In this document: positions 1-64,000 of the stretch, piece by piece | Numbering within the stretch: the stretch's first letter is position 1 | Layout of the letters: the number at the start of each line of letters is the position of its first letter | Assembly (NCBI GenBank): GCA_018902385.1 | Contig: JABSSW010000066.1 | Span: forward strand, 62,001 to 126,000 | Origin: Physcia stellaris | Taxonomy: Eukaryota; Ascomycota; Lecanoromycetes; Caliciales; Physciaceae | Direction of reading: 5' to 3' | Length of the DNA stretch: 64,000 bases | Notes under the pieces: generated by a model | The model's database searches: none | Seen by the model: the letters and a program-made list of their open reading frames with translations, nothing else | Told to the model about the DNA's origin: nothing | Translations under genes and position numbers: made by a program

Positions 1-2
1 AC

Positions 3-554
3 CAGGCAGCTGATTATCGAAACCCTGCCGATATCCGATCAACATGGCTGAATCTGCTCGACCGAACGCACGAAGAAACGGCCGAGCGCGGGGAACCTCT
101 CCCTTACGAGGCAGTGAGTGAGAAGATCCGGAGCCTGGGCAATCGGCTCAGTCTTTCGGAAAGTATGTTCCCCGTTGGAGACCTCGTGCCAATGGTCCGA
201 AAGTACGCGTACGAATTCCAACACGAGGTCGGCCCGGAAAGTTGGGTCATGGATGCGTTCATCGATCTACAAGTACCGTTCGAGTCTCTCGTATCGGCTT
301 TGGAAGGAATGTTTTACAATGACGAGGCGCCGTTCCAAGGTCGCAATCGGCGCTTCATTGCCAATGATTTGGTTTACGTCATCGGTCAGTGGTACAGGGA
401 AAGTAGTCGAGGTGCTGAGGCTGTATTTGGTGGAGAAGGCAACGCGGAAAACATGTCGCAACTGCTGCGAGTGCTGCAGCAGAGCGGCCTTGACGAGCAG
501 CGAGTCGAACAGTGTCAGGCGTTGAGGATGAGGATCGAGCATACTTTGCGTTGA
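3..554 (+). CDS. NUP170: Nucleoporin Nup170/Nup155 family, C-terminal end (5' partial)
   Basis: The open frame runs in from the left edge and stops at 552-554, giving about 183 C-terminal residues. The segment PVGDLVPMVRKYAYEF followed by WVMDAFIDLQVPFESLVSALEGMFY resembles the alpha-helical C-terminal part of the Nup155/Nup157/Nup170 family, large inner-ring scaffold nucleoporins that anchor the nuclear pore to the membrane and other inner-ring proteins. No intron is visible in this part. The family is normally over 1,300 residues, so most of the gene lies outside the window. Identification rests on family resemblance only; another alpha-solenoid nucleoporin is the main alternative. Confidence 0.72.
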   Translation, partial: QAADYRNPADIRSTWLNLLDRTHEETAERGEPLPYEAVSEKIRSLGNRLSLSESMFPVGDLVPMVRKYAYEFQHEVGPESWVMDAFIDLQVPFESLVSALEGMFYNDEAPFQGRNRRFIANDLVYVIGQWYRESSRGAEAVFGGEGNAENMSQLLRVLQQSGLDEQRVEQCQALRMRIEHTLR

Positions 555-860
555 TAGAAAGTTTGTGGTTTCATGATACCCCCACCCACGAATACCCTTG
601 GAAAGAGGAAGATAATGGAAACATGTTAGAGAGGGAGAGGCATGCCTCGATAAAAGCAGTCGACTATAGTGACAACGACTTATCGTGTGATTATCAGAAA
701 GGGTCGCAGATGTATTATTAAAGTTTGTGCAAGCAGTCAATCATAATAATGCCCGGCATCTGGCACTTCAGCACGTGACAAACGCCTTGTATGTATTATT
801 ATTACAACCTAAACCCTCGATCTCTTTCGCCTGTTCTTCCGCCATCGTCGTGTCACGCAA
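555..860. other. Intergenic, NUP170 3' side to EXPERA gene promoter
   Basis: About 300 bp between two genes on the same strand. It should hold the NUP170 3' UTR and the next promoter. The start of the following gene at 861 is preceded by a pyrimidine-rich stretch. No other feature seen. Confidence 0.6.
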
Positions 861-1868
861 ATGGCTTCCAAAGCACATCGTGTCTCCTCTATCTGGTTAC
901 GGAAGCGCGATCTCTTCTATTTCGCCTTCTTCACAGTTCACCTTCCCGTGATACTTCGTACGTACAAATCTCGTTCAACTTATTTCCTTTCCATCTTCTC
1001 GTTGTAGAACCTACCTTGCTCTGCAACACTTCTCAGCTCTTGAAAACCATGAATGAAGTCCGTTGCATTCTACACGCCTGCTTTTGGGCCTTTCCTCGCG
1101 ATCTCCATCACACCACTTCTGCATATTGCAGACCCACATTAACGTCTTCGATCAACAGTCGTTGACCTCGGACTCCTCTATCCACCTGCATTCACTCCGT
1201 CGTTGATCACAACCATTCGCGATTTCTACATCGAGAGCTATCATGACCAGAACTTTATAGACCCCCCCGGCTGGTTTAAAGGCTTCATCTGGATGGAGGC
1301 TTACTACCATATTCCTTTGAGTATATGGGCGATCAGAGGCTTACTGCAAGGTATGTAGGCCTCGGCATCGGGATTTCGCCTTTCCTTTTCCCGGTTCGAG
1401 TTCGGGATCCTTGTCCGTGGAAGGCCACAGGTGACATGCACGGCCTAGCCGTTTAAAGCCCTACTCAACCACAGGCCATGGGGTAAACCAACATGCGGCT
1501 TAGAGTATATGCTTCTATGCTTTGGCTCTTTATTTACGGGCGCTCGTGGTTACAAGTCTGTGTCTGACATGGACAGATGATGCTCTCATCCCACTCCATC
1601 TTCTCATTTATGCCACTCAAACAGCCGTTTCCACATGCGCCTGTATTGCGGACGCCCTGACTTGGGACATCAGCACTACCCAGAAGATCAGTCTCGGACA
1701 GCTTTACGTCCCTTATTTACTGCTTTGTAAGTCATCAACTGGATCGACCTGACTGCTTGACCAAGACGACTTGCGGGGATCAAGACTAATCCGGGCTCAG
1801 CTTTGTTTATGGGTATCGACATGTTTGGACGACTTCAGGGGCGCCTGGTGAAGGAAAAGGTATTATAG
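861..1868 (+). CDS. EXPERA-domain membrane protein (TMEM97/sigma-2 receptor-like)
   Basis: Four exons fit in phase: 861-957, 1159-1350, 1577-1726 and 1801-1868, giving 168 residues, the usual size for this family. The first exon carries the charged start and first membrane helix (KRDLFYFAFFTVHLPVI), followed by VDLGLLYP, then PPGWFKGFIWMEAYYHIPLSIW, the family signature around the second helix, and two further hydrophobic segments. The C-terminus ends in a lysine-containing tail (KEKVL). EXPERA proteins are four-helix ER proteins linked to sterol or lipid handling; the substrate cannot be inferred here. Introns 1 and 2 (201 and 226 bp) are longer than most in the window. Confidence 0.82.
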
Positions 1869-3046
1869 ATCATACACAGTATCCTTCGAGCACTTCAAAG
1901 CTACGACGGCGGCAAATGTGGGTTTGACTTTGCTGTTTGAAGCTCCAAAAGCGGAAACAATAGTAAAAGTGCGTCCTCTGCCAACCGTGGCAGCCAATGA
2001 TGAGCCTCACGCTCACCGCAATGTTGTCTTCCCTTCGATGGGCGCGGCAATTTGCCTAATTCTCATCATCTCAAATGACAAGTTCCGGCGCCATCGAAGC
2101 CAGGTTATGCCCCCATCCGGTATTACGTGCCTTTCCTTACAAATGTCTTCCTTGCATCCTCTTTGTTGTTATGAAGCTATTTCGAGTCAATCGGCATCCC
2201 TAAAAGTAAATCTGGCCATTCTAAAACCTACAACACCTCGAATGCTTCACCTCCCTCATGTGACATGATTTTGCTTGAGAAGACAAATCGATTCAATATA
2301 GTCAATGTGAATTGGATTTTGGTATTGCAACGATAGTGCCATCGCGCAGCTGGTTCAGGACAACAGCACATTCACTCCGTAGACTGACATTGTTGTCTCT
2401 TCACAAAAACGCTTTGCCGACCTGGAAACCGTTGAAAACCCAATGCAGTTGCCGATGGAAACCTCGTTGGATTTGAAAAAGAACAGCACTCGGAGAGTCG
2501 GGTGACTTCTCCCTTGAATAAGGCAACTGATACTCGGTGTATCTTACTTTTGGCGCAAAGCTACTCACGGGGACATGACAGCAGAAACAGAATACATTGT
2601 AATCTGCTATCGTGAAGGAAAAACTCGTCAACAATCTATCCTTCCAACCCTCCCGAGACAGCTTAGGAATTGTTTTTCATGTCCAGCTACATCTGCAGAG
2701 GCAAAGACGTGCACAACTTTGGCATGACATCATGCTCACTTATCCTTGTTCTCAGAAAGAGAGTAAAGAGCTAAAAATAAGAAATCTCGAGACATGCGCT
2801 TGTCGCCGCTGGAGCTCAATGAAGGCTCAATACCAGACTCGCACTGTTTGTTGTCGCCATGGTGTGCTTTTGGCAAGCCGGCGTTTCAGGGTCGAGTGGT
2901 AGGGTCAGAGGCTGCAACAGCGCAGTCTCCTCCACTAAGTTAACGTGGCCAGCATAGCTTTGAGCATGCCAGGGGTCGGTGCTATGGATTGAATCAGTCA
3001 ACATGGCTTCGAAGGCGAGAGTGCTCATGGCACAAACATTATCGGA
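1869..3046. other. Intergenic between convergent genes
   Basis: About 1.2 kb between the EXPERA gene and the end of the leftward RE-rich gene. It contains only short frames without family resemblance, so I read it as 3' UTRs plus spacer. Nothing else seen. Confidence 0.5.
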
Positions 3047-4885
3047 CTATCGAATGAAAGCCATCCTACCTTTCTTATCCTTCTCAACCTTGATCTCCCG
3101 CTCTCGGTCTGGCCGCTCGATAACAATCTCAGGGTCACGATGCCTGCTGGTCCTCTCAATGATCACATCGCCATCGCTTGGTCTGCCTTCCTTGTACCGC
3201 TGCGATTTGCGATGTTCCTTCTCGATCCCACGCTCGTACTTTAGCATTCTCCTCTCAGCTTCGAGGGCGCGAATTTCGGCTTTGATGCTGCGCTCGTCTT
3301 TCTTGCTGGAGAGGGGGGTTAAGAGCGCGAGGGGACCGACAGCGACGGTATTTGACTCGCCCACTTCCTCGTCTACGTGGTATTCTGCAACCGAACGAGA
3401 GCGATGGCGAGAATGGGAATGAGATGGTCGTCGGGTAACAATATTTGGGGATGGGCTGCGGTGTGAAGAACGACTGTGATGGTCGGCGTGGTGGCCGCCA
3501 TGCTCCGAATAATGCTCCGAGAAATGCTCTGAAAAGTGCTCCGCATGGTTGCCTCCATGCTCGGAGTGACCCCCTTTCACTGAGTGCCCTCCGCCATGTT
3601 CGGAGTGACCCCCTTTCACTGAGTGCCCTCCGCCATGTTCGGAGTGGCCGCCTTTGACAGACTGTGCGCCCTTCACGGAACCTTTGACGGAGTGGCCGCC
3701 TTTTGCCGAGTGGCCGCCAGGTTTGACGGTGGATGCAGAGTGGACACTCATCTGGTCCCATTCACGGACGGAACGAGGAGCTTCCGATAGCGGCCTATTC
3801 GGAGGGTCAATGATGATTTCGGTAGTACGGCGTTCGATGACCTCTGGCTCTGGTGGAGGAGGCGGTCCTTCAATTAGATACGTTGTCGTCTGTGAGACCT
3901 CTCGACTCTCATTACGTTCATTCATCTCCTTGCTCAACTTGATGATCTCATCGATATGCTCTTTGGCTAATGCCTTGAGTATGATGACTGTATCCTCCTA
4001 GGATCGAGTTAGCAGTGAACAGAACCTCTTACAGCGCTTGAATACCTCTTCTTCAAATGGGTATCCTAGTTCGATGACTGCTCGTTTATTTACTAGTCGT
4101 CTAGGCATCCGAGTCTTACCCTTCCGAGGAAATGGCTTCTCAACTTCTTCCTCAACAACATCCTCATAGGTGTCAATTTCGCGATACTCCAGTTCCGGAC
4201 TGGGACTTGATCGTCTCTTTCGAATAGTGGACCTTTCCCGTTCTCTGAACCCGCCCTTGTAGTCCTCTTCGAAGAAGTCGTGTTCCTCGTAGTAATCTCT
4301 ATCCACGTATCTGGGAGGACTCGGGTTCCTCCTCTCCCGCACTGGCATGACTATTGTCTCTGGTGGTGCTCTCAGGGGTGCGCCATATCTCGGCAATGGC
4401 TTCCGATCGAAGGTATCTAGACTGGACTGCCGTCGAATGATACCAGGTCTGGGTGCGGCGCGTCGAGGCGAGGGTGCGTAGTCCCTCTCGATGTCCATTC
4501 TTCGTATCATCTGCCCTCTACCAGGCTCCTCATCAAAGCTGTCTATCTCTTCATCATAATATCTACCTGGTCCAGCTCTCGGTAATCGCGCAGGAGGTCC
4601 GAAGCGTTCTTCTGAGATATAAATGTCTTTTTCCGCGAGCCGATCTCCGCCTGCGCGATCGTAGTAGCCTTCGGCCGACCTTTCGCGGCGACGAGGTGGG
4701 GCAGGCATGGGAGCTCGCTGTGGACGAGGCTGGAAAAAGTCGTGTTCTTCATATCGGTCGCGCTCGACGAGCGCAGGGCCGCGAGATCGGTCGGCACGCT
4801 CACGCTCAAATCGCTCAGGGTTCCAACGTTCTGGTCCACCACCACCGTAGCCGGCATAATGTGGTTCGCCGCCGTAACGAGACAT
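3047..4885 (-). CDS. Arg/Glu-rich low-complexity protein with conserved helical segment and His-rich repeats (DUF8035-like)
   Basis: Two exons fit in phase: 4885-4046 and 3997-3047, with a 48-bp intron, giving 596 residues. The N-terminal half is rich in Arg, Glu, Pro and Tyr (PERWNPERFERERADR; repeated YEEHDFF). A short conserved-looking helix spans the splice junction (IELGYPFEEE joined to EDTVIILKALAKEHIDEII) and resembles the block used to define fungal DUF8035 proteins; that assignment is from memory. The C-terminal half has a His-Gly repeat tract built on a 13-residue unit and then a basic, charged tail (EIRALEAERRMLKYERG). No catalytic motif is visible. Function unknown; the composition suits a scaffold or RNA-binding role, which is inference. 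Confidence 0.75.
3556..3720 (-). repeat. 39-bp tandem repeat encoding a 13-residue Gly-His-Ser unit
   Basis: Inside the RE-rich gene a 39-bp unit repeats with few differences and encodes units of the type GGHSVKGGHSEHG. Degenerate copies extend on either side as HSAKGGHSVKG and EHFSEHFSEHYSEHGG. The period is a multiple of three, so copy-number change keeps the frame. Confidence 0.85.
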
Positions 4886-5676
4886 GAATACAGTCTCTCC
4901 TACTCCAGAGCGAATGGATCCAAGCCAATAACAAGCGTGTTGGAGAGAGTGATTTCAGGATGTGAGCCTGATACTCGGATGGTGCACGAGGCTGGAGTGA
5001 TTGAGTTGAGCGAGTAAAGTAACCTAGCGAATAGCGTCATTCTCTTATCTTATCTTAGTCTTTGAGGCTCGATTAAGCGATGCAATAATTATTAATGCAA
5101 ATAATGAAATAATGAAAATGAATTTAAGAAAATCCAAGACCCGAAGTGCTTTTGTAAGAAACCTTGTAAACTGCCGATAGGATAAGAGCGGACAGCATCG
5201 ATTTCGCTACATAGATTGAATGCTCTACAGCCACGACACAATGCTAACAATAATGCGCTTCGCTGCAAGTTATCTAAAGTTGATGACCGAAAACCCAACC
5301 GCACCTAGTCTCTACACATATTTCTCGTCGAATACATTACCTCTGTGCCATTGTTTTCTATCCATCCCATCCAGCCCTTTACGCCAATGCCAAGTCCCTC
5401 GGTATAACTATCACCTTTTCCCGCCCCGACCTGGGGTATAGAGCGCCAGTGCAATGTCCGTAATCCGTAATCCGTCATATCATCAGTCCCAACTCCGTCT
5501 ATCCAGCATTCAAACTCTGTGAATGACCAAGCAAAAATCTCTCAACTGCGCTTAGCATATGACCGTCAGACACTTCACATCTCCTCCGCCAGTCAGCGTC
5601 GTCTGCAAGCTTTGCATCGAGAATTGATCATGGCAGCCTCAAACGACAACAAAGAGCACATAGCTAGACACAAACC
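4886..5676. other. Intergenic: RE-rich gene promoter side and vib-1 3' side
   Basis: Both flanking genes read leftward. The stretch should hold the promoter of the gene ending at 3047 and the 3' UTR of the vib-1-like gene. No supported gene. Confidence 0.5.
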
Positions 5677-8262
5677 TCATATAGCTGGTGTCTCAGGGTA
5701 GTATCCACGACTGCTAGAAACCCCCTGGAATCGCCCACAGCTAACATTGTTATTGGGGCTGGCGTCAGGCTCGGTCTTGAAAAAGTTCCGTGGCAGTGCG
5801 TAATCCTCAGGAGAAGTTGAGACTTGCGAGAAGTGTGGATGATGGCCGGGAGAGGAATGGGGTTCGAGTTTGAATGTTGTGTTTGCTCGCATGAACGGAA
5901 GTCGCTGGCGCACTCCATGAGAACCATGCGACGGAGCTTCGTACAGCGGCGACGGATAGTATTGATATCCATCGTACTCTTCAATATTGCTCGCCTCCTC
6001 GCTTGTGAGTACTGCCTCCGGTAGACGGCCGTGGCTCGTCCCTGTAGCAGTGGCATAATTCGACGCGGCAGATGAATGATTCGAGCTGCCCTCGGATGAG
6101 GAGTGGTGCACTGTAGCTTGATGTGAGAGGTAGCCTCCACTGCCACCTCTCGAGGAGCCTGAGAAGCTTGCAATGCCAGATCCTCCACTACGCGACCCGC
6201 TTTGACCGGTGGAGCTTGGATCTCGGGCCCCTCCCGTACTGTCACCACTTGAACCTCCTCCAGGCCCCATGCTCGTCGAGCTGCTCCGACGGTCATCAGA
6301 GTAATGACCTGGCGACCTTCCGCGCACGACCATGGGTGCTGACATACGTGTCGCTATCTTAATCCATTGTCCTTCGGAGGAGCTTTGACCGCTCTGGATC
6401 TCTGCAAAAAGCTCGACTACGAGGTGAAAGTATTGCTGTGCGGCCCTCCTCTTACCGTTATTGGCGGTGGCGTTCTTGAACTGGATCCGATCGAACGTCG
6501 CCAGACGGGAGTTCTGTTGTTGGCCTGGCGTGGAGTACCCTTCGTAGTCCGGACTCAACTGGGACCCAGGACTGAGATTGCCACTCGAGTCGGGGTAAAT
6601 GCCCACGGATCCCGGGCCCTGTGGTAATAGCTTCTGCTTTTCTGGCTGACCGGTTGGGCCTTTGTCTCGTTTGGGAGTGTGCTGCACCAGATCGATTACC
6701 TTGCCATCTTCTCCGTTGACTCTTGCGGTGATGCATACTGCAAAGTTGTGGATGGCTTCATGAGAGCTAGCGCCAGCACGACGTAAGAAAAGAGGCTCCG
6801 AGCTGGGATCTAATGGCGGCTGAAGTGTGTACCAGCAAGCCACGGAAAAGTAGTTACGCCGGTAGCAGGTCCAATCTTGATCGGCCTTGAAAAACCCTTA
6901 TCAATTTTGGCATGAAGCTCAGCACGTACTTCTATGCCCTTTCCATTGTATATGGAGTAGATGGTCTTGGTCTTGTCAAATGGGGGCACGCTCTGAGAAC
7001 TGAGCATGTGAGCACTGGCGTCGTAGTGCATTGGAGGATTGGAGCTGTTGTAACCACTGCTTGCTGTCGTGGATATGCTGCTACCGAAGGACGAAGGAAC
7101 TGTGGGGTTTGGCCGGTAGTTGGGGTTCCCCTGAGGTTGATATGGATATCTAGAGGCATGCGGTGCCGACGTGGTGTACGTCTGCCTGCCACTCGTTCCG
7201 AGCGACGGTGACACTGAGCTTGGGTCTCTTGGAGACCTCGAGGGAGGCGGCATACCCGAATATGGAGGGCTGGTTCTTGCGAATCTCAGCTAAGGAAAAA
7301 TCGTCGCTATGACCCATAGAGAAATCGTGGGGAAGTACAAAGCATGCAAGAAGGGTACTTACATTGGCCTAGCGTGCTCGTACTTGAGTGGCATGTAAGC
7401 CTGCATTAAATTCAGCGGAGGGGGGCATCCCACAGGCGGAGCCGATGAGAAGCTTCCAATGGAACCATTTGTAGAGGAATAGGGTGCGTGAGATGAGAGG
7501 GCGAAAGAGGATGAGGCTGAACCGGGGCTAGTAGATGTTGAGCCGCAGCTTGAATCAAACGGACTGATCGGCGTTCCAGAGCCTGACTGGAAACTGAGGG
7601 TTCATATCCATGGTTAGCCTCTCATCTCGACTTTCGCGGCGCGGCGGACGATGGAAACAGACGATCATTATGGCAGAAGGGGGGCAATGTGCAACGCGTA
7701 GACAGGCGGGAAACAGCTAATGCATGACTAGAGAAGTGGTACAGCCAAGGATCATCGTGTGATCAGTGTGACGAGCCACGAAACTGGGACCGATGCAAGT
7801 AATATCGCGCGTTCCAGAGCACCGGTACCAATGGACAGCCGATCCTGCTCGTAATTCGCAGTCCCTGGGCCGAGCTTGGGATTGAAGGAGAAACAATGAG
7901 GGAATAAGACGGCCTGGAAGGATTCAGACCCACGAGAGGGGGTGTGTGTCGAGGTGTGCAGCAGATCGTTTAGCGCCGTATGGAAAGCAAAACAGGTAAG
8001 AAAAGCAAAACACTCACGGCGGCAGATCCAGAATGTCGGGATTGGATGAGTAATGCAGGCCTTTAGCATTGGCTGGCAGGGACATTGAGTGTAGCATTGG
8101 CTGGCCTAGTATGCCGTACCCGTCAGACCGGAGAGCACTCGTGGCGCTGTCGTTGGCCAACTGGGCAGGGCTTGCATAAGGCCCGAAATGCTCTAGCGAG
8201 TCGCCCTCCTCGTTGTGGTGATAGTCGAACGCATCCGTAGTGTTGCTGCTTTGGAGGAGCAC
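5677..8262 (-). CDS. vib-1: Ndt80/PhoG-type transcription factor, VIB-1/XprG-like (one-base frameshift)
   Basis: The Ndt80 DNA-binding domain is plain: AKIDKGF, DWTCYRRNYFSV, FDRIQFKNATANNGKRRAAQ, QYFHLVVELFAEI and MVVRGRSPGHYSDD, the last being the hallmark of the family. Family members VIB-1 (Neurospora) and XprG (Aspergillus) control extracellular proteases, starvation responses and heterokaryon incompatibility. Exons that fit in phase are 8261-8018, 7593-7363 and 7269-5677, with Ser-rich linkers on both sides of the domain. The reading frame breaks at a run of five A at 6890-6894: with the sequence as given, KGF runs into a wrong frame and the domain resumes one base out. The true start lies upstream: a splice acceptor sits at 8262, and the first exon was not resolved. 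Confidence 0.85.
6890..6894 (-). other. Frameshift site inside the Ndt80 domain
   Basis: Five A on the + strand where the protein family needs six bases. One frame gives AKIDKGF before it and the shifted frame gives FKADQDWTCYRRNYF after it, both in the expected order. Confidence 0.75.
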
Positions 8263-9316
8263 TATCCAAGTTAGTATCGCCGTCCCATGTCTGCTACACG
8301 CATGATTCTTTTGCGAGGATAACCGCTGGTTTCACGTCGAGTTACTGGGTAGGGGTAGATGTAGTCTCAGATCGAGGCTGTTGGCAACTCGATCCCCATA
8401 CCGAAGGCAAGGCTGAACTGGTCCCGTGTGGCTGCTCTCTGTTGCAAGATGAACGCCAGTCATGGCATCACGCGAGAAGCCAACGGCAGCGATTGCATTG
8501 GTGGATGAAAGACAGGGAGACACAGACCTTGGAGAAGACAATGGAGCAGACTACGTTCGGCAGAAACGATGGGCTGAGGCGAGATATGCCGTTGCGACTG
8601 GCTGCGAGAGTGTGCAAGGAAAGGCTAGGGGAAAGATGGAGAATTTGTAAAGATGAAGTTGTGCTTACTGTTTCGATTCATCCGGTAGCGAATGCGGCAA
8701 AGCTGAGGATGCTTTAGCAGGCTGCGTCTTGTCAGATCAGCTCGAGGCTCTTTTCTTCATCGCTTCGCACAGCCCGAGTCATGTCATGCAGCGTACCTGA
8801 ACCGTTGTTTGACCGTCTTTTGCGTAACGTCCTTCCCCGGAAACGATTCGACCAGTCCGGCAGCTACGCGAATTGCGACAGGACCAGCACCACTTAGGCG
8901 TCGCCGGCCCGTAGGATTACGGACGGTAATGTAGGTAAGGCTTAGGACGACCGATCTCCAGCTAAGCAGCGGCCACTAATCCCCAAGTCAGCACTTGCAG
9001 CGATCCTACACCCCGTCTATCAAAGCTTGTGAAAGGAACTCGGGAGACTTGCCCAACACTTGGCGACTCTGGAGCCTGACCTCGACCTCGATAGATAGCT
9101 GTCCGCTCCGCCTTCTCCACGCCGTGCCTAGCCGTCAAAGGGGAGGAGTATTGTCGACCGCAGCGACGTTCGGGGCTGTTCGAATGGGTGTGCAGGTTAT
9201 TGCAGTTGCTTCCGGGGGTGCTGCAGGATGTGCCGGGCGAGATCTGTTTAGTGTGGGGACGATCTATCTCTCTCCTCTCTGACACACACACAGACACACA
9301 CACACACATACACACG

Positions 9317-9352
<36 letters not shown>

Positions 9353-12300
9353 GCGCTGACTTTGCTGCTGCTTGAGGGATGTGACGTAGACCGAGGTAGC
9401 AGATGCTTAGCCCGAGGGTAGAGGCAAGGAATGAACCGTCTTTCGTTTGAAAGTGCAGCAGCAGGTAACCTTTGAAGAAAGCTCAAGGTTGAGTAACTTT
9501 AGAAGGCAAATCGAGGTAACTGAAGGCCAGGGCTCCCTCTGAAACCGACTGAAGTTGTGGTAGGAGTTTAACGTCGATTCGTTCGAGATAGCGGCTCCCT
9601 TTGTACTGTCGTCAGGTGAGAAAGTTTGATAGCTACCGCGGGATTGAGCGTGAAGGCCGACCCACTCCACAGGGAATCGACGCCAGGCCTGTATGTCCTT
9701 GCTAACAGCCAGGCATTCGAGCGCGGAAGACTTAGTTAGACGCCTTCTGACGCTATGAAACCAGGGGTTTATGCTAGCATGTGGAGGAGACGATATCGTC
9801 AGACGCAGGGCAGTGTTCGTAGTTAGGTCGGCGAGGGCAAGTATCAGATGGTATTAGGAAGATTGGTCGCAAGACGGAGCTTTATCAGCCCAACAGAGTT
9901 GAGGAGAACAGACTAGTACTCGAGGGCAATCACCGGACCAGGAAAGGAGAGAGACGGAGGGGGATTATCTGTCTCCGCCATGATGTACCTGGGATGGGTG
10001 ACGGCCGCCAAGGATGGCTGGTCTTTGCTGAGATACTGACGTTTGTCTGCTCACTGGCTGACGGATACTCATTTACTGCCCCCAAGAGCACGAGCTGTCC
10101 AGCGCACCGGCACCATGCCCCGATATGAGGCCTTATTGGCAGATTGCATTGCTCATGCGGCGTTCATCAAGTGACGAGACAAGCCCAGTTCTCCAATAGC
10201 CAGGACGACTTCTGGCAAACCGAGTGAGTCCGAACAATGAAAAGTGATAGTGCCAGAGAGCCAGCCAGGGATGCTGGCAAAGAGAGGCAGGCGGATGTGG
10301 GGTTTGGTCGGTCCAGGGCAATCTCTCGCCTTCTAGCGCGGCTTCCATGACAGGTAGCAGCAACGGTCTTCCAAATCTTTTCCTGTGGCGCTACATGCAT
10401 CGTCGAATAGGAGAAATTGGGGTTGGCAAGTGAGAGCAAGAGGATGCAGGAACACGAGCTGTGCTAGTCGTTTCAGACGGCTTACTGCAGCATCAGCGAA
10501 GCAGAGCAGTCCCTTTGGATTCCAGCGGCGTGTGCCTGATGATGCAAGAATCACCATTCCTGTTGCTCTCTCCACACTCAGGCACAGCCCCGTATGGTGG
10601 CAGTAGTCGCGCAGCAGGCGATAGGATGAGCTGCAGCGGCCATGTCGATCGTGATCGGATTGAACTGTGATAGGGCTCAAGAGTCATGCGTGTCATGTAC
10701 CCATGTACCGAATGAGTACATTAGCAGCTGCTTTAGTGCGGCGGTGCGGAGGAATAATGGTAGTGATCTCTTGGTCTTGGTGAAAGGATTGCTATTCTTG
10801 CTAGTGATGAATTGACGCCTCGGCTTACTCCCGAGACGGCTGAACGGTTTCTTACCGTCCCAATCAACACCTCCATTGTCCGGCCCCCCTGGAACTCTCG
10901 ACAATCATGAATCAACATCCTTCGAATCTTCCACGGGGCCTTCGATTTGCCGCTGCCTTCTCCTTGACTTTTGTATCTTCTCACGTACGGCACCAAGGGG
11001 CGATGTGTATGATCATTGCCGCAAGACCACTTCCCAATCATCCAACCTCAACCGAGCATCTCGTTCGATCTTTCTAGAGAGCCTACCATTCCTCCCAGCA
11101 ACTACTCGTACTCGTGTAAACATGCATTCAAGAATAAGCGGCCTTTTCTCGCCAGCTGTTCAGCTGCATTGACAATATGACCCGAGACATGCTCACTGCT
11201 GCAGATCTTCCTCCAATGATAAGAATCGACCTGGCTCACCTGATGATCACTCCGCACTGACCGCGACTTCTCACCACGCCTGGCTGTTTGGAACAGACGC
11301 TAACTGAATCAAAGATCTGTTTAGAGCTGTATTCACGATACAGCTAGCCTGCTGCGTCTTATTAATTGTTGGCCAATGACTTTTTTCGCTTTTCTTCCCA
11401 TCTTTCCTTAATTGGGGATGTGATCTTCCATCAAAGGCGAAATTTCAATTCAGGCTCTCATTGCTTATTCAGATTAATCTTCACTGAACTAATTTCGTGC
11501 GTGACAGTAGCAGAAACTTTAATACGTGGGTCTTTATCGACGGGAAGCTGCATGGGCCATAAAAACGCCGTACAGCACTGTTATAGCTCATCTCCCTAAC
11601 GGCACAGGACACTTTCCATGGCACTTTGCAAACCAACAATTATGTGCTCGTTCATTTAGGATGTCGATGCCACTCAATGCTGTATGTCATGATCTGGAAA
11701 AATCAGGCACCTTGGCGGATTAGGCCTACAAGACGTGTGGCCCTTCTTGGAGGTCTAAGGAACGCTTCCTACACACGGCCGAAATCTTATTCACATTGAG
11801 ATACTTGGCTCTCTGCTAGAGAGTAGGCTGTATGAACGTTTCTCTTGAAAGCTTCTGCGGCAACCCGTTTGGTGAACAGATCAATTCTCCTCGGTAGCGC
11901 GGTCAGTCAAAGCATTGAAGATGCTCTAATCAAGACCGGATCGCGTATCAATGTCAAGTGAATCGCTTACTGTAGAGATCACCCACAAATATGTCACGTG
12001 GACCAAGGACGGGATTGTGCGCAGGGACAGATCGGCAATAGTCTTTGTTGTGCTTCTTTTTACCGATTATGGAAAGGGTTGAGAACGATCTCCTCAAACG
12101 CTAGAACAACGCTCAGGACTGAAGTGCCACATTGAGTAACGTTTCGCGTCATGGGAACGGGCGTGTGGAGCATGGCTGGCAGCATGCTGCGAGGGTGTTC
12201 GTCTCATGAACTCGTCGCACCACGGAGATCCCGACGGAAAATAATCTCATTGGAGTAGGCTATACGTCGAGTGCAGCTTTTGTGATACGCACCATCGACT

Positions 12301-14285
12301 GCAGCGTGTGTGAGCGGATACCTGCGTTGAAACCGGCAACGTATGCTGGCCACCAATGCACTGACCAAGAGTTCTTCCCTGATTTCAGGACGTGCTGTCC
12401 CTCTTCAGTAGGTATAGCCTTCCGGACAAAGCATTCGTTGTCGGAGGTTGGAAATTCCAAGCGAGCGTTTACATACTTGCTCGCGTAGAGTTTGATTCGA
12501 GGCTTGACGTGAGATTACTTGTCGCTTCTCATAGCTGAAAACGTCACGACTGTGGATTGGTGATTTCGCAACATGATGGAGCTATTAGTGAATGCTGGAG
12601 ACCAACGGAGTGTGATATATCAGATTTTTTTTCCCGGTATTCTTAGCCGCAGCTGGAAGGGCATCGGCTCCCGTTTGTCTACCTCTCTGGCGAATCTTTC
12701 GGCAGTAACTCTTTGACGGGCCAAATTTCATGATACTCGCTGTGAGCATCCGAGCCTAATTAGTCCCTAAAAGAGACAGATCCTGCATCGTGTGCAGAAG
12801 AGCAGAATCATCTTCTTCCTAAATCACCCTGCATTGGCTTCAAGCTTGCACGTCTGTGATCAAGCAGGATTTGCTCATTGCGGATTTGAGCCAGGTCGAT
12901 GCAAGAGGTTGAGATTGCGAACCGGGTAACTGAAGTACGGTCAAAAACGTGATCAACGGCGTTAGTGTCTTAAGATTTCTATATCTCTCTGTCAGGAGTG
13001 TCTTGCCAGTCAACTGGGGTACTAGTACTCCCATCTGTTCATCATAGGCCTTTAATAACGACTTGAAACTAATCTCCATATAATTCCGTCGTAGCAAGCG
13101 TTCCTTTTGGCAGCAATGATGCCAATGAACGCCATACAATTTCTGCCGCGTGAGCGACAGATAGAGTGGCTCTGTCCATCGTCGGTAACTGTTGACGGAT
13201 TATGAATACAGCTCTTGGTCCTCAATCATGCGGAGCTACAATCGTAAGCTACTACTGCTGTGGTGACTCCCCTTCCAACAAGCAGGCACATAATGGCACT
13301 GTCCCTATGTCTGAACTGTCGAGCGTGTAACTTCTCGCCCGTTGGCTTCTTCACTAATTGCTACATCGTCTTCCTGGACTCTATATGTCAAACATCTGAG
13401 AGAAAGCATGACCTCACTTATTGAAGGGTAGAACAGGGAGACAAAGACTGGAAGGCAAACCCACGTCAAAGGCAGCCCGTAGGAACGCACCTAATACAAA
13501 CATTTGGTATTCCGACCCTCTTCTCTTCGAAATCTCGGTCAACTGGACCAAAGCTTTGCTTATACTGTTTCAATTACAAACATATTTACTTCAGTTGCAC
13601 TTTTGGCTCCCCAATCGCTCGCGCTTCGGTGACACGTGGCAGTGAGAATAACATCCTTTGAAGATCGACATTTTCCAATCCCTTGTTTCAATCGAGATTT
13701 CAGAAGGTACGACTTTCAATTACAATATACAAGCTCAATGGTCCAATAAAGCCGATTTGGCACATCTCTCTCTTTCTGTCTTTCTAAAACAAACGTAACC
13801 TAGCACTACAGAGCGATCATGCCTCGATGAGATAGACTCCTGAACCTTACCATTCGACCATGGACTTTTAGAAAGCAAGTGAGAGTACCTATAGAGACCG
13901 TGCACAATATAATTGACCTCCTGAATTCTAGGAAACTAAAGAATAAGAAAAAGAACCCACTCGTTCCATAGGTTAGGATGGTGCTGATCCCCCGGAAGTT
14001 GTTGGATTAACGGCGGTTGAAACCGCAAGGATTAGAAGTACGATCTGCGTTTATTACCCATAACGTATCTCGCCCTTTCTTCAGCGTGAGCGTAACGATC
14101 ATACTTGTAATATCGACATGGGAAATGATTGGAGAAATCTACAATTCTCTAAATGGGTTTGCTGCTGAGAAACAACGCTCAAAATCGACGGAAATTATCA
14201 AGTCCTGAGCAAGAATGCCGATCCCTTCACGGACTGCAACGAGAAATAATAGCGACAGACCATATTAGAATTTCAAGGACACACG
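8263..14285. other. 6-kb gene-poor region upstream of vib-1
   Basis: No frame here resembles a known protein and none can be built by splicing with confidence. It lies 5' of the vib-1-like gene and 3' of NAGS, so it probably holds the first exon(s), long leader and regulatory region of vib-1. It also holds a CA microsatellite at 9281-9349. Base composition is ordinary (GG and CC are common), unlike the mutated block at 53-63 kb. A non-coding RNA cannot be excluded. Confidence 0.5.
9281..9349. repeat. (CA)n microsatellite
   Basis: An almost uninterrupted CA dinucleotide run with occasional CAGA, CATA and CGCA interruptions. Any open frame across it is a by-product of the repeat. Confidence 0.95.
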
Positions 14286-16249
14286 TCAGTCCTCGATTGC
14301 CTTTTTGTCCGCCCAACTCGGCGTGACATCTCTACAGACCTTGGAATAATCCGCGAAAACCCCGCGATCATCACCAGCCTCGACAGCATCCGTAGTCCAA
14401 AACATGGTCCAATTCGAATTAGGCATCTTCCAAGTCCCTTTCGATCTCTCGAAATACCATTTGTTGACAGGATTGCCTCGTCTGCTCCTCCAGCACACTC
14501 CGTTAGGGAAGCAGTCTCCTACCATAGCTTTAAAGACAATATCAGCCACCCCGCCTGCTCCTTGACTACGCTTCAGAACTGCGAACTTGTCAAGATACGG
14601 CACCATTTGCTGGGGAGAACAACCCGGGAATGGTGCCTCCCAAGTCAATATGGCACCTCCTTCATAATTTCCACATATGATTACTCCGGCAATGCGTTCC
14701 GAGATACGTGAAAAGTAACGAGGGATGTCGAGCTTACGATCAAAGGAATCCTCAATAAGGTGGATGAGACGGGCCATGTCGACGCGTGGATCTGATAGCT
14801 TAATAGAGGGTGATGAGTTGGTTGGTGGTTTCCAAGGATGGAGGTGCGGATCAGGAAGTATAGTGACCGGCATGCCCCGCTTAACGAAAGTAGTGGGTGT
14901 TGCGGCAGATTCATCTTGTGCAGAGTATAAAGGACGGGAGGGCAAAGAGGAAGAAAATACAGGCTTGTCGGTCAAGAGATTGTGGATCAAGGGATTGCGT
15001 CGACGACGCGTACCAACGCCAGGGGCATGAGAAGGCGTAAGGCCCACTGAGTGAGAGTTTGCAGCTTCTCGAGGTGTGGTTATGATACCGGACGAAGTAG
15101 GTGGTAGAAGGCCGAGCACATTCCTGAGAAGATCAAGGTTTCGCGCATGTGACTCAAGGCTTGTTACTACCACTTGGGCCGAAGTTTCTGCTGAGGCGCT
15201 TGAAGTGGGTGGAAAATCGGTGTTCCAAACCCTTGAAATTGGATTCGTCGCTGTAAACGCTCCGGATAGATTCGTGGTCGATGCTTCAAGGACTTTTGGC
15301 TCACCATCGCTAGGAGCAGGGTCCAGCAAGCCTTTGCGTATTCCAACATATTCCTGCTCCAAGTTGATGAAGACATGGGTTCCGTGGGCTAGGTCATTGG
15401 ATGGAATCCCCCTAGAGGATCAAGGACAATTATCCGGTCGAGCGAAATTGCTTTCTGCACAGACGCCACCTCTTTTGCAAGCTTTTCGGGTTCTTCATCG
15501 TGGGAGGGAGCCGACTGTAAACCAGCAAGGTCTTGAGTCAATGCAAGAATTATCTCGTCTGCACTGCTTCGAGAAAGTACTTGGGACTCTGGTTTGAAGG
15601 TGATCGGTGCAATGACGGGTATGATACCTCGCCGCACGGGTGCAAGGAGGAGCTTGCGATTAGTGACCCGTGTAGCGCCACGCACTTGGATTGATGCAGC
15701 CGACTCTTGGCTGAAAGATATTGTTTCAACCACGTTGTCCAATCGTCGAGCACCTGGTCGCCCATGCCTATCTATGGCTGCGACTATCCTGTCCACCTGC
15801 TGATTCACTTTGAAGCTTGTTGGTGGAGTGCCTTCCTCTCCATTGCTGGAATAATCCATCACCACAATGCAGTTCAGACCTAACCGCGAGAGTTGGGACA
15901 ATGTATGCCCAACTCCATCTAATGTAGGGGCGTCCACTGATTGTGGGCTTTTCAACTTAACCAAGGCAACATGAAGGGGCCCAGCGCTTGCATCACTGAA
16001 TGCGCTTTGTGCAGGACTGTGTGAGAAGATTGGGCTCTCGTCCACAGATCTTATGGGTAGGTAAAGGCTTCCCAGATTGACTCCAACACTAGTCTTCGGA
16101 ATACGATGTTTTCGTTCCACGACCTTTTGGGGGTTGTATCGTTGTAGGTAGGTTTTTGCTTCTCGCTTAGTAGCAGTAGAACTGAGGACATCTAGAAATA
16201 TACCCTGTACTACATTATTTGTGGCATCGGGGCAAATAACTTGTCGCAA
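14286..16249 (-). CDS. ARG2: Mitochondrial amino-acid acetyltransferase (N-acetylglutamate synthase), frameshifted, 5' end unresolved
   Basis: The enzyme makes N-acetylglutamate from glutamate and acetyl-CoA, the first step of arginine synthesis, in mitochondria. N-terminal part: DVLSSTATKREAKTYLQRY, then an amino-acid-kinase-like domain with NCIVVMDY and IVLDPLGG. C-terminal acetyltransferase domain: YFSRISERIAGVIICGNYEGGAILTWE, and WRSRRGNPVNKWYFERSKGTW, typical of fungal Arg2. The frame changes at a run of five C (15408-15412): the family motif LDPLGGIPS is restored only in the next frame, which then reads SNDLAHGTHVFINLEQEY to the stop at 14286. The first exon, expected to carry the targeting peptide, lies upstream of an acceptor near 16236 and was not resolved. 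Apart from the shift no key region is missing. Confidence 0.87.
15408..15412 (-). other. Frameshift site in NAGS
   Basis: A run of five C on the + strand at the conserved DPLGG-IPS motif. One more base would join the two halves in a single frame. Confidence 0.75.
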
Positions 16250-16972
16250 CCGACCTTGTCAATGGAGTGTGGTCTCCCACGCTGACTGGTATATTCCACT
16301 GAACCGAATCCATGCGTGATACCTCTGGGATGTGATCTCCATTGGGTAGACTCGATCGATCGGTTGCGGTTCTTAGCGCTTGGATGTGGTCTTATTAGAC
16401 CTGTGAAGCTCCCAAAAGGTCGTCGTGACCCATGTAAGCCCTGTGTTCAGGAATTAGGATGTTCAATGGCATGATTGGAAACATAAACAGACATTGATGC
16501 CTCTGTAGCTCTTGACCAATTGCCAGGCGTGAGCATTCAGTTGCATATCTCATGATTGATTGTGTAGATTGAAAATGCGACATATACCATATGATGTAGA
16601 GGGAAAGTTATGAATATGGACAGCCTTCATGCTATGAAGTCAATGCATGAGCGTCATAAACTCGTGAAGCACAGTGGAAGTGAATGCGAGCATGCGCACG
16701 AATTTCGTTATCGATTAGGGTTCAGCCTTAAGAAGCCCTGATGAGTACGAGTACCGTACTATTAGTAGAGAGTTGCCATGGGTGTCCGAATCGAGGAGAC
16801 TTTAAGTAGTCGACGTCATTGCCCGAGTGTGATTGTCCGAAGCCTCGAGCAATAATGAATACTTTTTCATTCTAGTGTAAATCGTATACTCAATAATTTA
16901 TTTTTTCAAAGTCAGTCTCAGGACTAGAGATAATAAATCAGCAGAGGATTCCGCGAAGCATTAACGGAGAAA
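16250..16972. other. Shared upstream region of NAGS and the HIBADH-like gene
   Basis: The two genes diverge from here. It should include the unresolved first exon of NAGS and both promoters. Fungal NAGS genes can carry regulatory leader elements, but none was identified. Confidence 0.5.
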
Positions 16973-18326
16973 ATGACACCGCAAATCGCATGGATCGGTC
17001 TAGGTAATATGGGTCGAGTATGCCAATTGCCGCCAGGTATACACTTTCCTCCAGCTGAAATGCACGAAGGGCATGTGCAAGAACCTCGTGGAGAAAGGCA
17101 ATCTTGATAAGCCCCTAATCATCTTCAATCGGACTTTGGAACGCGCCGAAAACCTCAAAGCGAGGCTACCATCTGGAAAGTCGATTGTGGCCTCAAGTAT
17201 ATCCGATGCAGTGGCTAGTTCGGAAATAATCTTCTGGTGTTTGTAGGTTCATTTAGAGTCTTTTTCTGCCTTTACGTGAATTTCCAGGTTTCAATGAAAA
17301 GATCCCATATAATCTACTTCGGTATATGAAGATAGAGTCAGCGATGCTGACGCCGAAACCTTGTAGGGGCGACGATGCTGCGGTCAAGGATACTGTAGTG
17401 ACTATGATAGAAGGAGATGTAAGAGGGAAGCTTTTTGTTGATTGCTCAACAATACACCCAGACACAACCGATATGGTGGCCAAGAGTATCGAAGCACGCT
17501 TTGCTCAGTTCGTAGCTTGTCCAGGTAGCTTTCTCGGTTGGAGCTTCAGTCATTCTTCCACTGAGGCATTTGAGTAGTGTTTGGCGCGCCATCCATGGCT
17601 GAAAGCGGCCAGCTCGTCTGTGTTCTGGCTGGTCCAGCAGCAGCTGTTGGCCAGGTCAAGAGATACACAAAAGGAGTAATCGGTCGAGCCAACATAGATT
17701 TCAGCGATCAACCACATGGGAAGGCGACCCTCCTAAAGGTTATCGGAAATACCTTCATTTTGAACATGGTCGAAAGCCTTTCGGAAGGACATACGATTGC
17801 CGAGAAAAGCGGATTGGGCTGTGAGAACCTGCACACCTTTATTGAGACTATGTTTCCGGGACCTTATGTATGTTTTCTTAATATCGTCTCTCACCTCCTG
17901 TCCCCTTCCACCTTTTCGCCAAACAAAGAGCCTCCATTGCAGGAAGCGAGCCTTGCTACTCAATATCTACCTGACTACTGAAAAGCTAACTGCAAAACTG
18001 GGATAAGACCGCATACTCAGGAAGAATGATGGCAGGAGACTATTACAAGCGCGAAGAGGTAAGAATCAACCCGTATAAGGAATGCTTACGGCATGATTGG
18101 CCTAACGTGTCGATTTCAGCCATTGTTCGGCGTCGACTTAGCAAGAAAGGATGCAAAGCATGCTCTGGATGTTGCTGACTCGTCAGGAGTGCGGATGAGG
18201 GACGTCGAGGTGGCTGATCGCCATCTTGCTGACGTACAGCAGTACATGGGCTCGAAGGGAGATATTGCTGGCATATACGGTAGTGTGAGGCGGGAGAGTG
18301 GGCTCAGGTTTGAGAACGAGCTGTGA
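16973..18326 (+). CDS. NAD-binding 3-hydroxyisobutyrate dehydrogenase-like protein
   Basis: Six exons fit in phase: 16973-17017, 17070-17242, 17367-17524, 17578-17867, 18008-18058 and 18120-18326, giving 307 residues, typical of beta-hydroxyacid dehydrogenases. The start reads MTPQIAWIGLGNMGR, a Rossmann-fold GxGxxG motif. Next come FVDCSTIHPDTT, the substrate-binding GAPSMAESGQL, and KVIGNTFI, which carries the conserved catalytic Lys. The C-terminal helical domain includes RMMAGDYYKRE and FGVDLARKDAKHALDVA, usual for the family. Members oxidise 3-hydroxyisobutyrate (valine breakdown) or reduce small aldehydes such as succinic semialdehyde or glyoxylate; the exact substrate is not decided here. 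Intron 1 uses a less usual AAG acceptor. Confidence 0.85.
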
Positions 18327-18611
18327 TATAAACATCGTATCAGATTGATACCCTTCTGCCCAACTCACCGTATGGATCGGGAGACGCTTGAGGTTCTGCG
18401 CACTATCGTACATATCCGTACCGAGCCTCTAGGAGTGAAAGGAGAAGCAAGTGAAGGAGTATGGGGGTTGAAGGATCCCCGCCCGTCGCTGAGTCATGAA
18501 CTTCAAATGCGGTTAGCGCCTACTTCGCTCTAGCAAAACCATCTATCATTTCTCTCTCACAGGATTTGGCAACACTGAAGTGATACCAATTCTGTTCAAA
18601 CAGGATCTAAC

Positions 18612-19653
18612 ATGTCCAAGATAGCCAAGTGGGTAACACCAGTCAAGCATGATACCCATCGCTAATGTCATGCTTAGCCGTCCAGACTGGGCCGACGACG
18701 AAGAGTTCGATGACCCCACCGCTCTCCCTTCCCCTACGATAACCACTAATAAAGACGGCACTAAAACTTCCGTAAGCTACTCCTTCAACGATGCGGGAAA
18801 AAAGGTGAAAACTACGCGCCGCATACGTACAACTGTCGTCCGTGAGACCGTCAACCCTCGTGTCGCCGAGAGGCGGGCGTGGCCCAAATTCGGGCTCGAG
18901 AAAGGCCACGCCACAGGCCCATCGTTCGATACGACAACCGTAGGCGAGAACATTATATTCAGACCGTCCGTGACTTGGAAGAAGGATGGAAAGGAGGAAA
19001 AGCCCGAGAAGGACAGTATGAAGGATAAGTTAAAAGACAAAAAAGTGAAATGCAGAATTTGTGATGGGGAACATTTCACTGCGAGGTGTCCTTTTAAAGA
19101 TACGATGGCACCTATGGGTGAAGATGGCGTAGGCGCCGCCGGTGGTGCCGGAGGTATTGATGGTGGTGAGGAGGAGGAGCCCAAGGCTGGTGGGCTTGGG
19201 ACTGGAGGTGGAGGCTATGTGCCGCCTCACCTGAGGAAGGGCGCTGCTGCCAGCGGTGAGAGGATGGGTGGAAAATACGAGAGAGACGATCTTGCTACGC
19301 TGAGAGTCACAAATGTGAGGCTCTTTCCATATCTGCCGCTTCAACGGCCGGGATGGCTAATGACTTGAACTAGGTTTCCGAATTTGCAGAAGAAAACGAT
19401 CTTCGAGACATTTTCTCACGCTTCGGACATGTTACTCGGGTCTTCCTCGCCAAGGATAGAGATAGTGGGCGAGCGAAGGGTTTTGCTTTCATTAGCTTTG
19501 CTGATCGGGCGAATGCTGCGACAGCGTGTGAGAAGCTCGATGGATGTAAGCACTTCTCATAATATGCATTGTTGGGCATAGTTGCTAACTTGACTGTTAG
19601 ATGGTTATGGTCATTTGATCCTCCGCGTAGAATTTGCGAAAAGAGCTACTTAG
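18612..19653 (+). CDS. TIF35: Translation initiation factor eIF3 subunit g
   Basis: Four exons fit in phase: 18612-18628, 18678-19314, 19374-19545 and 19601-19653, giving 292 residues. The start [19 protein letters not shown] is the family N-terminus; choosing the GTGGGT donor at 18629 is what gives it. A CCHC zinc knuckle ([13 protein letters not shown]) sits near residue 140, followed by a Gly-rich linker ([13 protein letters not shown]) and an RNA-recognition motif from about residue 212, with RNP-1 KGFAFISF and RNP-2 LRVTN. eIF3g binds mRNA and 18S rRNA in the eIF3 complex and helps scanning and reinitiation. No disruption is seen. Confidence 0.95.
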
Positions 19654-20433
19654 ATTGCTAAATGGGAGTTTGTACAATAGATGAAATCGCACGCATAGAC
19701 AGACCTGTACGAATGCCATTCCTGAAAACCAGACTCTATTTCATGTGCTTCATCCCGTTACAAGCATCTCGTCGGTGCCCACCTTTTCTTCTTCTACACA
19801 CGACAATAAGCCATTTTCAAGACTCCTCATCCTTTACGGAGAAGAAAGATCTCCTACAACTATCTATCAGCCAGCTCTGAAAAGCTCCAGCGAAAGTAAA
19901 GTTGATACTCAAAGCAAGTCAGTCTTTGATTTGTACCCAATTGAAAATTCTGACGAATTGCCGCAATCTACAGATTCACGGTTGACCTACTGGACTGAAT
20001 CGTCGATAGTACTATCGTAATTCAAGGGCAGACCAAGCTCAAAAAATGCTTTGGGTGCGGATATTCACCGGGGACTTTGATGGCAGCGAATGGCTCCAAA
20101 AGGGAATTTGGATTTTTCTGCTATTTGAGAGTGCTTCAATTGCGTGAAGTCTTGCTGATGGTTGACCTACCTTAACGGGAAACGTGAGCCTTTTGTCATT
20201 GGTAGCATGTTCGTCACAATGCCTCCCTGCAGAACGAGTCTGCCTATACAGATAGACCCACATGCTCCGAAACGCCATATATCATGATAATCGCTAGTAA
20301 TGCCTTAAGTCGAAAAGCCGCAGAATCGCTAGAGCGTCTTATATAAGTATGTGTACAGAAAACCCTAAGCTGGAAGATGTGGAAAGGCATCCAACGCATC
20401 TGCCCGCAACCCGTCTGTAGCTTGAGTAGGCAA
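19654..20433. other. Intergenic between convergent genes
   Basis: About 0.8 kb between the eIF3g and PAS-protein 3' ends. No supported gene. Confidence 0.5.
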
Positions 20434-22743
20434 CTAGCTATGGCCCCGTTGTTCCGTGTATGGAGGCCTGTACGGAGGTCTCTCATGGCCTCCGTTCCCA
20501 CCATAATACCCATTGTTACTCGAACGCTCATTGAGATATGCCTGAGTATCATTAGTATCCATTGTACTGTCAATGCAGAGTTGAGGTCTATCCTGTAGTG
20601 CATGGCTGAAACCGCCACGAAGGCTGCTCTGCGGGGGGCGCATCTTAGAGTCATGCGGTGTACCATCAATGCTGTCGTTGAAGGCGTTTTGTGAAGTATG
20701 GCTTTGCCCGTTCAATGGGTAGTTTCCATAGTCGACATCGAGCCCGGAGTCTGGTACTTGATGGTACCAATCGTTGTATTGTGCTTGGTAATTGGTAGGA
20801 TGGGTGTTGGGGTACAGATCGCTGTAGGAGTAGTGAGAGTGGTTGTCGTTGGCACTGTTACGGGTGCCTTGTACGGCTTGCCGGAAAACATCCCCATCGT
20901 GGTTGAGGTTCCCGTTTGAAAGTGAATGGTGAGAAGTCTGACTACGACCATGTCCATTGCTCACGACCCCATACGGGTGTTTGTTGTCGCCATTTGGCCG
21001 CCCGTGGGATGCATTGTTAGCACCGGAAAAATAAGGGGATCCATTGACTCGACCACGTTTCTGGCGTTGTCGCATTTCTTGCGAATTGTTACCGTGATTT
21101 AAATGACCCCCTAACTCAGCTGAACTCGTAGAGTCAGGCCTCCAGATAGGCAAGCCTCCAGGAGGCAAAGATTGACCGGTTGGTCTTCCTCGTCCGTATC
21201 TCGCTAGCGAACCATTGATGCCAGTAAGAGACCAAGCAAAAACAGCGACCTCCCGGATAGAATTCATGAAGTCTCCTTGGTCCGGCCCTCTCACCGACGC
21301 GTTGTCGTCTTGCGATACTGTGGGCACTCTTGGCGCAAGACTGGGTTGGTATTTATCAGGTGTGCCGTGTTGTCTGTGATCCATGTTTGGCATAATAGGG
21401 TCCGTAGCCCACGGAGAGGCAAAGCAGCCATTAGTGTATGAGCTTTGAACCGGCGCTCCTGAGATTTGGGGAACAAGAGCTCTGGCCCGACGAAGGACAA
21501 CCACTAGCCCGTCGGAAGTGCAAGAAATGACAGCCTCGAGCTCAACTTGCCGGTAACCAGGGGACCGACGTAAAGCCGCGTTCCTGTTTGAATCATCGGG
21601 CGTGTTGAAAGAAAGAGAAGAAGATGACGATTGACGGGTGGCCGGCTGATCGAATATGGCGTCATTCGCTCCATCTTGGAGATCTGTGCTGTTACCAGAT
21701 GACGACCGCGAATTGTGATCTAATGACGAGTGATCTGGAGCAAGACGCTGTCGGTTTGGTTCCGCAGGAGATCGACCCGTTGAGTAGGGATCGACCGTTG
21801 AGCCTGCTTGAGACATCGAGGAGTTAGACGTCATAGCCTGTTCACTTCCGTCCTCATCCATTCGATCATCAACGTGGACACCTCCATCATCATCGTCACC
21901 GCTGCTATTGCCATCCATGTGCTCGTCGCCATCTGTCCGATCGACTTCCCGTGGGTCTCGAAACCAGAAACGAAGGTACGCAATCGAGTCGTTAGCTTTG
22001 GCGCTTTCCAAGCATTTGACGGCATCCGCCAAGCAGTTTTCTTGTATGCAATAATAGAAGCTTTTGCCATTCATTTGATCGGCTGTTATGCCTAAGATGT
22101 CTGCTAGACCGTTCGTAGCATACATGATCGTCGAAGTCCGGCTGAAGCGATTAAGAAAAAGAGCTGCTCGTGGCTCATGTGTCTTTGGCCGTATCTCTTC
22201 CGAAAATTTATGTGAAATGTAAGAAAGCATGTGGTACCGTGGATCTCGCGGCGAGGATGAGAAGAGCTGCCGAATGACAGGAGCTGCCGTAGCCCGTTCT
22301 ATGTAATCGATCAGTCTCACGAAGTCGACCGAATGCATTGAAATTACACTTACTCTGACTATTAGCACCATTTTTATAGATACTGGTACATCCAACCATA
22401 ACATCATGCACGATCGTAAAAACACATTCACAACCGACCCACCGTCCGTCTCGGTTTTTGATCTGACAATAGTTCAATACCGCGGCTTTATCAAGCTGTA
22501 CACCTCGTCCATGGATTGCTCTCGCAAAAGGGATCTCGTCCGGATGGAAGTACTCCCAACAAGACTTCCCCACGACCTCATTCGGCTGGTAACCCAGTAT
22601 ATCGGTAATGGAATTTGAGGCATAGAGTAAACGTGCATCCAAGGATAGATCTATTATTGATAGGATGAGCGGAGCAGATCTAGTAACGGAGGGCCAAAGT
22701 AGATTGATGACATACCATGAATCGTGATGAAAGTAGTCTCCAT
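20434..22743 (-). CDS. Tandem PAS-domain protein without LOV cysteine motif
   Basis: Three exons fit in phase: 22743-22716, 22650-22354 and 22298-20434, giving 729 residues. The start reads METTFITIHDLSLDARLLYAS. PAS1 (about residues 10-110) has SITDILGYQPNEVVGKSCWEYFHPDEI; PAS2 (about 150-230) has NRFSRTSTIMYATNGLADILG and GKSFYYCIQENCL. The flavin-binding GxNCRFLQ motif of White Collar-type LOV domains is absent, so direct blue-light sensing is not supported. The last 450 residues are low complexity, rich in Ser, Asn, Asp and Gly, with no zinc finger, kinase or GATA motif. A regulatory or partner-binding role is likely by analogy with other PAS proteins; the ligand is unknown. Confidence 0.85.
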
Positions 22744-25700
22744 CGTGGGCGAAATACTGGTGATGGTTGGGTTTGAGAAAGAAGAGTATGTCAAGAAGAG
22801 CCGGTAGCACAATTACCCTCTATTGAGAATAGAGAACAACGGCAAGCGCAGATTTTTATGCAAGGGAAACGGTCGGTGACGAGCTCGACGACTTAGACCC
22901 GGTTTGGATGGGACCTGTGCTACAACAGTGGTAGCGGGAAAGTGCCTTAGTTCGATGGAGATACCAATTAAAAGGTCGTGTAACAGAGATTTGGTGGGCC
23001 CTCCCAATAGTAAAACAGAGTTTACGTTCTCTTAGGTCGTGAGCAAGGAGATTTCGACGCGTTCGAGGGGATGGGGTTACGCAAAAAGCGGCTACCGATG
23101 CGGGAGAGCCAGTTTTTCAAAGAACGTCAAAAGAGACGACTAAGACTATGGGCTGACCTGATGCGACTGCAGCCTACCGAGGGTAGGTAGGTGCTTGAGG
23201 TTATCGGTATTGAGAGAATAGTCCAATTCTGTCTGACCGTCGGCAACATCGAATCACCATTCGTTAAAGACTCTGGAGAATAGTTCGTCTTTGGCACATG
23301 AAGATAAGGCGCAAGATGTCCGGCTGATTTGGAACTGAAGGCTATACCGAGAGAGAAGGATCAATCCAGGGAAAAGAGGTGTGTGCTCTCCCAAGGTGGC
23401 GTTTAAGCGCAAAAGAGTTGCTCGCGTCGATTAATATTTATTGATGCAAGCAATCTGCATCAACGCAAGCCTTGCAGATGGGAAATGAACAACGTCAGAT
23501 TGAATTAAACTCCTGTTGAATTTGATGATCATAGCAGAGAGGTTACAAGTCGTCTCTTTCCAGATATGGTGTTGGCTTCGTATAGAACTCCGGAACGTTT
23601 ACGAGTAGAACGCCCTGGCTTTGATTCGTTGATTAGCGGCATGACGTAGTCAGTGAAGCTAGATCCATTGCGGCTAGCTTCTTCTAAGGGACAGTGGAAG
23701 GACCCTGGTGACCCTGAGGAACACCGCATACCTTAAGATAAGTACGGCCTGCGTTAGAATACTACTTAGTACTACCAATGATCGTGCAGTATGATTGTCT
23801 GGCCGACTCATCTGTCTGCGGCTCATCGATTGATCGTTACGGAGCGCAGAAGCCATCATTCTCGTGCTTTGTCGCTATAATAATAATAATCATAACAATA
23901 ACGGCCTGGCTCACCGGGCTTCGTGGCTGCCAAACAAGCAAGTTGACGAGTTGTTCGACGAGGATCATCGCCACTCTACAAGGCTGGCTCGAGTTCTTCC
24001 AGCCGGCAAGTGATCCCACGGGCAGAGAGTCGGACAACTTCTTCGGCTTCCCACTGGCCCCAAGCGACCAGCGACCTCGTCCATCGCCCGCAAGAGTTTC
24101 AGTAGAGTATGAGGTATTTCGGCGGGCTGGATGCAGAGTGGCAGGGTGCAAGCCTTCATTTTCCGAGCTAGTCGTCCCTCCATCGACGATCCCCAAGAAA
24201 ATCCGACGTGATTTGGCTCTTGCAAGGTGCCTGTACTCTCTATCGCGTTTGATGACCCGGAAAGGCATCCTCCAACAAAATTGCACGATAACTCGCCCGG
24301 TTCTATGCTTCGCCAAGATGTGCTAGGACTCCAACTCTAGCTTATACAGTTGATTTCGGCTTACTGGTTTAGTTTAGCATGGACAACGACTGCTTGTCTA
24401 TCTAGCTGGGTTGGTAGGTCACTGGGTTGAATCCTCAAGGAGGGTATCGTAGTCTCGCAGAAAGTATTGCAGGTGCAACAGCAGTTGAATCAAATCTAAG
24501 TACGATTGATCAACGGTTCATGCTACCTATCCACTACCCTTTCGTACTCAGCTGCTGGCATTCTGAAACAGAATATGGCATGCCGTGCAATCATATAAGG
24601 ACTTCAGGCTGTGCGCGCCATCGCTTTCCCAATTTTAGGAGAGTTGATTGAGATAGAGAGCGCGCACCAAATCCATTGCTGTGGAGGAAGATAAGTTTAT
24701 GTGAAACTATATCCTCTGACTTCATGCTGAAGTTTCGTCTCTACCGTTGTAGCCCGAACATCTCAGAGCATCGTGGCAATATATTATGGCGGCGATCCTA
24801 ACATGTACTCTGCAGATATGCCACCAAATCGGAAAACCCTGGAGAAATCACTAAGGGCCGTCACCAGTCATCAACACTTTTGTAGTCGATCAATGAGCAT
24901 TCATCTTTAATCGAAGTCGCAAGATGCTCAGCTCGTCTGGTGCTACCTCGACCAGATCAACCATGAAACTCATCGGCAGCCTCTCAAAAGCCTTATTGAA
25001 GTGGCGCGGGCTTCTTAAATTTACCCACGCTTCGAGGGGTTTTGAAACCTACGGCCTGCAAACGGATCGTCGCTAGATCGTTGTAAGTCCTCGAGTAGAT
25101 CATAGTCGAACGAGAATTTCGATAGTTCAAATATGGAGAATGTGAGATGACAAGACATTAGCGTTCCATAGGACCACTCTTTGAAAACAGCCTTGAGCAT
25201 CAAATATCAAAGTACCCCGCTGACGACGGCTTTATGCCACAATGTTTGCGAGTAACTGTAAGAGCTGCGGTTTTGGTCATACGCAATCTGCTCGTATGCA
25301 TCGATCGCCTCTTTAGACGGGTGCTTATGGCTTTGACAGATATCTTTTCGAATTGGCGGTTGAGGCGGACCATTACCATCGCTTGATGGTTTCTCCATGG
25401 AGCGATGCTTCGAGGTCGTGGAGGTTGAAGTCACGTGGATGGGTGAAGTTAAAGCGTGGAAAAATTGCTTGCGGATCCTTTGGCATTCTCCTCCCCGACT
25501 CTCAAATTTGATTGATACGTAGTAACCTGAGAAACTTTTCAATTGATGTTTCAATCATCTTTTCAAGCATATGTAATTGAAGCATGATCTTTATTCAATC
25601 ATTACTTACATCGTTAATGATCTCGCTGAAAGAATATAGTGATTTGAGTTTTGAGTGGCATGCGATAAGACTTGTCTGCAACATCAAAAATGACTATACA

Positions 25701-26081
25701 GAAGTATTTAAAACTTTATCTCTATCAACGATTTATATACTATTTGGAAAAGTGATTGAAACATTGGTTGAAAAATGCTCTCAAGGAGGATGCCAAGGAT
25801 TCGCAAGCAATCTTTCCACGCTAAAGGGCGGGCAGATCTTCCTTCCCGCCCGAATAATTAGGGGTGACCCTGTGACGTCCGAGCCCAGATTTGGCCTGAT
25901 TTGGAAAATTCATTTATCATCTCGAAAGAAGTGGGAATTTGCACTCTATCGTGCTTGTCCACCACGCTTTGTTCCTCTGAGCAGCTCTTCGGTAGACAGC
26001 AAACATTGTCATTCCATTGCTCTCTGCTTACGGGTCGTCGAAGAGCCAGTGCTGCACGCCTGACTTCCACTTTCTTCCAGT
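22744..26081. other. 3.3-kb intergenic region between divergent PAS-protein and PNS1 genes
   Basis: This should hold both promoters and leaders. No frame resembles a known family. It includes an 8-bp inverted repeat at 23441-23463 and AT-rich stretches around 25.6-25.75 kb. A tRNA-like T-loop string near 24.42 kb has no matching acceptor stem that I can find. Confidence 0.5.
23441..23463. repeat. Short perfect inverted repeat
   Basis: Arms TTGATGCA and TGCATCAA are separated by seven bases, about 0.7 kb upstream of the PAS-protein start. It could be a dimer-binding site or chance. Confidence 0.5.
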
Positions 26082-27855
26082 ATGGCGCATGGCGGCGCTG
26101 CCGACAGCTACTATAACGGACCCGGTCAACCCCCAATGCAACCTCAAATGCAGTACCCGCCTCAAGCGCCCTATAACAATAATGGCTTCCAAGGTGATAC
26201 CAATTTCCCACAGGCACCGCCCAACTATGGGGACAATTATCAGCACCCGCGTCCAACGGGCGACAGCAAACAAACATTTGATCAAGCCTTCAAGCTTGAC
26301 AAGCCCAAGTACAATGACCTCTGGGCTGGCATATTGGTATGAGGAATACCCCAACAATTGCTGTCACGGAGTCGCTGATCATTGTTTGATAGCTGATCCT
26401 GACCTTCCTTGGGTTCGCCGCGGTCTCCGGTCTTTCTCTGCAAGGTTATGCTTCTAACAAGAGTGGAAACGCCGGAAACGGCATATATAACAACCCCAAC
26501 AAATTTTCCCTGAACACCAACACCATCATTCTTTTCGCGTTCATACTCTGCGTTGCCTTTGTTTTCTCTTGGCTCTATTTCACGGCTGCGCGCGCTTTCA
26601 CTAAACAGTTCATCTGGATTACCGGCATTCTACATATTGTCTTCGGAGTTGGAACAGCGATATATTATTTCTATCGTCACTACTATTCCGCCGGCGTCGT
26701 CTTTGCACTTTTCAGCATCTTCAGTATCATCTGCTTTATATCATGGATTCCGAGGATTCCCTTCAGCGTCGTAATACTGCAGCAAGCTATGGACGTTGCA
26801 AAGAGCTTTGGGCATGTCTTCCTAGTAAGTTTCCTAGGTGGGCTTGCATCACTAGCCTTCGGCGCCTGGTTCTCGGTGACATTGGTCGCTGTGTACGTGA
26901 AGTACGAGCCGAACGGCAACGGCAGCAATTCGTCGTGTCAATCAGGTAGTACTGGGTCTTGTTCCAGTGCGAAGGTTATTGGCTTGATTGTGTTCATCAC
27001 ATTCGCTGGCTATTGGATATCCGAATGGCTTAAAAATACCCTCCATTCAACCGTTGCCGGTGTCTATGGTTCTTGGTTCTTTTGTGGTGGGAAGCCAGGT
27101 GGAATGCCCAAAGGAGCCACGAGAGGTGCTTTCCGCCGGTCGATGACCTACTCATTCGGCAGCATCGCTTTCGGATCCCTGGTTGTAGCGCTGATTAACA
27201 TGCTCCGCCAAGCTGTAAGCATTGCACAATCAACAGAGGCGCAGCAAGGTGACATCATTTCTTCCATTCTGTTCTGTGTCCTAGGGTGCATCATAGGTAT
27301 CGTTCAATGGGCTGTTCAGTAAGCGAACCCTTGGTAGCTTGAATGATTCTCGCTGAATGCAATCAGGTTCATCAATCGCTACGCCTTCTCGCATATCGCT
27401 CTCTATGGTAAAGCATATATACCTGCTGCCAAAGATACCTGGAAAATGATGAAGGATCGAGGAATCGATGCTCTGGTCAATGAGTGAGTAACAAATCGCA
27501 ACTCGTGTTGCTATTCCTGCTGATCGAGGCCTTCACTAGTTGCCTGATTAGCCCCGTGTTGACCATGGGCTCAACATTTGTCGCATACCTCTGCGCACTA
27601 CTCGCATTTCTCTATCTCGAATTCACCAAACCCGAGTATAACACTGGCGGCAAATATACACCGGTGGTGATGGCCTTCTCATTCCTCATCGGGCTACAAG
27701 TCTGTCAGATTTTCATGACTCCAATCGGCAGCGGCGTGGATACGATATTCGTTGCGTCTGCTTGGGATCCGCAAATCTTAATGAAGGACCATCCAGATTT
27801 CTACGAGAGAATGATAAGGGTTTACCCCAAGGTACAGCAGATGATTCATGCCTAG
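26082..27855 (+). CDS. PNS1: Choline transporter-like protein Pns1
   Basis: Four exons fit in phase: 26082-26336, 26393-27318, 27367-27483 and 27540-27855, giving 537 residues. The N-terminal tail is rich in Pro, Gln, Asn and Tyr; then FKLDKPKYNDLWAGILL leads into about ten membrane helices. Conserved choline-transporter-like segments are visible: ISWIPRIPFSVVILQQAMDV, VAGVYGSWFF, FRRSMTYSFGSIAFGSL, FINRYAFSHIALYGKAY and AKDTWKMMKDRGIDALVND. The C-terminus YERMIRVYPKVQ is also family-like. Pns1 is a plasma-membrane protein of the SLC44 family; yeast Pns1 is not needed for choline uptake, so transport activity is inferred only from family. Confidence 0.95.
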
Positions 27856-28193
27856 ACTTTGGAGGGACTTGGACCCTTCGTCCCTTTGTTTGTTAGTACC
27901 AGATAATAATATAATGTAATAATTGCGCGTGCTTTTTTCGAGGCCATGTTACTTTAGCTGCCATCTGAAGTCTAGCGGGCGAAGCGGGCACACTGTTCGT
28001 TCTACAGTATGGAGTACAGTAGCCATATGTCGATGGTGTCCGCAGCGCCAGTTGATCGGGGCTCGAGGGTTAGGGCCAGAACCTAACGTCGCTGAGGTAC
28101 TTTACTTACCACTCAGATCAACTCACTTCACGAGTGCTCTCTGAAGGGAGCAGGTCTCGCTCACGGAATCCGTCATGTGCCCACGCATTTAGC
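27856..28193. other. Intergenic PNS1 to ARV1
   Basis: About 340 bp, same strand on both sides: the PNS1 3' UTR with an AATAATATAATGTAATAA-type AT-rich stretch and the ARV1 promoter. Nothing else seen. Confidence 0.5.
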
Positions 28194-29249
28194 ATGCCAA
28201 TCTGCATCGAGTGCCGCTTCCCCGTTCCACAGCTTTACCACATCCTCCACAGCAGCAACAAATCGCACAAGAGCCCCTCCCACGCGACCAGCAACCAAAA
28301 AGCAGCTCCTATCCCCTCCGTGACAGACCACGATGCACAGAAGCATATTCCGCCCAAGAGCGCGGCTGGTGGTGGCGCAGACGTTCGCTTGACGCAGTGT
28401 CCACGGTGTAAGCGGTTTGCAGACAAATATGTCGAGCACGACTTTGTCGTGCTGTTCATCGACCTAGTCTTGGTTAAGCCGCAGGTCGGTTTCGCCTAGA
28501 TCCATGAGGAGACGCCACGGTTGATGTATGCACATAGGTCTACAGACACCTCCTCTTCAACCGCCTTGGGCGTGATGACGATGAGCTAGATGTATCTCTT
28601 CCAGCCCCTCTCAGTCTACCCAGATATCTCACTGACAATCTTCCTCAAGCCCTCGATCCTCCGCCTCGGCACGCTTCTCCTCCTATTTGACGTCTATCTA
28701 ACCTGGACACGCACCGAAGCCCTTCCCTCTCACCTTTTGGCCTCAAGCCCAGTTCCCCATCTCCACATCATCGTCCAGTACATTTTCTACCTCCTGCTAT
28801 GCACTCTCACAGCATTGGCACAGCATGCCACGATCCGCTGGCTAGCAGCCCGTTTCGGACTTGGCATCATGCAGCATCAGCAGCAATCGGGGAGCCCAGG
28901 GCTCACTGACCATGGTGCTCCCGGGACCGTCACGACCACCCCGCGTGCTACCGCTAATGGCATAACTACCGCTCTGTTCGTGAGCTCGTGCATGAAGCTA
29001 TTTCCGATCTTAATGGTGGTTTGGAAATACGATGGTGCAGAGAACGAGAGCGAAGGATGGAACGTGGGTAAGAGCGTAGGACGGGGAGTTGAGTGGGCAG
29101 TTGCGGTGCAGAATTTGGAGGCTTTGAGGATACTACTCGGCTGTGGGTATTTGAGTGCCGCGGGACTAGTAGCAGGTGGAGCGGCAGCGAGGTGGATTGT
29201 TGCTGCGGTAGTATTGGGTATCGTCGGGCTGGGTGGAATGGGAACCTAA
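28194..29249 (+). CDS. ARV1: ARV1 lipid homeostasis protein
   Basis: Three exons fit in phase: 28194-28484, 28538-28591 and 28650-29249, giving 314 residues. The Arv1 homology domain begins at residue 1: MPICIECRFPV, an insert of low complexity, then LTQCPRCKRFADKYVEHDFV. The two CxxC pairs are the predicted zinc site. FIDLVLVKPQ, VYRHLLFNRL and ILRLGTLLLLFDVYLTW follow, then three or four more hydrophobic segments. Arv1 is an ER membrane protein needed for sterol distribution and for GPI-anchor precursor flipping or delivery. The insert between the cysteine pairs (about 55 residues) is longer than in yeast. Confidence 0.92.
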
Positions 29250-29962
29250 GAAGTTCTGCTTAAGGGCATTCATATCAGGAATCCGGGCTCGGGCTTGGGC
29301 TCGGGCGAGTTGGGAAATCTTGAAATCGTCTAACAAGAACGAAATCCTATCAGGCCATTGCAGTTCAGACGCACTTGCAGTGCCACTTGTAAGTGATTGG
29401 TCTTTCCGAGAAGCTCAAGATGTGATTACTTGAGAGTACGGTTTAGAAATGCGTGCCTAACTTGAAGATGTATGGCTTCCCACCTTTGGATATTCCTAGA
29501 AAAAGCCTGTGAGCATATCGTTCAGCATTTGCATCGGTTTCCATCTGAATTACTTGGACAGTTGGGGAGTAAATCCATTGGAGAAAACGGCCTGTCTTAT
29601 GATCAGACTTCTCTTCTCCGGAAAGTAATTGCTAGCTGAACCGACTACAGCTGATCTCAATTAGAGAAAGACGGCTTGTCAGTTGACATCTCTACGCCCC
29701 TCACGTTGATACAATCAAAGGTGAAAGTCAAGCTCAGAGGTCTCATAGTGACTGGTAGTACTAGCCTAGGGCAGCAATGACTAGTGTACTGCCTACCGAT
29801 TGCTGCAACAGCTATAGAGATAGAACATTGGTACCCCTTCCTGAACGCCAATCGGCTAGGAAAACAAAATCCTAGAGGCCCGTAGGGTGGTGGTCTGTCA
29901 ACCACTGAAGCGTGCGCAAAGCAAGAACGGCAGCAGATTTATGGATCAGTATGTTGTTAAAC
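29250..29962. other. Intergenic between convergent ARV1 and BAR-protein genes
   Basis: About 0.7 kb of 3' UTR and spacer with a short GGGCTC-type direct repeat near 29287. No supported gene. Confidence 0.5.
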
Positions 29963-31209
29963 CTAAGAAGCACCTTCCCGGCTCTTGCGGTAGCTGGCCT
30001 GTAGATGATAACCCAATCAGTATGAATATCGCAAAATTGAAGCTTATTTGGGGTCTCAAGCGTGTGGGACTCACTTCTTGCTCGACTTGTAAGTCATCAA
30101 TGACAGGTGCAAGCTCGCCGAGAATCTCGTATGCTTTCTTGTGGAACTCAAGCTGTGCAGCGATCAAGTCGGCGAGATTGCGCAAAGGCTCTGGAGTGTC
30201 TAGAACCTGTACACATGTTAAAGATATGCTGGATGAGAATGCTTCGAGGGCAGATCTTACATTCTTCATAACGCCCACGGCCTCTTCGGTCTGTGCGACA
30301 AACTCATCTTCCTTCTGCTCAATTTCTTGCCTAGCCCCCTCGCTGATGCTAACCATCTCGTCGTCGATATTCATGCCCCGACCTCCCCCAGTCTTGCTCT
30401 TCGCCTTAGTAGCGTCAAGAATCAGTCTAGAGTTCTCAACCCCTTTCCTGGCTCTTGCTGCAAACATAAGATTCGTATTCAGCGTAGTGCTCCACCCTGC
30501 CAAAAACCTAGATTGAATTTGCGCATCTTGTGCAAGACGGGCTTCTCCAACTTTCTCCTCGGCCAAGGCATACTTCTCCAGAGCTGTGGATAGTGGATCT
30601 TCACCTGGGGAAGGATGTGTCTGGTTGAGTAGCTGAGAGCCAGCTAGAGAGGCGCGGGCAATGGCATGGTTGAAGGTCTTGGGCTGCGGTTTCGCAGATG
30701 GAGGAGCAGTGAAGGCCGTTTGTACATCTGCTGGTGATGATGCGTTGGACAGAAGATGGACTTTCTCTGTGATGGTGCGGCCTAGATCGTTGAACGACTC
30801 GCGGATGTTCGGAGGGTAGTCGTAGGCTTCGTTCGAGTATTGAGATCTGGAAGGATACTTAAGTAAAAGGAACTTGGATTATTATCGTGAACTCCACGGT
30901 GCTTACGTGACCTGTAGGAGTTTTTGATGGACTTGCTTAAGGGCATCGACGCGCTTTTCAAGCTCGATGTAATCAGGTGGAAGTTGAGTCTGCATCACAT
31001 TTTTTCAGCTTCGGTATTCTCCGGAGATGGAATAAAGGCGATCGCATACCTTATCGTCTGCTTGTCCAAATTGCTCCTTCAGATACTGTTGGGTTCGCCC
31101 GGCAAAAGGTGAAATGGACGCACTGATGAAGTCAGCTGAAGGGTTCTGATCGGTTTTTTGATTTGAGGGATCACGTTATATTCTTGCCAAACGCCTGGAA
31201 TTTATCCAT
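29963..31209 (-). CDS. BAR-domain membrane-curvature protein (Gvp36/Mug137-like)
   Basis: Six exons fit in phase: 31209-31175, 31122-31050, 30989-30907, 30846-30261, 30206-30075 and 29998-29963, giving 314 residues. The start MDKFQAFGKNITASISPFAGR leads to an N-terminal amphipathic region, then a long helical BAR core: YIELEKRVDALKQVHQKLLQV, YALAEEKVGEARLAQDAQI, LDATKAKSKTGG, DEFVAQTEEAVGVMKNV, and AAQLEFHKKAYEILGELAPVIDDL. It ends ASYRKSREGAS. BAR proteins of this type dimerise on curved membranes of Golgi vesicles and endosomes. There is no SH3 domain. The short last exon of 12 codons was set by phase and by a typical YRKSR tail. Confidence 0.88.
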
Positions 31210-31645
31210 CTTGCAAAGTGGAGATAAGGTCGTACGGAGTGTACGATGATCGAAGAGTTCAAAAAGTGTTGACTACTGTGTTCTAGCCGTCACGAGGGTT
31301 GGCTGATTAGGCTAGACGGTGATTTCTGAAGTTTCCACATGTCTAGGAATGGGTTCGAATTCATGTGACAGCTGAGTCTTAGGCCCTTAAAGGAGCGACG
31401 CGAGCCTCAAGAGAGGAGTATTTTGAATTTCCCACTACATCCTATGTAATTACATGAAGCGCTTGAATATTGCTCTCAACGACGTCCAGGCGCCGTCGAA
31501 TAACCATTAATTAAACACCCACCCATAATCTGCTAGACAGATAACACGGGCGAAGGGGACTATGTGATATGGGTACATCCATGCCTTTTCAGGGAGATTC
31601 CTCTATGCAGAAACCAAATGAAAATACTTTACAGCCAAATGCTCT
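31210..31645. other. Intergenic SSC1 3' side to BAR-gene promoter
   Basis: About 440 bp, both genes leftward. No gene seen. Confidence 0.5.
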
Positions 31646-33871
31646 TCAAGGCTTCTTCTCACCCTCGCCTTGCTGACCTTCGTTTTGGTTCTCCGATGCA
31701 GCGCTTGCATCACCAGAAGGAGGCGCTTGTTGTTCCTCTGTCCTGGCCTTATGCATCTTGTCGAATAGGTTCAAGCTGGCCATCTGAAGCTCATCGGTTT
31801 TCTCTTTGACTTCTGCAGCTGTTGCAGTACCCTCGCCTGTCTGATTCTTGGCAATAAATTCTCGTAGACTCTCGATCTTCGTTCTAATCTGGTCAGCTTC
31901 GGTCTTGTCCAGCTTCTCTGCGAAATCTTTGAGTGCTTTCTCAGTGTCGTTTACAACGCTATCGGCGCGGTTGGCTGCTTCAATCGCAGCCTTGCGCTCC
32001 TTGTCTTGTTCGCCATACTTCTCTGCGGCATCTACCATTCCTTGAATTTCGCTATCGGACAGACCAGATCCCGAGGCGATAGTAATGGACTGATCCTTGT
32101 TGGTGGACTTGTCCTTAGCGTGAACGTGCACAATCGAGTCGGCGTCAATATCAAAAGTGACCTCGACTTGAGGCACCCCTCGGTGTGCGGGGGGGATACC
32201 AACGAGCTGGAAATTCCCTAATAATTTGTTGTCCCGAACAAGCTCACGCTCTCCCTGATAGACCTTGATTTCAACCGCGGTCTGGAAGTCAGCTGCTGTC
32301 GAAAAGATTTGGGATTTCTTGGTAGGAATGGTTGTGTTGCGGTTGATCAGACGGGTGAAAACACCGCCTAGAGTCTCGATACCAAGAGAAAGTGGCGTAA
32401 CATCGAGCAATAGAACATCCATGACCTCTCCGGCCAGAACCGCACCTTGTATGGCAGCACCGATAGCTACGGCCTCATCAGGGTTAACCGACTTCGCAGG
32501 GTCCCGACCGAAAATGCTTTTTACGGACTCGGTGACTTTTGGCATACGAGTCATACCACCAACTAGAATAACTTCTTGGATGTCCTTGGCTTGTAGGTTC
32601 GCATCTTTGAGTGCCTTTCGGACAGGATCTAAGGTACGGCCTATAAGAGGGTCTACCAAGGATTCAAGTTGCGATCTCGACATTTTCGTGTTAATGTGCT
32701 TGGGTCCGGAGGCATCAGCCGTGATATATGGTAGATTGATATCAGTTTGCAACGTCGACGACAGTTCAATCTTTGCCTTCTCTGCGGCTTCACGAATCCG
32801 TTGAATGGCCATGCGATCGTTTGATAGATCGATACCTGAATCTTTCTTGAATTGTTGAACAATGTGCCGGACGAGGTTGATATCGAAATCCTCACCACCC
32901 AAATGAGTGTCGCCATTTGTCGATTTGACTTCGAATACCCCTTTCTGGATCTCTAAGATAGAGATGTCGAAGGTGCCTCCTCCCAAGTCGTAAACAGCAA
33001 TGACGCGATCCTCCTCCTTTTCTAAACCGTAGGCAAGGGCAGCAGCTGTGGGCTCGTTCACAACACGAAGGACGTTCAAGCCAGCAATTTGTCCGGCATC
33101 TTTGGTTGCCTGGCGTTGCGAATCGTTGAAATAGGCCGGAACAGTGACGACACCATTTTTGATGTTCTTGTTGAGGTAGGATTCTGCAGTTTCCTTCATT
33201 TTCTGCAGCACGAAACCCCCTATCTGAGACGGTGAGTACTTTTGGCCCCGAGCCTCAACCCAAGCGTCACCATTTGTGTGTTGGACGATCTTGTAGGGAA
33301 CCTCTTTAATGTCTCGCTGACACTCAGCATCACTGTACTTTCGGCCGATGAGCCGCTTTGTGGCGAAAAGAGTATTTTCGGGGTTGACAACGGCCTGACG
33401 TTTCGCAGATATTCCTACTAAGCGCTCACCGTCTTGTGCGAAGGCAACAACGGACGGAGTGGTTCGTGTCCCTGGTGACATTGATTAGAACGGTGCCGGA
33501 GCACGTGGTGGAAAACTGCTAGCCTACCCTCGGAGTTTTCTATTATTTTGGGAGTCTTTCCCTCCATAACGGCCACTGCTGAATTTGTGGTGCCTTGAGA
33601 GTTATTAGGATTGAGTCTATTCCCAGTCGTGGCGACAGTGGAGAAAGTGCACTAACCGAGATCAATGCCGATGACCTGGCCTTTGACCTTTTCTTCGCCG
33701 CCATTTGATTGATATCGTCGGAAGGCAGAAGCTACAGGTCTTCGGAGGGTGGTTGAGCGAGAGAGAATGGAGGCGGATTGGAGCTAAGAAATTTCGATGT
33801 CAGAGGTAGGGTAGGATTCTTGGGACGAGGAAGAGAGGCCTTACTGGGCGTGTTAGCCGAGAGGACAACAT
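31646..33871 (-). CDS. SSC1: Mitochondrial Hsp70 chaperone
   Basis: Four exons fit in phase: 33871-33845, 33783-33657, 33593-33528 and 33471-31646, giving 681 residues. A basic, Ser-rich presequence (MLSSRLTRP, then [20 protein letters not shown]) marks mitochondrial import. The ATPase domain shows [18 protein letters not shown], the phosphate-binding [13 protein letters not shown] and [13 protein letters not shown]; the substrate domain shows [13 protein letters not shown]. The C-terminus is polar and ends GEGEKKP. The protein is the import motor and folding chaperone of the matrix, with Tim44 and a GrpE-type exchange factor as partners. Everything expected is present and no frame break is seen. 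Confidence 0.97.
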
Positions 33872-34315
33872 GGTGAGAGGCGTTGTGGAAGTGCAGCTGG
33901 GAAACGCCTTCGACACACCAAGGTGAGAGAGTATTGTTTAGAGCAAAGATTCGGAGAGGGCGCAAAAAAATGGGATAGTAGTACCTTAATAGATAAATTT
34001 CTTCCATGTTCCATAGAGGACTCAGGGAGCTAGTACTCGGGAGGTAAGCGGGGTGTAGGAATAACAAGCTCCCTGCGTCAGCGGGACTCCCTCCATATCC
34101 GACTCCGTTTGACACACCCTGCACCTCATAACTACAGCACTGGCCTTCTTTCTTTCGTCTCTCTAGGCTTGACAGTTGAAGTCTTTGGAAGTTCGCCGGA
34201 CGATCAGATAGAATAGCCAAAGTCAAGATTGAAGGTTGCAGCACACATGTAGCTTTCCCCAGGCTGTAGGACCTGGCCAAACTACATCTTGCGCCTCTCC
34301 AGTCCCTCCTCCAAG
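33872..34315. other. Divergent promoter of SSC1 and the DUF2415-type gene
   Basis: About 440 bp separating two start codons on opposite strands. Scattered TTC and GAA triplets are present, but I cannot call a clear heat-shock element. Confidence 0.5.
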
Positions 34316-36780
34316 ATGACAGTTACTTTCAAAGTGTCTGTAGACTTCTGCAGCTCTCACATTCTCATATACTGACAACTCCCGAGCAGACCGAATGACA
34401 CAGAGTCGTTGATTAGACCTTTCCAGCGGACCCTCTACGCCACCAGGATACCACCACAGCATCATCAATTAAAAAACTTCATAAGTACTTCTGATCCCGA
34501 ACTCATCTACTATGCTTCGGAGAAGGAGATCTATGCGCTACACAAAATCACGGGAAAGCGGGAATTGATTGCCAGTCTGCAATGGGCTCCGCAGTGTCTT
34601 GACGCTGCCCATGGTTGGATCTGCGTTGGCGGACCAGATAATGGGCTTTGCGCCTTTATCTTTGTTGGGAATCGATCAGACAAGGAAAGCGCTGTCGATG
34701 CAACTCGTCAACCTCATTCAGAAGTTGATGCCCTGCTGCCTTTGGACCTTGACCCAGAGTCCCGTCTACTGGATCAGCATTCATACTATGGCAATCAGAG
34801 GGCACCTCGCGCTAGAAAGCCAGAGGTGCATTTCCATGAAATAGGAGCATCCATTGTCAATTCTGTGACCATCTATCACCTTCGTAGTGACCACCCAGGG
34901 TTGCGCGATCAAACGGTCGTTGTTTTGACGTGAGTATCAGTATTCATGTACATCTGCAAATGTAGTACTAATTGACTCAAGAAACAATGATTCAACCGTT
35001 CGAATTTTCTCTTTGACTCAATCTCGTGTTTTGAAAAGGCTCCATTTCCCCACGCCGATGAATCATGCATCTATCTCGCCAGACCAAGAGCTCTTGGTCG
35101 CGGTTGGGGACAAACCCCAAGCTTTTTCTTCAAGAAGACTTCCTTGGCTCATGCGACTGAAGACGGTGAAAATGCATTCGCTGATTTCGATTGGCTTCCA
35201 ATTTCAGAACCAGTGCTCAGTCTCGCAGATCAACAGGATTCTTGCTTTACGACTGCGTTCTCCCCCTCTAGTCATATGTGCGCTGTGGCATCGCAAACCG
35301 GTGTAGTCACTGTCTTTGATACATTCTTGGTTAAAAAGGACATGGAAACGGATGATGCCGTGGTTGATGTCCTCAAGTCTTCAAGGGAATCTCGCGAGAT
35401 AACATGTGCGGTGCAATACGAGCAATGAGTTTTGCTCCAGCACCGTGGGATTTGTTAGCATGGGCTGAAGATCAAGGCCGTGTCTGCGTTACAGACTTAC
35501 GCTATAGATTTAATTCGAGACAAACTATCGAGCTCGACGTCGATGCGCCTGACCTGAATAGAATCAACACATCTGCATACGAGGCTGAAGACCATATTGC
35601 CGAGGAGCGGCAGATGGAAATTCAAGCCAGGTTTATCATGCACCAGCGCGAGGCAGTAGCTGCCCAGAATTATCCGGCCACCATCAGTCATACTGCGGAT
35701 TATTTGGAAGCCGCTGCGGCTCAAACGGCACGAAGACGACGAATACTGAGTGAAAACCAAGCGAGCGTAAGGGACGCACTAGCAGATTTCAGCGAAGATA
35801 GTGCTCTTACCGACCGCGAACGGCAAACGCTTGAGGCAATGATTGGAAGGACCTCATCACGAGACAGTGACGGAACCACCACAGGGAGCTCACAATGGAA
35901 CCCGTACAGCATGAACTATACTTATGATGCCAATATCTCACCCTCAGCGAGACCATCAGACACACAAGGATCCCTCCATGCGCCTTCAAGCGGTAATCCT
36001 CAGTCAGGTCGTCAAGAGACTATACGCGATTTCATTCGGCAACGTAGCCTCGAGCATAACCTAGAACGAAACCGTCTGGGCAGCCGTTCGTTACAACCTC
36101 GCCGCCGCAGCTCCGTTGTCATTTCCAACTCTACTCATAACTACCAACCTTCGTCATCTCACCCCTCAAGTCTAGCTCCAATTGGCACGGCTACCCCAAC
36201 CCTCTCAGCATCACCCTCACGCCTCGCATCTACCACGTCAGAGAATACTTCTTCCGTACAACAACCCACATTTACATCTACCAACGGTGACCCTTGGCAG
36301 ACCATTTCAGACGCAATGGCGCCTGCTAGCTCTGCCATTGCCGAATCTTCTCGTCTTCGCCGTGAACGAGACGAATCTCGAGCTCGCCTTCTAGAACGTC
36401 AATCAGAGCACTTCAATCGACATGATCGCTTGCTTCGCACTTCCAATCCCCAGCGTTTCAGATCAACTCAATACGATTACACGATTAATCCGCAAACGTT
36501 AGAGTCGGCAAGAGCCCTTATCCGAGACGGTGTTCTAAACGATGACCTGGTGATGGGCCAAAGGACCCATACCCGGCTAAGGGCCGATGGAGTACACACA
36601 ATGGGGATAGGGTGGGATGTGGATGGCAGAAATCTGTAAGTTTGCTCTGTGAATAGTATAAAGCAAGTATCAACGCTAACATTGTTACTGCGCAGATACG
36701 TTGCCACTGAGGATGGCATACTGGAGTATACGGTTAACCTGGATGATCGAAAGACCTTTCCTGGAATGACGGTTTTATGA
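34316..36780 (+). CDS. WD-repeat-like protein, DUF2415 type, with two apparent frameshifts
   Basis: The first exon starts at 34316 (MTVTFKV), then a long second exon from about 34397 reads LIRPFQRTLYATRIPPQHHQLKN, with beta-propeller strands such as CVGGPDNGLCAFIF and, after an intron near 34932, NDSTVRIFSL and HASISPDQELLVAVGD. The reading frame changes at a T run (35123-35127) and again between about 35370 and 35405. The conserved block MSFAPAPWDLLAWAEDQGRV with DLRYRFNSRQTIEL follows. The last exon is 36696-36780 (YVATEDGILEYTVN). A long Ser/Arg-rich stretch precedes the end. Function unknown. Two shifts make this the gene most likely to be truly broken, but codon use still looks constrained on both sides. 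Confidence 0.75.
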
Positions 36781-37214
36781 CCTTATTATCACAGTGCTTA
36801 GGACCCGCATTCACGACCATGTGGTTTTCTATGCAATCACGGCATTTGGGTGTTGGGAGACGGTGGTAATTATTAGTGATTGTGAGCATAGCGTTGAGGG
36901 GATGCGTCGAAATGAGCTAAATGGAGTCATGATATGGGCATATCTCAATACCCGGTATATTGATATGCATGGTGTCCAATAGCACATTTCACAATTGTCT
37001 GTGGCTGAAACGACAATGTTGTGAATTGTAGATTACCGTTTGGCAGACTGCCTGAGATCGAAGCAAGCCATATAATATGGCCTCATTGTCATCATGATTA
37101 AACCCATCATTGCCTTGTCAGCGGTCCAGAAAGAAATTTGCCCGACTCCGATGCGATAGAATTTTCATCACCGTGCATGTCTACATAACCACCATACTCC
37201 CACAGTATCTCAGC
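36781..37214. other. Intergenic between convergent genes
   Basis: About 430 bp of 3' flanks. Nothing recognised. Confidence 0.5.
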
Positions 37215-38961
37215 CTACGCTTTCTGGATCCAGCCAGAATGCACAAAGAAGTCAAATAACCTTGTACTCTTAGTGGGATCAATCTATTCAGGTATTGTTA
37301 GCTTATGAAGGATCTATCAGCGCCTTGTCTATCTCCACATACCTTACAGATCTCTCTGACTCCTTTTCGCTTCAAACCTCCACCAGCCTTGACCGCTTCG
37401 CCAATGACTCCCTGCTTGATAGCCAAGTAAGCTTTCGGCATCAGGCGTAGGATACTACATAATTCCACCTCCTCTTTACTCAGCAAGTGCAAGTCTGTAG
37501 CGTTCTCATTCGTAAGCCTCAGTGGCTGTGTGCCCGGCAGGCTTGGCACATTGAAGCGTGTCTTCGAAGGTGTGTGACCATTAGTAAGGTCTGTTGGTGG
37601 TTGACTAGCTGTGTTAGAAGTCCCATTCGTCAAGGGACTTTTTGCTGTTGCACGTTGTGAGAGGGGTGCTGTCGCTGATAAAGCACTATTGGCGGTTGTT
37701 TGGATCGACTTCAAACGTTCAGGAAACTCGGGGGCGGTCAGTGCTGTTGTCGCAGAGGGTATTTCGATTGGCGGTGTGGGCTTTGCTGGCCTAATGCCAG
37801 CAAGGCGATCGAATTGACCGGTCGGCGCTGGCCGAGCGGCGCGAGTCTGCTTGTCGGCCTCATACTTCTCTCCAGTCTTAAGGTCGCCAATACTCATGTG
37901 ACGCCAATCCTGCAATTGACCTATAGCTTGGCGGAGGTTGTGTTCATGCTCGAGAGACTTTGTGAATTCGTCGTAATCACTGTGGTTCATCATCCTTGCA
38001 AAAGGTTTGGCCTTGTTGTTGAGATCTCTTTCTTCTTTGGTGCGCTTTTTGTCCACCGCAGTGTTCTTACGGTACTCCAGCAGATTGTGCTCAAAGATGA
38101 TCCTTTTACGGTCGGCCCGTGCGGTGAGCTTGGAGTTGTAGATGTCCATAACTACCAGCTTGAGCTCCATCTCCGGTTCATCCTCACCCGTGCGGGGATT
38201 TCTACCATCTCCTGGGTCAAATTGCATATGCTGTACTGCTTCCTCGGCCTCATTGGCAAACTCGGTTTCAAATTCCAGGCGTCCCGGCATGTAGCCTTGA
38301 ACCTCATGGCAAGCAGGAACGCTGGCTGTGGGCTTCTGTTTGGGGGTCGCAGGAGGGGCTTCCTTAGCTGCTTGTTTGCGCTCCTCTATTCTGCGCTTCT
38401 TGCGGGCTTGGAACTTCTCTCGCGGATTCTCTTCCAATAATTGCAAGTTGTTGGGATCTGCCCGCTCTGGCAATGGAAATTTCGAGCTATCGACGTATGT
38501 CTTGATGTAGTGATCCCGGACCTCCTCCTTCATGCGGTAACCACCGATGTGATCCGCTATGTCCGCCCAGGAACCAAGACCATATACTTCTGCGCCTTCC
38601 AGTAACAGCAGCTCCTCATCGGCGCCCCAATCTTTTGTATAGATAGGTATTGAGTGTTGCTCGATAACCGAGAACGCATGGATGCGTGGATCATGATCGC
38701 GAGAGGTCTTCCCTTCCGCAAAGCAAGGTACACAGAGGTCGAAGTCTTTACAGGTCTCATCGGCGCAGTGGATTCGGACCTAACCGAGGTCAGAGCAGGC
38801 CACTATGAGTAATTTCGAGGTTGAAGCCTGCTGGGGCGCAAAGCGATTGCAAGATCATGTGGACTCACTGTGGATGTAATATCGGCGGAGCAGACATCGC
38901 ATATGTATTTCAGACCGCCTTCCGTACCTCTTGATATGGTCTTCTTCCGGATAACCCCCAT
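37215..38961 (-). CDS. ADA2: SAGA/ADA complex transcriptional adaptor Ada2
   Basis: Three exons fit in phase: 38961-38869, 38779-37343 and 37283-37215, giving 532 residues. A ZZ zinc finger opens the protein: [11 protein letters not shown], then [20 protein letters not shown]. The SANT domain follows ([20 protein letters not shown] with [13 protein letters not shown]), then the central ADA region [21 protein letters not shown]. The C-terminal SWIRM domain reads [21 protein letters not shown] and ends [20 protein letters not shown]. Ada2 stimulates the Gcn5 histone acetyltransferase within SAGA. Domain order and length match the family. Confidence 0.96.
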
Positions 38962-39569
38962 ATTGAGCGATGATGGGGCTCAGGCCAGGGTTCCCAATTT
39001 GATGGATGAATGGCAGGTGAATGGGGGAAAGTAGTGTAAAATGCTACCTCCTACATTCACGGGTTGCCCATCGTGCATCGAGCTCCGTTCTAGCTTGTGA
39101 CTTTGGTATGGAGCGCGGTGAGAAACGATCTGCATTGGATGCACTTTCAAGCTGATGAGGTCGAAGCCCAGGGCAGGGTTCAGCTTCAGAGTGCCAGAGC
39201 GGGGAAAGCGTTCCCGCAGGGCAGTTCCTTTGTGGCTGTCGAGGCTGTGTACCCCACGGTAATCCCTGAACCGATCGATCATCTTGATTTTAGGACAAGT
39301 AGATCTGAAAAGGCCTGCAATTAGAGTGAGCAGTGGTCGAAAGATTCACGGTCTCTGCTAAACCCAAGTGGCTTTCCTACCCACAGTAACCCTACCTTTC
39401 ATATCATTCATTCACTTCGTTGTCGGGAGAGACTGCAGTGCAGTTCTTACCCTCCTGAAAACTACAACGACAACTTGCCGTTGGAATTGCCTGAGATTGC
39501 CAGCAGCAATTTCAAGACATTGGCAGATCACACCCAAAAGCCTTTCGGATTGGGAATTATCCTTACAAT
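38962..39569. other. Divergent promoter of ADA2 and the SCH9-type kinase
   Basis: About 600 bp between opposing start codons. No gene supported. Confidence 0.5.
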
Positions 39570-41708
39570 ATGTCGTGGAATTTGACAAAGAGTGAGCCTC
39601 GACTCTATTGTTTGTGGATGGACGCTACTAATAAAACCCAGAGCTGAAGGAGACACATTTGGGGCAGCAGCTGAAGAACCCTCTGGGTGGACGATCCACA
39701 ACTTCGACTGCGCTCAAGCCTGATGAAAACTCCTCTATAGACGAAAACGCTAGCATTGCTGCAAGCACAAGCAGTGGAGCAAGCAATGGCATTGGTATAT
39801 ATACCCTCAAGTAAGAATAGGGCGGCATTGAACTAACGATCTGCAGTTGCTTCAGAAGCTATGGTTTCTCCTCCTGCCGCTCCCACAAAGCCAGGTATCC
39901 TTATCGTAACCTTACATGAAGGCAAGGGTTTTGCATTACCTCCTCACTATCAGCAGAGCTTCGGCTCTTCGCAAGTGGGAAGCTCGGTCTCTGCAGGCAG
40001 CGGCTTTGGGGTAGCCGGGTCTATGCGAGGGGATCCTACTGCATCACGTAGTACCGGTGGTATGGCTGGATCATACGCCAACGGTCGTCCTCCAACTAGT
40101 GGTATCAATGCTGCGCCTACAATACATGGACGCTATTCATCACGACATCTCCCCTACGCCTTACTCGACTTCGATAAACTACAAGTCTTTGTCGATGCTG
40201 TATCCGGAAGCCCGGAGAACCCATATTGGCCTGGAGACAATACGCAGTATAAGTTCGATGTATCGCGCGCCACAGAACTCTCAGTCCAGCTCTATCTGCG
40301 AAATCCCAATGCTCGGCCTGGCGCAGGTAGGAGCGAAGACATATTCCTTGGAATGTGTCGAGTGAATCCCCGATTCGAAGAACCTAAGCAGTACACCGAA
40401 GATCCAAAAGCAAACAGAAAGGATCGTGAAAGGGGTGCTGCGGCCTTTGCGCAACAAGAGCGCCAGTTGGGCCAGAGCGGAGCGGAGTGGCTAGAAGTTG
40501 CCTTTGGATCCGGTACCGTTAAAGTTGGTGTTACATTTGTCGAAAATCGACAACGGGCACTGAAGATTGAGGATTTTGATTTGCTTAAAGTCGTCGGAAA
40601 AGGTAGTTTCGGCAAAGTCATGCAAGTTATGAAGAAGGACACCCACCGGATTTATGCACTCAAGACAATCCGCAAAGCTCACATCATATCCCGTTCGGAA
40701 GTAGCACATACATTGGCTGAAAGATCAGTGCTCGCTCAGATTAACAATCCCTTCATCGTCCCCCTCAAATTTTCGTTTCAGTCGCCCGAAAAACTGTACC
40801 TTGTCCTGGCATTTGTTAACGGCGGCGAGCTATTCCACCATCTGCAACGAGAGCAGCGATTCGACATCAACCGGTCCAGATTCTACACTGCCGAGCTGCT
40901 CTGTGCTCTAGAGTGTCTACATGGTTTCAATGTTGTTTACCGTGATCTTAAACCTGAAAACATCCTTCTGGACTACACCGGACATATTGCTCTATGCGAC
41001 TTCGGTCTCTGCAAGTTGGACATGAAAGATGAAGACCGAACAAATAGTGAGCGGAAACGCCTGTACTCTTGTATGGTATGCTAATTAGTACTCCAGCATT
41101 CTGCGGTACCCCTGAATATCTAGCGCCTGAGCTTTTGCTGGGTCAAGGTTACAACAAGACCGTGGACTGGTGGACGCTCGGCGTGCTCCTATACGAGATG
41201 CTTACAGGTCTTCCGCCTTACTACGACGAGAACACCAACGAAATGTACCGCAAAATTCTGTCCGAGCCTCTGCATTTTCCTGGTCCTGAAATTGTCCCTC
41301 CAGCTGCCAAAGATCTATTGACTCAGCTCCTCGATCGCCGACCCGAGCATCGTTTGGGCGCCAAAGGAGCCTCCGAGATCAAAGCGCACCCATTCTTCAA
41401 CAGCATCGACTGGAGAAAGCTACTGCAGAGGAAGTATGACCCAACTTTCAAACCCAATGTCGTAAGTACTCTTGACCCGTCATGTCCTTGTACATTGAAG
41501 CTAAGGGTTCTAGATGGACGCCTTGGACACAGCCAACTTCGACCGCGAGTTTACGCAGGAAGCACCGGCCGACTCATATGTCGATGGGCCGATGCTCTCA
41601 CAAACGATGCAACAGCAATTTGCAGGTTGGTCCTACAACCGCCCTGTGGCCGGGTTGGGCGATGCTGGGGGTAGTGTCAAGGATCCGTCATTTGGGAGCG
41701 TTGTATGA
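39570..41708 (+). CDS. SCH9: AGC-family serine/threonine kinase, Sch9 type
   Basis: Five exons fit in phase: 39570-39591, 39642-39794, 39847-41046, 41097-41461 and 41514-41708, giving 644 residues. A C2-like region (GILIVTLHEGKGFALP) precedes the kinase domain, which opens DFDLLKVVGKGSFGKV and shows catalytic YRDLKPENILLD, DFGLCKL and the activation loop TFCGTPEYLAPELLLG. The AGC tail DREFTQEAPADSY carries a turn motif and a hydrophobic motif FAGWSY, matching the TOR-dependent site of yeast Sch9. Sch9 links TORC1 and nutrient signals to growth, stress and lifespan. C2 plus AGC kinase separates it from PKA and Ypk types. The GTATAT donor at 39795 was chosen because it alone keeps the frame. 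Confidence 0.94.
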
Positions 41709-42343
41709 TTCCGCGATTGCTAGACCGGATGAGATGGAGAATGGTGATGAGTCCCGCTGCGGTTGTAGAAAGGCTCAGGGTGAGGCGCATCAAGCGATGT
41801 CTTCAGACTCTTGTGAGCGTTTGTACATTACAGATGTTTGGTACGAGTACACTACATGGAGCAGTCAAGCCATCCGGTTGAAGTGCCAAAGCATATTCTA
41901 CAAAGGCAGCCAATGACGGGTGTGTAGGAAGTGTGATATCTATTCTGCCCACTGCATTTGGGATCAACCATTGATACTACGAGTAGGTACTCTAGCCATA
42001 CAAGGTATCCTCGTACCCTACTAGGTACATGGTACATGGTAACTCGGTAGGTGGCGAGCCTGGATGCTGACCTCTCACATGACAGGAAAGTATCCAAGCT
42101 TTGCCAGCTCAACAGCGGACTGGCGGCCCGGATCGGATGTGCTTGCAGCTTGCTGATCAATGGTGGGGCACTCGCCGGCCTTTTCCAATTGACCGTTGAC
42201 GTCTTCCCACAAGCCAAAATTGAATAATATTTAAGGCTACCTTGGCTCTGCCCTTGGACGGAAAAGTTAAATGTTGAGCTTGCAATCGCTCTTTCATTGA
42301 GACAGTCTCCCAACACCTTCATCTGTACACCAATCTAGGCATC
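41709..42343. other. PGI promoter region
   Basis: About 630 bp between same-strand genes. It has several TAGGTAC/GGTACATGGTAC-type short repeats near 41985-42050 and an AATAATATTTAAGG AT-rich stretch about 115 bp before the PGI start, possibly TATA-like. Confidence 0.4.
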
Positions 42344-44115
<1,772 letters not shown>

Positions 44116-44421
44116 TCCCGCCAAAGGATATGGGTATCTCAGGTCTGACGGAAAAACGAGGAACACGAAGTTGAAAGAGTACATACGGGCCCAATCTTAC
44201 AGATACACTGAGTCGGGAAATAGAAATAATGAATGTCAGTGACAATGGAATGGTGTAGGGAAGAAGAGAAATTTACCCCCTTTCCATACCATACCGGGGT
44301 AATTTGAATAGCCGCGTGAGGCGCGAGCGGCTCTTCGTGGATCCCTGTTGTCGAGACGTGAGAACATGTAAGCTCAAAAGCATCGCGATGGACGGGTGAA
44401 TACCATCACCGCCGACCTCTG
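44116..44421. other. Intergenic PGI1 to membrane-protein gene
   Basis: About 306 bp of 3' flank and promoter on the same strand. Nothing else seen. Confidence 0.5.
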
Positions 44422-45625
44422 ATGGCCTTTTCTTTCTCTTCAGCACCTTGGGCCTGGTTGCACCTTATCTCTGTGTTTGTAGGGTACCTTGCAGCCAATG
44501 TCAGTGCCGAGAAACAGGGAGGAAAGACAGTTAGAGCCAGGTATGCGCCTGGACAGGCCATACCGGTGCAGTGCTTGAACCGAACAATGTATGATGCCCC
44601 TAGTTCTACCAAAACGTGACCGTTGAAGTCACCCAGACCTACATCAATGTTGTGACTGACGTTGCGTACACGACTTCCAGCGACACTGGCGAACATGTAC
44701 GATGCTTCCACCAGACGTCGCGTTGCGGCTTTTCGGCCTTTAGAGCTGACTGACACCGACCCAATTAGATTACGGATGAGTCTGGTCGCCTGCAGTACAT
44801 CCCATTCCCAACATGTAACGAGACAGGCAGACCTCTGGATCTCTACTATGGCATTGAAAAAGGTAAATGTACAAACGCATGGCACGCGGCGATCCCTAAC
44901 ATCTACATCCAGAGATCAACTGTACGATTCCCTCGATAGACGACCCTTTATTTCACCTGCTTGAATTTTACATTCACAACGATGCGCCTTTGACGTGCCG
45001 TATCCCGACTCGGCCGCTGTCCATCTCCACCGCACCTAGTAAGAACACAGACTCGCAAAAACCGCTCTCGAGCTCCCTTGAGCCTTCGCCGGACGATTAT
45101 GTCCCACTTATATTTGCCCTGGCTGGTACCCTTCAGCTCTCCCATCTCCACGTTTCACCTCGCCTGAACGTTGTTCTCCATACCTCAGCGCCGAAAACCG
45201 CCAAGGATAAAGAAAAAGCAGCCGAGTCACGCCGAAAAGGGTTATCTGCGGTTGAGGAAGAGGAAGGTGCTATTCTTGCATCGACAGCCTACTCAACACC
45301 ATCTCTTGCTTCTACATCATCAAGGATCATCATCGGCGACCCTCTTGCTCTCCGGCTGAATGTGCGATGGTATGCCAGTGGATCATTGCCACCAAGTACG
45401 ACAAACGCTGGTTATCTGATTGGGGGGCACGTACATTATTCGACGCTTGTCTATTGTCTGTTGAGCGCTGGCGGTGGAGCGATGGGTGCATTGGCTTATT
45501 TTAGAGGTGTGGAATTGCCGCGACGAATCAAGGGTTATGGTCGGGACAGGCTCGGAGGCGGTGGCGGTGAGAGGGGATACGCCTTTCCAAGTAATGGATG
45601 GGCAGGGGGAGGCAAAAGAGATTAG
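44422..45625 (+). CDS. Uncharacterised fungal type I membrane protein, with a 16-nt micro-exon
   Basis: Four exons fit in phase: 44422-44588, 44681-44696, 44769-44862 and 44913-45625, giving 329 residues. The N-terminus (FSFSSAPWAWLHLISVFVG) looks like a signal peptide. An ectodomain follows with YAPGQAIPVQCLNRT, IDTGEHITDESGRLQYIPF, CNETGRPLDLYYGIE, INCTIPSIDDPLFHLLEFY and IHNDAPLTCR, several Asn-x-Thr sequons and paired cysteines. A hydrophobic segment near residue 275-300 (STLVYCLLSAGGGAMGALAY) is followed by a basic tail, FRGVELPRRIKGYGRDR. I recognise it as a conserved ascomycete membrane protein but know no function. The micro-exon was inferred because it alone joins the flanking exons in phase. 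Confidence 0.75.
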
Positions 45626-46855
45626 TGTATCGCGTCTTCTAGCAAAGGTATAGTGTCAGCTCATTATGTACTCTGTAGATACCCTTCATATTCGCTTCTA
45701 AAGTACAACACCCTGTTCCAATACACTTTCACGCGCAACACTCTCTCTTTACATGTCGCTACCCGCACCGGAAATTGTGCAAATTCTCAGTGGATTCACT
45801 AGTAACGGACGGAATCTTATCCCACTACCTCAAAATGCTCCAGCCGGCAAGATACTTCCAGCAATGATATCACCTTCCTCGCAGCTACTTACCGATCACG
45901 ATGTACCTTACAAACGGCGCACAAGCTGTTCTAGTACCACTTAAGAACCTCTTTTATGATTCAATTTTCGCTTGAATGGTCTCTAAGCGAAAGTCAAAAT
46001 GAGGGTCAGATAAGCATTGACCTCTGTGACAGGATCAATGTGTGTTTCCTAGCTGTAGATCTAATTTCTCGCTATCACGCAGAGTTTCTTTTAAAGCATA
46101 ATTCCGTACAAGCAAATGGCTGAGTCAGGTGCATTGGCATCTCACTGCATTGGCATCTCACTGCATTGGCATCTCACTGGTGCTTCACACACCAGCTACA
46201 CGTATCTAGGAGGCAGGTAGAGAGTTTTAGTCTTACTAAGCCACACGAGGGTCTGCTTTGTCGGTCAAGATGACCCACGATACATCGAAAGGAATCATCA
46301 ATGCAGCAAACCAAGATTGATCACTAATCCATCAAGTTACACTAGCCTTGGCCCTGAGATACCCTTGCAGGGTTTGGTCCTCAGTTTGGCGATCTAACCT
46401 TGCTGCTTCATTCACCCAATTCCTCAAGCATTCTGCTGCTTAAAGCAACTGACCGTGCCAGACTCTCCTTCATCATGTCGGCTCCTCTACGGGTCCTTGA
46501 CCGCCTCCCGCCCAGCTTCATCTAACTTAAAGAAACTGACGAACATCTGAAGCAAATGTGAATATCATGCTTCAACATGTAGTCATCGTCAGAATTGCAA
46601 TTAGTTGAATATCACCTTCATCTCTCTTTCAAGGCAAATCAACATACATTTCAACTGCATTCGACTCACTCTTTCCTAACCACAAGTATGCGAATGTCGC
46701 TGTCGAGCATGAAATGAAATGCGAATTTTGCGGTTCTGGTCTTTCATCTCCACTGATCTGGAGCCGCGGACTTTGATCGCTGCCATCGATTTTTCATAGG
46801 TGCCAATTTTTCAACAAGGTGCCCCGGTTTCCTCTCCAAAATTTACGTTTTGATC
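45626..46855. other. 1.2-kb intergenic region
   Basis: No supported gene. Contains a perfect 3 x 16-bp tandem repeat at 46131-46178 and the promoter of the C2H2-like gene. Confidence 0.5.
46131..46178. repeat. Three perfect 16-bp tandem copies
   Basis: The unit GCATTGGCATCTCACT occurs three times head to tail at 46131, 46147 and 46163. Confidence 0.95.
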
Positions 46856-48418
46856 ATGGAGACAATCATGCATCGCCTTGATCAGCTCGGCGATATTGAA
46901 AAAATCTTGCGGTCCGAGCGCACTGCACTACTTGCTCGGCGCCTGCAAGAGGACCGTGACACCCAAGCAAAACGCGACCAGGAAGATAGTCTGTGGAGCA
47001 AGCAGTTAGAGGCACGGGACCGTGAAGAAGACGTAAGTGCTGCTGCAACAAAATGAATTACTGTTCAGTATGGCTTACAAAGTAAGGGGCTACTATTACG
47101 GAAACGAGAGCTATCGAGGCTCTCGTTGTCATGGAGTCCGCGCGCTGGTTCTCTGCTCGAAGGTCATTCTGTAGACTTTCAAGAGAATCCACAAACTCCT
47201 ACTGCTTCCTCAACGCCATCAAGCGGTCTGACTATTTCTCGGCCAGTTGTCGAGCAGCGGAACACGTTGGTTTGTTATGATGGCAACAACGAGTCTCAGG
47301 AAGTCTCCAAAAAGAGAAGAACCAATAAGTCAGGGGCTCCAAGAAAGACGTATACCATCAGCGGCAAGCCACAAACCTGGAATGCTGACGGGCCCCTTTA
47401 TCTTCGGCAGTCCGACAACCGCTTAGTTCACTTACACTGCTGCGTTATGGGGTGCGATAGAGCCCATTTTACAACTATAACTTCCTTAATGACACATGTT
47501 TCCAGTCGAAAGAATCACGGATTTGGAAGGGGGTTCTTCAAGGGCCACTCGGATGCCGTTGAGAAATGCGGTCGTCTTCCTGTCGGACACGATAATGAAA
47601 GGTTTCTCCGAATCCAACCTAAGGAAACGGGGACCCGTGTTACCTCCACACCTGAAGTGTCAACGACGGAATTAGTCTTCACTTCGGCATCCGAGAAGTC
47701 GGTAGTTACGGACGCGTCATCAAGCCAGCTGCGTTTATCTGGAGTGTTCGGCAAGATCTACGAACAAGAAAACGATTCTCCGACATCGGACAGACGGGTG
47801 TCTACGAATATTGGCACAGAGGATGAGATAGCTTACTCAACAGGTATTGGACTCCTCACTTTAGGTCGTGAACCGAAGATAGAATATACCCTATTGGCTA
47901 ACGAAAAGGCTGCTTCAGATTTATCAGCCAATAAACACTCTACACCCACTACCATCGTCACCGAAAATCTCGATCCTATTGATGTGCAAAATCCGAATGT
48001 TAATCGCGAGTCAAGTATTGATTATCCTTCTGATGAACTGTTCTCGGCGGCACGCAAGATTGAGAGGATTGCTTGCTCTCACGATTTTAGTCACAAGACT
48101 ACGATTAAGGGCGAGCCGATCGACGATCGTTTCCCTATCACTACTCCCGAGCAGCTTTCAACTCACGAGAAAGCTTTCAGCGATACTCACGCAAGTAGAA
48201 AGGCTCTAAGCTCGGACACAGCAGCCCCAGCTGCTGAAAGTGAGAATCCCACGTCAGTCAACGCTCAAGAAGACAAACACATTGACTCAACCAAACACAA
48301 TGACCCAGCCAGATGCAAGCGGGCTCTATCCCAACCTTTGTGCTCTTCTGAAAAGCGGACGAAGCGACACTCAAGAGCTTCGACTGACAATTGCAGTTTT
48401 TTCTGGCAATTTTACTAG
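46856..48418 (+). CDS. Hypothetical protein with coiled-coil start and a C2H2-like finger
   Basis: Two exons fit in phase: 46856-47032 and 47069-48418, giving about 508 residues, with a very short 36-bp intron (GTAAGT to TTCAG) that contains a stop, so splicing is needed. The N-terminus is charged and likely helical (RSERTALLARRLQEDRDTQA). Around residues 180-207, HCCVMGCDRAHFTTITSLMTHVSSRKNH has the spacing of a single C2H2-type finger. The rest is Ser/Thr-rich with basic patches (KRRTNKSGAPRK; EKRTKRHSRAS). A nuclear or regulatory role is inference; I do not recognise the family. Confidence 0.6.
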
Positions 48419-48858
48419 GAATGCGGGTAATCCCTAAAGCTATTGCAATTTCAGGCCATCTTTGGGGTTTGAAAATGTTGGCCCTGAACTTAGCATTTTC
48501 TTAGAAAGTGGGAACTACATGCGCCAGGGGGGTTGGGAGCGCATTCCTGTTTTCATGTAATTCTTTCGGGTTCTATTGGTAAGTAAGCACATGACTGTTC
48601 TGCCTTCGTCTCGTAATAAGCATGAATTGGGCTAACATCTACAATCGAACAGGTTCAGACTTCCTATAAATCAGACTTAGCTAGCAAAACAATATCTGCA
48701 AAGCGATCAAGTTGGCTGGCTATCCCAAAGCACCAGCGAGGTTTGAGCTCCTTTCTTAGGCATGGCTAGAAAAATCTAGTATTGCTTTCCCTCCAACTCG
48801 CAACATTTTTTGCTAGTAATCCTGTTGTTATCCAATGTGGTATCGATGCTTTGCTTCC
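48419..48858. other. Intergenic between convergent genes
   Basis: About 440 bp of 3' flanks with no recognised feature. Confidence 0.5.
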
Positions 48859-49893
48859 CTACCCACTTCCCTCCCCAGCTCCCTTCAATAAGCCAACATG
48901 TACTATGAATCCATTCCCACTCCTCAGCCCCTCCGTCAGAAGCATATCCGGCACCCGCCACACCCTGAACGTTCCCAGAAACACTGTCAACCAATTCTCA
49001 AACACCGTATGTGAACGAAGCTGCTGCGCTATCACGCAGATCGTCGGCTTCTGCTGAAAGGAGTCAGTGTCATTGCCATTTGGCAAACGGCATAACTCCG
49101 CACATGTCCGCACAAAGGGCTCAATGAGGGTTTCGTTGTAGATGCAATCACATGCGAGAACAACGTCGACTAAGGGCTTTTCATCGGCGGATGAGCGTAA
49201 GACTCCTGGGAGATCGGACAGATCGCTGGACTCCCAGTCGAGAGCTAGAATTTCAATGTTGCTAGCATGAGTGGTTTCTCGTAGCTGAGCGACGGCCTTT
49301 TTTTCGTAGGCGGTTTTGCCTTGGCTTTGGGTGTAGACGAACGAGTAGCATTGCTGTTCAGATTCTGTTTCAACAGCTTGAAAACATACTCCTGATCCGT
49401 AGCTACGTATTTGTGAACCCTGGGACTTATTGACAGCGCCAGGATCCCGGATACGCCGCACCCCAGTTCAAGAACGGTGGAGTTGGCTGTTATAGTGGAC
49501 GTTTTAGACAAGATGCTGTTTTCGGATATCAACCATTCGGCGAACAGAGGTGTTATCTTCCAAACCACTGCCACACCGGGTGCTATGCTTAGCTTTCGAT
49601 CGGCGTAGTAATGTGTACACACCTACCTGCACCAGTGGTCCCGCCTGCTCGATCCGAGGACAACAGCGATGGAGATTGGTGAATGACAAGATCTTGACTG
49701 CCGACCGTGAGCTCGAGGGACCTTGCTTTCGAATCGATGAAGCCTAGATTTTGAGAGGGTATTGGCGCCGAGAACAGAAGGAAGGCCTCTAACCAATATC
49801 ATTACCCGCCAGTGATATGAGGGACTGTTACTAACCCTCATAGGCATCCTCTATCTCTTCACCGAAGCTCGTGAGGAGGTCTGAGATTCCCAT
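48859..49893 (-). CDS. RKM5: Ribosomal lysine N-methyltransferase, Rkm5-like (one-base frameshift)
   Basis: Three exons fit in phase: 49893-49836, 49788-49627 and 49582-48859, about 314 residues if one base is restored. The start is MGISDLLTSFGEEIEDAYE. The methyltransferase core shows GVAVVWKITPLFAEWL, the SAM-binding motif TVLELGCGVSGILALS, YVATDQEYVFKLLKQN, then VVLACDCIYNETLIEPFV and AQQLRSHTVFENWL, typical of the METTL21-like Rkm5 family; yeast Rkm5 methylates ribosomal protein L1. The frame shifts at seven T (49298-49304, + strand), between KAKAKPPTKK and IEILALDWESSDL. The shift lies in a variable linker, so it is less certain than in PGI. Confidence 0.82.
49298..49304 (-). other. Frameshift site in RKM5
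   Basis: Seven T on the + strand where eight would join the SAM-binding half to the conserved ALDW half. Confidence 0.65.
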
Positions 49894-50485
49894 TTCTGCC
49901 TTGACATGCGCTAGCTCGGCTGCAATTCACTTTCAATTCTGTCTCATGGTGACAGCATTAATGCACAAGAGTAGATTCACACTGGTTCATCAATGGGTGG
50001 AAAATACGAACTCAAGTCTGGGTTGATACGGCCATGAGATTTGCTCAATTACTATGCCGAACGGGCCTCTAGGCAAGAAATGGGGGGTGCGGGGCTAATA
50101 GGAAACTTCTGTTTTGTCGCTTTCCAAGGGAAAAGATGAGATTTTCTCAGAGGAAAGGAGCAGGCTCACTCACCGAAAAGTTTTGCTTCGTGGAGTGTGA
50201 GTATCACGTACTACCGTATCTGAGAATTTCCACTGTAGGCTATTAATGACAGCCGGAGTCTTCCACAGAGAGGATTCTTAACACGATGAGATAAGGATGT
50301 CATACAATAAGTTAGTACTCAGAAGGGAAAGGCACTGGGTAAATAATGTTGTCCACTCGGCAAATTGTATACCAATAGTGTTATGGGAACCGCGGTCATT
50401 GGCCTTGTCGCCGCCGCCTCGCTGGCGACCTTTGTCCCATAAGAACATACTTCGCGGTGCGCCGTTGTTTCATCGACCAAGCAAA
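49894..50485. other. RKM5 promoter and NOT2 3' flank
   Basis: About 590 bp, both genes leftward. No gene supported. Confidence 0.5.
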
Positions 50486-52813
50486 TCAAGCCATCCCCCC
50501 ACTCGGCCGCACTGGGATATGGTTGTCCAATGCATCGTATTGCAAGACAAACTCCGACTGTTATGAGGCATGTCAATCGCCATTTCTCACAAGGTAAATG
50601 GTTTCTTACCCTTGCACGTTGCCACGTCTGGTGATTGAAAAATATATAGCTGCCTCTCTCAGCTTCGGCATTGATCGGTGTAGGTTCAGGGTAGCTGGGA
50701 TCCTTTGTCAACCACATCATGAGATCCTTGTGATACCTCCAATTGCGATTGGTACTGCTATTCCAGTCAGTCATCACTCGAGAATGTTCAATGTAGGAAG
50801 AATCTGCATCGGGTTATCTCACAGCTCGGTCGCGGCGAGTTCTTGCATAATATCCCTGGGCTGTGTATAGAATATCCAAAAAAGTGTTTCATCGGAAAAG
50901 CCAGGTATCTTCTCCCTAACTCGGTGAACATTATCGACTGTATAACACTCGGGTAATTTGAAGTCTGGCTGCATTGGTCTGGACCCAGACTCTGCGAACG
51001 GACCAGCAAATGTTGGGTACAGAGGTCTGTGATCATGGTTCAGCACTTAGGCTGTCCACCGTGGAGTGCCTTACTCTATCGAATTCAAGTTCAAACCAAG
51101 CTGATTTAGGTCTTGACCACTGGCAAGGCCAGAGACATCCGGGTTGTCGCTTCGGACTGTAGATAGCAATCCAGCGAGGCCAAAGCGATCAATATCACTC
51201 ATTTGCGGCGAGCTTCGATCTGCTGTGATGGCCGGGGAATCGGATAGCGTGGCTCCGTAATTCTGCTGCGAACGCGCTGATTGATAGGGTTGTGACTGAG
51301 AAGTCTGTTGTTGAGGCAGTGGCTGCGAATCGTGCAGGGTGGATAGGGAGATATGATTATTTTGTTCCCGCTGTCCGTTACTAGGTATGCCCTAGACCGA
51401 AGGGTAAGCTCATAGTATCATTGACTTAATTGGGCGCAACCCACGTTCTTGTCATGGTCTGGAAGACCTGGGTGACTTTGGCGTGAGGAATCGGCCGGCG
51501 ATCGTGCCGATGACGGTCCTTGATGTTACTTATTATCGAACCCTTGAACAGTGATGCCATTAACAGTATGCATACCACCAAAAGCCATTGTATTAGGCGA
51601 CATTATTCTATCTGCGAGCGTTGAAGATCCTCGATTATCTGACTGGTTTGGAGCCATTGCTGTTCGAGGATTTCCCGTAGTTTGCGACATATTCAAGCCA
51701 TTGGCATTAGAGAAAGCCCCAAATGCTGCGTTCTGAGTCAGACTGCCTCGTCGATCTTGTCCGATGTCTTCATTGCCGTTCCTCCCCAGCGGAGGGAAGT
51801 CCTCGATGTTGCCCGTTTGTGGCTGGGCAGAGCCTGAAATTTGACCGACTCCTCCCTGTACACCACGACGATAGTCATCCAAGCCAGCCTGAAACTGCGA
51901 ATTACTGGGAAATAAATCCTCTGCACCTTGTTGCGCCCCCTCTTGGCCCGACAAATCGTGCTGTCGCTGTTCATTATTGCTCCGTGAGTTAACTGGATGT
52001 TGTTGTTGCGGCCGTTGAACGGGTGTATGCTGGACTGCTCTCTGGGTTGCATTTGCCCACACGGCTTGGCTCGGATTATGGAACTGTGCTTGGGAGGCAC
52101 CTGATAAAGATGGAAACTCACTAAGGCGGGTAAAATTGTTGGATTAGCGATGGATGATCGACTCAAAGGTGTTCAAGCACCTATGCAGATGTCCTCTGAA
52201 GGCCGCGACTTACGACAAGTCAAGCGGTGTAGCAGGCTGAGAGGCTCCTATTGTCTGGGCAAAGCTCGTTGCTGCCGAGCCTGGCTGTCTTGTTTGTGGA
52301 TTGGGTAGGCCAGGCGCCCCGCTCGTTGCTCCACCAAACGCCCAATTAGCTCCGTTGCCTTTCGAAAATAGAATAATCAGCCAGAGCCTTGCCAATGCTT
52401 TGTTGCTCAGGTATCGACACACCAAGCTTGCTGTTCTGTAATCTTGTAGTGCCTAACGGTGGATTGCGGTTTTGTGGAACTTGCTGACCGGCAAAGCCAG
52501 CAAATGCACGCAGAGGTGGTGGAGGAGCGCCTATAGGGCCAATCACTCGATTAGCTTGATTTCCGCGACCCAATAACGCTCTGGCATAAGTCGCAGGCAC
52601 TCTTGGTGAACGGCTGTTATCTTTTGGTACAAACTGTCGTCTCCCATGTAGGCTTGTACCAAGCAGAGCTGGTACGCGGCTCGAAGGTTCCAGCTCTATT
52701 TCTTGCGGAGAGATCGTTCTTGGGATATGAGGTCCAAATAGAGATCTATATGCTTTAGGTGAAGCGGTCTCTGCCGAGCTCTCCTGCTGGCTGGGCTGGG
52801 CGGGATTGGCCAT
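50486..52813 (-). CDS. CDC36: CCR4-NOT complex subunit Not2
   Basis: At least eight exons. Those checked by phase are 52813-52423, 52358-52214, one starting at 52120, one ending at 50823, 50757-50610 and 50557-50486. The N-terminal two thirds are Gln/Asn/Pro/Ser-rich (GANWAFGGATSG, EFPSLSGASQAQFHNPSQAV, NIEDFPPLGRNG). The C-terminal NOT-box domain is clear: PLYPTFAGPFAESGSRP, FKLPECYTVDNVHRVREKI, DETLFWIFYTQPRDIMQELA, NRNWRYHKDLMMWLTKDP, and SYIFFNHQTWQRAR ending near EFVLQYDALDNHI. Not2 binds Not1 and Not5/Not3 and acts in mRNA deadenylation and repression. An ATG at about 52887 beside a GTAAGT donor suggests a 5' UTR intron or alternative first exon; the start at 52813 keeps the frame. Confidence 0.93.
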
Positions 52814-53189
52814 GTTTGACAGCAAGAAGGGTTTACAGATGACCGAAGAGGCAGAAAGATGCAGAAAGGGACTTACCCGTGCGGTTCATGGTCCTATGCT
52901 GTCGAGTGCGTTGCTCTTGCTAGCACACGCAGATGGTGATATTGTTAGAAGGCTTGGGAAAGAGCTGTCCTACGTCTAATAGTGCCCAAGCAACTTCACG
53001 AGATGCCGGTCATGGCCGCAGATCAGGCGGGAGCTAGGCACCTAAGACTTTCGGTTAGGGCTGGCTTGAAGGTGGCCCACTTTGATGGACTAAGGTAAGG
53101 CACGTAACAAGATTACCGGCTAAGTATCAAGTATCAAGTCACTTCACGTTGAATTGCAATCTCCTCCAGTAGTTACACAGCTATCAATC
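52814..53189. other. NOT2 promoter side up to the retrotransposon
   Basis: About 380 bp of ordinary composition, rich in GG and CC, ending at the LTR start. It probably includes the NOT2 5' leader. Confidence 0.5.
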
Positions 53190-53333
53190 TGTAGAACTAG
53201 GTGGCCAATCAGGGGCCGCCAAGAGCTTAGTAACTAGTACGCACTCCAATGACATTAAAGACTAAAAATCATGTAAATTAGCACCTCATAGAACAACATG
53301 CAATCAATGACTTACTTATTCAGAAGTCTGACA
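53190..53333 (+). repeat. 5' LTR (less mutated copy)
   Basis: It begins TGTAGAACTAGG and the first 67 bases match the copy at 58238. It is followed by TTATGAGCTC at 53335, which resembles the complement of an initiator-Met tRNA anticodon-loop fragment, as used by copia-type elements for priming. The right end (TCTGACA) is a guess based on that site. Confidence 0.6.
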
Positions 53334-53334
53334 G

Positions 53335-53344
53335 TTATGAGCTC
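53335..53344 (+). promoter_or_regulatory. Possible half-tRNA primer-binding site
   Basis: TTATGAGCTC is complementary in most positions to the anticodon arm of initiator tRNA-Met (GAGCTCATAA versus the usual GGGCTCATAA). Drosophila copia primes from such a tRNA fragment; the same use here is inference. Confidence 0.45.
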
Positions 53345-55099
53345 GGATCACGCTTAATTGTTGCATTCAATACGTGATCTATTTGACTATCAATATCTTC
53401 AGCATTCGATTGCTTCGACAGACTAACACGAGAAATCAGAACATCGCGAGAACATTTTCTTGTTTACATTCTTTTACAATCAACAACAACCAAGAATCTC
53501 TTTCTACTTATTCGCTCGTTCAACACGATGACGAATACGAAACGAGAACTCAAATTGAGCTTTTTCAAAAATTGAAACGCGTGACTTTCGATCGTACGAA
53601 TCAAAATCACAGAATACTCGATTTGAAATTTCATCGACTCATTCAAAGATACTCGATCAACGAGCAAATTTGAGTTCGTAAAATTCAATTTTGACGCACA
53701 ACAAAATGTGAATTTCAACGAAAAGCATGCTCGATACAAAATAGCGACATCGAGATACAAAAAGAAGCTTCAAAACTGAGAGAAGCAGAAAAATTTCATG
53801 ACAAAAATAATCGATCACATTTACGATACAACAACGATTACAAATCTCAATTTTATTCAGATCGTTGAAATTCATTCATGAATCGTTTTTCGCGCTTTCA
53901 AAGCACGTTTTGCATTCATCGATTCGGCTAGAAATTTGAAATTGAAACAAGAATACAATCGCATGATCAAAAATTCATTCAATCGTCAAAACATCGATGT
54001 TTGAATAAACGACTATTTGAAGATGCTGACACTCGCTAAGCAAACGAAAATTGTTGAAATCATCGATAACAAACGAATCTATCGTGATTTTTTACACGCA
54101 ATCGACAAAATCGCATCTATTTTCGCTGAAATACAACTATTTCAACTAAACACTGTAACGAATCACGAAATTCAACTTCTCATTTTCATCGAGATTTTTC
54201 GACATCACATGCGCATGAAAAAAGTTCGAAAAAAAGAAAAAAACGATATTCAACTCGACATTCGTTATTGACGAGTGCAATCACACAAATCATCGAAATC
54301 ATTCTGACATCTCGTCATTTCGAGATCAGAATCAATCTCGAAATTTTTGCATTTGCGAAAAGAAGCATTTTTACGACGATTGTTTCTATCTCAACGAGAA
54401 AATACGCTCAAATGATTTCAAACTGAAGTCAGAAATCGTGACTAAAATAGACGAAGCGAAAAAAAATTCAAAAAAAAGAAAACAAATAAAACAAAGCATC
54501 AAGCGAATTGACGAAAAACGTCAAAAAAAAAACGATAACAACAAAAATACAGAAATCGAAATAAAATTCTTCGTCGTCATTCACGTCAATGTCATAGAGT
54601 CGTTTACAAGCGACTCGTTTTCGTCAAGTTATTCTTTTCGTTCGTCGTGAATTATGAATCACGATTTCGACATTCACGTGATCAACAGCACAATGAAACA
54701 TCGCTTTCAAAAAAAGCGAAATTGCACAGACGAATCGAAAGTTATGTTCGACATGAAATCACTTTTTATTTTGACATATGAGCGAATGCGTATCGACGTC
54801 GATACACTCACAGGAAAAAAGTCAATGAAACTTCTGAACGTCAATTACGTATCAGACTTCATGATCAATATCGTCGCGAAAAGCATTTTCGCAAACAAAG
54901 AACTGCATTTTGATACAGCTCATGAACATTTGCACAGAAACGATCATCGATCGTTCTCGTGTCACGAGTAGAAACACACTACGTTTTCGAAAATAATAAA
55001 TTTGAAAAGATGAGCGATCTTCGCAATCATCGTGCGACAAAAATTTATTCTAAAATGACATCAATTTTCATTTCGCTCATGCGAATAATGACGTCATAC

Positions 55100-55600
55100 A
55101 ACATTTACAAGAAACAATTGAAAAAATGAAGTTCATCAACAAAAATAAAATGCCATTGACTAACAAATGCGAAAAATGTGCTCTTTTCAAAGCACATCGA
55201 ATTGTATTCAAATTCTCTGTAAAGTCAAAAACTTCGAACAAATCGTTCTATCGTATTACATACGATCTCATCGATATAACAACGACTTTGAACAAGCACA
55301 AATGAATATCACACGTGACATGCTTCGAAACAGACTTTCATGATATACGCACACGAGAAGCGAAAAAGAACAAATCACGAAAATATTTATTCGAGTCATT
55401 CACATCATCGAGACCAGATACAACGACAAAATGATATTTGTACGTTCTGACGACGAACGCGCGCTAAACACTGTCTGAAATGACTACTGTGCATTCAAAA
55501 ACATTACACATGAATTCTCGATCGTTGATATTTCAGCACAGAACGATCACAGCGAACGATTAGATGACATATTGTTGATCAAGTCACGAGCAATGAGACT
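55100..55600 (+). pseudogene. Copia GAG-pre-integrase/integrase remnant
   Basis: CEKCALFKAHR at 55168-55200 matches the CxxC half of the pre-integrase zinc domain. The following sequence reads as integrase core in pieces across frames (YRITYDLIDITT; later HSERLDDILL near 55550, like the usual HSER motif before a Gly-rich stretch). In-frame TGA stops occur at positions where Trp is usual. Confidence 0.65.
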
Positions 55601-56559
55601 CGAAACAAACTTATTTGTTTATTTATGATCGTGAATCAATGAGATCGCTGATTACATAATGAATCGTACATTTTTCAAAAAACATGAATGAAAAACATCG
55701 TTCGAAATGATCATCGACAAAAAGTCGAATCTTGTTCACATCGTTCAATATAAAACAAAAGCATACTTTCTGAATAAGAATATTCCGAAGAAGAAAAAGA
55801 TGAGAATCAAAGCACACATCGATTTTCTTGTAAAATATGACAGCATCAACATTTTTTTAATTTGAATTTTTAATCAACATAAGATTATACGTACACGTGA
55901 TGTCACATTCAACGAAGACTCACGTTATCGTTCTAACGAAATAGATTTAGTTCAGTTCGTCAACGAGCTCTTTCTGACTAACGATACACTTGACATATCG
56001 CAGAGCGATTTCACGAGAATAGTGAACATCGAATCAGACAGCGACGAAAATGTATGAAAGTTAACATTTACAAAATCTATTATCGATCGCGATGCAAAGA
56101 AATTTCACAAACAAACAATTGAGAACGATTCTGAATCAGAATATTTATTCTCATTTGTTTCATTTTCGTCAAGAAGTGAGAACACGTTAAATACGCAAAA
56201 CACGTCAAATACGTCTGATTTTTCGTATTTTTCGTCATCTGTCGCTACAGAAATCGCTACAGAAAATTTCTCGTCATCTGTCGTTGCAAAAACAGTGAAG
56301 AAATTATTTTCGTTTGCATCGTCGTTGAAAGAAAAGAAATCGAAACATTGAACGAAAACAACGATTGACGAAATCAATATTCAATTTGAAAAATTCATTC
56401 GTATTCGCAAATCAAATTCGTTTCGAAATTTCAATCATTACATTGTTTTGAAGAACGCGTTCGCAAAAAGAATGCGTTCATTTTACGAAACATTTATGAT
56501 TTCATTGACGATAAAAATGAAATCGCATCGTGACAATCTTTTCGTCGAATCAAAATTCT

Positions 56560-57140
56560 ATCATCAGATCGCTCAAACATGCTGAAATCGTCGACTTTTT
56601 ACGAGTCATTGACGTGAAAATCAAAGCATTACAGTCAAAACAGATTTGAAAAAAAATATCATGAAATCATGTCAAACAAGCAAAAAAGACTTCTATATTT
56701 ATCACATGAGTATTCAAATACAAATTCGACAATGAGAAATATTTGATAAAGCACAAAACTAAATTGTGTGTTCGAAAAGATTTTCAACAAATCGAGCAAA
56801 ACGTCTATGCAACTACATTAGTTATTAGAATATTTCGAGCATTAATGATCATAATTACAGTTTTCGATTTGAACACTCGTCAATATGACGCAATCAATGC
56901 ATTCGCAAATAGCGATATCGACGAACTCATCTATTGCAAATCGTTTGACGATTGAAAAAAAACAAACAATGTCTTTACTTCTTCTATTGAAAGCATTATA
57001 CGAATTGAAACAGTTTTCAACATTATGATATCGACATTTCTCGATCACTTTTAACAATCTAAATCTGAAACAAATGTTCGACATCGAGTGTCTATTCATG
57101 TGCGACTACATGATTTTATTTTTTCGTGAACGATATAGCA
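56560..57140 (+). pseudogene. Copia reverse transcriptase (RVT_2) remnant
   Basis: KHKTKLCVRKDFQ, YATTLVIRIFRALMI and VFDLNTRQYDAINAF are RVT_2 landmarks; the normal Gly after VR is Lys here. A stop (TGA) at 56954-56956 replaces the expected Trp. The catalytic VDD motif appears as V-N-D at 57126-57134, a change expected from GG to GA. Confidence 0.82.
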
Positions 57141-57335
57141 GTCATGTATTATTCTTAGTACTTCAAACAGATCGACGTTTTCGAAAAGAAACTCTTCGAA
57201 ATTTACGAAATGAGAAACATGAGCGAGATCGAATGATTTCTCAATATTCGCATTACACGCGATAGAAAGCAACAAACAACGTCACTTTGTCAAAACAGTT
57301 ACATCGATAAGCTCATCAATAAATTCAATATCAAT

Positions 57336-58180
57336 ATGAACAAAAAAGAGTCAAAATCATTTATAGTCAATTATATTTCGATGATAAAGAATAAGAATAA
57401 TGCTATTTCACAAAAAATTCACATGTATCAACAGAAGATCGATTCGATCAATTTCGTTGCAACAATCATTCGATCAGATGTAATCGTTCTTTGCGCATCA
57501 TTATTATCTGAATATTTTACAAATTCATTTAAACATCATGCGAAGCAAACGACTCGAACGTTAAAATATCTGACACACATCAAGTACTACGTCATTGTCT
57601 ACAAAAATCAAACAAATCATGAAATCATCATCTTTTAGTCTCGTCAAATGCGTCATTCGCAAACGATCTAGACACTCGTCAGAACTCAAATGGATATTGC
57701 TTCATGTTTTTCGACGATTTTATCGATTGAAAAATCACAAAGCAAAAAACAATCACAATTAATTTCATCGAAATCGAATTGCTGATCATGTCAATGACGA
57801 CAAACATCAAAATATGATGAGATCGTTTCTTTGAATCAATACAAATGAACATGAAAAAACTCATTCACATTCAATGCGATAATCGTCAAACTATACGAAC
57901 GTTTACGATGTCAACGATCAAATTAATCACTAAATTACGTCATGTCGATATACATCGTCATTGATTACGTCAGAAGATGCAAAAGAACACGATCAACATT
58001 CAATGAATTTTTACAGCGAGTATTTTGACCGATGATTTCATCAAAACTTTATCATCTCAAAAGCAGAAGGCATTCGTGAAACTGATTGATTTAAAGTTTA
58101 TTTCGATATCAAATTCGAAAAAAAACGACGAATTCGATCAATCAAAAATCGAATAGATCGCATCATGAATCACATCGAAA
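57336..58180 (+). pseudogene. Copia RNase H region remnant
   Basis: YQQKIDSINFVATIIRSDV and NRQTIRTF-type motifs, with TLKYLTHIKYYVIVY between, follow the usual Copia order. The frame is broken by TGA stops (for example near 57738) in places where Trp is normal (FID-stop-KITKQK). Confidence 0.8.
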
Positions 58181-58237
58181 AATGAATAAAACATCAAAAA
58201 TAGAACGAAATATTAGATATTTCCTTCTAAAGAGATG

Positions 58238-58610
58238 TGTAAAACTAGATGATCAATCAGAAATCGTCAAGAGCTTAGTAACTAATACGCACTTCAATGA
58301 CATTAGTGTAAGAAACTCAGAGTTCAAGGCAGTGCGAGCCGGATCTCGATTGCCAAGAATTCAGATCAAGCAGATTCGAAACATCAATTCACGAGACGAT
58401 CAGTTTCATCATATCAATCACTCGTCACGCATATCGCATATCGGCTAGATATTCATGCGCAAGAGTTTGTAAGTTCGTACTATTGACAAGTCGAACGAGT
58501 ATATATTGCGAAATCTGCAGAGCAATTAGTTCTGCAATTATTAGTCTAGTCATATTATTGTCTTTGCTATACATCTCTGATGCCATGTCTCTTACATTCT
58601 AATAACTACA
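58238..58610 (+). repeat. 3' LTR (mutated copy)
   Basis: It begins TGTAAAACTAGATG and aligns without gaps to the 5' copy for 67 bases. It then diverges from it. A possible right end is AACTACA at 58610, which would pair with the TGTA start as an inverted end. A purine-rich AAAGAGA precedes it, as a polypurine tract would. Confidence 0.6.
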
Positions 58611-61600
58611 ATAACCAATAGATTAGCATCACTCGTGTATAGCTAGCAGTCGAAGCGATTGAGCGTTCTCAATGACTGAACGCGTGCTACGTTTTCAGAG
58701 TTCGATTTGGACGAGAAATCGATACTACAAAAATTGAGATGAAAAGCAATGTCATCGAGCTCGAAGTGTTTACACTATACAGCTAAATATCGCAATTCTG
58801 ATTGACTGTATTGCTCTACTATCACGCATTGTGCAATTTAGAAAGCGAGCTCGTGCTTGAAGAGCTACAACGAAAAAGTTTAGACAGATTTTGCAAAGCA
58901 AACTATCTTCAACAATGTGAAATCTACAACGAATCTACAAACGTGATTTCAATCATTCGATTTCATTGACATTTTCAACGACAAGCGTCGATCATTCCAA
59001 ATCTCGATTATTCACAGCAGTAACAGCAAACCAAAAACATCAAAACGTTTGAAAAAGTCTGCGCAACTTGTCGAAGCTTCGATGCGAAACGAATTCTCGT
59101 TATTTTATACTCAAGTCATCGAATAACAATTCGAGAACAACGATTTCGATTGTTCTGTCTTCATTGCAGAACATCAAAAGTCTGAATATCAAAAACGTTT
59201 TCAAAAACAAATGAATGCTGACCTCAACAAGAAAGCGTAGTAAAATATTCAGAAAATCACATGACAGCTTCAATAAGATCTTTCTTTCACGATTTAGAAA
59301 TGGCACGAATGCGAGATCGTTCGATTGCAATACAATTTCAAATCGAGAAAATGACATGACTGCAATGCAATTCAAAGTCAAAATGATAAGAAATTCACGT
59401 TCGATAAGGCTAACAGGCATTCAGTCAAGATACATTGTATCGTCGACGTTTCGATCGCGTCAGTTGCGATGCAACAAGCAGAACGTATCTGAACTTCAAG
59501 AGACTCAAACTGTTTCACAAGATAGATGTTGATTTTGCAAGAGCTGATCTTGAAATAAACAACAATTGAGTTATCTGATCATCTTCGGTCAAGCTCACAT
59601 TGCATAGTGAACGTCCCTATAGACAATAAACAATGAGCAAGAAGTATAGCGACGACGAATTTTTGCGACGAACGCTGCAGACATTCGCATCAAGCGTCGT
59701 CGCAAACAATTTCAGATGACTAAGCAATTAAATTCATGATATGAATACGAAATCACATCGACTTCAAATGCAAAAATCAATTTGAGAAGTAATGTCTTCG
59801 CTGAACTCAAAACAGTTTCGTTTCAAATCTCTAGTCACGATGCTGCGACATTGAGCAGCAATCAACTCAAATTCATGACGTTTGTTTCGTACGAATATCA
59901 GTCTTGAACAAAAACGACTTCAGACGTTTTCTGAATGAAAAGCTTCTAAAAATTGATTTGAATCAATCGATTTCGTGAAACTGCTCTCGATGCAGCAAGA
60001 TCAGAGTGAATATATCGATCAAGTCCGGTCTTGACATTTTGCAATGCAAAATCTTTCCATCATAAATCGTTTCGAGCACATCGAGTCAGAAGAATCAGTC
60101 GGCTCTATTATTTATAGTCAAAACAAAATTTTCGATGTATTCGTACGAATACTCTATAGCGAGAATACGACTTCGCATGAAGCGCATTCTGAGCAATGAG
60201 CTCGTATAGATCTAGTTCTATCGAAGATCAAGATATTTTCAAGAGAAACTCACAACAAGATTTTCGAATCTGACAGATAATGAATCTGACGAACATACAA
60301 TTTGCTCAATGAACATGCAACAGATTTGACGAGCATGCGATATGTTTGACGAGCTCGCAATGAATCACGATCATGCAATTGAACAAGAAATCATTTCATA
60401 ATTTCATCTATTTTGTTTATCGAAAAATGATTAACAATATCGAAAGTATATTTGATTGAATATTTAAACAACGATGATATGCTGTGCAAACATCGAAAAC
60501 GATTTTATCAAAAAATCTTTCAGTTTTGTTACTTTTTACGAGTCAATCTATCATTTGATCAAGAAATCGCTCGACGAAAACGTTCATTTTGTCATATGAT
60601 TGCTCGACGAAGATTTCACATCTATATCTACAAGTGCAGCATATAGCAGACTTCATGTAAAGCAAATGACGAGCGCAAACGACGTCAAGAGCGAAATATA
60701 TCGTTCGACGAAGACGTCAATAATATCGTTCAATTGTTCGACGAAAATTCGTCGTCTATACAAGTTTTATGAAACATTTGATCATCATCGCTCGACGAAA
60801 ACTCATATCTGTATAAATCATATGATTGCACGAACAACGGGCCTCGCAGCTACAATTTTTTATATGATTGCGACATGCGACATGCAGCAGATTTCGCACA
60901 AAGCAAAATACAAACGCTAAACGACGTTAAAACGAGCTATAGATTGTTGAGTACAACATTTTGCTCTTGTCTTGTTGATTCGTTCGCACAATAGATCAAA
61001 CGTTTAAAGCTATACGTTGAATATATTCGGCCGAAGGTTATACGCTTCGCGAATCATAAAACAATTGACGAAACGATCAAACTCTTAAACGTCGACGAAG
61101 CGTACACTTGAAATATTCTTGAATGCATCTATTCTGTTGCAATTCGATTCGATTAAATCGTTCGTATGAAAATTGACGCTCAGAACGAAACAATAAATTT
61201 TATTTTTCGTCACGATGACTTTTGCAACGCAATAAGTCATGAGCATTTTCTGATCACGATGTCATCGAAATCTCAGCAAGCACGATGAACACAATCTCGT
61301 CATCGATCATCGTTTCGACAGCGAAAATTCTGCAAAACGAACGACTTATTCTGACGATTCGGTCAAAAAATCATTGAGGAAAAGACTGAAGCAATCGTCG
61401 ATTTGAGATGAAAACAATCGTCAATTTGATGTCGTGATTGCAACGATTTTTGCAGACGTTCGATCAAATCGAATTTGCTAGACGAGAAAATCACGATGAT
61501 AGTGACTTTTCAAATCATTTCGATGTGATTTAAGCAAACGCAAAAATCAAATCACGAAGAATATCGCGAATTCGGATAGTTTTCGAAGAGAAATTGCGAA

Positions 61601-61930
61601 TTCGAATTTTTAGCAACGAGTGACGTGCGATCTCGACGATTTCGTTCTTTTTTGCTCATCGTCGCGCATCAGACGTGATGCTTTCGTTGAATACAGTAAT
61701 ATTGAATAATGCAACAATTCTCGAGTCGATCTTAATGAAGATGACTACGCAAAAACATATTTACGAATCTGATATAAAGAATGACGTTTCATTGTTTATT
61801 GACAAGCGACAATCCGTTGTCAAACAATGACGACGTGAAGCAGAAATTAGCTATTTCTGATACATCACGCTCGCATTGTCATTAGAGAAGACGTTGCTAT
61901 TGCAGAACAATTTTTGATCGATTCATCAGT

Positions 61931-62010
61931 GTGAAACGCATTTGGTCGGACATTTCTTGATGTGAAACGCATTTGATCAAGCATTTCGATGTGAAACGCA
62001 TCTTGAAATC
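61931..62010. repeat. Three copies of a roughly 30-bp direct repeat
   Basis: TGTGAAACGCAT begins at 61931, 61962 and 61991, with similar sequence (TTTGATCAAGCATTTCGA type) between copies. Confidence 0.8.
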
Positions 62011-62097
62011 AATACGGAAGTATTGCAGATCGAATTCAATAAACGAGATGATTTGCCGAACATCGAGTACGATTTTAGCATACAAACAGCGATCGTA

Positions 62098-62630
62098 AAC
62101 TGCGAAATATATAGATCTTGTAGACATCTCGACAGAATCTGGATATGTAAGCAAGAATCAAAAAATATTACGAAATCATAAATTGCGAAACATATAGATC
62201 GTGCAGACATTTCGTCAAAACTTCTGTATATTTTCATGTGTAGTGCGCAAGTTGAAATCGAGACATAAATCGATTGACAAGACATTTCGTTCAAACTGAA
62301 ACATACGGAAGAAGTCAAATTACGAAACATGCGTGAACAAAGTTCAATATCTCGTCATATTTTTGCGCAAGCAACGACCGGAAACTGCGAGACATATAAA
62401 TCGTGCAAACATTTCGTCAGAGTTTCTTTATATTTTCACATGTAGTGCACAAGTCGAAAGCGAGATACAAGTCAATTGCAAAACATCTCGTTCGAACAAC
62501 GCATACAGAAATCAATCTGCATGCGTCAATGACATTTTTTCATATTTTAGCATTTGCGTAAAATCAGCAATTGCAAAAGTGTTGTCGACATTTTGACAGA
62601 ATCTAGACATGCGAGCATGAATCGAAGATG
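62098..62630. repeat. Degenerate direct repeats, about 83 and 202 bp apart
   Basis: Strings of the type AACTGCGAAACATATAGATC followed by GTGCAGACATTTCGTC recur at 62098, 62181 and 62383. The last two share about 130 bp including TATATTTTCATGTGTAGTGC. A weaker copy is near 62570. Confidence 0.75.
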
Positions 62631-63118
62631 TGCAAGCAAACATCTCATTCAAATTACACGATAAGTTATCGTTTCGATTCAATAAGCACTGATATGAATT
62701 AACTTTACGTGAATCTCATAGCAAATTATCAGAGAGTAGAGCATGAATTATCACGAGATTAACAATCGCAGAAGATCTTTCGAAAGCACAATTTCATGAC
62801 TTTCTTGATTATGCAAAGCACAATTGACGAACAATTGATTGTTCATGACGAAATGACCTGCAATGAATAACTCATCAAAGATATCATCGCTCGAAATTCT
62901 GTCGAAATTTTTCAAAGATAAATCAATTTTGCGAGTCAACGCGCGATCTCGCGATGTTGTTTATATACACAGTTCAAGATTCGAAACAGTCAAACATGCC
63001 GTTTTGCTTTCTAAAGAAGTTCAAGCTAAAAAAAAAAAAAGTTTCGTCAGAACTCCGCTAAAACCCACGAATCAGCTTATAAGACATCGGCATTGATAAG
63101 AAAATAATCACGAATGGG

Positions 63119-63640
63119 TGATCAAGCCACGGCAAGCCGTACAGCGGGGACGAACCTGAAAGCCAACAGCACGGCATATGCAGTCTCCCTGGTGGTACAA
63201 TTGACTAGAACTGTCATACAGTATCACGGCGCGCTCAAGCGTCCTGTAGATGTAATTCATTGAATAAAGCAATTGACTCGAAAACAATCATGTCAATATC
63301 GCGACCAAGTCTCGATCAAATCGTACAGCGAAAAATATCTGAAGATCAATAACATCACAGTGCAGTCTTTCTGATGATACAATCGACTCGAGAATAGTTC
63401 AATATCATGACGCGTTCAAACGTTCTGTAAATGCAATTCTTGATGAAATAATTGACTCGAATAATCATGTCAGAAACGATCGACGCTCTACAGTCACGAA
63501 CAAGTGATCAACTCATGATCAAGCTATGCAACGAAACGTATCTGAAAATCAATATTCAATATCATGGCGCGTTCAGCGTACTGCAGATATAATTTCTTTG
63601 ACGAAGCAACTGACTCGAAAGCAATCAATTCAAATTTCAT
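63119..63640. repeat. 182-bp tandem repeat, about three units
   Basis: Unit 1 (about 63119-63300) keeps many GG and CC; unit 2 (about 63301-63480) matches it at an offset of 182 bp, with most differences C to T or G to A. Unit 3 (about 63481-63640) is more divergent but keeps ATCATGGCGCGTTCA and GCAACTGACTCG. Confidence 0.8.
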
Positions 63641-64000
63641 GTCATCAATTCTGTGTTGCTTACTGCCTAGAATTTACAGCGCATGAAGAGCTGAATCGTG
63701 TCAAAAACATCTTCAGAGATTGTTGCTCGATTTAACTGAGCGTTGAGCATCGTGAATGTGAATGTGAAATGAAGCGAGAAGATAGAAAATCGACGAGAAT
63801 TTCGAAGTCTGATGTATTCAATGCGGTCGCGTCTATTTCATCAATAGAAAATCATATGACGTCTCTCGCGTTTAATCACTCTTCTTCAGACAACTCATCG
63901 ATTCGATATATGAAATAGAAGAATAGAAAATAATTGAGACTCGAATTCGATTTTTCTGTCATTCAGTCAGCTGTTATGTCACCAGATCGAAAACTGTGAA
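63641..64000. other. AT-rich sequence without recognised feature
   Basis: It continues the mutated-type composition with rare GG and CC to the window edge. No gene or repeat boundary seen. Confidence 0.45.

Follow-up and report, generated by a model that had tools for sequence, protein, structure and literature searches.

A block of repeated DNA at the right end of the window (the whole 64,000-nucleotide stretch that was analysed) has lost nearly all of its CC and GG steps, and alignment of related copies shows that the cytosines changed to thymine are those before a pyrimidine (CpY), CpC first and then CpT, with CpA and CpG almost spared. We consider it very probable that these repeats have passed through the RIP-type, repeat-directed genome defence of a filamentous ascomycete, with a +1 preference inverted from that of Neurospora.

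Extent and composition of the depleted block

The initial annotation had reported near-complete loss of CC and GG from 53345 to 63110, and its counts by eye were exact (2 CC/GG in 53401-54600; 0 CC/GG and 40 CpG in 54001-54600). The strand-symmetrised observed/expected ratio for CC/GG was 0.03 in 53601-58000 compared to 0.93 in 1-53000, and the former stretch holds 6 CC+GG where 1000 shuffles of the same bases gave a mean of 242 and a minimum of 202. The loss was not confined to CpC as had been thought, since CpT was depleted too, although less strongly (CT 0.61, with CA 1.25, CG 2.25, TC 1.53 and TA 0.44, compared to CT 1.06, CA 1.11, CG 0.90, TC 1.14 and TA 0.71 in 1-53000). A CpC index, (CpC+GpG)/(TpC+GpA), was 0.012 in the Copia interior (53346-58234) and 0.802 in 1-53000; GC content across 53346-63110 was 34.7%. 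The end placed at 63110 was wrong, as bases 63201-64000 are depleted again and the depletion continues past the window, the 4 kb that follow it (contig bases 126001-130000, L037; CC observed/expected 0.19, one island) being also depleted of CC/GG except at about 64601-65000 in window numbering.

The block consists of a Copia-type retrotransposon copy and a second repeat, extending beyond the window end (Table 1). The element was typed as Copia from RVT_2 in the reading frame of L017, its least changed copy; a Pfam search of two frames from the window gave no match above the cut-off. Query bases 1-147 of the element are repeated at the right ends of other copies, and in the window 53187-53257 recurs at 58235-58305 with 83% identity, pairwise alignment showing GG to GA and CC to TC in the right repeat relative to the left. 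Over reference bases 1-150, the window copy had only 5/34 CpY sites converted. For the second repeat, 58700-63000 has a 91% identical copy on C40 plus many more distant matches.

Table 1. Parts of the converted block and its edges, in window coordinates
Feature	Position	Strand	Remarks
Left terminal repeat (LTR-like) of Copia-type element, mostly unconverted; element edge	53187..53333	+	
Copia-type element interior, strongly C-to-T converted at CpC and CpT	53346..58234	+	
Right terminal repeat start, converted, truncated by next repeat	58235..58306	+	Pairwise alignment with left repeat
Second repeat, unrelated to Copia element, same type of conversion	58307..63000		
Unconverted island within block	63001..63200		9 CC + 10 GG in 200 bases
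Converted repeat DNA continuing past window	63201..64000		0-2 CC, 0-1 GG per 200 bases

Target context of the C-to-T change

Twenty-nine other Copia copies were aligned to L017 as the reference, with minus-strand loci reoriented. C-to-T change had occurred at 9143/9680 CpC and 10090/12292 CpT sites, compared to 1492/13242 CpA and 799/12003 CpG, and both strands were affected alike. In element cores without their ends, the change per copy was 0.90-0.99 for CpC, 0.54-0.96 for CpT (roughly from half to nine tenths of the sites), 0.04-0.30 for CpA and 0.04-0.11 for CpG, so that the drop from CpC to CpA and CpG was more than ten-fold; the window core gave CpC 406/452, CpT 305/561, CpA 33/610 and CpG 27/564. 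In the 29 copies and in the cores alike the 3' neighbour was decisive and the 5' neighbour hardly mattered. The claim that C changes to T wherever it precedes another C, on both strands, therefore holds in that CpC is the hardest hit on both, and falls short in that CpT is also a target; CpC as the sole target is ruled out, CpT being changed in the 29 copies, the second repeat family and the rDNA. CpA was spared, contrary to classical RIP, just as had been noted, and neither finding named beforehand as fatal to that reading (CpA as the main target across genome-wide copies, or block scores equal to those of genes) emerged from the 29 copies. A slow CpA component does exist, as CpA was changed somewhat more than CpG (at most 104/352 CpA, in L025).

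A reference-free count of C/T columns still varying among copies (CT 649, CA 539, CG 278, CC 39) appears to be led by CpT and CpA, at first sight against CpC, because CpC is already saturated, with T at 90% or above in 440/503 CpC columns. Clustering of changed CpT by strand in three copies gave odds ratios of 1.78 (same-strand) and 1.51 (opposite-strand), with no clear strand processivity.

Independent repeat families

A mutated rDNA copy and the second repeat family are both consistent with a CpY target. Compared with the Rfam consensus over 12 blocks, the rDNA copy was changed at CpC 35/47, CpT 23/51, CpA 4/58 and CpG 3/52 (excluding lower-case-only consensus blocks, rows with insertions only, and two SSU rows, a short one and the last); an earlier count from 8 hand-picked blocks was cleaner (CpC 26/31, CpT 20/36, CpA 1/44, CpG 2/40). 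C/T differences between the second repeat (58700-63000) and its C40 copy fell at CpC 34/42, CpT 280/635, CpA 23/1206 and CpG 16/1090. The CpY signature was also present in 8/10 DDE_1 loci, extending along a large part or the whole of each. Stop codons from CpY change arise almost only from TGG, and the reverse transcriptases show this: stops within 150 scored RVT_1 matches genome-wide were 250 TGA, 33 TAA and 3 TAG, a TGA excess which is the expectation if TGG becomes TGA via GpG to GpA.

Confinement to repeats and candidate enzymes

The change is confined to repeats and ends with the repeat, leaving unique flanks untouched. Left flanks of 8/9 converted copies shown retain CC/GG as far as the edge, and only L008 differs, its left flank lying within converted DNA; right flanks were unconverted in 5/9 (L006, L007, L009, L011 and L012), while the other four adjoin converted DNA. 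In nine copies with an unconverted left flank, conversion rose with distance from the left edge, from 24/153 in the first 50 bases through 27/71 and 50/81 to 58/72 by 151-200, and this inward rise supports recognition of the repeat.

The search of the genome for Rid/Masc1-type cytosine methyltransferases that had been recommended yielded two such genes, with triads EQT (L003) and EET (L001), 40% identical to each other over 174 amino acids, alongside one DIM-2-type gene; all three have normal composition. The uL3 protein of the genome is closest to chains 7r81, 8oo0 and 7olc (Neurospora crassa and Chaetomium), which points to a filamentous ascomycete, and the 5.8S spelling may hint at Eurotiomycetes. 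EQT and EET triads are as in PMC6709928, where the B. cinerea Rid is given as EET. On the RIP-type explanation repeats would be recognised by homology, probably during the sexual phase, and the enzyme acting on C with a +1 pyrimidine would be a RID/Masc1-group C5-cytosine methyltransferase, T being produced by methylation then deamination or by direct deamination, and repeated rounds would saturate CpC and then CpT. The 3'-neighbour rule fits C5-methyltransferases, which read CpN. The acting enzyme is something that we infer, the EET link coming from lists in two papers; the EET paralogue would be the likeliest candidate, with the EQT gene or DIM-2 less likely. A more speculative idea, to which we give some weight without favouring it, is that the second RID/Masc1 branch, with EET replacing EQT, is a RIP enzyme reading a +1 pyrimidine, CpC best, and forms a separate pyrimidine class of RIP invisible to screens for CpA loss and TpA gain; if true, genomes scored as RIP-free may carry heavy mutation.

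Alternative explanations

C-to-T change is a common product both of APOBEC-kind cytidine deaminases and of ultraviolet damage, and CpC and CpT are dipyrimidines, so either might be thought of here. For both, the base 5' to the mutated C matters (TpC, CpC), and in the 29 copies TCA was changed at 0.122 and TCG at 0.064 compared to 0.932 for ACC, which argues against such dependence; with unique flanks unchanged and both strands affected alike, this origin is extremely unlikely. Scarcely any credence is left for a compositional quirk of the elements or an assembly artefact without mutation, for which nothing speaks beyond the skewed composition itself and which is already refuted by base-by-base change in aligned copies, in the second family and in rDNA compared with Rfam.

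Without any RIP, the pattern would also arise if DIM-2 (or a Dnmt5) methylated heterochromatic cytosines preferentially at CpY and the resulting 5-methylcytosine slowly deaminated to T, and the genome does carry a DIM-2-type gene, an enzyme said in a 2026 review (PMC13297926) to prefer CpT. However, it was CpC rather than CpT that changed first, conversion halts at repeat ends, and transversion differences among ten copies were only 0.7-2.2% while about 0.9 of CpY was changed; CpY saturation at so little divergence speaks for a burst, not slow decay, making this explanation an improbable one. A point against the RIP-type reading itself is that one copy, L017, has hardly been altered; either the process is not currently active or this copy escaped it. 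Somewhat less improbable, although still doubtful, is the action of two enzymes in turn, one on CpC and another (RID or DIM-2) on CpT, which would suit both the variation in relative CpT/CpC rate between copies (0.33 to 0.97) and the presence of a DIM-2-type gene beside the RID-type pair. Against it, CpC was at or near saturation whenever CpT was changed in the 29 copies, an observation just as simply accounted for by a single enzyme of unequal preference, and a rising CpT/CpC ratio is also given by saturation and background differences.

Comparison with known RIP systems

A RIP-like process without the classical preference, as the initial annotation had envisaged, is thus supported by the 29 copies, the second family and the rDNA. 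Its suggestion of an undescribed process stands in so far as full-text literature searches, limited to searchable texts, found no CpC-led RIP. Three of the features by which RIP is recognised, and which mark RID-dependent RIP in Neurospora crassa, are present: dense both-strand C-to-T change in repeats, sparing of unique DNA and a RID/Masc1-type gene. Unlike in N. crassa, CpC exceeds CpT, CpA and CpG are nearly spared, and TpA/ApT falls instead of rising. The Neurospora order is quoted in PMC5496416 as CpA > CpT > CpG > CpC, and Trichoderma reesei is described as also ranking CpC last, so that CpC comes last in both fungi for which an order is quoted and first here.

CpT-biased RIP signatures are given for Botrytis cinerea, Sclerotinia sclerotiorum and Magnaporthe oryzae (Amselem 2015, PMC4352252), and CpT is likewise a target here, but second to CpC; that paper lists two class I (RID/Masc1) proteins for Botrytis and Sclerotinia, as found here. 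In the fungi it covers CpA is the main or second signature, unlike the 0.04-0.30 per copy core seen here, and CpC has 0 occurrences in its main text. RID-type genes and repeat-confined C-to-T change are shared with T. reesei, Anisogramma anomala (likewise with two copies of rid and with change at CpT) and Colletotrichum truncatum (whose Copia families lean to CpT), but the latter two show CpA change or high TpA/ApT. Basidiomycetes (Microbotryum), with CpG or TpCpG hypermutation, and certain ascomycetes, with change at CpG, also show context-specific C-to-T change in repeats, but here CpG is almost spared; the loss of CpG that a MIP or Masc2-like process of CpG methylation and deamination would cause was not seen in 53601-58000, where CpG is in excess. 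That CpC comes first here makes the +1 reading of RIP enzymes a question of natural variation, one that the two diverged RID-type genes of this single genome make accessible to test.

Classical RIP is recognised by a high TpA/ApT and a low substrate index, (CpA+TpG)/(ApC+GpT), and the element gave 0.42 and 1.31 respectively. These two standard indices have a blind spot, as they called 0/20 block windows (and 2/105 control windows) and so score the block as not RIP, while the CpC index called 20/20 block windows. According to a kingdom-wide 2025 survey (PMC12543289), RIP-like defences share a CpA preference, and the CpC index would be a simple addition for its reanalysis.

The converted block and its repeats

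Dinucleotide frequencies are ordinary over bases 1-53000 of the window (bases 62001-126000 of contig C66, JABSSW010000066.1, in an assembly of 43.97 Mb and 147 contigs), and from about 53346 CC and GG are almost absent, GC falls to about 35%, and observed/expected ratios reach up to 2.25 for CpG and 1.53 for TpC and down to 0.44 for TpA. The CC/GG deficit is far outside chance, as 53601-58000 holds 6 such steps compared to at least 202 in every one of 1000 shuffles, and a recount gave exactly the dinucleotide values of the initial annotation. Depletion continues in contig sequence downstream of the window, and two small unconverted islands lie within the block (Table).

Bases 53187-53257 recur at 58235-58305, and these two stretches bound an element roughly 5.1 kb long, which gave 66 matches in the assembly, 30 being extracted as loci. 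Its earlier naming as Copia holds, because the 1257-aa open frame of the least changed copy, L017, carries RVT_2 (presumably the mark of Copia elements) and other retrotransposon Pol domains. A second repeat starts at 58307; one of its copies is 91% identical, and many others are more distant.

Features of the block and of converted loci elsewhere
Feature	Position	Description
Degenerate direct repeats	62083-62626	Inside second repeat; units of 45-97 bases, 72-82% alike
Unconverted island	63001-63200	Within block
Unconverted island	about 64601-65000	Within block; in L037 (contig bases 126001-130000)
rDNA unit copy L039	C41, around 45899-46052	18S end, 5.8S, 28S start; CpY-mutated throughout
L043 converted patches	around 1101-1200, 1601-1900, 2501-2700 of L043	Transposase locus
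L025	C61:238911-241686	Element copy with most CpA change

Target context

When 29 loci were aligned with L017 and C-to-T changes were tallied by 3' neighbour with both strands pooled, the order was CpC first (9143/9680), CpT second (10090/12292) and other contexts little (CpA 1492/13242, CpG 799/12003). The change before C on both strands, as first proposed, is thus borne out, but CpT has to be added to it. Element cores of the 29 copies ranged over 0.90-0.99 for CpC and 0.54-0.96 for CpT, the window copy showing CpC 406/452, CpT 305/561, CpA 33/610 and CpG 27/564. Conversion on the two strands was 0.928 and 0.961 for CpC and 0.822 and 0.820 for CpT, and the 5' neighbour had little effect (ACC 0.932 versus TCC 0.980, ACT 0.819 versus TCT 0.841). 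L017 is a reference and not an ancestor; T-to-C and transversion differences from it were few (66 and 100 of 5081 in the window copy). L025 had CpA change at 104/352 and CpG at 40/357, and a slow second component, greater age or a different enzyme are possible causes of its CpA excess.

Measured independently of L017, the rDNA copy L039 (the sole 5.8S match found in the assembly), compared with the conserved letters of the Rfam consensus across 12 of its alignment blocks, had C-to-T at CpC 35/47, CpT 23/51, CpA 4/58 and CpG 3/52, and C/T differences between two copies of the second repeat were CpC 34/42, CpT 280/635, CpA 23/1206 and CpG 16/1090. Of 527 candidate RVT_1 matches 150 were scored, and the stops within them were 250 TGA, 33 TAA and 3 TAG, 10 matches having none; the TGA excess fits change at CpY (C before a pyrimidine), which can turn TGG into TGA and cannot turn CAA/CAG into TAA/TAG. 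In eight of ten DDE_1 (transposase) loci conversion extended through much of the locus or all of it, L040 was normal, and L043 was normal except for CC/GG-free patches of 100-300 bases. The stop spectrum and these loci hint at a genome-wide reach.

Edges and tempo

In the unique DNA examined outside the copies, CC and GG are kept up to the element edge unless another converted stretch adjoins. Measured inward from the left edge in nine copies whose flanking DNA is unconverted, CpY conversion was 24/153 (bases 1-50), 27/71 (51-100), 50/81 (101-150) and 58/72 (151-200), with a plateau beyond; protection is graded over the first 200 bases (53187-53386 in the window copy), levelling by about 150-200. 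CpY near-saturation arose in bursts and not by slow decay, because transversion differences among ten copies affect only 0.7-2.2% of sites.

Relation to known RIP and candidate enzymes

A RIP-type mechanism is likely. The RIP preference of N. crassa is CpA > CpT > CpG > CpC, and CpC is also last in T. reesei (as quoted in PMC5496416), whereas it is first in the Physcia stellaris repeats. CpT is already a RIP target in N. crassa Tad1 and Stagonospora (PMC2621366), the control fungi of PMC7882544 and C. truncatum; CpC depletion is noted in Stagonospora, where CpA dominates (PMC2621366); Monilinia has "CpC to TpT double mutations" alongside classical CpA change (PMC8959702); and S. sclerotiorum elements have CpA and CpG mutated more than CpY (Clutterbuck, as cited in a 2014 paper, PMC4188875). 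Among the papers listed by searches of openly available full texts, we recognised no description of CpC-led RIP. Usual RIP thresholds scored 0/20 block and 2/105 control windows as RIP, compared to 20/20 and 0/105 for a CpC index <0.2, so conversion of this type would be missed by them.

A PF00145 profile search of the genome gave three genes. L002 matched PDB chain 9bap, which we take to be Neurospora DIM-2, at 2e-181, and the Rid/Masc1-type methyltransferases that the initial annotation suggested seeking were found in L003 (EQT triad) and L001 (EET, after an intact PCQ motif). According to PMC6709928, the Masc1/Rid group has EQT (N. crassa, Masc1, PaRid) or EET (B. cinerea, P. destructans), not ENV. 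B. cinerea and S. sclerotiorum each have two class I proteins plus CpT signatures (Amselem 2015, PMC4352252), and A. anomala likewise shows CpT change alongside two copies of rid. From these triads and gene numbers we would guess that the EET branch may read a pyrimidine at +1; it stays a guess because M. oryzae has a CpT signature with one RID listed (PMC4352252). In their catalytic parts L001 and L003 share 40% identity (over 174 aa), and in their N-terminal parts 34% (over 149 aa); the L001 match has two internal TGA codons, the first spliced out by a 60-base frame-keeping GT-AG intron.
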